Part shown: positions 1 through 64,000 of the stretch, one piece after another
Layout: each line of letters starts with the position of its first letter
Position numbering within the stretch: position 1 is the stretch's first letter
From: Amphibalanus amphitrite
Lineage: Eukaryota; Arthropoda; Thecostraca; Balanomorpha; Balanidae
Assembly: GCF_019059575.1 (NCBI RefSeq)
Contig: NW_024881780.1
Coordinates: 248,001-312,000, forward strand
DNA length: 64,000 nt
Direction of reading: 5' to 3'
The notes under the pieces: model-generated
What the model saw: the letters and a program-made list of their open reading frames with translations, nothing else
The model's database searches: none
What the model was told of the DNA's origin: nothing
Made by a program: the position numbers and the translations under genes

Positions 1-3000
1 AAGTGCCGGAGCATTCTCATCACTTGCGGTTGATCCAATCAGCCTATTGTCTTTGTGGGCTGTCTCCGCCTCGACCGATTCTACCACTTCCTCCACTGCT
101 TCGACTTCTTGAGTAACATCGGCATCATCGTCCATCATGTAATTTTCAGGCTCATCTTTTTCGGCAAGGTCATTGGTAGTTTCTGAAGTAGTGGATTCAC
201 CCACCTCATCCTCCTTCTCACATACATCATCAGGAGCTTTCACATCATCAACTGCCTTGCTTTCAATCACCTCATCCGCTTCTTTCAATGGCTCGATTTC
301 TGCTGACAACTCGACTGCTTCCAAAACCCTCGTTTCAGACGGTAATTTGATTTCCTCTGTTGGAGACGTCTGTTCAGAAACACTGGCCGAGGCCACTCCA
401 TCGCCGTCAACGCACGGTTTGACGATTTCGGCTGCTTGGCCAGACTCGATGGAAATGTCTTTTTCTACCAGCGGCCCTGTCTCACGAGGCATTATGATTT
501 CGCTTTGCCTCTCATTTGTCTCAGCTATTGCAGTTTTTGCCGGGCTTTCAGTTTCAACGGGTGTTTTAGCTTCTGGCTGCAACTGATCTTCACATGAGCC
601 GGTGACGGTGACCTCAATGTCTGACCCACCTGTTCCAGATAAATTAGTTTTTGTCAATACCTCTTCTTTGTCGACTGAAGTGGCTTTGATTGGCTCATCA
701 ATTTCCTCCTCTGCTTTGCTTTCAGCCTGGCCATCTAATGAATCTGCACTTAGTGCGATTTTGTCGGGACGGCCAGACTCATCAGATTCAGCCGCCAGGT
801 CTGTAACATTGGAATCGGCTGTCTTTGTCGTTTCTGCTAAATTGACCGATTCACGATTACCGGTTGCAGATGATGAGGGAGCTTTCAGCTGTTCAGAACT
901 GTCAATCACAGGGCTCGCTGTTTCAAGAGGCTCGGTAACTGGCTCAGGACTAAGTGGTCCCTTTGGTTCAGAGCTTTCCGGTGTAGCGGATTCAAAGCCA
1001 ACTGCAGACGGTGCACCCTCGCTCTCGATACCGACTGTCGGGGTCTCATTGCTAGATGAAATGTGAGTGTGACTGACGGGGCCGCGGGCCGGGTCCTCGG
1101 AGCCTTTCAACTCGGGACTGGCGATGTCAGGTGTGCCCTCTGATGCTGAAATGGGTGGTTCAGCGGGGCCTTCTGACACAGGCGAAGCCGTGTCAGGTGG
1201 GCCCTCTGATAAAGGCGATTTGGCGATGCACTCTGCGGTAGGGAGGGCGATGACAGCAGTGTCGTTTGAAGAAGTGCTGGACTGTTGTGTGGAACTGAGA
1301 GGCTCCTCGGGTCCTTCTGACCTCTCTTTTGAACTATTCTCCTCAGAAACGGATTTTGTTCGCTCTGCTGTAGAAGATGTTGAACCTTCTTTCGAAGCAC
1401 TTGTATTATCCACGGCATTATCATCCTCGGATTTCTTACCACGAGCAGGTGCAGTTGTTTTTCGCTTGCTTTGTTTACTTTTTGCTGAAGGCGTGGCAGT
1501 GTTCGCTGTTTTCTTGGCCTTTTGCGCATCTGCCTTTGTTTGTTTTGAAGATTGCTCGACCGGTTTTTCCTTGACGATACTTGCCTTTCCTTTCGCCGGC
1601 TTCGTTGTTTGGACGGCTGGCTCACCCGTTTCACTCGTGCCAGCAGCATCGGCAATATTCTCCACACTCGCCGATATGGCCGACTTTTTCGCCGCGTCCT
1701 TCTTCCTTCTCTTCTTGGACTTTCTCGCCTTGCCGGCGTGCTTTGGCGCCGTGTCGACGGCCGTCGCCCACTCGGCCGGCTGCCGGTCGGGTCCGGCGGC
1801 CGGGGTTTCGCCGCCCGACTGCTGGCTTTCTCCCGGACCTCCGGAGTCGGACAGTGGCCGATCAGACACCGATGGCGGTGCCGGTGCTGTCTCCAGGGTC
1901 GACTCCGACCCCGGACCTGCCGGTGTCACGCCTTCAGTCAGCAGCGCGGCTGCAGGAGGCTCCCCGCTGGCCGCCGGGTCCCCTCCCTCGGGTCGGGGCT
2001 CGGCGGTCGCCGTCTGCTCCTCGGCACCAGCCGGAGCTGGGGTGCTGGTGGCGCCGTCCGCGGTGCTGGTGGCGCCACCGGCGGACACCTCTGCCGCCGA
2101 CGGGCCGGGCTCACCGATCGACGCCGCGTCACATCTCGCACCCGGTGCTGCTGTATCCGAGGGGTCGGCCACGTCTGTCTGAGCGGTCAGCACGGGCGCC
2201 GAGCCGGCCAGACGGTGGTCCGAGCCGGCCGCCGGGCTGGCGCCCTCAGTAGGGACAGGTTCGTGCTCAGCTGCAGGAGCTGGCGGGCTCGAATGAGCCA
2301 TTTCGGCCGGCTCCGATGTCTCGTTAGGGGCCGCGCTGAGGGGCCGCTCGGCACCGGACGGGTGCGCCGTGGCGTTCCCTGCCACCGACACGTGCTCAGG
2401 GCCGGACGAATTGCCACTACCCTCTCCGGACACAGGGAGCGAGCGTCCCTCAGTGACACTGCTATTCTCAGTATCGCTGTGGGGCTCATTAGTTGCAATG
2501 CCAAAAGTCTTGTCAGGGTTTGAATCGTTTTCTTTTGCGACTCCAGCTGCCTGCTGCTCGTTTGAAAGCTCCGTCTCATGTGACGTTTCATTCCCGCCTG
2601 CCGCCGTGCCCTTGAGATCAGTGGCTGCAGAGTTAATGAGATCACTGGCTGTTGTCTTTTCATCTGCAACGTTTGCTGCCGGGCCGTCGACCGCTAATTT
2701 ATCCGAGGCCAGCTCTAGCTGCGTACTGTCCTTTGCTGGGTCATTTGAGGAGGAGACATTGGTGACCTCGACACAAAGTGATGGGACATCAGTCGTATCG
2801 TCATTAGCAGCTGGAATATTAGCCCTGGCAACAGACGTAACGTCACCCGACGGCACGTCAGATGTTGAGTCGCTACTTCCAGGAACTTCAGCTTTCGGGA
2901 CGTCATTTTCCGACACGTCACTAGGTGTGATGTCAGCTGCTTGGACTTGAGTAGCTTCCATATCAGCCGGTACAGCGTCAGTCTCTGAAGCCTCAGCCGC

Positions 3001-6000
3001 CGTGACACCACCACCACCTGACGCAACATCAGCTGGCATGACATCAGCCGCTAAGTCTCCACTGGCGTTATCCTCACTTTGACGTGGCGCATCCTCTTCT
3101 GCCAGGTCATCCGTTGACCTGGGGTGACCTACAACATCACTGGGACCTTTTCCAGTCGCTTCAGCCCCTGTCACCATTGTGCCAACCGGTGAATGTGCAG
3201 CATGGACACTATCAACCGCATTATCAGTGGCTGCGGCGGCATCGGGGGCTGATTTGGATGCGATAGCTGGTTCAGTCTCGATAGTCCTGTCCGTTGTTCG
3301 ATCTGTTTCACTATCAACAGGCGCTGAATGATCGGCCTCAGTGTCATTGACTGATTGATGGCTGACGTTGGGACTGCTGGTTGAACTGACGTCAACTGCG
3401 GTGTGGGATTCGTGTGCTGGTTCTGTATCGATTTTAGCAGACTCGGGAGTCGTTTCATTGTCTTGCACAGCCTCTGTCTTTGTCTCGGGAGCCGTCAAGG
3501 AGCCTGTCTCCGCACCGGCGCCAGCCATGGGGGCCGTCTCAGCTCCTGCCGGTGCAGCAGACCCCGCCTCGTTCTCTGCAGGCTCCGCCTTGCTCCCCAC
3601 AGCAGGCTCCGCCCCGCTCCCCAAAGCAGGCTCAGCCCCACCCACCGCGCGCCCTGCCTCAATCTGCGCAGTGTCTCGGAGCGGTCCGATCCCGGCGCCG
3701 TCACCTGGCCCCGCCTCGGTAGCCGCTGTGGTGACGTCACTGGCCGTGGCGACGCGACAACTGTCCGCCGGCACCGGCCCGTCCGCCGCGGGTTTTTCCT
3801 CCGGCGACCGGCACTCAGGGCGAACCAGTGCGCCGCCGCCGTCCACCGCCACTTTTACAGCTGTTGGATCATCTGAGACGAGTTTTTCCTGCGCGCCGGC
3901 CGGACCGGGTGCCGCACATTCCGGCCCGGTCGGTGCGTCACGCACGGGGACGGGGGTAGTCACGAGCGCCGCGGGCGCCGGGAAGGTGCTGGGGATTGGT
4001 GAGGTGGAACTCACTGCTGATTCGGGAGCAGGGTTTGGGGCAGGGGTGCCCTGGCCTTGCGTGACAGGCTCGGGTGTACGGGTGGGTGCGGTGTGGTCGG
4101 GATCGAGTGATTCAATTCCGGATAGGGCCACCTCAGACGCATGGGCGGGTGCAATTTGTTCGCTTTCAGCGTCGATTGTTTTTGGCACGGTCTCGCTCAT
4201 AGTCTCTTCACTTTTGATGGAAACTTCTTCATCTTTGAGTCCGTCAGAGTCGAGTTCGTGATGACCAGTACCGGTCACTGGAACAGTCTCCCCATTTGTA
4301 CCCGTTTCGGCAGCGAGGGGCAGTTCCCCCTCCTGCCCGACCCCTTGTTCGGTTGGCACCTGTTCTGTGGCACTGTCTGGACTACCCGGGTCGTGTTGAG
4401 CCCGTTCCCCCGTCGGCCGTTCGCTGGCCGCGGCCGGCCGCTCACCTGCCGCCGGCTGCGGGCACCGGTCCTGGCGGGCAGTGTCGGCGGTTACCTGTGC
4501 CCCGAGGGGCTCGGTGACGTCTCCGGCCGGTGTCTCCGCGCGCCCCTGCAGCTGGCCGGCGCTGCTCGGCGCCGTGAGAGCGTCTCGGACCCCGTCCGGC
4601 GCCGGGGTCAAGGTCACGACCGGCGGCGGCCGGGACGCCACCGTGGAATCCTCGGCACCGCCAGCGGCCGTCTCGGTCAATTCCTTTGTCCTGGAATCAC
4701 TCGCATTGTTCGCGCACACCGGCGGGCTGGCGGCTCTCGACAGCGCCGATTTCGCCGCACACGCGTCACTCTCACCATTGGCACTCGAGTCACCGCTCGA
4801 TTCATTGGCACACACGTCGCTTGAATCCGCGCATTTCGCGGCGCGCACACTGTCGCAATCGGCTACTAGTTTGGCACTATCACTGAAAGTCGCCGCGTTT
4901 AACACATTGACGTCGCTCGCACTCGTCGCTTCGACACGCGCACTTGTCTCTGCCTCGCCCGAGGCTACGTGACCCGCCGGAGCCGTCTCCGAAACGGCCG
5001 AGTCATTGGCGCCTGTGGCGTCAGAAGACGTGACTTTCGTCGGCTCCTGACTGTCACCGACAGCAGCCGTCTTTTCACGGGGCACTTCATCATCGTTTGG
5101 AAAAGCGCACACACTAGAGGTCACTACACCAGTCTCGGACGTCTCCGTAGTCTCTGGCAAAGTCCGCTGAGAGACTGAAGGAGTTTCACCGACACCGACT
5201 ATCACATCTGCCGATACTGCTGAGGTCGGAGCTGCCGCAGCAGACGTCGTCACTTCGACGGGCTCTGTGACAGTCAGGTCCTCCTCGACTGAGTCCGTAT
5301 CGCATTGTCCTTCCACGACCGATTTAGTCTCTGTCCCCTGGCCCGTGTCATCGGGCACCACGGCTCCCTTTTGACCGGTATCCAACACAACTGCTCTCTG
5401 TGTAACAGTCGAATTTTCATCATCTTCGGTCCCATGGTCACCCGGAGAGTCATCATCAGTCTGAACACCGGGCTCAGGTTTGACATCTTTAGTTTCGACG
5501 GTGTCTCCAGCTTTGGCGTCAGCTTCTGCTTCAGCACTGGACCCGGCAGCTGGCGCCTCAGCCGTCGTAGCCTCGGCAGTTTTAGGCTGTGAGGCGTCGG
5601 CCTCGGCTGGGCCAGCCGGCTGGTCCGATGTGGCGTGTTGAGCCGGCGCCGCCTCTGCCGACCGGCCCGTATCGCTGCCAGTATCTGCCTCGGACAGCTT
5701 GTCGTGCACGCCAGGCTCGGAGCCGGGGCCCGGCACCGGTCCGGGCCGGCCGGGCGGCGAGCCGGGCCGCGAGACGGGCCGCGCGTCCACCGTCAGCGGA
5801 GAGTCAGTGCCGCTGTCGGCCGCGTCCAGCAGCTCCTCGACCGACGAGCTCGGGTTGAGCACGTACATCTGGCGCACGTTTGTCTCCGGGTCGGAGCAGT
5901 CCGAGTCGTCAGAGTCCGAGTGGGTGGCGTCGGCGCTGGCCTCGCTGTCGTCGGCACCGTCGCGGCCGGCGGCGCCCCGCTGGTAGCGCTGCGCGGCCAC

Positions 6001-8831
6001 CACCAAGTCGTACTCACACGTCGACTCGTCTGACTCCGAGTCGTCCACTTTGGGCTCCGGTGGCGCGCACTCCTCGATCCTCACCGGATCATCGGCGAGT
6101 GCCGTGATGGCTGAGTTCCTGTGGTTCTCGTCTTCCATGGCCGCGTCCCGCGGTGTCAGAAGTTGCGATCGTGTCGAGATCGTCTCGCTGCACAGCGCCT
6201 TCGTCGGTGTCGGCGTGCTATGTTCCGCGTCAGCGCCGGCGCGTGCTGCGGCTGCCGTAGGCCGCGCGGTCACGGGATGCGATGCACTGGAGCGGGGACC
6301 GGGGCGCTCGCGGCCGCCGCCGGACCAACACTGGCGGCCCGGCGCGGCAGCGGCGGCGGCGGCGGCGGCGGCGGCGCGGCGCGGCCCGCCGGCCGCCCGG
6401 GGCCCGGCCGGCCGCCAGCAGCCTCTCTCCTCGTGCGGCGGCGATCCGCCGGCGCCGGCCGACTCGGCCAGACCCGGTGACTCGGAGCCGCCCCGACCCC
6501 GCCGCCGCCCGCCGCCCCCGCCCGCGGTGCCCCCATGGCCGCCCGGGGCCCTCACCTGGCTCCGCCGCCGCCGCCGGGGCGGGGCTGCGTCAGCGTCACT
6601 ATCGGCCCTATCGGCGGCGTCACACCGGCTCTCGATACGGGACGCGGTGCTCGCGTGACGCCGCGCGGGGCGGGGGCACTGCTGAGCTCGGTCAAACCCC
6701 GGCTCCGCCCAGCTGAGGCAACGGCGGAGACAGCTCCGAGATGAAGACAGCTCACGTGACGACTCATGTCCCTTATCCCGTGCCGTCTCCCGTCTTGTCC
6801 CCCGTCCCGTGCCCAGTCCCGTCTTCAGTTCCGTCTCCTGTCTCGTCTGAAATCCAGTCTTGAGCCCCGTCCCACGATAAGCCTTGTCATGCGACCAAAG
6901 CCCCTCCTCCGTGATCAGCACTCTCACGCGGTCGTGCTCGTACACAACCTGTGACCTTGCACCTCGCTGGGCATGTGAATCGTACGCGGATTCGCGGCCG
7001 CTTCCGTTCCGGCTCGTCGTGACTCCGAATAGCACGTGATGGTGGTTGGTTTCCAGGTGCGGCTCGGTTGTCGGCTCCAGTCCGCGCCGGCTCATGTAAC
7101 GCCTACTATCGGTCACGTACTCCGTGGCAGCGAGTGGTGCTGTGTTTGCTAAGGCGGCGGCAGCGGGCGGCGCTTGTGAGACGCCGCTCCCTCCAGTCTG
7201 TGTGTCACACTGAAAACAGTCGATGCCGCCAGATGAAAGAGCGCCGAGTTGTCCGTGTATCTCACACGGTGTAGTGCTCAGAGGCCATCTGATTAGACCG
7301 TGCCGTGCCTGGCACTTCTCCTGCCCAGTTACTAAGCTCGGAGCATAGAGAAACGTTCCACGGCGTATTTCCGTTTCCGCTTCAGCTACTGTTTTCCGCC
7401 GTGTTTTTAGATACAAATCCGGCTCTGTGTTTGTTTCGGCGTCTCTCATAATTATGTGCTCGAGTTTAGTCGTCCTGTGCCTTGTCTCATTCTGTCGCCA
7501 GCTCCACGTCGCTTCCGGTTTCATCTCAATCATTTTCACCGCACCTCCGCCCTTTCGCTCGATTCTCTCGCCCTCTTCCTGAGTCGTGTTCACCAGTGGC
7601 TCATTCGCGGGTCCCGTCTCGGCTCCTTCGCTCGCCGTTGTACCGAGTGGTCCGGCGGCGCGGCTCCGGCTGCAGACGGCTCCTGCGCGCCGCGCCGGCA
7701 CCGGGCACGCGGCAGTCCCGTTCCCCTGGCCAGTGCTGACCTTGGCGCCGGCTTTGTGCCGCTGGTGACTGCCAGGGAGCGATGGCTCGGCCGGCCAGCG
7801 GTCCTGGCCGAGCGGCGGCGGCCGCCCCTCGGCCGCCTCATCGCCGATACCGGACTCGCCGCTGCTGCCGGCCGTGCCGTGAAGGCGGTAAAACGGCTGC
7901 TCCGTGTGCCACCCGCGCCGTGACTCTACTCGTGACTCTACTCGTGACTCTCCGTGCGACTCGCCGAGCGCCGAGTCGCCGTCGTGCGGCGGTGACGAGT
8001 CTGTTGGAGCAAAAACGCGCCGGTGGTCGCCGCTCGCTGGCACTATCTGGTGCGGATCGCTGTCGGTGGCGCCGTGGCGACCGCCACCGCCGGGCTCGGC
8101 CCACCGGTGAAGGGAACCCACTGGACCGGGCCGCAGCGGATTGAGCCGTGAATCAAGCACCGGCGTAGGCGATAAGCCAGGGTCGGTAGGTTTAGGGCTG
8201 GTGGGTGAATCTGCAAGTAGAGTGTCTGCAAATCTTCCGTGTGCGTTTCTGTCTGCTGCACGAAGGGTAAAATTTTCCAGTCCAAATGATGGCTGAAAAC
8301 GGCTGGGTTGAAATTGAATCATGTGCTTGTGATGATATGAAGCAAGGTCGACAGCATCCACGCTGGAGTCACTGGAGTCATTGAATGAGCTCGTCAATGG
8401 CGTACTGAAATCACTGTAACCGTCGTGATATCTTCTCCCTACGCTGATGCACGATTCGCTGACATCACTGGAGGGACTCAAGTCACTGTCCGACCTCCAG
8501 CACACAGGTCGGAGCTCGGGCATGGACTGGCGTAGGTGGTGTCTTGGTCCACATGAATCCGTCTCTGACCCACTGACCTGCCCCGGACACTGACCTGACC
8601 TCTCCCAATGACCCGGTAGTGGTGACTGGTGACCTGCCGGTGGTGCCTGGTGACCTGACAGCGGTGGCCGTTGTCCCGACATCTCGGGGGAGTCCTGTGG
8701 CGGCTGTATCGCCTCCAGCAGCCAGTCGTTAGCCAGGTCAGACCAGTCCATCCAGCCGGGGAGGCTCGGAGCGGCCGGAAATGTCATCTGCCTCTCCAGC
8801 GGCGCACGGGCCGATGACGCACCGCCCCCAC
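1..8831 (-). CDS. btsz: btsz-like giant exon, disordered, runs off the left edge
   Basis: One minus-strand frame is open from the acceptor (CGTCCCGAG|GT, exon start 8831) to position 1: residues 540 to 3,483. The GT joins the single G left by the previous exon, restoring phase. An in-frame TGA at 8859-8857, just inside the intron, limits any extension. Met-555 is at 8787. The protein is acidic and rich in Ala, Ser, Thr, Glu and Pro. It has a run of about eleven alanines near residue 1355, a dense Asp/Ser cluster near 1465-1550 (around positions 6060-5800) and a Lys/Arg-rich block at about 2900-3010 containing KARKSKKRRKKDAAKK. AEPAxGS is repeated near 3620-3560. No folded domain is recognised. 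In Drosophila Bitesize the equivalent region carries actin and moesin binding; that role here is inference. Confidence 0.8.
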
Positions 8832-11800
8832 CTCGGGACGACACACAGGCAGACGGTCACAGAAGCGAAGCGGACGAACACAAAGACGGACACGCAGGCT
8901 GACGAGCGCGAACGAACTGGCGTCCAACGACGCAGGGAAACGTAAACAAAGCATTTAGTTCCTACATGGGTTCAATTCAAAAGGGACTAAAAATGATTGA
9001 AAATGAATTGCGCAGTTTAGCGAGCCGCTACTGGGCGCATCATTAATGCCACGCACATGCCTAAATGCAGTCAAAAATTCTAACAAGACGTGTCTGTCTT
9101 TTAATTCCCTATTAGGTAGGTAGGGGAGAGTGGGGAAAGATGCCCAGGGTTTGACTATGTCATATATTATTAGAAAATGACGATCGGAAAGCCAAAACTT
9201 GGAGTTTTAACGGAAGCCGACATCATTTTTCTCCAAAAATATCACACTTTCGTGCCTGAAATATGATACCTTTTTTTGCTATTAAGCATTTTCCTGAAGA
9301 AGTGAAAGGGGGCATCTTACCCCACAGGGTGGAAAAGACGCCCCCTGGCGCTGGGTAAGATGCCCCCTGCACTAAAAGTGACATAAATAGGCACGTGAAT
9401 CGCCTGAACGAATCAGTAGTCCCTTCGAGCCTGCAGAAGACACCAAACGTCATCGTAAGGGCCCTCGAAAGTAGTCGTTAGGGGCTTCAGAGGTCATCGT
9501 TAGGGCCATCATAGTCCAACGTGGCCAAACAAGCCTCCGTGGTGGCGTTCGGAGACCGCTGTGGGGCCCTTATAGGTCTTCGTGATGCTTGAGGGCCCTC
9601 GAGCCCATCGTGGGGAGCTCAGATGCCAGCGCGGCCCGTGGAGCCAACGTGAGAGCCCTCAAAGGATGTCGTGAGGGGCCCTAGAACCAATAATGGGGCC
9701 CACAGAGGCCGTCGTGAGGGCTCTCAGAGTCGATGCCGCCCAAAAAGTCGCTGTGTGGGCCGAGAGACCGGCATGGGGAGCACCCGACCGTACCGGACTC
9801 TCAATAGTCCCAGATCGGCTTTTGTCTCTCATCACAAGTATGCAATAAATGATTTGACGGGCTGCTTGAAGGACAGCCTACGGATTTAGGGGGGCGTCTT
9901 TCCCCATCAGGACAGGGGGCATCTTACCCCAAGGTACCGAAGTAACGTTAAATCAGCACAATTTGTTAGCCATAAAACTACACCCTGAAACAAACTGTTT
10001 GGGACACAGTACACGCATGTTAATGTATCACGACTATAGCAAGGGACGCAAAAATTATTTACCTTTTTTGATATTTACAATGTTTTGACGCCAAAATATT
10101 TTTTGAAAGCAGCAAATAAAAAACGTGCAATCACCAGCCAGCCGTTGCCCAACTGAGCTTCGCAAATTTTTGTGCAGTTAACAAGGCAGGCTTCTGCTTT
10201 ACGCTAAGAACATTAATTTCCAGGTTCGATTCTTTGTTTCCCCGCTAGAGGGGGTGGGGCGTCTTTCCCACCCTGGGCATCTTACCCCACTCTCCCCTAC
10301 TATATCCGTGTTTGAGTAAAGATGTTGGCGTAATATATAATTCAGCAATAAAAGAAGCGCTTGCTTATTATAATCGCCGATCTAGTTATCTTTCAATCTA
10401 ATCGTTAGGCCACCTGAAAACCGGTAGGGAGCCCGGGCGTTAATCAGGACACACATCGACACGGCATGTGGCTGCGTTTTCCTATGCTGACGTAAGCCCA
10501 ACAGGCGGGCCTTGGTTGAAGAAGGGCCCGCGGCTTCAGCGCATGGCAACGGTACCAAATGCACCGTCAAATGACTGTGCTATGTAAGAAGGAATTGATT
10601 GAAAATGTTCCAGCATGTTGTATAACTTTTAACAATAAATACAGCTAAAATATAGGGGAGAGCGGGGAGAGTTGTATCATGTCCAAGTTGTATCAGGGCG
10701 AATTGTGCCAAACTTATCCAATGGATGGCGCTCGCGACACGACCAGCCGACGAGGTTTTCCGGGCGCCATCTTCCCCTGTTCTGTCTTGTGGCTGAGTGG
10801 ACGCGTCTCGAGGTGAGAGCCGATTTTATGTTTTTTTTTAATGTCATTCTAAAAAAATAAGTTGCAAGAAAATGTGTGTTTTGGGCATTTGGATGTGCAC
10901 GAATTTGAAAGATCTCCGTAGCGGTGGTGAGGGTAGGTTCTAAGGCTGCGTGAGTGAAAACGGATTTCTCCAGCTGTCCGCTGTTTTTTTTTTAGCACGA
11001 GGATGTTTTTCCAAGATGGCGGCTAGGTACATGTTGTATCAGAGCCGGGTGGGGTATGTTGTAACATGTATGTATGTATGTATGTATGGGTATGTTGCTT
11101 TTGATCGCGAAAGCTAAGCCCTGGCTCGCGTTTGTAGGTAGCTAGTCAATGCTCGTTCCATTTCGGCACAATGTGTTGGCTTCTTTGCTCTTAACGGGCC
11201 ACTTTTGCGTCTAGTCTGTTGATGTTTCGTTCGGATTGCATTGACCTAAGTTTGGTCTAATAAAGTGAAGCCTTTGAGCATACCTATACATTGTATTAAC
11301 CCCATTTAATGTTGCTGTTATGTTCAAAACCAGTAGCAAGCACACTCCCTGAAACGTGAAATAGTGATACAAATTACCCCACCATGTGATACAACTCACC
11401 CAAGCCATGGGGCAAGTTGTATCAAAAACATTGCTCTATTCGGCAGACCGTAGAAGAAAAACTGGTAGAGGTAGCGGAAAAGTTACTTTGCACAAAAAAG
11501 CAGAACAATCAAGGAAGGGGATAGTATGGAAATAATGAGTTTATCACGGATAGTTACGAGGTTATGGGTCTCGGAGTAAAAACTGATACAACCCACCCCA
11601 CTCTCCCCTACCGATATGAAACCGCGAGGAGGTAACAAAAAATAGTCAAACGCCTGGCCCAAGTCCAACGACTCAGTACTTTTTCATACTTTTCATATAC
11701 CTACACCATACCGCATCATTTTCTGCCGGATGTAGCGCAAGTGTTAGGATATGTAGGTTATTGAATTTTGTTTGGATAAATGCCTACTTCTATATGTTGA

Positions 11801-14800
11801 AGTCATTTTTCTAGCAATGGAAAGCGTGGTATCTGAATGATTGAAAGTCGAACTTGAACTGAAAAGGTTTTTATAAGATCAATAAATCTACTGACATACA
11901 AATTGATTTGATCGCTCATCAGTTAGACACATAGAACCCCATACCTATATCTGGCTCATAGCAATAGGGTCAATTATGCCGTCTTCATCAAGGAATTTGA
12001 AAGTTCCTCGATGTTTTCAGTTGGCCTTGCAAAAACTAACCACGGAAAATCTTGAACTAAGCTTTCAGAAAAAAAAAAGGATAAAGCTTTATCGGTCACA
12101 GACAAATGTGAGCCTCAGATTGGAGCCTCAGGAGCAGGGCCCTCACACACTGTGGCGCAATATCAGACAGCATGTAGCGGGAAAACAGCCATCACAGAGG
12201 ACTGTGCCCCTGGTGTCCGCTGGTGATATGAACGCGTACTTTGTTAACGTTGGGCCGAAAGTCGCGCGCGAGGTGAGACTACAGGGGAGTGAACCGAGTA
12301 TCCCCGGTAGGCTGCCGCGAGTGGGAGCGTGCGCCTTTGCCGTGTCTGCCATCGACCTCCGTACACTTAACAGCGTCATATTAAGCATGCCCGGAACCTC
12401 GGCCTGCGGGGTCGATGGCATATGTGTCCGAGTCATAAAAATGTGTCTACCTGTGATCAGCCACATACTGCTCCATTTGGTTAACTCGTGCCTTACTCGA
12501 TGTGATATCCCTGCGGAGTGGAAACACTCCCTCGTCAATCCCATCCATAAATCCGGCGATCCTTCCAATCCCGTCAACTTCAGGCCCATATCCATCATCC
12601 CAGTTATATCCAAAATAGTTGAGCGAGTGGTGCAGCGACAGCTGTACCACTACCTCACTATCAACCACCTCCTTTCCGACACCCAACACGGCTTCCGCAC
12701 TCGCCATTCCACCGAAACGGCACTGGTCACCATTTCGGATCGCGTTCTCCTGGCTAACGATCAAAATCAAATTTCGCTCCTCTGCCTGCTTGATCTTAGT
12801 AAATGTTTCGATGTCATAGACCATTCTAAGCTTCTTCAAAAACTTCAGTTACACGGTGTGGACACTGCATGGTTTGAGGCGTACCTGCAGAACCACACAC
12901 AGAGCGTCAGCTTCACTGATGTCTCTGGCAACAGGCAGACATCAACCGCGCTTCCGAACAACATGGGCGTTTTTCAAGGTTCGGCACTAGGTCCCCTCTT
13001 ATACACCGTCTTTTCAAACGACCTCAGCCTGTTCGTGCCGGATGCGACCGTTGTCCAGTACGCGGACGACACCCAGGTCATGGTCTGCGGCAACAGGACA
13101 GCCCTGTCAGATCTGACTGAGCGCATGGAACAGGTCCTTTCCTCTCTCGACCTCTGGTTCCGCGCAAATTCTCTCAAGGTGAACCCCGACAAAACTCAGT
13201 TGATAGCTTTTGGCAGTAGACAAAATCTGCGGAACATCACACCTTTCGGCGTCAAATTCCGCGAGCGTACAATTCAGCCCGTCTTAGAAGTTAGAAATCT
13301 AGGGGTGGTCTTTGATCGCCACCTGTCCTGGGACGCCCATGTGCAAGAAATTACGCGCAAATGCTTCGGGATCCTCATTGGCCTGTCGCACATCCGTCAC
13401 TATCTTCCGGTCGAGGTCCTCCCCACCATCGTAGCCGCCCTGGTGCTTTCCCGCGTCCGCTACTGCCTCCCTGTGTACGGCAACGGCAGCCGAAAGAATC
13501 TAGACAAGATTCAAAAAGTGATTAACTTTGCTGCGCGTGTCGTATCAGGTCGAAGGAAGTTCAGCCGTTCAGCGGACGTCAGGGCGGCACTGGGGTGGCT
13601 CGATGCGGAAGACCTATTTAAATTTCATACGCTCGCATTACTCCACAAAATTTGCATGCATCACACACCAGTGTCGCTTTCATCCTCACTCCAAACAAAC
13701 CGTGAGACACGAGAACGGAGCACTCGACATGATGATGACCTGCGTCTGCCACGTGTACGGACGGAGACTGGGAGGCGCCGGTTCTTGTACCGTGCACCGA
13801 TGCTGTACAATGCCCTCCCAGTGGAAATGCGCACGATGACAGTTGCCAATTTTAATCACGCTCTCAAGCGAGTTATTAGCACGAGGGAAACATAGGAATG
13901 CGTGTTTTACTACTAGTTACTTGCTGTCGTCGTCATTATTGTCTTATTTTAGTTTTTTCCCTTTTTATTATGCCCGTTTTAGTTTATGTGCATGTGGAAA
14001 GTGTGAATGTCTTTTTATATCACTGCATTTCACAACTTGACTGATGGCAAGGAATAGCCACTATGAGTGGATTTGCCTGAATAAAAATTGGTATTGGTAT
14101 TGCAGCATACCTTCGTTTATCAACGAGAAAATGACGGCTCCATCTCAGCCAAAGTCAAAGAAAAATTGACCTTTCGGCTTATCGTTCTTATCGTTCACTG
14201 CACCACTGCACCTGTGGGTTTTCAATCTCAAAGTCATGCACTGGTATTGCACGAGCGAGAGAGAAAGCATTGCTTGGCGATTTACGATATGTCAGCATTT
14301 GTGTCTATGTGAACCTCTATTTACTACATCGTGACATAAAGTCGAGATCAATGACCTCATAGAGCAGATTTGGCCCCTGGCTTTGGCCCGTAAAACGCTG
14401 CAGTAGCGAACAAAACGTGCCAGCGGTGAAACGTCAGTGGTGCACGTACACGGAAAATGACGAGACACAGCTGTAGGATTGGTGAAAACATTCGCCAGAT
14501 TTGATAGAGGCTGATTAGATAATCGGCTTAGGAAAAGACACGATAGCATTGCATTCCTCGCCGAGCTATCGGAGGACAGCGATAAACGTTTTGGCAACAG
14601 TTTCACTGGCCATCCGGAACCAAGTTCAACTGTCAGATAGTCCGAGCGATACGTTTTAGCCAGTAGCGTAGAATTGTTCCAACTTGATCAGAAACATCCT
14701 GTCTCAGAAAAAAATATAGGAATGCAGGTAATGGCGAATTTTGAATAGGAAACAAAACGTGAACAAATCACGTTGTAGACATGATGTGCGAAGCATTTAA

Positions 14801-17800
14801 CTGTTGTTCATTGTAATTGGTCGACAAAATCGACAAATTTTGACGCATTTCTAAATGAGCGCAGTTGAAAACTCTGTTCACCAGCTCTGTTCATCAGAAA
14901 TAGGTTTTATGGGTAAAGACGGTGACAGGAAAGTTTTGCCCCGGTAACCCCAAATGCCAAACATCTTCGTCTCCTGAGTTTGGCCAACTTCAATAGACAA
15001 GATCATGTCGGTACCTATCTGCTAATTTAGTCCGGAACATTTAACATAAGTGTGCATACAACATAATTATACAGCCGAAACCATTTTCGCTAGATTCCTG
15101 TATCACGATATAATTTCCTTAAAACTCTGTCCTCGATATTGCAGGCTATTCAGGCGCATGCAGGAACGTGTCTGGTATACAACTGCAGCCTTCATCGCAC
15201 GTTACACCTACGACGTACGTACCGGTTATTTCATCAGTACAGGCGTATGGACAGTTACGCGCCCCGCAGGCCGCTGAGGGCCATCCAGCTTACCTTTCTC
15301 ATGGTCGTCCTCTGGTTCCGAGTTAGCGCTGTTGCGATGGTGTCTCCTCCCGGCCACCACGGTCAGCTTCTGGAAAATGGCGCCTCCGAACGACTCCGGC
15401 TCCATCTCCGGGTCCGAGTCCGAGTCGCCCACGCTGGGTCCCACGGCACCTCTGGAAGGACTCCGACTCTTGCCGCTGGAGGATGAGCGCGAGCGAGGTG
15501 CCTCCACCTTGACCTCCGATGAGTCTTCGCTCACATCAAACTGCCGCTTTCGCCAGCGGAAAGGGTTGTCTTTCTGTCTCTCCGCCGCCTGCTGTCGCAT
15601 GTTGTAGCTGTGCCGATGGCGTTTGAGGGCCAACTCTACCAGGTGCGGCCATTTGATGTGCAGGTGGGACTCGCTCTTCCGACGCGAGTGGTCAGTAAAA
15701 TCAGAGGGCTGACCCGTTGATGGCATGCTGGCACGGCGCTGATTGAGATAGAGCTCGATCTCATCGTGAAGGGTTGAAGATCGACGCTGGTCTTGTTCTG
15801 GGGGATGATTGTTTACCTCATCTCCCGGCTGCAGTTCTAATTGTTCTTCCTTGGCTGACTCATCACCACTATAACCGCTCTGTTGAGGACTGTGACCTTC
15901 TGCGTCGGCTCCGTCGAGAACTTCGTCGAGCGCTTCGTCGAGGGCTCTGTCGAGAGCTCCGTCCACGTGGTCCACAGACTCCGGAGGTGTGCTTCCACAC
16001 AGCGGAGGCGGAGAGGGTGCGAGGGGAGGCGCCAGGTCAGCTCTGAGAAGTACCGGTTCCGACTCGCTGCCCTTCCGAGCCCGTCCCAGCACCGGCGTGA
16101 AGCCATCCAGCTGTGAACAAAACGGGTAAACGGTCAGGGAAGGCTGGACTAACAATGGACATCGAGCAGCAACACGCCGAACTAGCTGTTAGGGCTGATT
16201 CATAGAATAAGAACATACTCGCACATGAAACTGGTTTCTGCATTTCGGCCCAGATGTTAGGTGTTACAGGAGACAGCATCGCAATAAGGCGACGTGTTTG
16301 ACCGATTCCGGATGTGAGGGTATATAAAAACGTTGTAAATCCATTTGTGTCCAGGTGTTCTTGGACAGGAAATCATTTGTTATTGCTGGACCGGTTTCTG
16401 CTGAAGGGTGTGGCTGCACGATGAGGTTTTTCAATGGCCAGACTTCTATTTTATCTTGGTTTCCGTTTTGGTCCGTTTTCATGGATCGGACCGTTTCGTT
16501 TTTTGCTTGCGAGGCACGCAAGGCAATTTAGAACTGAATTTAGTACATCCATCTCTATACCTACCGAATTTCCTTTTACGTAGTATTTCTGCGACAAAGA
16601 AATTTTATACTCGCATCTGATGCTCATAGCCTGTCGCGAATTGCGTAGTACCTATGCAAGAAACTGGTATAAGGTATTGTTCACGCCTGGCTTGAGCTGT
16701 TGGAATTAACAACAATCATAGCAGCTGAATCGAAAGAATTAAATTTAACCGAACTACTGAGTGATATTAAAAAACGAGACCATAAACAAATAATTAACCG
16801 CTTAAAGGGACCCTCCCACCTTAACATTAGATTTGAGTTGAGATAGCCAAAATGGGGTCCCTGGCTCACAATTACCGGTTTCGGCACTCACAACATCGAG
16901 AAATGCCTTAAAGCGGAAATATTGAATTTCAAAATTGCAGCATTTTGATTCAGAGGGGCTAATGCATAGGAATACCCCTCTGAATGTGTGACGTCAGCGC
17001 AGATATCTAACGATTTTTAAATGTTTGACTAAAACGTTTTGTAGCACGCGGTGGTATATGCTGCTTTGCGCGCAACAAATGCCGCACTTTCAAAATAAAG
17101 TCGCTAGGAACAGCGGAGATCCCAAAAAGTAAACAAAAGTAAAAGTCTAATATCTTGAAAACCGGTGAATATTTTTCGATGAAATTTGGTAGATATTCGT
17201 TTTTGCTCTTTCTGAAACGAGCGACATCACTTTCATGCCAATTCATTAACTTTTTTGAAGGTGGGAGGGTCCCTTTAAAGGGACCATCCCACCTTAACAT
17301 TAGTTTTGAGTTGAGATAGCCAAGTTTGCGGCCAGGCTCAGAAACCACCATTTATCCTGGTCGCAACCCCCGCAGCTTTATGGTGTTCAAGAAATTTCTT
17401 CCCTTTACTTGCAGGGTGGGACCAGCTTAGTCCCTATCTCTTAACCATTAGCGGTTTGTTGATGACGTCAGCAGTCATTTCAACGCCCGCCATTCCTTGA
17501 ACCCGAGTTTTGCTGACCTTGAGCTCCCTTTTTTATCAACGTGAAATCCGTCGTCTGCGAAGAGAAAGCCTATTGCTTTTCATTTTAATTTGAATATTAG
17601 AAGATACCCACCACTGGAACTTGGACTGATATTATACCAGGGCCGAAGATGATCAAGCTGCCTGCTATATCTGGAGCTTGGTGTTCAACTTCAACATGGA
17701 ATGAAAAACAAAATATCAAAGCAAACTGGATATGGTACTGCAAGTTTAAGTCCAAAGAAATTTGAAGAGCTGACAATTGACATTAATTCTTTTCCCGCAA

Positions 17801-20800
17801 GGTTTCCATAGGAGATCACACCATGAAGAAATATTTTTGATGTTAACAGTTGAAAGGGGATTGATCTTCCAGTTTTGACGAAAGACGCTGCTGACTGTCT
17901 TTGGAAAAGGATGTCGGCATGAGGTGCAATTGTGCTTGTGAAGTGGTTATAACTGGTCTTTTCACAGTGTTAAATTAAATGTGCTATTGCAGCCAAGTGT
18001 GTTATCATGTAAGGTAAAATCAAAACTACAATGTTGGTTTTACGAGCATTGAGAAGGCTGGTAGGTAACACCTGCCTGTGCTCGTAAATCATGCTGCCAA
18101 AGTATTCTAAATTAATTTTATCATACACTTTTGTTGTCCAGAATGGTTGCACTATTGTTTGGTATCATATTATTCCATGTACATATGGTAGTGTTAAGTC
18201 CGACCAACATGTTACCAGATTTGAAGCTGTTACGTTACCTAAGTACCTACCTGTTTTTTTTTTTTTACTGGCGTGGTGAATGTCACCTGGATTTTGTTTT
18301 GAGGTGCAGACCTAGTAACTCTGACTACATGGGTTTGAAGCTATTATCTATTCTGTTCTGTTGTTGCTATTATTACTGGCCTGGTGAATGGCGACTGATG
18401 TTGTCCGTGGATGGCACTGAAACAAATTTTGAGTGTCAACTGCCATGTACAGTGTTTTAATACAATGCTGAGGGCTGAAAGTTGTCTTGTTTAGAGTGGT
18501 GAAAGTTCAGGATATGCCAGCCACCATGGTGGGTCAGAGTTAATGTGTTGCAGTCAGTTCGGCTTCGGCAAGCACACGGATGGGCATACGCATCAAGACC
18601 TGCTCTGCCATACTTTCAGCCAATTTTACCTAGGCAAGTCTTTTCTTTTTTTTTCTGCCAAAAGCTATGACATTGTGAATTTCAGTGCTGTGGCCTGTGT
18701 GTAGCTTTCAGGAAAGCAATTCTAAATAAAGCTCTGATAAAGTGCATGAAATCAGCAATGCAGCCCTCTATTACATTTTCTACAACATCTTACTTGTTCC
18801 TTGCATGGACAGAAAAATGCAATGTTATGAATTCGTTTATTCACATAATTTGACAAACATGCAGTTACCTGCTACTATCACTGCACAAAACAGAGCAGAA
18901 AACATCAGGCCCATGTCGTCCCCTATCTCTCTGCGTGTCCACTAACACGAATGACGTCACGCATGTGGGCGGAGCTATGGGCGGAGCCTAACGCACGCGG
19001 CAGTCCAAGCCGCCATATTTGAATTTATATTTTAATAGAATCTTGCCGATATTTTGGGTGAAGTCAATTTATATGGATAGCTTGGTGACAGTTTAGCTAT
19101 ACGAATAATAATTTATTATGGATGTGCGTATATTCAGCTTGGAATTGCAATTAAAGTTCCGCACCGCATAGACTCGAACTCGGGACCTTTGAAATACTGC
19201 GCGGGCACGCTAACCACTACACTACCGCGACCGCGCGGCGGCCGGCGACAGGGAGGCTGCGGAGACATGGGGGGACATTTTACGCTTTTGTGAAAAAAGC
19301 AAAAGATTTAGCGAAAAACACGTAATAGATAACTTGCAGAAAATTGTCTGCTCTTTTAGATAAGATACATAAGTTTGATATATCTTGTGCAGACTTCATT
19401 CTACAGTGCTTCGAAAATCGCTCATTTACATGGGGATTGAACGGGGCTTCGAGACTTGACTCTAAATGACGTCACGAGCTGACGTCACGAAAAGGTAGAA
19501 TCGCCGGACGACCCTACCTGGTATATAGGGCCTTGGAAAACATCAGTTGATCAAACACAAGACACAACAGAAGTTTACAACATAGGCCTGCCGAACCTGC
19601 TTCCTCCCACCACAGTTGATGCCATTTCCTAGCCTGGCTTGATGTGAGCACTGAATAGCTGCTTTGTCTAATTACAGCTCACTACCATTCAACTTAAACT
19701 ACTCTCTTTAAAGTAAGAGTGAGAGCATTCAGTGTTCATAGCAGCTCGACAGACGACAGACAACAAACATCTTGACAAACCAACCAGTATTTGATTTGGC
19801 TAATGATTTATGTGCCTGTTGTATCATGGCCAAACTACTTTAACAGCAATAATCCCTGTTTCATCTTGATCTTGCTTTTAATTCCATTTGAACTCAGATC
19901 TTGAAACAATCATCTGAAGTGATATCAGATACTGGCTTCTGTTTCTCTTGAAAGCAAGTTAAAACAACAATGATAAACTAAGGCAGGAGATGTGAGTTGT
20001 GGCAGTAGATTTTTGATTCAACATATGTCAACCTTATATTGCTTGAGACCTCTGTGAAAGACAAACAAATATTTATAGTTTTTTGATAGTTTGGATTCTT
20101 GGCTTGATTTAGCAGATCAGCTGTGAACCTTGACTTTGAAATCACATAAATACCTTTACCTTACCTTAATTTGATCGGAATTTAGAGGCTACTATGCCTG
20201 TAGGGAACCGTTCTCATCGAGCTCGTAACATGTGGGACTTGTCTAACTCCTGTCAGGTATCAGATACCTGATGTTTGCCCAATGGGCGTCCAGTCTTGAT
20301 TTGAACTGTTCGACAGAGACAGCTCCGACGACCGACGAGGGCAAGCTATTCCAATCGTTGACAACCCTCACACTGAACGACTGCCTTCTTGGTCGGCTTT
20401 CAGCTCTGGGCTTCTGGACTTTGCGCGAGTGGCCTCGGGTACGATCGTCAGTGGCAGTCGAAAAGAAATCCTCCGGAGACAGGTCGACCCCTCCATTGAA
20501 CAGCTGGTACATCTGGATCATATCTCCACGTCGTCGACGGTAGGACAGTGTAGGCAGTTTTAAGGTTTGCAGTCGTACTTCATAGGGGAGGTGTCTAATC
20601 GAGGCCACCAGGCGTGTTGCTCTCCTTTGGACCTTTTCAATAAGGAGTTGATCCGCGCGGTTGAACGGACCCCATGCCACATTTCCGAACTCCAAGTGTG
20701 GGCGCACCAGAGTCTTGTACAGCAGTGGGAGTGTGAACTCGTCGATAAGCTCGAATGAACGCCTAATGACTGCCAGGATCTGGTTGGCCTTCGCCGCAGC

Positions 20801-23800
20801 CGTGGCAGCTTGCTTGCGAAATTTAAGCGAAGAGTCAATGTGGACACCAAGATCGCGTTCTGTTTCCACCGCCTCTAGTTCGACCCCTCTCATGGTGTAC
20901 TTGATTCGAGGATTGTTCCGTCCCAGATGCAGGATCTTGCACTTCCCCTCGTTAAATGGGAGCTGCCATCGGTCAGACCATTCCACCAGGGCATCAATAT
21001 CGTCTTGAAGTGTCGTTACGGCCGTCGGGTCTCGCGCCTGCTGCATAGGCGATGGTCGGGCAGAGTGGTATCTGACATCTCTGACATGAGAGACAGCCAC
21101 CTCTCCCTCTTCATCATCCTCAGGCAGGGCTCCAACCGTGTTCAGACGTCGCTCTTCAGGGGCGCGCTGGGTAAGTTGAGTGGAATGGTTCCTGCCAGCC
21201 CTTTGTTGGGCGACAGCCAGTTCCACAACCTCAGCGGCTGCAGAGCTCGAGTCACTGTCATAAAGCGTTGACACGTCCCGATAGAGCTTTGTATCATCGG
21301 CGAACATTTTCACAGAACAGTCTACCACAGAGGGGATATCGTCGACAAACAACAGAAACAAGAGGGGTCCCAGGACCGAGCCTTGAGGAACTCCGCTTCT
21401 GACAGCCAATGAGTCTGAAAGGCTTCCGTTTACAACGACTTTTTGATTGCGTCCGGAAAGAAATGCCTCAATCCACTTGAGAAGTTTGCCGGATATCCCA
21501 GAACACCTCAACTTTTTCAGAAGTCGGTTGTGTGGGACAGAGTCAAATGCTTTTCGGAAATCTAAGTATGCCACGTCGACGGGATCACCCCGCTCGAGCA
21601 TCTTGGTCCAGTCGTCCAGAACCTCCATGAGTTGAGAGCTGCAGGATCTACGGGGACGGGTACCATAAATGTCATGGTACCCGAACGAATCCTCGCATGA
21701 CATTTCTTCGTCCGCATTTCTTCGTCTACAAATCTTCGTCGGTGCATTTATTTGTCCATCAATGCTTACTCTTGCATATATTTGCGTTGAAGAAGAAATG
21801 CGAGCCGATTTTCATATACCCTGATGCGAGACAAAGTAATGCGATACGAATAAATGCCCTGACGAAGATTTGCAGACGAAGAATTGCGATACGAAAAAAT
21901 GCCATAAGAAGAATTGTCCTGGAATCCTTTGTTGGCCATCATATATTGACCTTGATAAGATAAACGCATCATTCGCGCAATATTTGTCGCACTTTGATAC
22001 CAAATTATTGCTTCCAAATGCCGACGTAAAGAAAACCTTTATGTGACGTCATAGAAACAGCGGAGTTCCCAAAAAGTAAACAAAAATAAAAGTCTTATAT
22101 CTCGAAAACGGTACGTCTGTCAAGACAGCCTCAGATTCAGATTCACTTTCAGAATCACATTCGGACCCCCTTAGATTTTCATAAAAACTGGTCCATGGGT
22201 ACAGTTTTGGACGCTGATTCCAATGGTGAAGTCTGTTTTTCGCCACATATTATACTTTGGCCCCTAGAGGCATTCAAAGTTTTTTTTTGGGGAAGGGGGA
22301 CCCCCTTAGATTTTCATAAAAACTGGTCCAAGTGTACAGTTTTGGACGCTGATTCCCATGGTGAAGTCTGTTTTTCGCCACATATTATACTTTGGCCCCT
22401 AGGGCATTCAGATTCACTTTCAAAATCACATTCGGACCCCCTTAGATTTTCATAAAAACTGGTCCATGGGTACAGTTTTGGACGCTGATTCCAATGGTGA
22501 AGTCTGTTTTTCGCCACATATTATACTTTTGCCCCTAGAGGCATTCAAAGTTTTTTTTGGGCGAAGGGGGACCCCTTAGATTTTCATAAAAACTGGTCCA
22601 TGTGTACAGTTTTGGACGCTGATTCCAACGGTGAAGTCTGTTTTTCGCCACATATTATACTTTGGCCCCTAGAGGCAGGCATTCAAAGTTTTTTGGGGAA
22701 GGGGGACCCCCTTAGATTTTCATAAAAACTGGTCCATGTGTACAGTTTTGGACGCTGATTCAAATGGTGATGTCTGTTTTTCGCCACAAATTATACTTTG
22801 GCCCCTAGAGACATTCAAAGTTTTTTTGGGGCGAGGGGGGACCCCCTTAGATTTTCATAAAAACTGGTCCATGTGTACAGTTTTGGACGCTGATTCCAAC
22901 GGTGAAGTCTGTTTTTCGCCACATATTATACTTTGGCCCCTAGAGGCATTCAAAGTTTTTTGGGGAAGGGGGACCCCCTTAGATTTTCATAAAAACTGGT
23001 CCATGTGTACAGTTTTGGACGCTGATTCCAACGGTGAAGTGTGTTTTTCGCCACATATTATACTTTAGCCCCTAGAGGCATTCAAAGTTTTTTGGGGAAG
23101 GGGGACCCCCTTGGATTTTCATAAAAACTGGTCCATGGGTACAGTTTTGGACGCTGATTCCAATGGTGAAGTCTGTTTTTCGCCACATATTATACTTTGG
23201 CCCCTAGAGGCATTCAAAGTTTTTTGGGGCGAAGGGGGACCCCCTTAGATTTTCATAAAAACTGGTCCATGGGTACAGTTTTGGACGCTGATTCCAATGG
23301 TGAAGTCTGTTTTTTGCCACATATTATACTTTGGCCCCTAGAGACATTCAAAGTTTTTTTTGGGGCGAAGGGGGACCCCCTTAGATTTTCATGGCCTCTA
23401 GGGGCAAAAGTATAACATGTGGCGAAAAACAGACTTCACCGTTGGAATCAGCGTCCAAAACTGTTCACATGGACCAGTTTTATGAAAATCTAAGGGGGTC
23501 CGAATGTGATTCTGAAAGTGAATCTGAATGCCCTAGGGGCCAAAGTATAATATGTGGCGAAAAACAGACTTCACCATGGGAATCAGCGTCCAAAACTGTA
23601 CACATGGACCAGTTTTTATGAAAATCTAAGGGGCAGGGGTGTCGATTTTTCAAAATGGTTGGGGGTGCTCAACCCCTGCACCGGGTGACAGATTGCAGCT
23701 TTGCCATGCGGCACAACCGTACAAGGCGGGGTTGGTTATCCCCATAAGGTACTGATAATGTCGGGATTTCTATATACCAGGGTTGTGCTCGACTCAAAAA

Positions 23801-26800
23801 AATTTACCGACTCGACTCATCATTCAACCTCAGAAAGCCCTGACTCAACTCTGACTCAAACAAGGAGCTGATTTTTTCCCTTGACTCGACTCATGACTCA
23901 AGCGGCTCAATGAAAATATGAGTCGACTCAAACTTGACTCAAATTTTTTGTTGAGTCAAGTGAGTTGACTCAAAATTGACTCTGATAAAAAAAAAGCTCT
24001 TGAGCGGGGGGAGGGGGGTGAAAAAGTCCGGCAACAGGGTCAGGGAAGCGGGGGTGGGGAATGAAAAGCTTGTTTCTGGAAAGTTGAGTCAGCTGACTCA
24101 TGTTCCCAAATGTTTGACTCAACTCAATGTCAAAAGTTATTTTACTGACTCAACTCTGACTCAACTCAACGCCTTAATATTTTTGTCCGACTCAACTCTG
24201 ACTCAACTCAACAGCTCAAAAATTTATCAGATTCGACTCAAATCTGACTCATTTGAGTCAGAGTTGAGTCAAATTTTTGACTCGACTCATGAGTCAAGCA
24301 CAACCCTGCTATATACTAACATTTCCCAAGGGCAGAACGTTCTTCTTGAAAATCATTCTGCTCGTCCTATAGGCTACCTGATTACATAAACATCTTTCCG
24401 AAAAAAAATATTTTTGCCGGCAGCATGGCAGCAGCCCCGACACCTCTGTAATAAGGTGACAGAAACCAATGACGGTGATTAGCACCGGTGCAGCAGCCGC
24501 TGCGGTCCGCAGGGGCGGACATTGCGCGGAGGCAACGGTAGCTACGAGGCTCTGGCGGTAATCAGACGATCCCAATATCGATGAAAAATGACAGGTGATC
24601 GCATTTGGATATTTACGGGTTTACGATTTTCCCCAGTGGCGTAGCCAGGTGGGCCGTGAGGCACGTGCCTCCCCCCCCCCCATCAGGTTCGGGCCTCAGG
24701 GTCCCCTCGGGTTATTCGGGCCTGAGGGGCCCTGAGGCGCCAATTGGCCGCTAAGGGTCAATGCTGGCCATATTTGGACATAGAAGGGATCCACGGGGCT
24801 CGTAAAAACCCCTCATGGGCCCACAAGTACCAACACTAAGATCTCCACAAGGGCCCCAAGCCAGTCTCTGAGAGCCACTTGGCGGCCTCTGAGGGCCCCT
24901 TACCGGCTTCGGAGGGCCACATGTCGGACTATGGGGGTCTTAACCGGCCTATTCCCAGCCAGCAAATTTGGTCCTGGCCGTAGCTGGTCTTACTCTGGCT
25001 AGCTCCGGCATTTGCTCCGGCTAAAGTATGGGCAAGGTCTGGGGGCCTACGGGAGCTGACACACGATACCGGAGCTCGCCCGCATCACAGCCGGACTTAT
25101 GCCGCATCAGCCGTGCCGTACCTCCACCGTACTTCAGCCACAGTAAGCCAGAGCAGCTATGAGGTGCAGCCGGACCTGGTCGTAGGGAGCCGGACTTGAG
25201 CCATGGCAGGGAGTCTGACTTGAGCCAGACTTGGCGGTTCGGAACCATAACTACCCGGGAGCGCTACGGCATATACTGGCTAGCCGGAATAGAGCCGTAT
25301 CGACCCAAACCCCGGATCTGACGGCGATACCCTCGTCAGTTACCAGCGACCCTGACGGTCCCACACAGGTGACTCGGAGGGTCACAGCGGCGTCTGAGAG
25401 CACCATGTCCGGTCTCTGAGAACCCCACAAGGCTCCTGAAGGCACCGGTGACCTCTTGATATCTTCTTGTCGGCCTATGAAGGGTCCGTTCCGTAACAGC
25501 AGTTCTGAGGGCCACACGCGCGCCTGTGATGGCCCTAAACCAGTGTCTCTGAGAGCCCCCACAACGGCGCCTGTGAGGGCCATCACCGGCAACTGTGGAG
25601 CACCTACACCGGCGCCTCCGAGGGCCATACATTGCATTGCCATATCTGAGGGCCCCGCACTAGTGCCTCTTAAGGCCCTATATCGGCGGCTCTGAGGGCC
25701 AAACACCGTCGCTTCTGAAGGCCCCACAAGCAGGGATGCGGAGCTGGAGCCGGAGCCGGAGCTGGAGCCGGAGCCGCCGGAGCCGGTATATTTTGCCCGG
25801 AGCCGGAGCCGGAGCCGTATTGACATTTCACCCGGAGCCGGAGCCGGAGCTGGAGCCGATTTTTTCTCCGGAGCCGGAGCCGGAGCCGGAGCCGTCTGAA
25901 ATTTCCACGGCTCCGCATCCCTGCCCACAAGTGCACATATGACGGCCACCCACCGGTGACATTTGAAGGCCCCACACCGGCGACTCTGAGGGCCCCATCG
26001 GCGTCTGAGTCCGTGCCGGTCTCTAAAGACGACCCCACAGGGTTTCTGAAGGTACCACCGGCATCTGATGGCCCTTTACCGGCCTCTGAGGGCCCGTCGC
26101 CGGTATCTGGAGCCCCCTGCCGGCTTGTAAAGGGTACGCGTTATCAGCTCTAAGGGTCAGACACTCGTGTACGACGGACCCACACCAGTGTCTCTGCAGT
26201 CTGCAACTTAACGTCTTTTTTTCGCCCTTCTTCTTAAGACTAACTTTTCTTTTCTTTACATTTTTATTTCATGCATTGTAAATTGCGTAATTGTTTTATT
26301 TTTAGTAGTGAAAGACTGCGGAACCAATTATTTTCCTCAAGCAGAGTTAGTGGGAGTTATTGAGGGACAAAATAATTGGGGGTGCTGACTGGAACATTTG
26401 GGGGTGCCCGGAAAACCATTGGGGGTGCTCATTTGAGCATTGGGGGTGCTGCAGCACCCCCAAAAGTATACAAATCGACACCCATGCTAAGGGGGTCCCC
26501 CTTCCCCCAAAAAAAACTTTGAATGCCTCTAGGGGCCAAAGTATAATATGTGGCGAAAAACAGACTTCACCGTTGGAATCAGCGTCCAAAACTGTACACA
26601 TGGACCAGTTTTTATGAAAATCTGAGGGGGTCCCCCTTCGCCCCAAAAAAACTTTGAATGTCTCTAGGGGCCAAAGTATAATATGTGGCGTAAAACAGAC
26701 TTCACCATTGGAATCAGCGTCCAAAACTGTACCCATGGACCAGTTTTTATGAAAATCTAAGGGGGTCCCCCTCCGCCCCAAAAAACTTTGAATGCCTCTA

Positions 26801-29800
26801 GGGGCCAAAGTATAATATGTGGCGAAAAAAGACTTCACCATTGGAATCAGCGTCCAAAACTGTACACATAGACCAGTTTTTATGAAAATCTAAGGGGGTC
26901 CCCCTTCCCCAAAAAACAACTTTGAATGCCTCTAGGGTCCAAAGTATAATATGTGGCGAAAAACAGACTTCACCATGGGAATCAGCGTCCAAAACTGTAC
27001 ACATGGACCAGTTTTTATGAAAATCTAATGGGGTCCCCCTTCCCCCAAAAAAACTTTGAATGCCTCTAGGGGCCAAAGTATAATATGTGGCGAAAACAGA
27101 CTTCACCGTTGGAATCAGCGTCCAAAACTGTACACATGGACCAGTTTTTATGAAAATCTAAGGGGGTCCCCCTTCGCCCCAAAAAAAAACTTTGAATGCC
27201 TCTAGGGGCCAAAGTATAATATGTGTCGAAAAACAGACTTCACCATTGGAATCAGCGTCCAAAACTGTACCCATGGACCAGTTTTTATAAAAATCTAAGG
27301 GGGTCCGAATGTGATTCTGAAAGTGAATCTGAATGCACTAGGGGCCAAAGTATAATATGTGGCGAAAAACAGACTTCACCATGGGAATCAGCGTCCAAAA
27401 CTGTACACATGGACCAGTTTTTATGAAAATCTAAGGGGGTCCCCCTTCCCCAAAAAAAAACTTTGAATGCCTCTAGGGGCCAAAGTATAATATGTGGCGA
27501 AAAACAGACTTCACCATGGGAATCAGCGTCCAAAACTGTACACATGGACCAGTTTTTATGAAAATCTAAGGGGGTCCCCCTTCGCCCCAAAACAACTTTG
27601 AATGTCTCTAGGGGCCAAAGTATAATATGTGGCGAAAAACAGACTTCACCATTGGAATCAGCGTCCAAAACTGTTCCCATCGACCAGTTTTTATGAAAAT
27701 CTAAGGGGGTCCCCCTTCGCCCCAAAACAACTTTGAATGTCTCTAGGGGCCAAAGTATAATATGTGGCGAAAAACAGACTTCACCATTGGAATCAGCGTC
27801 CAAAACTGTTCCCATCGACCAGTTTTTATGAAAATCTAAGGGGGTCCCCCTTCCCCCAAAAAACTTTGAATGCCTCTAGGGGCCAAAGTATAATATGTGG
27901 CGAAAAACAGACTTCACCATTGGAATCAGCGTCCAAAACTGTACACATGGACCAGTTTTTATGAAAATCTAAGGGGGTCCCCCTTCCCCAAAAAAACTTT
28001 GAATGCCTCTAGGGGCCAAAGTATAATATGTGGCGAAAAACAGACTTCACCGTTGGAATCAGCGTCCAAAACTGTACACATGGACCAGTTTTTATGAAAA
28101 TCTAAGGGGGTCCCCCTTCGCCCCAAAAAACTTTGAATGCCTCTAGGGGCCAAAGTATAATATGTGGCGAAAAACAGACTTCACCATTGGAATCAGCGTC
28201 CAAAACTGTACCCATGGACCAGTTTTTATGAAAATCTAAGGGGGTCCGAATGTGATTCTGAAAGTGAATCTGAATGCCCTAGGGGCCAAAGTATAATATG
28301 TGGCGAAAAACAGACTTCACCATGGGAATCAGCGTCTAAAACTGTACACATGGACCAGTTTTTATGAAAATCTAAGGGGGTCCCCCTTCCCCCAAAAAAA
28401 CTTTGAATGCCTCTAGGGGCCAAAGTATAATATGTGGCGAAAAACAGACTTCACCGTTGGAATCAGCGTCCAAAACTGTACACATGGACCAGTTTTCATG
28501 AAAATCTAAGGGGGTCCCCCTTCCCCCAAAAAAAACTTTGAATGCCTCTAGGGGCCAAAGTATAATATGTGGCGAAAAACAGACTTCACCATGGGAATCA
28601 GCGTCCAAAACTGTACACATGGACCAGTTTTTATGAAAATCTAAGGGGGTCCCCCTTCCCCCAAAAAAACTTTGAATGCCTCTAGGGGCCAAAGTATAAT
28701 ATGTGGCGAAAAACAGACTTCACCGTTGGAATCAGCGTCCAAAACTGTACACATGGACCAGTTTTTATGAAAATCTAAGGGGGTCCCCCTTCGCCCCAAA
28801 AAAACTTTGAATGTCTCTAGGGGCCAAAGTATAATATGTGGCGAAAAAACAGACTTCATCATTGGAATCAGCGTCCAAAACTGTACCCATGGACCAGTTT
28901 TTATGAAAATCTAAGGGGGTCCCTCTTCGCCCCCAAAAAACTTTGAATGCCTCTAGGGGCCAAAGTATAATATGTGGCGAAAAACAGACTTCACCATTGG
29001 AATCAGCGTGCAAAACTGTACACATGGACCAGTTTTTATGAAAATCCAAGGGGGTCCCCCTTCCCCCAAAAAACTTTGAATGCCTGTAGGGGCCAAAGTA
29101 TAATATGTGGCGAAAAACAGACTTCACCGTTGGAATCAGCGTCCAAAACTGTACACATGGACCAGTTTTTGTGAAAATCTAAGGGGGTCCCCCTTCGCCC
29201 CAAAAAAACTTTGAATGCCTCTAGGGGCCAAAGTATAATATGTGGCGAAAAACAGACTTCACCATTAGAATCAGCGTCCAAAACTGTACCTATGGACCAG
29301 TTTTTATGAAAATCTACGGGGGTCCGAATGTGATTCTGAAAGTGAATCTGAACCTGAGGCTGTCTTGACAGACGTGAAAACGGTTGAATATTTTCCGGTA
29401 AAATTTGGTAGATGTTCATTTTCGCTCTTTGTGATTCACGCTACATCACTTTTATGCCAATTCATTAATTTTTTTGAAGGTGGGAGGGTCCCTTTAACAA
29501 ACGCTGCAACAAACATCAGGACTTGCAGTAAAAAACAAACACACAAACAAAAACAAACAAAAAACAGTCGAGCATGACCTAATCGAACTTACCCCGTTCC
29601 CGAGACTGCCTCCAATCTGCGGCGACTGCTCTCTGTCGTCTCTCCTCAGAACTGCTGGTGAGCTCGTCACACTGGAGGTGGCGCTGCTGACAGCGGGGTC
29701 CTCGGCATAGGCCTGGCTGCTGAGGGCACCCATACGCTGCCTGCGACTGAAACAGGGGTGCCGTTCCTTCAATCCAAATGCACGGGTTATATAAGGACAT

Positions 29801-32800
29801 CAGAGGAGAGGTGAACTTGATAATCTGTCTTTGGTACCAGCTAATCACTATCCCGTTGAGCGCAACAAATCAATCTGACACAAAAAGGCAATGTCTCTTT
29901 GTCGTAAGCCCTTACAAACAGGCAAAATGCCTATTGCCTATGTTTTTATGTAACGATATAACTAATGAATATCTCAAAATTCGACATTCCTCCCCATACG
30001 TACCAGCCCCGGTCAGCGTGTGTCATTGTCGCCCGTCGAACGGGCTTGTGGTCGGGTCGGGGTCGCGGTCGGGGTCGCGGCCGGAGGTGACCCAGAGGGG
30101 ACGGGGCCAGACCAGGCCGACCCCGGGCAGCGTGGAGCCCATTTGGCCCGCGTCCGGGACCTCCAGGATCTGTGAAATAAAACAAAAAAGCAAGGTGATG
30201 ACCCACGAGAAAGAGAACCAGGGTGATGGTTTAGCAGGTCGACCGTAAAACGTCTTACGATTGTACGGAGTTGATACAGCAAATTAACCATGCTGATTAG
30301 ACAATGCGATGATTAGTTTTATTCTTTTCATAATCATGCAGCATAACATCTTAGGTAAACGAACAATGGAACACACAGCATACGAATCAAGCGTTTGATT
30401 ATTTATGACAGCCAATAGTACCCATATTACCCAGATCATACGCTCAAAGTCGCCCCACTCACTGGAGATGGTCATGGAGCGTCGAATTTGCCGCCGGAGT
30501 AGGGCGGTGGGCGCCACTATTGACTCCCGTCGGCGCGAGGGTCGCTTCGTAAACAGGTCCATCCACTGCCCCGTGGCCAGCTGAATCTCCCTGTTTCGAT
30601 GAGCGATTGCACCAATAAACGACAGTAGGCGACAGTAAGCGATAGCGATTAGCGACAGATGACTATCGGTGGCTCAGGTTATTGGCAAGGCCAGAAGTCA
30701 GGCGGGTAGGGGCAGGGTATCTAAAACATCAGGAGTGCCTATTTTTTAGTAGGTCTTTGAAAAATAAGCACGAGCTTAAACGTTAATAGGGGGACACTAA
30801 CAAAACATAAACAGTCGCGAAAAGAAAAAAAAATCTTGGGAGCAAGTAAACCATGTGCAAGGAAACAAGGAAACAGCAAGGAAACTAAATATTTTGTATC
30901 GCATGTCTAAGGAGTAAGAACCTAAGGACTGTTTAAACGATGTTAAATTCAATGTTCGTATTAAAATAAATAAACACGTTCATAGATAAGCCTTTGCCAC
31001 GTCTTCGTACCAAACAGCACGAGTTAGGCTTAGTCGATAAAGGTAATTAATTAGAAACACCACCGGCCACCGCAAAGGTTCAACGTTACAACATGACTAC
31101 ATTTCGCTGTGTATCCGGAGGGGGCTTAGGGAAAAGGGATATGAACTCACATTTGTTTGTGGCAGACAGTGCAGACCCAGCCACGGCCGCCGGTGGGCTG
31201 CTGGCGGCAGTCCTTGCACACCGTCAGCCGGCACGACCTGCAGGGGGCACCCCTGTTGAATATCCGGCCCAGGGTGACCCGGCAGCGCGCGCAGGTGCGG
31301 CCGCCCGCCTGTCCGGGCCGCAGGACTCCCTGGAGTCGCAGCATCTGCAGTTCAGACTTCAGTCGCCTGCAACAGAGAACAGAGCTGCAGCTCAGAGTTC
31401 AGTCGCCCGCAACAAAGAACAGCTGCAGCTCAGTGGCTGTAACAGAGCACAACGAGCCTGATGACTGCGAACAGTGCCTTATGGTGAGCCTTGGCTGAAT
31501 GTTGAACTGTGACACTGGACACTGAAAAACAACGATGAGCAATTGATCCCAGGCCCAATTAAGTCAGATGTAATTGTAGGTAAACCCTCGCCCTGGCAGG
31601 GCATTTTTCATAACACGGCCTGGCAGGGGGGGGGTCGATGATTGGCTCCTATGGCACCTAGAAACACCAAATTTGGTAGGTAGGTGGGCCCCCTGGAGTT
31701 CTCGCCCCTGTGCAAATTTGGTTGTTCTAAGTCAATATTTAGGGGGGTTTTGGGGGGTATAAATGCAAAAATTTAGCTAAAAACAGGTCAAAAGTGTTTC
31801 GCTTATAACTTTTGATCTAATTAAGATAGAGCAAAAAGAAAAGCACCAGTGAACTCAGCACGTCAAGGCGCGTCGAATGATATACTTTTTAGCTTGCTTA
31901 AGTGTACTTAAAGTTTTTCTTAAATTTTAAGTAAGCTTAAATTAATAAATTAAGTTAAAGTTAACCAAATTGCATCATATCGCATATCATTCGATTCGGC
32001 TGATCACCAGGAACACAATGATACCATTTTTTAAGCTCTAGCGTCAGTATGTGCCAAGTTATTGGCAAAAACGTCATTTGACCTCAGTTGACCTCATTTG
32101 ACCTGACCCATGGATAAGTACACCGAACAAAGAAGCACCAAGTGACCTGCTGTTAATTACTGTGGTTTCAAAGCACAAAAGTGATAGAACGAAGCGGATA
32201 TCTCCAGTATTTTCCGAATTTAGTATTTTCCCATAGGCTTAACATTACGACGTAATGACCTCTAACTGACCTCAGGTCAGTGACCTCAAAAAACCCGAAC
32301 TGTATGTTATACAACTCGGTGAACTTAGCACATCCTGAAAGTTTGAAGGAAATCAGTGCAAAACTGTGAGTTGGACAGGTGCAAAAAGAAAATTGAAATT
32401 TGACCATGACCTTGTACCGGTTTTTCTGACCTGGTGACCTGACCCAAGGTCACTTGGACCTGAAATTTTCAGGTCATATGTAAAAAGGTTGCCCCATAGG
32501 CTGTGCCAAATTTGGCGGCGCTGCGCGCCGCCGTTTTTACGCTATCTTTGAAAAACCTTAGGGGGGGGGGTCGCATCGACCCCCCCCCTGCCAGGGCGAG
32601 GGTTAATATCGGACCGTCCTTCCATGAATTTACTTTAGAGATGAGATCGCCTATACTGCCTACTGGTAGAAACATCGGCTATCGCACTTGCCTCCATCGA
32701 AGCCTAATTTTCAAATGAACAGTGCATACTTACAACTTGAAGCATAGAAATTAGAAAGTATTCATTTACCGATAGGTAAATTCCTCAACATGGATGAAAA

Positions 32801-34368
32801 GGTTGCAATAAAATGCAAAAAAAAATGAGGGGAATCTGCAGAATATATAAAAGACCACTTAAAAAAACTCGGCGCATCTTACCACATTTCCGTTTCCCAC
32901 GTTCATCGCAATGCCATGATCTCTCCGTATACCGTGGCTTTATCCGATTCACCTTATTGAACACGAAAATGCAGCGAATTCTCATATAACGCGAATACCC
33001 TCGCAATCTTCACTACATTCTAACAGTCATCTCACTATCAGCCATCAAACTCAACGCACAGAGTAGACCTAGAGCAGACACTTCTTTTACGCACCCAGAT
33101 AAGTATGGCTGACGCGACTGGATGACCGACAGAACTGCAACTGGAGAACTGTTCTCGTCAAACCACGACAGCCATTGGAGGAGAGAGCGAATCCATTAGC
33201 GGGTGACAAAGTGAGGTGTTTCTCTGACGAATGGCTGTCACGGAACGGCCGGTGTAAGTGACCGGTGATATTGGCACAGCTGATCCGTGATTGGTGCCCG
33301 GTGCAACGAGAGACATATGCACGTTCAGCACTCAGGGCCGCATAACGCCATGCCGTCATTACGCATTCTTGTCCAAATACAATGCATTTGTGCTTGCACG
33401 TATTGTAGATAGATCGTGTTAGGTTATGTCAGGTCAGGTAATAGGGGATGGACATTGGACACAACGAGGCGAATAAATAAATAACTGAGCCCAGGTCAGG
33501 CCAGGCCAACCATCACGAGTCCGCCTGGACATTTTTCTCGAGCTAAGCGCGCTCAAATAGTAGCTTCCAAATGCTCCAATGAATGCGAATATTTGCTGTT
33601 TTCGACGTTTGATTTATTCGTCGTTTGATTTACCTTTCATTTATTAAATTTCTCTTTATGTATCTAAAAGATTTGCTATTTCAACTCATCTTTATTGAGA
33701 ATTAGCTAAGCTAAATACCGATCAAAAACAGATCTAGACGGGCTTCAATTACTGAATCGTCTCATTTCAAGCCACCCCCATTATCTTGAATAGAGTCACG
33801 GTACAAGTTAGAAAAGCGAAACAAGGACCTCCCACTCGAATATCTCTGCACGTGCCTCAAACGTCGAAGCACCCACGAAATCACGCTTGCGAGTCACGCA
33901 ATCCTGCGTGAGAGCGTCTCGTGAGAGTCCCGTGGATCGCGTATGAGTGCACTGTCCGTGAACCGTGATCACTGGTTCGTCTGGGAACGGAGCGCTGTCG
34001 TATCGTCGCCCTGCACTGACAGGATGTGGAGCAGCCGCCACGGCCGGTCGGGCACGGCACCGCGCCGACCGCGGCGGTGTGCTGGACGCACGGCCGTGGT
34101 GAGATGCCCCCTCTTCCGGCAACACCAAAGATCTGTGATCTAGCTACACACTCTTGTAGTCTGTCAGCAGCCCAAAACAGCCTGAAACGGTGAATGTCCC
34201 TGCTATACGGTCTATACCTACTCACCAAATTCGAATTTTCTCTTCCCGTCGCAGTGCTTCATCCCTTTCGATGACATCCAGAATGCGCTGCTGCTCTTCT
34301 GAAGTCAGATTTAGGTCCTGAAACGCCAGCTGAGCGGCATTTGTGACGTCACTTACGGCCATTTTCGT
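1..34368 (-). CDS. btsz: Bitesize / synaptotagmin-like Rab effector, whole gene (3' end outside window)
   Basis: Seven exons on the minus strand (34226-34368, 31151-31366, 30463-30590, 30004-30169, 29593-29746, 15294-16110, 1-8831) have GT donors and AG acceptors, and their phases all agree. From the ATG at 34362 the coding length in the window is 10,449 nt, exactly 3,483 codons, still open at position 1. The N-terminus is a Slp homology domain: helix, eight-cysteine zinc finger, helix. In known Slp proteins this binds GTP-Rab27, and two C-terminal C2 domains bind phosphoinositide membranes. No C2 domain is visible here, so it must lie beyond the left edge if present. A giant disordered middle exon is characteristic of insect Bitesize, which organises apical actin and moesin in epithelia; vertebrate Slps are much shorter. 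The SHD family call is strong. Orthology to Bitesize rather than another Slp is inferred from the size. Confidence 0.78.
9120..10300. mobile_element. TIR element with GGGGAGAGTGGGG ends, copy A
   Basis: The two ends are inverted repeats: TAGGGGAGAGTGGGG then AAGATGCCCAGGG on the left, and the reverse complement on the right. Each is flanked by TA, suggesting a TA target as in Tc1/mariner-type elements. Inside, GGGGCATCTTACCCC-like motifs recur and a block of the GGGCCCTC minisatellite lies at about 9450-9890. There is no transposase frame, so it is non-autonomous. Confidence 0.7.
9450..9890. repeat. Degenerate GGGCCCTC minisatellite inside copy A
   Basis: Irregular repeats of GGGCCCTC-AGAG-type units with CGTCGTNAG spacers recur roughly every 25-35 bp. 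The same motif family reappears near 24.7, 41 and 45 kb. Confidence 0.6.
10653..11610. mobile_element. TIR element with GGGGAGAG ends, copy B (TTGTATCA interior)
   Basis: Its inverted ends start TAGGGGAGAGYGGGG and continue into GTTGTATCA on both sides. TTGTATCA or its complement TGATACAA recurs at least seven times inside. TA flanks both ends. A short GTAT microsatellite lies at about 11067-11092. No coding capacity is seen. It shares the terminal 15 bp with its neighbour at 9120 but not the interior. Confidence 0.7.
11976..13895 (+). CDS. Non-LTR retrotransposon reverse transcriptase, 5'-truncated (L2/CR1-like)
   Basis: This is a 639-codon open frame. Residues about 40-240 hold the pre-RT and fingers region (YFVNVGP, HKSGDPSNPVNFRPIS). 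Motif A is DLSKCFDVIDH, with the catalytic Asp at 273; the B-like motif reads VFQGSALGPLL, and motif C is YADD at 362-365. The thumb and a C-terminal NFNHAL region follow. The apurinic endonuclease normally upstream is missing, so the copy is 5'-truncated; the first 35 residues are probably flanking sequence read through. The usual proline of the PQGS motif is replaced by Phe. The frame is otherwise intact, implying recent insertion. It lies antisense within a btsz intron. Confidence 0.85.
   Translation: MPSSSRNLKVPRCFQLALQKLTTENLELSFQKKKRIKLYRSQTNVSLRLEPQEQGPHTLWRNIRQHVAGKQPSQRTVPLVSAGDMNAYFVNVGPKVAREVRLQGSEPSIPGRLPRVGACAFAVSAIDLRTLNSVILSMPGTSACGVDGICVRVIKMCLPVISHILLHLVNSCLTRCDIPAEWKHSLVNPIHKSGDPSNPVNFRPISIIPVISKIVERVVQRQLYHYLTINHLLSDTQHGFRTRHSTETALVTISDRVLLANDQNQISLLCLLDLSKCFDVIDHSKLLQKLQLHGVDTAWFEAYLQNHTQSVSFTDVSGNRQTSTALPNNMGVFQGSALGPLLYTVFSNDLSLFVPDATVVQYADDTQVMVCGNRTALSDLTERMEQVLSSLDLWFRANSLKVNPDKTQLIAFGSRQNLRNITPFGVKFRERTIQPVLEVRNLGVVFDRHLSWDAHVQEITRKCFGILIGLSHIRHYLPVEVLPTIVAALVLSRVRYCLPVYGNGSRKNLDKIQKVINFAARVVSGRRKFSRSADVRAALGWLDAEDLFKFHTLALLHKICMHHTPVSLSSSLQTNRETRERSTRHDDDLRLPRVRTETGRRRFLYRAPMLYNALPVEMRTMTVANFNHALKRVISTRET
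12040..14102 (+). mobile_element. LINE fragment, RT frame plus 3' UTR
   Basis: The 3' UTR follows the stop at 13895 and ends in the short tandem tail TTGGTATTGGTATTG at 14088-14102, typical of L2/CR1-clade LINEs that end in a microsatellite rather than poly(A). The 5' boundary is approximate. Confidence 0.7.
14103..15293. other. Intronic sequence without recognisable features
   Basis: Moderately AT-rich. No coherent frame, inverted ends or tandem repeats were seen. Confidence 0.5.
15294..16110 (-). CDS. btsz: btsz-like exon: 272-residue linker with basic-S phosphorylation-type motifs
   Basis: The acceptor TTGTTCACAG ends at 16111 and the donor GTAAGC is at 15293-15288; the exon enters in phase 0 and leaves in phase 1. 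Residues 268-540 begin LDGFTPVLGRARKGSESEPV. They include an acidic ALDRALDEALDEVLDG stretch, RRASMP and RRKSES (basic-x-Ser sites of the kind used by AKT/PKA-class kinases or 14-3-3), a helical IKWPHLVELALKRHRHSYN segment, and an Arg/Ser run (RSRSSSSGKSRSPSRG). The helical segment is the only candidate folded or binding region. No named domain is recognised. Confidence 0.75.
16802..17278. mobile_element. TTAA-flanked MITE, GGGACCCTCCCACC family, copy 1
   Basis: The inverted ends read TTAAAGGGACCCTCCCACC and the reverse complement ending CCCTTTAA. TTAA at both ends is the piggyBac-type target signature. The 477 bp have no coding capacity. A near-identical copy is at 42542-43017. Confidence 0.85.
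17275..17340. mobile_element. Start of a second GGGACC MITE abutting the first at one TTAA
   Basis: The last TTAA of copy 1 is immediately followed by AGGGACCATCCCACC and the first 50-60 bp of the same family. No matching right end is clear before about 17430, so this is a truncated copy. Confidence 0.6.
17341..18950. other. AT-rich intronic sequence
   Basis: There are no convincing genes, only a few T-runs. It may be decayed transposon DNA, but no ends were found. Confidence 0.4.
19160..19232 (-). pseudogene. tRNA-like sequence / SINE head
   Basis: On the minus strand TAGTGTAGTGG fits the polymerase III A box and GAGTTCGAGTC fits the B box, about 35 bp apart, as in a tRNA. The acceptor and anticodon stems do not pair well, so this looks like a tRNA-derived SINE promoter or a pseudogene rather than a working tRNA. 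Confidence 0.5.
19466..19550 (+). promoter_or_regulatory. Promoter-like cluster: two CRE sites, TATATA, initiator-like TCAGTT
   Basis: TGACGTCA occurs at 19468-19475 and again at 19480-19487, followed by TATATA at 19522-19527 and TCAGTT at 19543-19548. The TATA-to-initiator spacing of about 23 bp is shorter than usual. No coding frame follows, so it could drive a non-coding RNA, belong to a repeat, or be chance. Confidence 0.25.
19560..20149. other. Intronic sequence without recognised features
   Basis: AT-rich, lying between the promoter-like cluster and the LINE tail. No frame or repeat boundary is identified. Confidence 0.4.
20150..21660 (-). mobile_element. 5'-truncated LINE with TAAGGTAAGG tail
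   Basis: The 3' UTR ends on the minus strand in AAGGTAAGGTAAAGGTA (20168-20150), a short tandem tail like those of CR1-group LINEs. The 5' junction is about 21660. Confidence 0.65.
20243..21703 (-). CDS. Non-LTR reverse transcriptase fragment with an internal insertion (CR1/Jockey-group)
   Basis: This is a 486-codon open frame. LINE homology starts at about residue 16 (RPRRSC). Motif A is YLDFRKAFD with Asp-48, the B motif is GVPQGSVLGPLL, and motif C is FADD at 134-137. Residues about 150-231 are an unfamiliar, partly acidic insertion; homology resumes at DDIDALVEWSDRWQLPFN (GKCKILHLG after it). The thumb and C-terminal RRSFSVRVVNDWN-type ending (here RQSFSVRVVNDWNSLP) are present. Endonuclease and the first RT motifs are missing, so the element is 5'-truncated. 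The first 15 residues come from flanking DNA. It is in the same orientation as the host gene. Confidence 0.85.
   Translation of the reverse strand: MSCEDSFGYHDIYGTRPRRSCSSQLMEVLDDWTKMLERGDPVDVAYLDFRKAFDSVPHNRLLKKLRCSGISGKLLKWIEAFLSGRNQKVVVNGSLSDSLAVRSGVPQGSVLGPLLFLLFVDDIPSVVDCSVKMFADDTKLYRDVSTLYDSDSSSAAAEVVELAVAQQRAGRNHSTQLTQRAPEERRLNTVGALPEDDEEGEVAVSHVRDVRYHSARPSPMQQARDPTAVTTLQDDIDALVEWSDRWQLPFNEGKCKILHLGRNNPRIKYTMRGVELEAVETERDLGVHIDSSLKFRKQAATAAAKANQILAVIRRSFELIDEFTLPLLYKTLVRPHLEFGNVAWGPFNRADQLLIEKVQRRATRLVASIRHLPYEVRLQTLKLPTLSYRRRRGDMIQMYQLFNGGVDLSPEDFFSTATDDRTRGHSRKVQKPRAESRPRRQSFSVRVVNDWNSLPSSVVGAVSVEQFKSRLDAHWANIRYLIPDRS
21690..21965. repeat. Foldback repeat of GACGAAGAAATGCG motifs
   Basis: The left half carries CGCATTTCTTCGTC and the right half its inverse, with several degenerate copies of each. 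This makes a self-complementary repeat next to the LINE's truncated end. No transposon family is recognised. Confidence 0.5.
21990..22112. mobile_element. Left part of a GGGACC MITE split by the Foldback element
   Basis: The segment around AACAGCGGAGTTCCCAAAAA through GAAAACGGT matches the interior of the MITE at 16802-17278. The right part resumes at 29376 and ends in GGGAGGGTCCCTTTAA at 29497. The left terminal repeat is lost or diverged. Confidence 0.7.
22171..23391. repeat. Left tandem array of the Foldback arm
   Basis: About nine monomers of 134-137 bp run in direct orientation, each with TTAGATTTTCATAAAAACTG, a GGACGCTGATTCCAA segment, ATATTATACTTTGG and a GGGGACCCCC end. The TTAGA starts at 22171, 22306, 22442 and 22576 give the period. 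Confidence 0.9.
23778..24308. mobile_element. hAT MITE rich in TGASTCA motifs, copy 1
   Basis: It has ends CAGGGTTGTGC and GCACAACCCTG and an exact 8-bp duplication CTATATAC at 23770-23777 and 24309-24316. The 531 bp are largely alternating TTGACTCAACTC-type motifs, with at least 15 exact TGACTCA or TGAGTCA. Non-coding. Confidence 0.9.
24634..26210. repeat. CAGTGGCGTAGCC-type element fragment with GGGCCCTCAGAG minisatellite
   Basis: It starts CAGTGGCGTAGCC, a terminus also seen inverted at 41913 (GCTACGCCACTG). It then carries many degenerate GAGGGCCCCACACCGGC-type units. No right terminus is found before the hAT end. Confidence 0.55.
25735..25915. repeat. GGAGCC hexanucleotide repeats, interrupted
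   Basis: Three runs of GGAGCC are separated by short AT-rich spacers within the minisatellite. Translation gives Glu-Pro repeats; judged non-coding. Confidence 0.75.
29376..29497. mobile_element. Right part of the split GGGACC MITE
   Basis: It resumes with the duplicated GAAAACGGT and runs through AAATTTGGTAGAT to GGTGGGAGGGTCCCTTTAA, matching the right half of the copies at 16802 and 42542. Confidence 0.85.
29593..29746 (-). CDS. btsz: btsz-like exon: Ser-rich linker
   Basis: The acceptor CTGTTTCAG (29755-29747) completes a Cys codon; 51 codons follow to a GTAAGT donor (29592-29587), phase 0. The peptide begins RRQRMGALSSQAYAEDPAVS and is Ser/Thr-rich. No domain is seen. Just downstream on the minus strand, the 13.5-kb repeat-filled intron begins. 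Confidence 0.65.
30004..30169 (-). CDS. btsz: btsz-like exon: Pro/Gly/Arg-rich linker
   Basis: The acceptor TTTCACAG is at 30177-30170 and the donor GTACGT is at 30003-29998. Only the frame demanded by the previous exon (phase 1) is open: it gives NPGGPGRGPNGLHAARGRPG and then an RPRPRPRPRPD repeat. The obvious alternative frame meets a TGA. The peptide is low-complexity and arginine-rich with no domain. The exon is accepted because both its phases fit its neighbours. Confidence 0.6.
30463..30590 (-). CDS. btsz: btsz-like exon: second helix of the Slp homology domain
   Basis: The acceptor (GAAACAG) at 30593-30591 completes Met-118. The exon continues EIQLATGQWMDLFTKR and then a basic RRQIRRSM stretch, ending in phase 1 at a GTGAGT donor (30462-30457). 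The ATG-W pattern after the last zinc-finger cysteines is the SHD2 helix of Slp proteins, which with SHD1 grips Rab27. The following residues are positively charged and likely disordered. Confidence 0.8.
31151..31366 (-). CDS. btsz: btsz-like exon: FYVE-type zinc finger of the Slp homology domain
   Basis: The acceptor TTGCAG (31372-31367) completes the Trp-46 codon, then 71 codons run to a GTGAGT donor (31150-31145). Eight cysteines at residues 71, 74, 88, 91, 96, 99, 111 and 114 follow the pattern C-x2-C-x13-C-x2-C-x4-C-x2-C-x11-C-x2-C. The landmarks LGRIFNRGAPC and WVCTVC match Slp-family zinc fingers. The preceding RLKSELQML continues the first helix. This is the most diagnostic segment of the gene. 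A 40-bp tandem duplication lies just outside the exon and covers the acceptor. Confidence 0.9.
31358..31433 (-). repeat. 40-bp tandem duplication spanning the zinc-finger exon acceptor
   Basis: Two copies of a TTCAGTCGCC..CTGCAGCTCAG unit lie 40 bp apart. The copy at the exon carries the acceptor TTGCAG. The upstream copy reads TTGCGG at the same place, so its AG is lost. Confidence 0.75.
31580..32606. mobile_element. TTAA-type MITE with CCCTCGCCCTGGCAGGG ends
   Basis: The inverted ends are CCCTCGCCCTGGCAGGG and CCCTGCCAGGGCGAGGG. The left TTAA has decayed to TAAA, the right is intact. G-run and C-run tracts lie just inside the ends, and TTGACCTCA/TGACCTGACC (AGGTCA half-sites) recur at about 32085-32470. 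Non-coding. Confidence 0.8.
32607..34225. other. Intronic sequence of the btsz-like gene
   Basis: Mostly AT-rich without repeats I can bound. A GC-rich patch at about 33880-34130 could hold an alternative leader exon, but no clean splice pair is evident. Confidence 0.4.
34226..34368 (-). CDS. btsz: btsz-like exon: start codon and first helix of the Slp homology domain
   Basis: The acceptor TGTTGCAG precedes ACGAAA and then ATG at 34362. The exon gives 45 codons plus two bases and ends at a GTGAG donor (34225-34221). The peptide contains LTSEEQQRILDVIERDEALR, ending in REEKIRIW. This is the amphipathic SHD1 helix that in Slp and Slac2 proteins contacts the switch regions of Rab27. It is the first ATG after the acceptor and the homology begins at once, so the start is well supported. 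Confidence 0.85.
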
Positions 34369-34426
34369 CTGCAACACAGGGACTGAGGTGGGTCACTGGA
34401 GTTGTGACGCTGGCTTAATCCATATA

Positions 34427-35049
34427 TCAACCCGCTTCCCGCTGGGGGGGGGGGGGCTGAATCTGCCTCCCTTTCGTGTTTTTCAAATAGCTTCAAAGCG
34501 CGTTATGTCAGCAAAGTAAAATGTTTAGTTCTTGTCATCCATTACTTAAACATGATCCCTAAAATTTGGGTGAAAATTGACCTTGACATGATTCATGAAC
34601 TCGATCAGAGCTTCTTTCAAATATGGTTCATATCACTGACTGAGTATGTCCATTGAGTTTCGTGAATAAAATGACCCATAAACGTGTCGCATATATCTTA
34701 ATTCTATAGTTAGTCTGTGGTGACCTGACCTTGACCTTGACTTTTGCATGACATTGTATGCAACGCATCTTGTATTGGTAGCCTAATCAATCCATTACTC
34801 GCCAACTGCGCTCCAAAGCTGATTATGTAGAAACCGGCCGTTTTTACCCTTGACCTGACCTTGATCTTGCCTCTAACCTGCCAGGACAATTTTTTGCTTA
34901 AAGTTCCATCCTGCTGATTGCTTTTCATTGCCGTTTTCCCGTCTTTCTACCACCTCGGATCGTAAGTAAGTGGGGAGACAGAATCTGCCACTCCCCTCCC
35001 CCAACCCCCACCCCTCCCCAGCAGGGCGCGTATGGCCGAATAGGGTTAA
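34427..35049. mobile_element. Diverged TTAA-type MITE (AACCCGC ends)
   Basis: It begins TCAACCCGCTTCCCGCTGGGG with a long G-run and ends in C-runs, then GGGTTAA. TGACCTGACCTTGACC half-site strings lie in the middle. Its right TTAA is also the left TTAA of the next element. Confidence 0.6.
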
Positions 35050-36155
35050 CCCGCGCCCCGCTGGGGGAGGGGGGCAGAATCTGCCCCCTCCCGTTTTTCG
35101 CCAATAACTTCTAAACGCGTTACGCCAGCGACGTCAAACTATCAGTACCTTATCATACATCAATATAAGATGCTTCCTAAAAATTTGGGCGAAATCCGTT
35201 GGATTTTTTTTTGAGAAAATGACGTTTTAGTGACGTCATGTCCGCCATTTCGCCTCAAAAACGGCAAAATTTCAAACGCCGCTAACATCTTCATTTTCAA
35301 AGGAATCAAGACAATAAAAATTGTTACACGTGATTCTACTTTGTCTATCAAATGGCTATCTCGGTTTTTTGAAAATTTTGGATTTGGGCCCAAATTTTTT
35401 TCTAAAAAAACTGACTTTTTTGGGAAAATAATTAAAAAATCCAAAATTTTGAGTGTATTAAAAAACGGAAACACGTCAGAGACGTGGTCTATGTGCACCT
35501 ATATACCAATTTTTAGATGAATCGGTTCAAAATTGTGGGAGTTATTCAAAATTTTATGACGTAACGACACACAAAATTTTTGAGAAAAAAAAGGAAGTTC
35601 TAGATCTCGTACGGAAACAAAAATAGCACCATTCGTTTCACCGTGAAAAACTGCATCAGCTGTACACCTTTTTAGGCCTTAACAACCAACTTCAAAATTT
35701 GACCTCACTTGACCTGACCTTGATCCCTGACTTCGACCTGAAAATCATCCAGATGTGGTCCATATCACTTATTGAGTGTGCCTATTGAATTCTATGAATA
35801 AAATGACCCATAAGACATCTATCGCACATGCCGTTTTCTATATTTCGTTTTGGTGACCTGACCTTGACCTTGACCTTTGCATGATATTGTATGCAACGAA
35901 TATTGTCTTGTTAGCCTAAGAACACGTTTTGGGCAATCAGTCTCAGTCCATTCTTCGGCAACTACGGTGCAAGGCCGATAATGTAGAAACTTGCATTTTG
36001 TACCCTTGACCTGACCTTGACCTGACCTCTGACCTACTTAAGCAAAAAAATTGGGCTCTTAAGATCCGCCTTGTTGAGAGCTTTCGATTGCCGTTTTCCC
36101 CGTCTTTCTACGACCATCGGTTCGGAAGTTCAGGGGGCAGCGGAGCGCGGGTTAG
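35046..36155. mobile_element. TTAA-type MITE, TTAACCCGCGCC family
   Basis: The left end is TTAACCCGCGCCCCGCTGGGG and the right end is GCGGAGCGCGGGTTAG. A TGACGTCA and several TGACCTTGACCTGACC strings are inside. Non-coding. Confidence 0.7.
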
Positions 36156-37001
36156 GTAAGTTTGTTTTTATGCACAGTGTCATGAGATGACGAAGTGTCA
36201 CAGAGACGTCGACGTGTGTACTCTACATATACATGTAGAGTGTGTACTCTACATGTACAACACTTACCTACCTATAGAGATGTCAACCGCAGCGTACCGC
36301 ACTCAACAGTCAACGTGACCCAGAGATGAGAAATCCAAACACACCACATAGCCGTCAAGGCACCGACGCAGCCGTCAACGCAGTCTAAATATATCACCGT
36401 AGCACAGAGACGCCAACGCACCACGCAACCGCCAACACACCAGACACACACTCTCGGCGCGGCAGCGGTGCGGCGAAGTGACGCGGCTCGCCGCACCTCG
36501 CGCGGCTCACGGCGGCTCAGTGCTCCTGATGAGCTGCGGTGCAGTGAGCCAGCCATCACTCTCACCAGTTTGAGTCATGGAGTGCTGGCTCCAAACTACG
36601 GCAATAGAGTGGTAGGCAATTGCGTGACATAGCCACTTTCATGTGTAGTGTCAGTGTGTGCCGTGTGGCATGGATGTGTGCGAGGCATATATTCGTGATT
36701 TAATTTAAAAATGCATAGGTAGGTGTATTGAGAGACCAAAACGGCGAAAGTTCGTCACTTCTTCTTGTACCTATTTCGTTCTTTCTTTTGCAATACATAG
36801 TAGGTACCTATTTTCTCAAAAGTTTAACTCGGATCATCATTTCAGACATTCTTCGATAGAAGGTAGGCCACGAAACACGAATTTCACGCTAACTCAGGCA
36901 GTAGACGCGCATCTGTGCGCCACGTGATCCACGGTTTCTCTTTCGGCGCCAGTCACCTTCCACCAGCACTGGAGTACACTACGAGGCAGCGGACGTGCGG
37001 G
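36156..37001. other. Intronic sequence with a small palindrome cluster
   Basis: TGTACTCTACATATACATGTAGAG-like inverted repeats lie at 36215-36260. Nothing else is recognised. Confidence 0.4.
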
Positions 37002-38041
37002 TTAACCCTCGCCGGACCTATTGGTTTTCTACATACGCGCCGGCCGAGGGGGGGGGGCGGGTACGACCCCCCCTCGCCGTTTCGCCCCTGGTGAAGCTAG
37101 CGCGTCGCGGAAAAAACGAGCGTGTGCGCCGTTACAAGACGCAGAGATTGGTACCCGATTTTAAGGTCCTAGGTCAACCGGTGACCTCTGAGGTCAGGTC
37201 AAGTGCCCCAGGGTACGGTTCAGTTTTTGGTGAATAACTTCGCAAAAAACGGCCGCAGAGCCGCGATTTTGGCAGCATCGTGTTCGCCTCGCTCAGGCGC
37301 GTCGAATGATATACTTTTCGTTCGGGTCAGGTCAACTTAGGGTGTTGACCTCAGGTCAAGGTCAGGTCAGCACCCCCAGGTCACGAAGTTGGTCGAAAGA
37401 GGTCATGTCGCATATCATTCGATTCGGCAGGTCTTCCTGAGTCCATTGGTGGCTTTCTCGACTCGCTAGCTCAATTTGGTCGGGAGTTATTGACGAAAAA
37501 CTAATATGACCTTGATGACGTCATAAATGACGTCACGGAAGGTCAACATTGCAAAAGTGACGCATCTAACCTTGCAAGGAGTGCATAAAATCACGATTCT
37601 GTGTGCTTGAGATAGTTGGAGATCGTTCCCGGCACCAGAATAGCAGTTTTCATTTTTCCCCATTGACTTATAATGGTGAGGTCACGAAAATGACCTGACC
37701 TCATATGACCTTAAGGAAAAATCCGAGATATACAAGTTGTGAGACTCATAATGGATACTAGATCCTGCAAGTTTCATTTCCCTGTGACATCTCCTCTGGC
37801 AGTGAGGGCGTTGCGAACTTGCGACATCTGAAGACCGTGCAGAGGTTCACTTATGACGTCATAGGTCAGTGACCTGACCTGACACAAAAAATGCGGTTGG
37901 TGTCAAAAGATGCGACTTGGATCAAAGGTCAGGTATGCCAAGTTTCAGCTCTCTATCGCCAGCGTGTTCGGAGCTATCGCGAAAAAAACCCTATGGGGGG
38001 GGGCGGCACCCGCCCCCCCCCCCTCGGCCGGCGAGGGTTAA
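37002..38041. mobile_element. TTAA-type MITE, TTAACCCTCGCCGG family, copy 1
   Basis: The exact ends are TTAACCCTCGCCGG and CCGGCGAGGGTTAA. Inside are G-run/C-run tracts, CAGGTCAAGGTCAGGTCA strings at about 37320-37400, and a TGACGTCATAAATGACGTCA pair near 37513. At 1,040 bp it is near-identical to 62528-63560. TTAA duplication and CCCT-initial ends match piggyBac-type elements. Confidence 0.9.
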
Positions 38042-38459
38042 AAGCGGGACCGTATTATCAGAAAGCGGATAAATGTCCCATTTTAAAAGGCAAGTTACGC
38101 AGAACTAACCGCCTTTTTCAGGAATGTCATACTTCATAGAGAAAAAGATAAGGTAGAAGACCGTTTCTGGGCCAGAACGTTGCAATATATTGTTTATACA
38201 TAAAGATAGGTTCATACCGAAATATATAAATTATTGTATTTCTCGACTGCTTGATAACCTGCAAATATTTCGCCAAAAAGGTAGGTATGTACCTGTGTAG
38301 TGTGTAGCGTGTACTTACACCGACAACATACAACTTTTTGTTTACCTACCTAAACGGTTCTAATGGGTGTGGTCCACTCGGCGCGTTATGCGCGCGCCTG
38401 GTTGTTATGCTGTTCCGCATGTGTCTCCTTGCGCACGTGTCGGTCGTCCTGCGCGGCAT

Positions 38460-38688
38460 TAGCCGTTTTCACGACGGCCATCTGGTACACATTTGGTGCA
38501 GATCTGGTACAGATCAGATGAAATAAATTACAGATGAAAAATAAAAAAAAAAATAAATTTATTTAAAAAAAAATAAATATATAAATGAAATAAATTTATA
38601 AAATGAAGATATCTGCTGTAAAAGAAATTAGGTGCAGATTTGGTCAAATCAGGTGCATTCGCCGGATAGCCCGTCGTGAAAACGGCTA
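38460..38688. mobile_element. 229-bp TA MITE
   Basis: A perfect 16-bp inverted repeat, GCCGTTTTCACGACGG / CCGTCGTGAAAACGGC, is flanked by TA on both sides, as in mariner-type MITEs. The middle is AT-rich. Confidence 0.8.
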
Positions 38689-39688
38689 GTATCAGATACA
38701 TAGACCGGCAGAACGAACAGCTGTGCCCTCTACATTTATTTTGATATCAACAGCACGAATTCGCGACCACACTTGTTGCACCGCTGAAATGGTGAATGGT
38801 GGTAATGGTGGGGGCACCAATGCATTGGTGCCCCTCTCCCCCACACTTTGAAGTTATTTTCCGATTGTTCGGAACGCATTTGGGATGAAAGTTGACATAT
38901 CTGACCTTGGCCTCAAGAATGATCTTCAAACAGCAACGAGCAGCCGCATTTTCAGGTCAGGTCAGGTCACTGACCTATGGCGGAATAAGTGATCCTCTGC
39001 ACGGTCTTCAAATGTGGCAACTTTGCAACACCCTCAGTGCCAGGAATATTTCTCAAAGGGAAGAAACATAGGTACAGGACGTAGTAACCTCACAATCACC
39101 CACAACGCTTATATCTCAGATTTTTCATAAGGGCCACCTGAGGTCAGATCAGGTCATCGGGTCAGGTCAGGTTATCTGACCTTGGGGTCAACGCCCTTAT
39201 TTGACCGCTGTCAAACAAAGGCCATGTCATTCGCACGCCGGAGCAGGACGACCTTAATCTTTTTTTGCCAAGTTATTCGATAATAATCGCCTCCCTTACC
39301 TGACCTCCATTTGACCTGACCTCAGAGGGGAGGCGGGAGCTGAGACTTTAAAATGGGGTACCAGTTGCCGTGTCTCGTAGCGGCGCACGCGCTCGTTTTT
39401 ACGCAAAATTCTATCTCAAATCGGGGCGAAACAGCGAGCAGCCCCCTGCCCCCCCCCCTTCCCCCACTCTCCATCGACCTTGTGTGTAGAAAAGCGATAA
39501 GTTCGGCGAGGGACAATGCAGACCAATGAATAGGTAATACAGTCCACTAATCGTAAGGCCAGCATCAAATCGTCGTATTGATTCAGCAAAAAAGCATGGA
39601 CCTGCAGTCTGCACATCCAAAAGCATGTATTACATTATACTATATAGTATATATGTTGACATTTTCGAGTAAACTCAATGCAACTCAC
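38689..39688. repeat. Decayed AGGTCA-bearing repeat within intron 1
   Basis: CAGGTCAGGTCAGGTCAC at about 38954, further half-sites at 39130-39180 and a C-run at about 39445-39470 resemble the TTAA MITEs, but neither end is intact. Confidence 0.5.
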
Positions 39689-39990
39689 CTATTGTAAGGT
39701 GTCGAACGGTCTAACTTCTCAATCCTCCGAATCAAATCCAAACCTTCGTCGTCCCAGTAGTTTCCTGTGCCAGTGTGCCACTCCCTCGTGCCACCACAGC
39801 CCCGCCCTCGCCCAGACTGTGCGGAAGCGAGTCCGATCAAAGACCACAGTCGTCGAGACGTCGCCGCTCGCGATCGCACTGATAACGCCCCGAGACACGG
39901 CGAGTGCAAACAGCCCCGGGCGGTTGTGACGTCACTCGCACGGGAGCGGCGATTGCCCCGGGCGCCGGGTCACGTGACTGACAGAACTGA
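39689..39990 (-). promoter_or_regulatory. Candidate promoter and non-coding first exon of the btsz-like gene
   Basis: This GC- and CpG-rich block stands out from the AT-rich repeats around it. Read on the minus strand it ends in a strong donor (AATAG|GTGAGT, donor at 39688-39683). The coding exon at 34368 begins with an acceptor (TGTTGCAG) only six bases before its ATG, so an upstream leader exon is required. Two arthropod-type initiators (TCAGTT and TCAGTC) lie at 39990-39985 and 39981-39976. A CACGTG box lies close by and a TGACGTCA cAMP-response-like site lies just downstream, near 39930. No TATA box is evident. The link to the gene rests on strand, splice signals and position only. Confidence 0.4.
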
Positions 39991-40079
39991 CACCGCGCAC
40001 GGAGCCGGCGATCGGAACAGCGCAATGCCGAACGCGCATGTCGCCGGCGATTGTTCGCTTTCGTAGCTGTCATCATAAG

Positions 40080-40930
40080 CCACACATCGGACTCCGGAAT
40101 CAATCGATCGTTGTGTACCTATTCGTTAGAAAAAAAAGTAAAACTCGAGCTTTTGCAAGTCAATCCGAGGCTCAATCGCGTCGCCATTCTTTAACGATAA
40201 CTTGTGTGTGACTCTACGACCGTTTTCCTTCAGAGTTCAGACAACTCCAAATGGATAGCTGACGCACTTGAGCAACAGTAAAAATAGCGGCATCAAACGA
40301 CATTTGGAAATACCTTTGTGAGGTCTCTTGACAGACAGTCACAGACTTACGTACCCTCGCACTTCTAGCCTTCTGGGGAAGGGTCGAACGAGACCCATTC
40401 CCTTGCTTTTTCACAAATATCTCGCGTAAACAACGACACATCGCGCCGTATGTTTTATTCATAGACGGGCGGGAACAGGGGGGGGGGCAGCGGGGGCGCT
40501 TGCCCCCCCCCCCCCAACTTGGGAGCCGAGGGGGCGGCGCCCCCTCAACATTGAGGCAGCGAGAAAAGGTCTTTCCTCCCTTTTCCGGACTTCTTTCCTT
40601 CTTGTTTCCTTTATACATCTAAACATCAACACACGGCATTTTCCTTGTCATCTGAATGGTTTCTGCTGATACAGTATCGATTTGACAACATCTGCTATTG
40701 TCATCCCGCCTTGATTTGGGCCTGACCTTGGCCATAGGCTTGGCAGGCCAGTTTTATACTAGACCATTTTGAGTCAACTTTGAGAAATGCATAACGTACA
40801 ACGGTGGTAAAATCGTTGCTATAGGTATAACACAGTTAACCCGCCCCGGCTGTGAGGGAGGGGTGTGGGGCAATGAGTGCACTGACGTGGCGCCCTCTGT
40901 AAGGGATGGGAATTGGGATGCATGAGATAC
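40080..40930. other. Upstream flank of the btsz-like gene with repeat fragments
   Basis: G-run/C-run fragments lie at 40478-40550 and a TTAACCCGCCCCGGC-like end near 40844. No gene is seen. Confidence 0.4.
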
Positions 40931-41913
40931 ATTGAGGGCCGGTATGGGATTAAAGCTCAGCGACACTACGGGCTTATGTGGTGCCTTCGGTTATCGGTAG
41001 CAACTAGCACCCTCAGAATCACCGGCGTAGGGCCCTCAGAGCCGCCGGTAAGGGGCCTTTAGAGGCACCGGTGTGGGGCCGTCATGCAGGTGCCGGTGTG
41101 GGCGCTCAGAGGTGCTAGTGTGATTCTCTCAGAGGAGCCGATGAGGGTCCTTACAGGCGTTGCTGTGGGCCCTCATAGACGCTGGTGTGGAGCCGTTACA
41201 GACGGGTGTGGGGGCTTTAGAGCTGCTGACGCGAACTCTCTACAAGCCGGCAGGGGTCTCAGTGACCGGCAAGGGGTCCTTAGGCCGGCAGAAGAAGTCC
41301 TGTGGGGTCCTTAGAGACCGGCATGGTACTGTCAGACGACGGGGGGGCCCTCAGACCCACCGGTGTGGGACCCTCAAAAGTCACCAGTGGGCGGCCTTTA
41401 GATGCGCAGGTGTTGGCTGGGTCCTCAGAGCCGCCGATACAGGGCTAATTTTAATAAGCACTGGTGTAGGCACTCAGAGTTGGGGGTGTGAAACCCTCAG
41501 AGACACCGGTGTGGGCCCTCATAGGCGCCGATGAGGGCCCCATAGGCCCATAGCTGCCGTTATGGGGCCCTCAGAAAAATAAGTGTGGGACCATCACAGG
41601 CGGGAAATGCCCCTAGAACTGACCCCTCATAGGCCGGTAAGGACTCTCAGAGACCAGTAACGGGCCTTTGGAGACCACCGAGGTGCCCTGAAAAGGCGCA
41701 AGACTGCCTTCAGAAGCCGGCGTGGGGCCCTTATGAAGATCTTAGTGTGGCTATTTAGGGCCCATGAGGTGCTCTAACGAGCCCCATGGGGCGGTCAGCG
41801 GTTTGACCTTCAGCAGTCAAATGGCGCCGCAGGGCCCCTCGGACCCGAGGGTCCCTTTGAACCCGATGGGGGGGGGGGGTACGTGTCCCCTTAGACCCCT
41901 AGCTACGCCACTG
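40930..41913. repeat. GGGCCCTCAGAG minisatellite ending in a GCTACGCCACTG terminus
   Basis: About forty degenerate units of roughly 22-30 bp (GGCCCTCAGAG followed by GCCGGTGTGGG) end at 41902-41913 with GCTACGCCACTG, the inverse of the terminus at 24634. It is a one-ended element fragment. Confidence 0.65.
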
Positions 41914-42184
41914 TTTCATATGCATCATGTCAGGTATTTTAGGCTCGCCCCCCCCCCCAACTTGAAAATCGTTCCCGGGCCCCTGGTTTTATTACAATTT
42001 ATGAATACAATCGACTAAATTAATTTTATCTCTTCTACGGCACTGATAAAATGACCTTCGGCCTGTGACACCTTTTTATGAGAGAATGGTGATTCGCCGT
42101 GTCAGTGCACACTGCACAGTTTCAATGCGTTCTTGGACTTTTTGTGTTTGGAAACGTGTCAACATGTTAATGTGAAAAGTGATG

Positions 42185-43360
42185 TTTGTTACGAGCGAGC
42201 GAGCGCAGCGAGCGAGCGAGTTCATACTGAAAATCCTGAGTATGAGCGGCCGGCCGGCCGGCCGGCCGTGGGGACGCTCTTCAAAAGCTTATAGGTATCT
42301 TAGGAACGGGACATCCGATTGACAAGCGGTCTTCTTTACTGAATGTCACTTGGACGTAAAAGTTCTGTGCTGTGATGGCCACCATACGTTCTTGCCAACC
42401 ACCGCACGTGGCGCGTGGTAAAGTTGGACATTTTTAAAGAACCCCCAAAATTGCAACCTCAATAACGGCACAACGGTTGGGCCGATTGAATTGAAACTCG
42501 GTACACAGTTAGGTCTCCATCAGATAATTCATCTGCATGTGTTAAAGGGACCCTCCCACCTTAACATTAGATTTGAGTTGAGATAGCCGAAATGGGGTCC
42601 CTGGCTCACAATTACCGGTTTCGGCAGTTACAACATCGAGAAATGCCTTAAATCGGAAATATTGAATTTCAAAATTGCAGCATTTTGATTCAGAGGGGCT
42701 AATGCATAGGAATACCCCTCTGAATGTGTGACGTCATCGCAGATATCTAACGATTTTTAAATGTTTGACTAAAACGTTTTGTAGCACGCGGTGGTGTATG
42801 CTGCTTTGCGCGCAACAAATGCCGCACTTTCAAATAAAGTCGCTAGGAACAGCGGAGATCCCAAAAAGTAAACAAAAGTAAAAGTCTAATATCTTGAAAA
42901 CCGGTGAATATTTTTCGATGAAATTTGGTAAATATTCGTTTTTGCTCTTTCTGAACCGAGCGACATCACTTTCATGCCAATTCATTAACTTTTTTGAAGG
43001 TGGGAGGGTCCCTTTAAGGTTAGGGTGCTACTGCACGTGCGCACATGCAGGGGGCGTTTCCAGATCTCGAGAACGGCTGGGCCGATTGCGCTCAAATTTG
43101 GTACAGGGTTGGGGACCGGTTAGTAGGATGCCGTGCAAAAGTCATTTTGGACCCTGTTTGCACGTGCGCACGTGCAGAATGCCGCTTCCAGATCTCAGGA
43201 ACGGCTGGGCCGATTGCATTCAAATTTGGCACACCGCTAGCGACCGGTTAGAAGGGTGCTTTCCACAAGCCAGTTGGAAGTACCCTCTCGCCCTTCCGCG
43301 CGTGCAGGGCTCACTATCTCACTCGCTCGTTCTTCGCCCAAAAGGCGTTTTACTGGTCTA
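42185..43360. mobile_element. Element with CGGCCG run and TGCACGTGCGCACGTGCA units, copy 1
   Basis: It starts with GAGCGAGCGAG and a CGGCCGGCCGGCCGGCCG run (about 42247) and carries ACGTGCGCAC(A/G)TGCAG units followed by CGGCTGGGCCGATTGC at about 43030 and 43165. It ends near AAAAGGCGTTTTACTGGTC. It hosts the GGGACC MITE at 42542. Related to 60100-60745. Confidence 0.6.
42542..43017. mobile_element. TTAA-flanked MITE, GGGACCCTCCCACC family, copy 2
   Basis: 476 bp with intact TTAA and inverted ends, near-identical to 16802-17278 and nested inside the CACGTG element. Confidence 0.9.
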
Positions 43361-43389
43361 ATACATTGTGGTGGGTATTAACTATCAAG

Positions 43390-44016
43390 CTCACATGAGG
43401 GTCAGGCCACTGCCTGACCTTCAGATGGCCTCGATTAACTTTGTTCTTAATTTTATAACTTTTTTGGATAGTTTTAGAAGCTGATTTCGAATTTAGGACC
43501 ATCTCATGCACTTACGTGTTTTTGTATTCATAGGCTCCTTGCAAGGTACGTACGGTGCCTAAATTTTGCATCGTTGACCTTCCGAATCCGTGACCTCGGC
43601 TCATACCATATAACGCCAGTAAAGTTATCGGAGTTGTTCGTCAATACCTACCCAATTCCCGATCTAACTGAGATAATAGTCATAATAGAAGCAAGTCGGG
43701 AAAACCATCCTCACTGGGCTAAGAAAAACTCGCCCACTCGAATGATAGGGATGCATTGTGACTTCCGGACCGTTTGAACATTTTCATGACGGCCGAGCTG
43801 TGGCTTTGACCTGATGTTGACCTTAGGTTGAGCTTTTGACTAGTTGAATTTCCCTTCCCAAACGAAATACCTACACGTACGAGCATTGACGCACCTGTGC
43901 CCTGAGCCATGCCCCTCAGAAATCACCGGCTGATCTGGTCAATGGGTTCGTAAGTACATATCAACCAGACTAGAATTGGAACTGGGTGCCACCGAACCAG
44001 TCACTGCATCCCGTTG
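43390..44016. other. Intergenic sequence, nothing recognised
   Basis: It has a few scattered TGACCT half-sites. There is no frame or repeat boundary. Confidence 0.4.
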
Positions 44017-46468
44017 CCTCGTAACCCGCGAGTTGCTGGGGGGGGGGGCGTTAAACGCCCCCACTTTTTTCGCCGGGCCATAGCATAAAAACGGCGCGCC
44101 GCAGGCGCGCCAAATTTTGGGTACCTGTAGGAAATCGATTGAAGTTTATTGTGACCAAGTTTCAAAAAAATCAGTCGGAAAATTTTTGAGATATCGAGGT
44201 TTTAGTGACGTCATGATTTCTGAGTGTTCCACCAAAAACGGCATATGTTCAAAAAATCATATAAAATCACAGGAAAGACATACAGACATGCCGTAAACCA
44301 GGGACCGCGGATTCAAATTCTCGTAGGGTGTGCAAGATGTGGCGATTGGGCCCCCATCTCACGCCGGGCCCCTTCCAAAAAGTAAGCGCCGCCACTGCTC
44401 CGGAATAAGCCGGTTCTAAGGCAGCGGGGCGGGAAAACCTTCAAAATTGACGGTCGTAAGATGACTGAGCGAGCATCTTACGGTCAGGAGATGCATTAGC
44501 ATAGTAAATGCACATGCATGCATGCAACGTGATCCAAATCGATCTCCGATTTTCCCAAACAGGCCCCTAAAGGCTTACAGTGACCTTCAAGGGCCCCTAC
44601 GGGCCTCAGTGAGCCCTTTTGCACAGTTGATGTTGGCACACTTCTTTTTATCATGGATTACATGAATCAATTTAAAAATAAAACACGGCCGGCGGGATGT
44701 TTGGGCCCATCGATTTGGCCCCTATGACCTATGTATGGGGGTCTGGCCTCCGGCCCCCTTAGCTTCCCCATTGCTCTACGGCCCACACGCTGGCTTTGGG
44801 GCCCCATAAAGGCCGCACGCCAGCTCCTGAGACCCAACGCCGGCAATTCTAAGGGTCACCGGCGCACCGCACACGGTCTTTGAAGGTCCCATAACGGCCT
44901 CTGGAATACCTATGTACATAGAAATATGGATGCCCACGCCGCTTCTTGGGCCCCCACACCGGGCTCTGACACCGTTCGCCGGCTCCATGGGGTACCAACT
45001 ACTACCAAGCAAGCTCGCCTGGAGGTCCCCTATCGTCTCTTGGCGCCCGAGTAGCCTCGATGCCTGAATAGGGCCCCGAGACATCGACCTTGGCCAAAAA
45101 GTGTTCGTGTAGGCCCTCAGAAACTGGCGTGAGCCCTGAGATTACTGAGTGGGCTACTCAGGCACTTCTGTCTGGTCATCATGCATCGATTTGGGTCCGA
45201 GCTAGTGAGGGTTATCAGAAGCATCCTTTAGCCCTGCGACTTCAGAGGTTGGTTTGAGATCCTAAAAAAGAAAGTGAGGGGACTCCGAGGCTTTCAAAGG
45301 GCTTTTCCTCGGAGGTCAGCCTTGGCCGAGCGGCGTTCCTCAAACTGGTGTAGGGCGCTGAGATTACTAAATGGGACTCTCGAGTATTGGCATGAGGCCC
45401 TTAACTATCAGCACGGTGCCCTCAGGAGCCGGTAAGGGCTCCTCTGCGGCATGCATAAGCCATCCGATCTCAGAGGCCGGTGTGAGATCCTAAACAAGAG
45501 CTGAGTGCACTTAAAAACCTGCGTAGGGCCCTCAGAGATCAGCTTTGACCAGACGGCGGTCGTGGACGCCCTTAGAAACTGACGTAGGGGCCGCCTCAGT
45601 CGGTCGGCCCTCTCACATCAGCCTGGGGATCTCAGGAATCGGCCTGGGGCCCTCAAGAGCCGGTTAGGGTCCTCGGAAAGTGGCATTATACCCTGAGATA
45701 GCCGTGTAAGGCCCTCGGGTAACGGCTTGGGGCCCTCGGGCATCGGCCTGCGCCCCCGGGCATTGGCCAGAGGTCCTTGGATATCGGTCTGGGGCCACTC
45801 AAGAGCCGGTGAGGGCCTTCAGAAACTGGTATGGGGCCCTGAGATAACTCTGTGGGCTTTCAGGTGCTGATGCAGGACCCTTAGGCATCGGCCCCAAGAG
45901 GGGTTAAGGAGGGCAGGGGGCAGGGGCCCTCAAGAGCCGGTTAGGGCCCTCAGAAACTGGCGTGGATCCCTGAGCTAGCCATGTAGGCACTCAGACACCG
46001 GCATGAGACCTTTAGACATCGACTTGGGGCCCTCGGGCATCGGCCTGGGCCCTCAAGAGCCGGTGGGAGCGCTAAAAATGGCGTGGGTGGGGTTCTGAGA
46101 TAAACCCTGAGATAACACTAGAACCTGTTCACGCCTTCAGGCACCGGTGCGGGACCATCAGGCTCGCGCTGGGGCCCTCGAGAATCGGCTTGGGACAATC
46201 AAGCGCCAGGGCCGCATGGGCCCCCACAACGAACTGTGGGTGTGCAAAAATAGGTGTTTGCACACCCTCAGGATTTTCAGGGTGTGCAATTGCACACCCT
46301 GCCCCCCGGAATCCGCGGTCCCTGCCGTAAACGCCATTTGACTGCCAATACCATGAACAATCAAATGGCTATCTTCGATTATTGATTATCGTTCCGATTT
46401 TTCCAAAATCTTGAAGTGAATCTTGGCAATTTCTCGTGACTACTTCACGACCATGATACATGCATTTC
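44017..46468. mobile_element. Decayed GTAACCCGCGAG-type MITE split by a hAT element
   Basis: Its left end GTAACCCGCGAGTTGCTGGG with a G-run resembles the TTAACCCGC family. The sequence continues after the hAT insertion (44299-46324). The right end is not identified. Confidence 0.45.
44299..46324. mobile_element. hAT-type element, 8-bp duplication CCGTAAAC
   Basis: The ends CAGGGACCGCGGATTC and GAATCCGCGGTCCCTG are exact inverted repeats. CCGTAAAC flanks both (44291-44298 and 46325-46332). Subterminal GGTGTGCAA repeats are present. The interior is filled with the GGGCCCTCAGAG minisatellite (about 44560-46210). No transposase. Confidence 0.9.
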
Positions 46469-47905
46469 TTAACCCTCGCATGTGTGCGGCGTTTTCCAGC
46501 TTCTAATGTGTGTGGGGGGGGGGGGTCGGTTGGACCCCCCCCCTTGCCGTTTGGCCCCTGATCGAGCTAGAGCTTCGCGGAAAAAACGAGCGTGTTGCCC
46601 GTGACGAGAGGAAGCCGATGATACCCAATTTTAAGGTCCTAGGTCATTGGGTGACCTTCCAGGTCAGGTCAATGACCCAAAGTTGGGAAAATCGGGACCT
46701 GCTAGAAAGTCGTAAAGTGTGGCTGCTAAGCGGGTTTTCGGGGTGCTGATCACGAATATCGTGTTAGTTTTGATCACAGATGATGTCTTTAAGCATTTAG
46801 ACCAGGTCGGGTCAGGTCAGGTCAGGTCAACCAGTAGGCATCGTGACGGGTATTCGTAGTACGTGTCAACCGCCTCTGACAGCTTCGTAACATGTTACGA
46901 AGGCACCAAAACTACTTCGTAAATGTTCAAATGGTTGCTAAATTCGAATTCAGCTCGAAAAACTAGCCTAGAAACATGTACAGCTCGAAAAAGTGAACCG
47001 AGGTCACCCGAGGTCACCAAAGGTCAATGACCTGACCTGACCTTCAGGTGACCTTGACACCCACCCTAATGCATGGAAGCAACATCAAATCACATGTTTG
47101 AACGTTTGGAGCCACGAAAAGCTTGCAAACGCGCGGCTAATGCGTGCCGACATACGCAGAATCGCGATTCCGGCCAAACATGGTCTCGGAAAAGAGGTCA
47201 CAGGCAGGGTTGTGCTTGACTCATGAGTCGAGTCAAAAATTTGACTCAACTCTGACTCAAATGAGTCAGATTTGAGTCGAGTCGGATAAATTTTTGAGCT
47301 GTTGAGTTGAGTCAGAGTTGAGCCGGACAAAAATTTTAAGGCGTTGAGTTGAGTCAGAGTTGAGTCAGTAAAATAACTTTTGACATTGAGTTGAGTCAAA
47401 CATTTAGGAACATGAGTCACCTGACTCAACTTTCCAGAAACAAGCTTTTCATTCCCCACCCCCGCTTCCCTGACCCTGTTGCCGGACTTTTTCACCCCCT
47501 CCCCCCGCTCAAGAGCTTTTTTATCTGAGTCAATTTTGAGTCAACTCACTTGACTCAACAAAAAATTTGAGTCAAGTTTGAGTCGACTCATATTTTCATT
47601 GAGCCGCTTGAGTCATGAGTCGAGTCAAAGGAAAAAATCAGCTCCTTGTTTGAGTCAGAGTTGAGTCAGGGCTTTCTGAGGTTGAATGATGAGTCGAGTC
47701 GGCAAATTTTTTGAGTCGAGCACAACTCTGGTCACAGGTCAAAGGTCATTTGGGTCAGGGTCATGAAATTTTCAGGGTAGGTGTAAAATTGATCAATGTG
47801 AGGGTACTGAAAGTTTCGTCGCGATCGGCCGCTTTTTACGCGAGTTATTCGCGAAAAACCATGGGGGTCCATCCGACCCCCCCCCCCTACACATGCGAGG
47901 GTTAA
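46469..47905. mobile_element. TTAA-type MITE, TTAACCCTCGCATGTG ends, interrupted
   Basis: The ends are TTAACCCTCGCATGTG and CACATGCGAGGGTTAA (the right is ACATGCGAGGGTTAA), with G-run/C-run tracts and strings such as GGGTCAGGTCAGGTCAGG near 46808. It is interrupted by a hAT MITE at 47205-47730; without it the element is about 0.9 kb. Confidence 0.85.
47205..47730. mobile_element. hAT MITE rich in TGASTCA motifs, copy 2
   Basis: Its ends are CAGGGTTGTGC and GCACAACTCTG, with an exact 8-bp duplication GTCACAGG at 47197-47204 and 47731-47738. It is the same family as 23778-24308 in inverse orientation. Confidence 0.9.
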
Positions 47906-47999
47906 ATTGAACTTTTTGAGCCAAACACGTACACATATGATAGAATGAATGTCACCATCGTGCTCTACGCCCCAAATTACCCATAAAACATGTGTCACA

Positions 48000-48425
48000 G
48001 GCTGCGAATATCAGTTTTGATTTTCGGGGATATGTGCCTACCCGGTTGACCTGACCTTGACCCTGACCTATGCTTGACTGACCCCTACATGGAGCTGACA
48101 CTCCTGTAGGCCTTATATGATGGATTGTGCACCGTTTTGACAGAGTTTATGACGAGAGGCGCCCATTGCTAAGTCTTGAAGTCCATGCTGCTGAAAGCCC
48201 GATTTCAGGTGTTTGATCTGACCTTGACCCGACATGTGACCTCAAAATTCAACTTTAAAGTGCTCATCTGAAGCGTCTCGTCGCGTTCTTTCGTTTGCCG
48301 CCTCGTGCGTTTCGCTGCGCCTATTGGTTCTCGAGTTATCGGCTGCCGGCTGGGGGCGTTTAACGCCCCCCCCCCCCCAGCAAACGGTGGGTGGCGAAAT
48401 ACCCCAGCAACTGCCGGGGTAACAA
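48000..48425. repeat. Fragment of the AACCCGC / G-run MITE family, reversed
   Basis: TTGACCTGACCTTGACCC strings, a GGGGGCGTTTAACGCCCCCC hairpin at 48354 and a CCAGCAACTGCCGGGGTAAC end match the element at 44017 in reverse. Confidence 0.55.
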
Positions 48426-49361
48426 GCGCACACGGCCTTTGTTTTTCCCCCTCGGAACTCGGGGTCCATTTGAGGCGAACCGTGAGCGGCTCAGAAGATC
48501 AGAGAATAGAGATGACCGAATGGCAGTGGGTTCCACCAGCGGAACCCCTCTCATCTCAGCCATTGTATATATATGCTATATGAATATGAAGAAAGAGGAT
48601 AGGTCTGACGATGGCCAGGCTAGAATCATTGAAAACTGTTTACTGAGCCAAGTTTAGCCGCTTCAAATGATAAACGCGTCTTGCTTTATAGGTCGAGAGT
48701 ATTTTTGGTAAAATTTTCGGTACAGTAAAGGATATGGTAGCTAAATAGCGGTACTCGTACCTTTTGGCTTTTGCCTCTTGCGTCGCATTTGTATTTATTA
48801 TTGTACGAGATCATACGAGATCATTTATCGCCGAAATAAAAGAACCAAAACATCTCGATTTATCTCAATATATGGTGGTGTTATTATACAGTTTCTTGTC
48901 CTGAATGATAAATAGAACCGGTAAGTTACTGCTATTTATGAAGTAGCGTTCCTTTACATATTAATACATATTGATTGATGGATGTCTCAATACCAGCTCA
49001 AAGTCAAAGTAAAATCAACAGCCTTGAGCCTGTCTAATATATTTTGATTATCGTAAAACGGGGCTAAAAGGGACAGTGGGGTTATAAAGGACAAATTCGG
49101 GAAAAAGTAAAGAGGGATCTGGGTAATGCAGCGAACGAGAAACAAAAGAAAATAGATACAGCGGAAGTATGCCCAATCTAGGGAGCGCATTTTCGTGGGC
49201 CTTACTAACAACTGGATAAAGTCAGATGGCTGGCCAGCTGGTGACGTACAATAGCTATGTTATTTTGATTTATTGCTATAAACACTGTAGGATATGAACA
49301 TGAACATGTAAAATGGCACTCATAGAAAAATTTAAAGATGGATATTTAGTTATTTGTATCC
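48426..49361. other. Intergenic AT-rich sequence
   Basis: No gene is recognised; a short GGGGCTAAAAGGGACAGTGG fragment near 49060 may be repeat-derived. Confidence 0.4.
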
Positions 49362-51400
49362 CAGTAGGCGGAACTATGGTCAAGCGTACCCATTTTCGGG
49401 AACGCATTTTCGTTCCCATGTTTGGGAACGATAAACCCAAATATGGGAACGCCATGTAGGCATTATTTAAAACAAGAAAAAGAACTGTTAAATGACGTCC
49501 AAAAAATATAAAACGATCGTGAACCGCCTGATAGTTGTCTCAATATTGTTGGGAAAGAGTTTGATATTGTAAGGCCCATCGTAGTTTCAAATCGTTCCCC
49601 TATTTCTAAAGCAGTCCATCACCCGGGCCGCGAGCCCAAATTTGGGAACGCTGTCGTACACTGGCGCTGCAAGCGTTCCTTATTATGGGAACGGCGTACC
49701 CAAAATTGGGAACGATTTCACCGACGCCTTTCAGGGGCTCTTTTCATTAACAAGCATCACGTCCAACGCCGCAAATTATTGTTAACGCAACAATCATCAG
49801 ATGACCTTTCCGGCAAGACCGTTGCATGTTTCGCCCGGTCTTCTGCGCTTTTATTCCCGTCGATCTCGCAGCGGGCACGCCCCCCTCTGCAGGATTACGT
49901 AATCCACAACGCTCAGCGATGTTCAACAAGGTCTTCCATACCTATATCCACCGTCCGCGCCGAGGGTGGAGACATGTCAAGCACCTGTCTGCTAATCACC
50001 GAGAGTTGACGAGCACAAGAAGTATCCAAAAATGGGAACGCTGAATATGTTACACCCTCAAAACACCTAGTCCCAATGAAAATCTAGTTTTTTCCTTTCT
50101 TAATGAGTGTAAGTGGCAAAAGGCCTGGTAGGATGGGCACGACGTATGATCGAAATCAGCATAAAAATTATAAATAAGCCACACAGAGCGACCTATATCA
50201 GAGAAATTCCCCCAACCGATCATGCTTAGAAACGCCGAAGACAAAAACCACGCTCATGACACTGCTTATAAAACAACGCTAAACAGCTAGCATCCAAATA
50301 AAATATGTCTTTCAGGGCTGATAAAATACAGCTGAATGATTTTAAACCACTGAAACTGAGTTTACAACAGTAGTTCGGTAAAATCACTGACGTTCCACGC
50401 GGTCGATCGCCCCGACACCAAATGTCAACAATATTACCTCGGGACTGTCCGCGTGTTCGCTTGCATATGTCATCATCTGGTGTCGCTAGAATGAAACTTC
50501 ATAACCAGGCGAAAATTATTATACTTGACCTCAAAATGTAAAAAATGCTTCATTTTCCTTAAAGGAAATAGTTCACTTTTTAACATGGGTTTTGAACTGG
50601 AATAGCAGTTCCGTAGCTTGGGCTGAGACGAGCATAAATCAGGAGCTTTTACAGCCCAACGATCACCCTAGGCAAAGATATTCTATTTCTCGTCCCAGGA
50701 TGTGTGCCTTGCATATATTCGCATCCAGTATGAAAAGAGCATGGGTCCCGAAAATTCTTCAGAAACTAGTGAAATTATCTACGAGAACTCAAGAGAAATT
50801 CTCGTACTGATCAATAAGGACATTCAGCAGCAGCAGATCGCCCAAATGCCGGTGGCCGCGATAATTTCTCTAGTTTCTGAAGAATTTTCGGAACCCATGC
50901 TCTTTTCATACTGGATCGCCTGTGCCTTACAGAAACTGAAAAGTTCTTCTTATATCAAAATATAGAAAATAATCTTTTGTTATAAATAGGTTTTATTTTC
51001 TTTGCTGATCATTTTGAACATAAAAAATCATAAATCCATTGCAAAAAAAATAATTTCGTGAAAGTGAACTATTTCCTTTAAACTTGCATGTTAAATGTCG
51101 TATAACCCATATTTCCACCATTCTGTCATTTTTAAAAAATCATTAAAAATATCATTCCACGGTCAATTTCCTTGTTCCACGGTCAGATTAAAGATAACTT
51201 TATGGAGATTTAGTAGATACTTAAATCAGCGTGCACTTTTTTGAGACGTGATGCACTTTTGAGTTTTAGTGGGCGAACGGCCGAAAAATTGCCTTCCGTT
51301 CTCATAAATGGGAACGCCCGTTCCCATATTTGGGAACTCCGTTCCCAAAAATGGGAACGTTCCTATATTTGGGTACTCATGACCATAGTTCCGCCTACTG
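49362..51400. mobile_element. 2-kb TIR element with GGGAACG motif arrays
   Basis: The ends are a perfect 21-bp inverted repeat beginning CAGTAGGCGGAACTATGG. The four bases ATCC flank both sides. Near both ends, GTTCCCAnnTTTGGGAAC-like palindromes are densely repeated. No transposase is visible. It is interrupted by a TTAA MITE at 50559-51081. The ends resemble hAT termini, but the duplication is only 4 bp. Confidence 0.75.
50559..51081. mobile_element. TTAA MITE, AAGGAAATAGTTCAC family, copy 1
   Basis: The inverted ends are TTAAAGGAAATAGTTCAC and GTGAACTATTTCCTTTAA, with a TTAA duplication. The interior contains inverted segments such as GAGCATGGGTCCCGAAAATT. An 87-codon frame here is not considered a gene. 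Confidence 0.85.
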
Positions 51401-51477
51401 ATCCGGCATTGATATACAACAAGCTCTGCTAGCACTACCATACAGCACTAGCTGGCAAATTGTCCAGAAAATAGTAC

Positions 51478-51835
51478 AGCCCATTTTTGTTCCCATGATT
51501 GGGAACTAAAAACCCAAATAGGGGAATGCTATGTCAATGTAGGCATTATTTAAAACAAGAAGAACCGTTAAATGATATCCTGAAAATATAAAGCGATCAT
51601 GAACTGCCTGATATTTGTCTCAGTATTGTTGGGAAAGAGTTAGATATTGATATTGATTATTGATATTGATATTGATAGAGAAAGATATTGTAAAGCCCAG
51701 CACAGTTTCAAATCGTTCCCCAATTTCTAAAGTAGTTCACCGCCTGGGCTGTGTGCCCAAAGTTGGGAATGCTTTCGTACACTGTTGCTGCCAGCATTCC
51801 TTATTATGGGAACGGTGTACCCAAATGTTCAAATG
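51478..51835. repeat. Diverged partial copy of the GGGAACG element
   Basis: It aligns by eye with about 49404-49705 (shared GGCATTATTTAAAACAAGA and TATTGTTGGGAAAGAGTT). A GATATT microsatellite is inserted at about 51650-51690. Confidence 0.7.
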
Positions 51836-52871
51836 TTCAGGGCCTTTTGCTTTCTTTGTCCTGACTCCTGTTCAATTGTAAGCTGCAAAGCAGCCAAACT
51901 TCTTTGTCTTTTTCTCTGAGACTTGGATCCTTGAAGAAACAAGGAACTTGTCTAAACCAGTAAATACTGATTTGTCTAGGTGGAAGGAAAAGGATAAGCT
52001 AAAGAGGGGCTCAAAAGTTTTGTGGGATAAGGGCTAAGGCGCTTGTCATATCATCATGGATATTACTCTTAGTGATAAAAGGCAAAAACTGAAGTTCTCT
52101 TGGCATATCCTGGTATTCATTTACAGCATTGCATTGAGCAGGGAGCAGTGCCACCAAGTGTGTTTCAACTTATTTAAGCCCAGAGTGAATACAAATTGCA
52201 GCTGAATTATTGCATTATTTAAGATTTCTGAGCATTTCATCACCATTTACATATATTTTTGCATATCATAGAGCAATCTGGTTTTTCAGTGCTGACTTTT
52301 TGTTCTCATTTTTGCTTTTTAGATACCTCTTGGATGCACTAGTTCTTTTCTTTTGTCAGTTATCACCAAGCTACTGGTAATTTCTTTCCTTATATCAACA
52401 ATCAGATCTTCGGGCAAATATTCAGACACTTTCCTTAGGTATTCACTAAATATAAAAATATAGAGCTAAGCTCAGTTTTTTTTTTGCCACATATGTAATC
52501 TCTGGCCCTGAATAGTGAATTTGATCATATCACCACTCAAATATGATGTCACACCTATAATGAAATGGGCTTTGAAAGATATACTTACTTCTTTTTCAGC
52601 GATGCTAAAGCTTCATTAGCTGACACGCTATCGGCTGATTTGTTAAAATATCAGTCAGGGAAAAGCCTCATGACCTAAAAAGCAAATAAATTGTTTAAAA
52701 AATCGAACATTATTTACTACCACCGGCAACCTAAACCAACCAGGATTCGTGCTCCAGGGTAGAGTGTGAGGAGGTGAGGCCGGGGTCATAAGGCGGACAC
52801 TCTCCCAATTACTGTCGACCGATGGCGGATCACTAACATCCCCTGTGACCCCTGCCGACAGCTCGGGCGGT
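51836..52871. other. Upstream flank of the zinc-finger gene
   Basis: AT-rich, with no TATA box or CpG island identified. The frame of the first exon stays open upstream of 52872, so a 5' exon could be hidden here. Confidence 0.35.
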
Positions 52872-53141
52872 ATGGAGGAGCTGGGCACATACCTGTCGCA
52901 CGGCGGCCCGGCCGGATGCCTGGGATACGGCGAGACCATCTCTCCGCACACCTCCCCGGACTCACGCTGCATCCTCTGTGACTCGTACATCACGAGCGCC
53001 GCCGAGCCGCCCACCGGTGTTGACATCAACGGCTTCCGGCTGCCGAGCACCCAGGAGACTCTGGCAGAGAAGCTGGAGACGGTGGTGCACCCCGGCTGCG
53101 GCACCTCGCTGCACGCAGCCGCTCACCACTGGCAGATGAAG
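52872..53141 (+). CDS. Zinc-finger gene exon 1
   Basis: 90 codons begin MEELGTYLSHGGPAGCLGYG and include CILCDSYITSAAEPP and HPGCGTSLHAAAHHW. The donor is AAG|GTATGG at 53142. The first half of the ZAD-like region. Confidence 0.65.
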
Positions 53142-54774
53142 GTATGGGTCGGTGGCGACAGGGTGCTTTGCCGGATGGTAGCTTACTGGGTTCGTTTGAT
53201 GGTATGTTGTTTTATATTTGTGCGCGGACTTGTATTTCATAATGGTTGCATTTTTGCGAGGCACGTGAGCTTTAAATGATTCATGCCAGTAAGTGATGTG
53301 TGCTTGACAGAGAGCCCTTTATATTTATTCACTGATTTTACACTTGTTTGAAGCCTGTCTGTCTCTTCTGATACAGCCTACGAAGTAACTCAATATGACC
53401 TGTCCTTCACAGTTTATCTGCATGTCGTGCTCCGCCGTGGTGATGACACTGGACTCGTACGAGACCAAGATTCTCGAAATCCGAGAGGAGATAAAGCGCA
53501 AGTTCCTCGACATGATGAAGATCCGGGCTGAAAAGTACGGCCAGTTGCAGGTGAGAATAAAGGTCGATCGAGTCGTTCGATAAGTGTGCAACGTGCAGTC
53601 TGTGTGGAAGTAGGTGTCAAGTTTCTGTCGGAGCACTTAGATAAGAGTCGGTCTTGTAACGCGATAAGAATTGCAGACAAGATGTTGACTCGAGTGGCTA
53701 TAAACTTAAGTTTTTATCAAATGAAGCTGCTGGAGCTTCTGATCGCCCCCACATTTAGTTTTTTTCTGCTTTCGTCAGAAGGTATTAAGAGCGCTAACTT
53801 CTCTAGTAAAAGTTAGGTTAGATTAGGTTAGGTTAATCTCAAAATATTTTCACCATTTGTTTTTGAGAGGAAAGCGTTTTTTGTGTGCTATGAGCTGTCG
53901 CGTTCTAATTTCTTAAGATGTCCTAGATAGTTCGCATCCCGAAATGCGCTGCAAGTCAGTATTTCGATTTCACATTTCGACCTCTGCTCATGCCTGCCAT
54001 GAACATCCCACCCAATCACTGTGGTGCCCACCGTAACCTCGCTCCCGCCGTCGGCAGCCGCCGCCGCCCCCGACCCAGGCGGCCTCTCGTGTGGTACCGC
54101 GAGTGAAACGTGAGCCGGGCGACGACACGGCCGCCGCCGCCACGGATGACCCCAGCGAGCGACTCGAGTGTGAGGTGGAGCTGCACGAGAGCTCTACCGG
54201 CAGCACGGACGGGTCACCCCGCGACGAGCTCACGTGTGGCGTCTGTCACAAGCAGTTCCGCAACAAGTACAACCTGAAGCGACACAGCACCGTGCACGCC
54301 GGCGTGAAACCGTTCAACTGCCAGTTCTGCACGCGTGCCTTCCGCCAGAAGGATCACCTGAAGACACACACCCGGTCGGGCCCCTCGGCGGCGCCGCTGC
54401 AGTGCGCGCCGTGCGGCCTGACGTTCCCGTGCTTCACGCTGTTCTCGGAGCACCGACAGCAGTACCACAGCGAGGCGGGAGACAACGCCTGCAAGCACTG
54501 CGAGTTTGTGTTCACGACAGCCACCGAGCTGCGCCGCCACTGCCGCCAGCAGCACCCGCATCCGGTCAAACAGGAGTTCCGGTGCTCCCTCTGCGGCCGG
54601 GAGTTCCCTAACGGCTTCAACCTGCGCCGCCACCACCTGACCCACTCGGGGGAGAGGCCGTTCGGGTGCGATGTGTGCGGGAAGAGGTTCACGCAGCCGT
54701 CGATTCTGAAGAAGCACTCGAAGGTTCATGAGAAGAAGCTGCCCGGGATGAAGGACCTCATCACCACCATGTGA
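52872..54774 (+). CDS. ZAD-like C2H2 zinc-finger protein, three exons
   Basis: Exons 52872-53141, 53413-53550 and 54058-54774 join in phase 0 throughout to give 374 residues. The N-terminal 136 residues contain CILC (exon 1) and CMSC (exon 2) pairs around a helical LETVVHPGCG region. This resembles the zinc-finger-associated dimerisation domain (ZAD) of arthropod C2H2 proteins. The C-terminal half has six C2H2-type fingers. Proteins of this layout are nuclear DNA-binding factors; the target is unknown. The ATG is the first in frame, but the frame stays open upstream, so an earlier start or exon is possible. An alternative acceptor at 54078 would shorten the third exon by seven residues. Confidence 0.75.
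53413..53550 (+). CDS. Zinc-finger gene exon 2
   Basis: The acceptor is TTCACAG (to 53412), with 46 codons from FICMSC through an amphipathic helix (ETKILEIREEIKRKF) to CAG|GTGAGA. The CxxC followed by a helix completes the ZAD-like module. Confidence 0.75.
54058..54774 (+). CDS. Zinc-finger gene exon 3: six C2H2-type fingers
   Basis: The acceptor is GTCGGCAG (to 54057). Fingers start at residues 196, 224, 252, 281, 312 and 340 of the 374-residue protein. Fingers 1, 5 and 6 are canonical (for example CDVCGKRFTQPSILKKH). Fingers 3 and 4 have H-x4-H. Finger 2 (CQFCTRAFRQKDHLKTH) lacks its last His, with Gly in its place. Linkers HSGERPF and HAGVKPF are TGEKP-like. Stop TGA at 54772-54774. Confidence 0.9.
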   Translation, partial: PPPPPTQAASRVVPRVKREPGDDTAAAATDDPSERLECEVELHESSTGSTDGSPRDELTCGVCHKQFRNKYNLKRHSTVHAGVKPFNCQFCTRAFRQKDHLKTHTRSGPSAAPLQCAPCGLTFPCFTLFSEHRQQYHSEAGDNACKHCEFVFTTATELRRHCRQQHPHPVKQEFRCSLCGREFPNGFNLRRHHLTHSGERPFGCDVCGKRFTQPSILKKHSKVHEKKLPGMKDLITTM

Positions 54775-56280
54775 GCGGGTCATAACGGTGGGCGGCTCGG
54801 CAGGGTTTACAAACGGGCGGCCGCGGCGGTGGCGCCGCCTAGGAACAGGACAGGGAACTGATGTGGAACGCAGGCAGCAAGCGGTGGATGGAGCTTAGTG
54901 GGTCTTTTTCTCGAGCTGCGTCTCTCGGTGTAGGAGGTTGTGGGACATTGTAGTGAATCTTGCGACTCGGGACTCTGAGTCGGAACTGGCGGACCCCGCT
55001 TTGTCGTCTGGTCGTAGTAGAATGCTGGACTGGAGTTTCGAATCGGCGACGCGGGGTGTCGCCCCTGTTTTGAGGCTTCCAGCAGACGAAACTGGGACCT
55101 TGGGCGCAAACTAACGAATCGCGCAAAATTATTTGGTTGGTATATGTGCGGCCAGTAGTTGGTGTCAAGAATTGCTAGCATATTTCATGGCCACGTACCC
55201 TCTTTTCTACCCAAGTACCTTGATGTTTATGGAACTTGTTTGGTGATTTAACATTGAATGCATATTTTTAAATTGTTAAGCACACCTCAGTAACGTACAA
55301 ATATTTGATGATTTGCATTGATAGGACAATATTGGTATGATATTTTTCGGCAACGATAGTGATGCTCGTTTTTGGGCATTCTTTTTCAAAATACCCTCTC
55401 ATGAAATCAATTATTGGCTCTGACCTAACCTAATTATCCGGTGGTCATAGAAGCAATCCAACCAGTGTAGGAGGCGCCAGACTCTGCGTATTGTATATTT
55501 ACGTTTACAGTATTTTTGTTTTTGTTATTTGTTATCAGAGAGGCGTGCCAGTATGTGTGTAAATCCTGTGTCCTCTCACTATCGAACCAGTAGGTGATAT
55601 GCTCAGTTTGTCTTTTTCTCTCGGTGGCAGCTCGGTCGTTTGGAGTGGAGAGAGTCACCATTCGTACCTGTCTGGTAGCCTCTACTGGATCTCCCTACGG
55701 GGTCTCACACTGCCCTCTGGGCATCACTCGTTGCCAAACGGCGAATCTCGCCCCCGCCTGCTGGGGTCGTGGGGCGTTCCGATAGTGGTGCAGGGCTTGC
55801 CGTGTATGTGGATAGGGCAAAGTGCGGTGGTCTGCCTCCAGTAGGGAGAGGATGGCGTCGAGAGCGGTGGCTGAGACCAATCACGCGCCTTCTCAGCGCG
55901 CTGAATGTACAAGCTCTTGTGTGCCCGGTAGCTGTCGTTTCTAAGGGTTCTGAAAGTCTGTCGTGCAAAGGTAAAAGGGCGTAAGTTGCGGAAGAACTTG
56001 GTAGATATTCGACATGTGAGGGATTTTGAGATAATTTTTGTGTGCATTCTTCTAGCCTTTGCACGACAGACATCTTTCGTTGTTTTATGACCGGAATTGT
56101 TGCCGGTGAATACTCCTCATGACCTGCTTTTGCGTTGGCTTTATTTTTAACTTATTATTGTATTTTACAGATGTGTGCGTACGTAAAAAAGGCGTGCGAG
56201 TGAGTGGAGAGAATGTGTAGTTCATTTGTTATTGAGAGCACATAGAAAGAGACAATAAATAGATTATTACAGTGAATATT
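54775..56280 (+). other. 3' UTR of the zinc-finger gene
   Basis: About 1.5 kb without a coherent frame follows the stop and runs to an AATAAA signal at 56254-56259. Confidence 0.5.
56254..56259 (+). terminator. Poly(A) signal AATAAA
   Basis: Canonical hexamer downstream of the zinc-finger gene. It is the best candidate in the 1.5 kb after the stop. Confidence 0.5.
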
Positions 56281-56601
56281 ATTGGTTTTATCGTATGGGC
56301 TCGAAATCTGTTCACGTTTTTCTCACCAGTACTTACCAATTTTGCAACTTCAGCCTGAAGTGTCTACAATGATCAATCGTATCCCTCGCAGTATGGCCCA
56401 AGCTTGTCGGAAACACCGCTGCATTCGGCACTGATACCTTGGTTTCCTTGCTGCATCACCCTGGTGATTATGATGATGGTAATGGTGACACCCGGTACTC
56501 GGCTCGATCACGGACCCTGAGGTTTCGGTGATACTTATGCCAGCAAGACATAACTGATTGGTTTTCTGGCGACGCTTGGTACCGATGCGGTGTACTGAGG
56601 T

Positions 56602-56745
56602 TGTGATTCTCTGTTTCCGTGGTTCTCTAGCTCCCTGACTCCCTGATTCCCGGCTTCCTGGTTCCCGGTTCCCTGGTTCCCCGGACGCCGCCGCGTGGTT
56701 CCCCGGTGCTATGCGGTGTACAGTCTGTCTTGAAAGTACCGCAGC
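56602..56745. repeat. Dispersed repeat with TTCCCGGTTCCCTGG minisatellite, copy 1
   Basis: A GGTTGTGATTCTCTGTTTCC start is followed by about ten-base CCTGGTTCCCGG units and GACGCCGCCGCGTGGTTCCC. GTCTTGAAAGTACCGCAGC lies after the block; in copy 2 (59360-59503) its complement lies before the block. Confidence 0.75.
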
Positions 56746-57009
56746 ATGGCAGGGTGGCGCTGGTGGGCCGGCGCAGCGGAGGGCGGTCAGGTTTGAGGGC
56801 CACTGGATCGCCTGACCCTGGGGGGGGGGGGGAGGGAGGGAGGAGAGGGATGGGCGCGAGTGAGCGGGCTCTCTGTGCTGCCAGTGTGACAGACAAGGCG
56901 CTGTTTTATGAATACCTACTTATACAGAGACACCAGCTAAGCGTAGTAATTCTCGTCCTGACATGAAAGTTTTGATAAATGGAAAGTGATGCTTCCCTTT
57001 CGAGCCTCG

Positions 57010-57562
57010 CCAGACATTTACATGTTACACATGTAATCCGGCTAGAGGGCAGCGGGTGCGGCCTCCGTCGTTTCGCCCAGATTAAGCTAGGGCTTCCAAA
57101 AACTTGTGTGCGTGGTTACGAGACACAGTGACTGGTAACTACTTCTAACATTTCCAGTATTGGCCGCTTTAAGCGTCTACTGATGGAAATGGTCCGTAGG
57201 AACCTGCCTTACAGCCGTTCGGCTTCTGATCGGATATGTGAAATGATCAGGTCGGCCCTGATCATTTGACCTGCTGGGACCTGATGTTTCCAATCACAAA
57301 ATGCCTGGAAACGCGTAGATAATGTGTGCTGACATGCATGGAATCGGCATTTTGGCGTGACATGGTATCGAGAAAGAGGCTACAGGTCAAAGGCAATTGG
57401 GTTCAGGGTCATATTTTTAGGGAAGATATAACATTGATCAATTCGAGGATATTGAAAGTTTTGTCGTGGTCTGTAGGTCGGTCGCTTTTTACCCGAGTTA
57501 TTCGTGAAAAAGCCATGAGGGACGCATCGGTTTGACCTCATCCTGTAAGTGTGAAGGTTAAG
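57010..57562. mobile_element. Decayed TTAA-type MITE
   Basis: The interior resembles 46469-47905 (AAAGAGGCTACAGGTCAAAGG, GTTATTCGTGAAAAAGCCAT) and ends GTGTGAAGGTTAAG. The left end is degraded and the G-run tracts are mostly lost. Confidence 0.6.
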
Positions 57563-58074
57563 AGCTCAGGTCAACCGGTGACCTCTCGAGCATTATTCAG
57601 TGCCGGCGAGCATTATAACTTTTCCTGAGGCTAGGACACTATAACGTAACCTAAGTGACCCGACCTTGAAATATCTAGGTCTGATTCATTCCGCCATCAC
57701 AAGTGTTAAGAAAAGATGTAATATCACTTATCAGGCATGCGTGGAGGGGTGTTGCAGCCCCCCCCCCCCCCCAACGCAGCAGTGTGCAGAGAGCCTGCTT
57801 TGTTAAGCAATAAATCTAGCCAGCTACTTTGAAGCTGAAGATATAAAGAAAAAGGGTTCTGAGTCGCGACGGCGCTGTTCCGACTGCGACTCTTAATCTG
57901 ACTTCGGTCTGCTGATCGGCTCCGACTCCGACTCTGACTCCGGACCAGTGCACTGCCATAAGCTAAACGTATCACTTGCCGGTACGGGGATGGACGCAAC
58001 TCTCCCGGACTGCTTTCCTAGCTAGACTCTGCAACATTTGTTGGTCTGCTAAAATTTTTCAGCAGATCTTATGG
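57563..58074. other. Intergenic sequence
   Basis: It contains a C-run at about 57760-57773 and a GACTCCGACTC run near 57930. No gene is recognised. Confidence 0.4.
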
Positions 58075-58252
<178 letters not shown>

Positions 58253-59359
58253 AGTTTTGATAGATCGTTAAACGAATAAGATAAACACTAGTTATACAGC
58301 CTCGTATGATCTCAACTCTCATCTTGGGCTGAACAGTGAACAGTGAGCACTCAGGAACTGAAAGATTAATATGCCGCTAGCTACCCATAATCTCAGTAAC
58401 CTTCCGCACAAATACGCATAATTCGTGTTTGGTATACGATTATCAAAGTGATCGTATCCTCTAGGTCTGGAAGTAGGCGCTACGAACAATTGCTTGGCCA
58501 TTCGATCGTAAAATGAAAATATTTGCCTGTAACTTTTATTAACAGGAAACAAAGGAGTATAATGTGTTAGTTATTTTGTGTTGTTTTTTATGTAGCAGCC
58601 ATTGGCCGTCTATAGTTTGAATGGTTCGAAACGTTTTTTTTTTTTTCAAGATGATGATTATACTTGTAATAAGATGGAATAAAAGGAAGACGAAAACACC
58701 CAAGTGTATGGTTTGCTTTGGCTTCCTTAAGTTATTAGCAAAAGGTTACCATTCCATCTTACTACAATTGGCTTTCGCTTTAAATAGGTACTATTGTGTT
58801 TCAATTTCAACAAGGGTGGTGAGAATGGGATTTCTTTTTTATCTCGCATAAATAAATCCGAAACAAAATTACTTTATCCTAAGTTACTGGATCAATCGAT
58901 CAGATTTAAACCCATAGTTAATCTGAGATTTTCGACAAAACTACTGCATTGACATTGTTGTGTTGTTATTCACATCATCACTTCAGTTTTATTATACTTA
59001 TTCTGTTCCGTTCCATGATCGTAAATTATTGCTCAATATGCATCATGTTCTGATAACAATGCAAGCAGTCGCGCTCATCTTTTAGATTGGCTACGTCTGT
59101 CTTTTCGTCGAGAATAAAACGGTTCCAAGGGTGAACCGGCCACCGGGGGATTGGCCGGGCCGGTCAAGTTCTCCACTCGTGCTCGCAGACGGCCCGTGCC
59201 CCCGGGCGACAGGCGCCGCAGCGGGGTGGAAAGAGTAAGGGAGAGCGGCACCCCACGCGACCTGCCCGGTCACTCTCTCCTGGCTCACTGCCGTCACGTG
59301 CTCTGGGGCTCTCAAACCACCGAGCTCCCGGCCTTCAGTTCGCCGGGCCGCCGCAGCCC
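58253..59359. other. Intergenic sequence
   Basis: AT-rich to about 59100, then a GC-rich patch at 59140-59350 with no supported gene. Confidence 0.4.
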
Positions 59360-59503
59360 ATGCTGCGGTACTTTCAAGACAGACTGTACTGAGGTTGTGA
59401 TTCTCTGTTTCCGTGGTTCTCTAGCTCACTGACTCCCTGATTCCCGGCTCCCTGGTTCCCGGTTCCCTGGTTCCCCAGACGCCGCCGCGTGGTTCCCTGG
59501 TGC
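59360..59503. repeat. Dispersed repeat with TTCCCGGTTCCCTGG minisatellite, copy 2
   Basis: Near-identical to 56602-56711 in the same orientation, but preceded by the complement (GCTGCGGTACTTTCAAGAC) of what follows in copy 1. Confidence 0.75.
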
Positions 59504-60099
59504 TCACTAGAGCGTGCTGTTTGGCCGCTCACACCATTAGGGTCCTGTGTAATTGGACTGCGGTGAGGACCGCGGCGGTGCCCGTCCTCCCTGGCGTCTC
59601 AGTGGCCAAGCCGGATGTGTTGTGATGTGGCCGAGCGGTGAGACTGTGAGAGAATGGATGAGATGGAGTTGTAGCTGAGACTTGAGAGGGATGTGGGACG
59701 AGAGTTCTTCGGGAAAACGGGGGAGCCTGAGGAGGGACTACTAAACAGACAAAACTTAAACTTTCTTCCATGATTGAGCATATGATACGTCCTTCGCATT
59801 ACAGGATGCAGAGCATTGTATGTTTCCCGAACAATTTGCAAATATCGATAGCCAAGCAAACCGTGCGCACATTGGGGGAGGGCAAGGGGTGGAACCGTTA
59901 ATAATTCTCCGGACTAACGAACTTGAGCGTGGACTGGGTTCATCTGGGGCCAAGGAGCGACAATGGCCTTTGGGATAATGGTCGTTGACCGAAAAGCTGC
60001 AAAATTTGTTGAGGGATGGCTGACTTCTGCAAATGGATGAGTGGGTGACCCTTGACCTGGTCAAGTGTTCAGCTTTCAGCAGGACTAAGCAATAATAAC
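59504..60099. other. Intergenic sequence, nothing recognised
   Basis: No coherent frame, tandem repeat or inverted ends seen. Confidence 0.4.
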
Positions 60100-60745
60100 C
60101 AGTATAGCGCCTTTTGGGGCGACTAACGGAGCGAGCGAGGGGGTGAGTCTTGCACGTGCGAAATTTCGAGGGGGTACCTCCAACTGACTTGTGCACGGCA
60201 CCCTACTGGCCGGTTTCTAGCGATGTGCCAAATTTGAGCACAATCGGCCCAGCCGTTCTCGAGATCTGGGAGCGGCACCCTGCACGTGCGCACGTGCAAA
60301 ATGGGTCCCAACTGACTTGTGCACGGCACCCTACTAACTGGTCCCTAACCGTGTACCAAATTTGAGCGCCATCGGTCCAGCCGTTCTCGAGATCTGGAAA
60401 CGACCCCTGCACGTGCGCACGTGCAGCAGCACCCCAACTCTGGCACATGGATATGCAGTGCCTAGTGGGTGCCTACCTACATGCCAACTTTCAGCGCAAT
60501 CGGCCAAGTAGTTACCGAGATATTGCAACAATTACAAAACTGACACCTCTTCGTTTTGCACGTGGCACGTGCATAAGGGGTCACCTATATGCATCGGGAA
60601 TAGTCCAATACTTGGTAGAAGGAATGAAGCTACCCTACAAAAATTACCGCGTGTAAATCGGTCAAGTGGTTGCTGAGATATAAGCCTCGCAAAAGCGTCC
60701 GCACGGCCGGCCGGCCGGCCGGCCGGCCGCTCATACTCAGAAATT
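60100..60745. mobile_element. Element with CACGTG palindromes and CGGCCG run, copy 2
   Basis: In inverse orientation to 42185-43360, units containing TGCACGTGCGCACGTGCA recur at about 60280 and 60408, each next to GCCGTTCTCGAGATCTGG and TACCAAATTTGAGC. A GGCCGGCCGGCCGGCC run lies at about 60708-60729. Confidence 0.65.
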
Positions 60746-61976
60746 TCCGTTACTGCCGGAACACAGCATTTAAGCTCGCAAATCGCGTTTCGCTTTTCCC
60801 ATTGCAATACATGGCATATTTTCAGCTCCCAACACGCAGGACGTCTCGCTTTTACGCCACGAAATCACGCCGGATCCTGCTCGGAAAACGCGAGCGAAAC
60901 GCAAGCGAAACGCAAGCAAAATCAGTCCGGCGCGATTTGCAAGATGAAAAGTTGAATCTGTTTCAACTTTTCAGCTTCTCTGCTCGCGAAATGCAAGCGT
61001 AATAGCGTCAGTAACCATGGAAACCAAATAAAGCACCTTGGCTTACGGCAATTTTAACTAAATACTGGCGTGGCCTCCCGCTTTCAGCACATTTCATTTG
61101 ATTGACAATTCTATACGTACAACGTATTAAATTGTTTAGTTTTTATATTTCGATGTTTAAAAAAATCTTAAACGTATCTTGTACTGCGGGCAACATAAAA
61201 TGAGGAATCCGTGGAAAATTTTTCAAAAATCTCCCCTTCGTAAAACATAAATTTGATTAGAAAATGGTAACATTTACTTCCGTTCGAAAAATTATATGCC
61301 TGGCGTGTAGAATTCGGGCTGTAGACAAATTTTGACACTGTGGTCCCATTGCTTAGGATGTTCAGCGTTTTCAAGAGTAATTTCATGTATTTCCGTAAAA
61401 CCATAACTAGGTACTTTGTAGACAAAACTTTTCAGAGTGGCAATGCGGGGTAATTTTGCCGGTGCTAGTGGAAAAGCCTTGACGGTGCTCTCAGGATCGC
61501 TATGCTGGAACGGCCGACTTGATAAGCAGTAGCGGCGAAACACCTTCAATTAAGGGGGGGGGGCACTGCCCATCCTTTCCATGCAATACCCATAGGGCTA
61601 ATGTTAAAATGGCAAAATCAAGGGGGGCACGGTGCCCCGGTGCCCCCCATCCCGGTTCCGCAACCTATGTACATAATGATAAGGTCGCTGTACTGAGCTG
61701 GTTGGGTTTATAGCCGTTGGCGGTGGCATTGTGGCACAGTCTGTCTCCTAGGGGCTCATCAAGACACTGCGCAAAGCAGCACGACGACGTTGCTAGGGAT
61801 CTGCTCAAACCAAACTGATAGTCACATCTCCAGCTAGTAAACACTATTAACAACTCGTTTGCAGACATCGGAGGCGTATGAGATGTGAGGATTTGAGACT
61901 GGGTTGAGTAGTTTCTCTGATTGCTAAGACTTTTTTAATTGAAATTAGTCGATTATTTCCTTACTAAAATAAACAG
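60746..61976. other. Intergenic sequence with small repeat fragments
   Basis: A GCGAAACGCAA direct repeat (60890-60920) and a GGGGGGGCACTGCCC fragment near 61552. No gene. Confidence 0.4.
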
Positions 61977-62531
61977 TTAAAGGAAATAGTTCACTTTCAC
62001 GAAATTATTTTTTTGCAACGGATTTATGATTTTTTATGTTCAAAATAATCAGCAAAGAAAATAAAACCTTTTTATAACAAAATATTATTTTCTATATTTT
62101 GATATAGGAAGAACTTTTCAGTTTCTGTAAGGCACACGCGATCCAGTATGAAAAGAGCATGGGTCCCGAAAATTCTTCAGAAACAGATAAATTATCGCAG
62201 CCACCGGCATTTGGGCGATCTGCTCGATCTGATAATGTTCCCCTGAATGTCCTAATTGATCAGTACGAGAATTTCTCTAGAGTTCTCGTAGATAATTTCT
62301 CTACTTTCTGAAGAATTTTCGGGACCCATGCTCTTTTCATACTGGATGGAAATATATGCAAGGCACACATCCTCAACGCAAGACACCTTTTTCGGGACGA
62401 GAAATAGAATATCTTTGCCTAGGGTGATCGTTGGGCTGTAAAAGCTCCTGATTTATGCTCGTCTCAGCCCAAGCTACGGAACTGCTATTCCAGTTCAAAA
62501 CCCATGTTAAAAAGTGAAATATTTCCTTTAA
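61977..62531. mobile_element. TTAA MITE, AAGGAAATAGTTCAC family, copy 2
   Basis: The left end is TTAAAGGAAATAGTTCAC and the right end GTGAAATATTTCCTTTAA. Related to 50559-51081 in inverse orientation. Its right TTAA is shared with the next element. Confidence 0.85.
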
Positions 62532-63560
62532 CCCTCGCCGGACCTATTGGTTTTCTACATACGCGCCGGCCGAGGGGGGTACGACCCCCCCCCCCTCCGC
62601 CGTTTCGCCCCTGGTGGAGCTAGCGCGTCGCGAAAAAAAACGAGCGTGTGCGCCGTTACGAGACACAGAGATTGGTACCCAATTTTAAGGTCCTAGGTCA
62701 ACCAGTGACCTCTGAGGTCAGGTCAAGTGCCCAAGGTACGGTTCAGTTTTTGGTGAAAAACTTCGCAAAAAACGGCCACAGAGCCGCGATTTTGGCAGCA
62801 TCGTGATCGCCTCGATCAGGCGCGTCGAATGATATACTTTTTGTTTGGGTCAGTTCAACTTAGGGTGTTGACCTCAGGCAAGGTCAGGTCAGCACCCCCA
62901 GGTCACGAAGTTGGTCGAAAGAGGTCATGTCGCATGTCATTCGATTCGGAAGGTCTTCCTGAGTCCATTGGTGGCTTTCTTGACTCGCTAGCTCAATTTG
63001 CTCAAGAGTTATTGACGAAAAACTAATATGACCTTGATGACGTCATAAATGACGTCACGCAAGGTCAACATTGCAAAAGTGACGCATCTTACCTTGCAAG
63101 GAGTGCATCAAATCACGATTATGTGTACTTGAGATAGTTGGAGATCGTTCCCGGCGCCAGAATAGCAGTTTTCATTTTTCCCCATTGACTTATAATGGAG
63201 AGGTCATGAAAATGACCTGACCTCATATGACCTCTAGAAAAAAAATCCGAGATATACAAGTTGTGAGACTCATAATGGATACTAGATTCTGCAAGTTTTA
63301 TTTCCCTGTGGCATCTCCTCTGGCAGTGAGGGCGTTGCAAAGTTGCGACATCTGAAGACCGTGCAGAGGTTCACTTATGACGTCATAGGTCAGTGACCTG
63401 ACCTGACCCAAAAATGCGGTTGGTGTCAAAAGATCCGGCTTGAATCAAAGGTCAGGTATTCCAAGTTTCAGCTCTCTATCGCCAGCGTGCTCGGAGCTAT
63501 CGCGAAAAAACCTATGGGGGGCCGCACCCGCCCCCCCCCCCCTCGGCCGGCGAGGGTTAA
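62528..63560. mobile_element. TTAA-type MITE, TTAACCCTCGCCGG family, copy 2
   Basis: The ends TTAACCCTCGCCGG and CCGGCGAGGGTTAA are intact. The interior is near-identical to 37002-38041, including the AGGTCA strings and the TGACGTCATAAATGACGTCA pair. Confidence 0.9.
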
Positions 63561-64000
63561 CGTTTTCTCACCACAAATAAAATGCAAATGTTTGATTTAG
63601 CAGTGTATGCTAAGGAAGCGCATTTTCAGTTGTGCAGGAAAATGCTGAAATAAGACCTGAGTCAAAATCATTCGAAGATAAGTCCGACATCGAGTCAGCC
63701 TAAAAATGCGTAAAGGACACATGTCATTGCTGGCGCTGAAGCTGACTTGCCCGTAACATAAAATCCAGGCCTCAAATTAACACCGGCCAAATTGCTCTAC
63801 CCGTACCCCACCGGCCAAATAACCCTGCTAGAGGGGCAATTAAGCCGCTTTGCAAACCTTTGTAGAACGACAAAATTCAGGCATAAGCAGTTGCTCTATC
63901 ATTTTCAGCTTGCTGTATAAGAAAGTAGAATGAATGCTACACCTGCCAGCCTTGAGAGAGTGCAGAAGTCTGTCGCCAACTTCCCAGCTACAGCGCTTCC
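63561..64000. other. Intergenic sequence, nothing recognised
   Basis: AT-rich; no frame or repeat seen. Confidence 0.4.

What the first reader, a model, noticed from the sequence alone, without database searches (positions are those of the whole stretch)
22104..29384. A structurally complete Foldback transposon with 9-bp target duplication
Inverted arms made of ~135-bp direct repeats, near-identical ~90-bp outer ends and an exact GAAAACGGT duplication are the FB-element plan known from Drosophila. The outermost 20 bp contain a CTGTC-AA-GACAG hairpin. The monomer resembles no family I know.
Basis: partly seen in the sequence, partly recalled or inferred. Interest (0 to 1): 0.75.

Follow-up and report, generated by a model that had tools for sequence, protein, structure and literature searches.

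The report
Spacer-less foldback transposon, 9-bp duplications
This is a real mobile DNA element made almost only of a repeated 135-base unit running in and then back out again; it follows a known plan (foldback elements), and its many copies show how such long DNA palindromes change their arm lengths and rebuild their centres.

Summary
Window 22113-29375 is an inverted pair of ~135-bp repeat arrays with near-identical ends, inside an exact 9-bp duplication. The 22-bp terminus occurs 188 times exactly in the 807.55-Mb genome; 154 of these form 77 convergent pairs. Of 33 other copies read across both ends, 30 have an exact 9-bp duplication, the other 3 nearly so. One target also exists unoccupied, with the 9 bp single, at 71 places. 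It is a mobile foldback family.

Corrections: the 2.85 kb in the centre is a nested hAT-like insertion (23634-26486). Of 33 copies mapped whole (window and 32), all have one + to - switch and 24 are array throughout; no common middle was seen. Thirty-eight turnarounds fall into about 20 kinds. Three copies of one insertion event carry right arms of 7, 17 and 19 repeats.

No transposase with these ends was found; none of 111 MULE-domain places lies inside a pair, but 40 pairs were only sampled and 3 not read. Mutator-type mobilisation is inferred from the 9-bp duplication. Host unnamed.

The parts
22104..22112 (.). left copy of the 9-bp target site duplication GAAAACGGT
   Evidence: exact match to 29376-29384
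22113..22134 (+). left terminus ACGTCTGTCAAGACAGCCTCAG, with the palindrome CTGTC-AA-GACAG at 22117-22128
   Evidence: 188 exact copies in the genome, 154 of them in 77 convergent pairs
22113..23392 (+). left arm: terminal module plus about 9 monomers of ~132-135 bp in + orientation
   Evidence: TRF and arm mapping
23386..23401 (.). turnaround of the palindrome (TTTTCAT/GGCCTCTAG), no spacer; same class as L027, L020, L037 and L077
23393..23633 (-). inner part of the right arm (inverted monomers) up to the nested insertion, including the hAT-type duplication CTAAGGGG at 23626-23633
23634..26486 (.). nested hAT-like non-autonomous element (ends CAGGGGTGTCGATTT / AAATCGACACCCATG); not part of the foldback element
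   Evidence: 8-bp duplication CTAAGGGG on both sides; it interrupts the array
26487..29375 (-). outer part of the right arm: about 21 inverted monomers plus terminal module (first 8 bp are the second hAT-type duplication)
29354..29375 (-). right terminus, identical to the left over 22 bp
29376..29384 (.). right copy of the 9-bp target site duplication GAAAACGGT

Best explanation
A non-autonomous cut-and-paste DNA transposon of foldback type. It consists of inverted satellite-like arrays of a ~135-bp monomer capped by a conserved ~53-bp terminal module. SHOWN: precise insertion at varied sites with a 9-bp duplication; fixed ends in the paired copies; one + to - switch and no common coding middle in the copies read whole; arm lengths that differ, in this assembly, between copies of one insertion event; about 20 kinds of turnaround. 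INFERRED: a transposase supplied in trans, probably Mutator-like (MULE), recognises the terminal module; internal copies of the sub-terminal motif may be extra binding sites. Arms gain and lose whole monomers by unequal exchange or slippage. The palindrome's centre is now and then broken (hairpin or cruciform cleavage, or interrupted gap repair after excision) and re-joined by end joining, giving new turnarounds that then spread by transposition.
For: Ends and duplications: 77 convergent pairs; 30 of 33 exact 9-bp duplications; 71 unoccupied copies of the target of the L025/L036/L038 insertion carry the 9 bp once, 26 of them exact, control 0. Terminal conservation over 66 termini: positions 1-53 are 98-100% (the first 22 fixed by selection), later positions 86-100%. 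No middle: 33 of 33 mapped copies have a single + to - switch, 24 of 33 no other segment of 15 bp or more; 17 of 19 mid-point samples from further pairs are wholly array, 2 mostly other sequence, and L113, read whole, is array with its turnaround. Turnarounds: 38 fall into 20 classes by shared 14-mers, 6 of them with more than one copy. Of 32 measured, 17 have 0-5 bp overlap, 5 have inserts of 7-43 bp, and 10 have apparent overlaps of 20-32 bp that contain the monomer's own AAGGGGGACCCCCTT palindrome or a near copy; L113 has an insert that resembles nearby arm sequence by eye. Arm change in one lineage: L025, L036 and L038 share 1.1 kb of left flank and diverge 75 bp to the right of the insertion. 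L025 differs from L038 by 5 mismatches in 3,426 aligned bases and one 265-bp (two-monomer) gap; L036 is 1,659 bp shorter and departs from L038 a few bases from the turnaround.
Against: No transposase gene was found between these ends. None of 111 PF10551 places (150 of 204 candidates scored) lies inside a pair; the nearest is 8.1 kb outside one. So 'Mutator-type' rests on the 9-bp duplication alone. Of 77 pairs, 34 were read whole (window, L009-L040, L113), 40 sampled at 1-3 points and 3 not read; 16 of 40 samples from the 21 large pairs are not array, so a rare coding copy could be missed. The 34 unpaired termini were hardly looked at inward. Arm lengths depend on correct assembly of long arrays. 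Arms of one element are hardly more alike than arms of different elements (mean monomer identity 0.961 same arm, 0.962 opposite arm, 0.959 other elements). No statistical test of the junction overlaps was made.
Confidence: 0.82

Rival explanations
1. The palindrome is an assembly or sequencing artefact (for example hairpin-adapter read-through or mis-joined satellite), not a transposon.
For: Long spacer-less palindromes of satellite are hard to assemble, and arm lengths in particular could be wrong (general knowledge).
Against: Different flanks on the two sides joined by a 9-bp duplication in 30 of 33 copies; unoccupied target copies with a single 9 bp; the same turnaround class in copies with different flanks.
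Confidence: 0.03
2. Internally deleted derivatives of an autonomous element with long repetitive inverted ends: the ~20 turnarounds are independent internal deletions (as in Galileo '2TIR' copies), not remodelled palindrome centres.
For: Galileo 2TIR copies are described as deletion derivatives (PMC3573991, passages). The turnarounds show little overlap and some inserts, as end joining would leave. 16 of 40 samples from large pairs are not array, and three unpaired termini leave the array early, so a coding form is not excluded.
Against: Non-array pieces compared with each other gave two shared groups only: L024/L040/L061/L081 (with short stretches in L026, L109, L129), of which the L040 member looks like an ordinary nested insert; and L062/L066, a G+C-rich repeat that also lies inside the window's nested hAT (25733-25924). 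Neither looks like a common middle. The 16-bp terminus followed by anything other than C occurs once, no more than its control. The L036 versus L038 difference sits beside an existing turnaround, which fits centre remodelling.
Confidence: 0.3
3. A satellite array that spreads by rolling-circle or recombination-based insertion rather than by a transposase.
For: The element is otherwise satellite-like, and its monomers form one genome-wide pool.
Against: Fixed termini and fixed-length 9-bp duplications at varied sites are the mark of a DDE-type transposase (established knowledge).
Confidence: 0.03
4. Mobilisation by a P-, hAT- or Rehavkus-type transposase instead of a canonical MULE.
For: Foldback form arises in several superfamilies; Galileo is P-type. 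Rehavkus elements have 9-bp duplications and a minisatellite (PMC6446971, passages) and their transposase was not searched for here.
Against: hAT elements make 8-bp duplications and P/Galileo 7- or 8-bp ones (recalled); these copies make 9. Rehavkus fits as well as MULE.
Confidence: 0.25

Closest known systems
Drosophila FB (foldback) elements, FB4/NOF (structure recalled; only secondary mentions seen)
   Same: Long inverted arms built of tandem repeats, 9-bp target duplication, arms of unequal and variable length, loop-less forms (recalled).
   Different: Monomer ~135 bp rather than about 10-31 bp (recalled); no common middle domain in the 33 copies mapped whole; NOF-like genes were not searched for.
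Tm1 Mutator/Foldback family of root-knot nematodes (PMC3169594, passages)
   Same: Composite inverted ends of variable length, 8-10 bp (mostly 9 bp) duplications in 45 of 53 complete copies, mostly non-autonomous copies.
   Different: Tm1 has a coding copy with a FLYWCH + MULE (Phantom-type) transposase; none found here with matching ends.
Tetris of Drosophila virilis (PMC4079207, passages)
   Same: Non-autonomous foldback with ~220-bp tandem repeats in its arms, 8-9 bp duplications, satellite-like arms, transposase not found.
   Different: Tetris arms reach 1.7 kb with a flanking domain of up to 866 bp and a middle domain, and three structurally complete copies; here the cap is ~53 bp, arms reach 47 counted repeats, no middle was seen, and 77 pairs are listed.
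Galileo '2TIR' copies (PMC3573991, passages)
   Same: Copies made of two long inverted ends; in subfamily F tandem repeats change number independently in each arm.
   Different: P superfamily; a coding form exists; two or three internal repeats per arm at most in the passages seen.
Phantom-type MULEs in the same genome (L055, L056-L059)
   Same: L055 encodes FLYWCH + MULE domains, and L056-L058 have inverted ends of short direct repeats: a possible kind of trans-acting partner.
   Different: Their termini (repeats of a TTTGGTCTAGTG type) do not resemble this terminus, and no monomer is present in the ~3.3 kb held of each.

Membership tests
Foldback (FB-like) elements, structural class | long inverted arms composed of tandem direct repeats | tested here: met
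   33 of 33 mapped copies
Foldback (FB-like) elements, structural class | arm length variable between and within copies | tested here: met
   arm repeat counts from 1-2 to 47; same-insertion copies with 7, 17 and 19
Foldback (FB-like) elements, structural class | fixed termini with target site duplication | tested here: met
   30 of 33 exact 9-bp, 3 near-exact; empty target
Foldback (FB-like) elements, structural class | a middle or loop domain between the arms (in many, not all, FB-like elements; recalled) | tested here: not met
   no common middle in 33 mapped copies; window middle is a nested hAT-like element; L024 has 494 bp of non-array sequence at its turnaround, like part of an insert in L040
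Mutator/MULE superfamily | target site duplication of about 9 bp | tested here: met
Mutator/MULE superfamily | transposase with MULE domain (PF10551) encoded by a member with the same ends | tested here: inconclusive
   111 PF10551 places, none inside the 77 pairs; pairs with diverged ends and unpaired termini not excluded
Phantom subclass | FLYWCH + MULE transposase between the ends | tested here: inconclusive
   such a gene is in the genome (L055), but its relatives have other termini
Rehavkus | 9-bp duplication; PHD-finger transposase; minisatellite | not tested
   no model of the Rehavkus transposase was searched; the 9-bp duplication alone fits
P superfamily (Galileo) | P-type transposase; 7- or 8-bp duplication (recalled) | tested here: not met
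   duplication is 9 bp; transposase not searched for
hAT (for the nested 23634-26486 element only) | 8-bp duplication and short CAGGGGTG-like inverted ends | tested here: met
   CTAAGGGG on both sides; ends match over the outer 15 bp with one mismatch; no transposase sought

The most novel reading that the evidence does not exclude
A transposon family that has become pure mobile satellite: long palindromes with no gene and no spacer, whose centres are repeatedly broken and re-joined in the animal's genome, so that each lineage carries a fossil of one palindrome-breakage event. The ~20 turnarounds and the three-copy carrier lineage would then be a natural record of how giant palindromes are processed.
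Probability: 0.45. Interest if true: 0.6.

Novelty: new member of a known kind. Interest (0 to 1): 0.45.

Why it matters
In the foldback papers seen here complete copies are few (three for Tetris). Here 77 end-to-end pairs sit in one assembly, with 30 of 33 tested copies in exact 9-bp duplications, about 20 kinds of centre, and a same-insertion set with different arm lengths. That makes two old questions testable by sequence: how foldback arms grow and shrink, and how the centre of a long palindrome is remade. It also links a transposon to satellite-like DNA, as was proposed for Tetris.

Tried and rejected
Autonomous copy: 111 MULE-domain places compared with 188 termini, none inside a pair. 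Interiors of 21 large pairs sampled at 40 points: 24 array or partly array, 16 not. Non-array pieces included a reverse transcriptase in the C183 pair (L068, E 1.4e-16) and matches just under Pfam's cut-off to RT-type models in a C243 pair (L073) and C837 (L087); most others are unidentified. Two groups of pieces recur in different copies (L024/L040/L061/L081; L062/L066), judged nested repeats, not a middle. The 16-bp terminus followed by a base other than C occurs once, control 1+1.

Unpaired termini: nine of 34 looked at (L041-L048, L004). I had fetched the outer side of eight by mistake, with about 100 bp inside. Six of those eight are array over that stretch; in L041 and L048 the terminal module stops after about 25-35 bp. 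L004 leaves the array after about 300 bp, and its 1.36 kb of inward sequence has no open frame over 91 aa. Inward of L048 there is no array in 1.5 kb (L128; by eye); inward of L041 the sequence is 84% like window 35043-35870, a repeat (L129). I took them as remnants or truncated copies; L004 remains open.

Coding monomer: open frames of up to 196 aa run through the arrays; I do not read them as genes (judgement; 135 is a multiple of 3 and homopolymer length varies), not tested.

Spread elsewhere: the 20-bp terminus has 0 matches in viral contigs and 1 in the prokaryote genomes, in an actinobacterium, about what chance gives (my estimate).

Literature: 8 library searches listed no paper that I recognised as describing this family; I saw only passages of PMC3169594, PMC4079207, PMC3573991, PMC6446971, PMC13359780 and PMC8917513. 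The terminus and monomer were not searched as text.

Dropped rows: L024 was left out of the turnaround analysis because non-array sequence sits at its turnaround. C720, C1670 and C2326 were never read.
Full report
Observation. The window holds an element at 22113-29375 between exact copies of GAAAACGGT. Its ends are identical over 22 bp and match at 116 of 120 positions in inverted orientation. Inside, monomers of about 132-135 bp run in + orientation from 22163 to about 23392 and in - orientation from there to 29325. The terminal palindrome CTGTC-AA-GACAG is present at both ends. The 2,853 bp at 23634-26486 interrupts the array, is flanked by CTAAGGGG twice, and has CAGGGGTGTCGATTT / AAATCGACACCCATG ends. 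It is therefore a nested hAT-like element, itself composite: its bases 143-676 are 97% like window 47204-47732. Without it and its extra 8-bp copy the foldback element would be about 4.4 kb, with arms of about 1.28 and 3.1 kb and no spacer.

Family. The terminus ACGTCTGTCAAGACAGCCTCAG occurs 202 times with up to one mismatch (97 and 105 on the two strands; reversed-pattern control 0). Splitting by the preceding base gave 188 exact places (95 + 93). Of these, 154 form 77 convergent pairs, 1,300 to 22,166 bp apart (median 6,257); 34 are unpaired within 25 kb. Thirty-two further pairs were fetched whole with 100-bp flanks (L009-L040), and one more later (L113). A 9-bp duplication abuts the ends exactly in 30 of these 33. 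L020 has one mismatch; L018 and L037 have the 9 bp plus one extra base (by eye). Three of the 33 are one insertion copied, so 28 of 31 independent events are exact. The duplicated sequences are varied, with a weak excess of G at the first and C at the last position.

Empty site. The target of L025/L036/L038 lies in another repeat. The joined, unoccupied form (CCAAAACAGTGGCTGGATCCACCCTTGGGC) is present at 71 places with up to two mismatches, 26 of them exact; reversed-pattern control 0. In the occupied copies GGCTGGATC is doubled. This shows insertion with duplication of nine bases. The same search for the window's own locus did not complete.

Anatomy of the family. In all 33 copies mapped (window and L009-L040) the array runs + and then -, with a single switch. 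Twenty-four of the 33 have no other segment of 15 bp or more. The other nine carry other sequence; several of those stretches have inverted ends like nested elements. Twenty-one larger pairs were sampled at 1-3 points each: 24 of 40 samples are array or partly array, 16 are not. Of 19 mid-point samples from smaller pairs 17 are wholly array and 2 mostly other sequence; L113 was read whole and is array. Three pairs were not read. Non-array pieces that recur in different copies are L024/L040/L061/L081, with short stretches in L026, L109 and L129, and L062/L066, which also match a repeat inside the window's nested hAT. No common middle was seen. Over 66 termini positions 1-53 are 98-100% conserved and later positions 86-100%; the first 22 are fixed by the way copies were chosen. 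A motif of the terminal module (CATTCAGATTCACTTTCAGAATCACATTCGG) recurs inside the arms (type F).

Arms and centres. Arms hold from one or two to 47 anchor repeats. Among 1,194 monomers the mean identity is 0.961 within an arm, 0.962 between the arms of one element, and 0.959 between elements; pairs at 98.5% or more are somewhat commoner between arms of one element (11%) than between elements (8%). Neighbouring monomers are the least alike, and lags 3, 6, 14 and 19 stand out. The arrays are thus mainly one family-wide pool with multi-monomer periodicity. Thirty-eight turnarounds fall into 20 classes by shared 14-mers (L028 and L029 look like one class by eye, so about 19). The window's class includes L027, L020, L037 and L077. 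Of 32 turnarounds measured, 17 have 0-5 bp overlap, 5 have inserts of 7-43 bp (one of them, L037, is in the window's class and may reflect point changes), and 10 have apparent overlaps of 20-32 bp that contain the monomer's own AAGGGGGACCCCCTT palindrome or a near copy. L113 shows an insert resembling nearby arm sequence, by eye. That is what end joining leaves, but I ran no statistical test.

One lineage in motion. L025, L036 and L038 have the same target, the same left flank over the 1.16 kb compared, and right flanks that part 75 bp after the insertion. So one foldback insertion was carried to three places inside another mobile element (hAT-like by its GAGGAGGCCCTG end; recalled). Read in carrier orientation their arms count 8/17, 8/7 and 8/19. 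L025 and L038 differ by 5 mismatches in 3,426 bases and one 265-bp gap; L032, at another site, differs from L038 by 9 mismatches in 3,293 and gaps of 134 and 265 bp. L040, at a further site and with a nested insert, aligned less cleanly (266 mismatches in 3,640). L036 is 1,659 bp shorter than L038, not a whole number of monomers, and its sequence leaves that of L038 a few bases from the turnaround; the aligner spread that loss over several gaps, since arrays align ambiguously (all). Whole-monomer steps and a centre-adjacent loss thus accompany few point changes in the cleanly aligned pairs. Caveat: array lengths rest on the assembly.

What moves it. A 9-bp duplication is typical of Mutator-like elements and of Rehavkus (PMC3169594, PMC6446971; passages). 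The genome has at least 111 PF10551 places (150 of 204 candidates scored). Of three frames tested, L049 has MULE + SWIM, L053 MULE, and L055 FLYWCH + MULE, the Phantom architecture. The L056-L058 relatives of L055 have inverted ends of short repeats. None of the 111 is inside a pair. In L049-L060, about 3.3 kb each, the monomer was not found and the terminus only as one five-mismatch match. The transposase is therefore unidentified, and Rehavkus/NOF genes were not searched for.

Place among known things. It works like a foldback element and meets that structural class's features except for a middle domain, which is not universal. It resembles Tetris (tandem repeats in arms, no transposase found) and Galileo 2TIR copies, and shares duplication length with Tm1. 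Membership of the Mutator superfamily is likely but untested by transposase. I rate it a new member of a known kind. The unusual points are the lack of any common middle, the number of end-to-end copies, and the diversity of centres.

Noticed in passing
window 23634-26486: Nested hAT-like element with 8-bp duplication; contains a block 97% identical to window 47204-47732 and G+C-rich stretches about 68-80% alike to parts of 41010-41913.
   Followed up: partly
window 25733-25924: G+C-rich GGAGCC-type repeat inside the nested hAT; similar pieces occur in samples from two other foldback pairs (L062, L066).
   Followed up: partly
L025, L036, L038 flanks (G000 C144, C463, C467): A carrier mobile element (right end GAGGAGGCCCTG) that transported one foldback insertion to three places; its unoccupied target sequence is present at 71 places.
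   Followed up: partly
L055-L059: Phantom-type MULE family (FLYWCH + MULE in L055) whose inverted ends are made of short TTTGGTCTAGTG-like direct repeats: a second foldback-like design in this genome.
   Followed up: partly
L128 1-60 (G000 C265:160860), L041 (C4:1389019), L004 (C1176:41464-41602): Solitary foldback termini of about 25-35 bp (two) or about 300 bp (one) followed by other sequence; possible excision or deletion remnants.
   Followed up: partly
window 11907-13895 (+) and 20243-21808 (-): Two open frames with reverse transcriptase domains (PF00078, E 1.8e-32 and 1.3e-19).
   Followed up: partly
window 54037-54774 (+): Open frame with C2H2 zinc fingers (PF00096, PF13465).
   Followed up: no
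window 58074-58251: Long (GA)n microsatellite, about 90 units.
   Followed up: no
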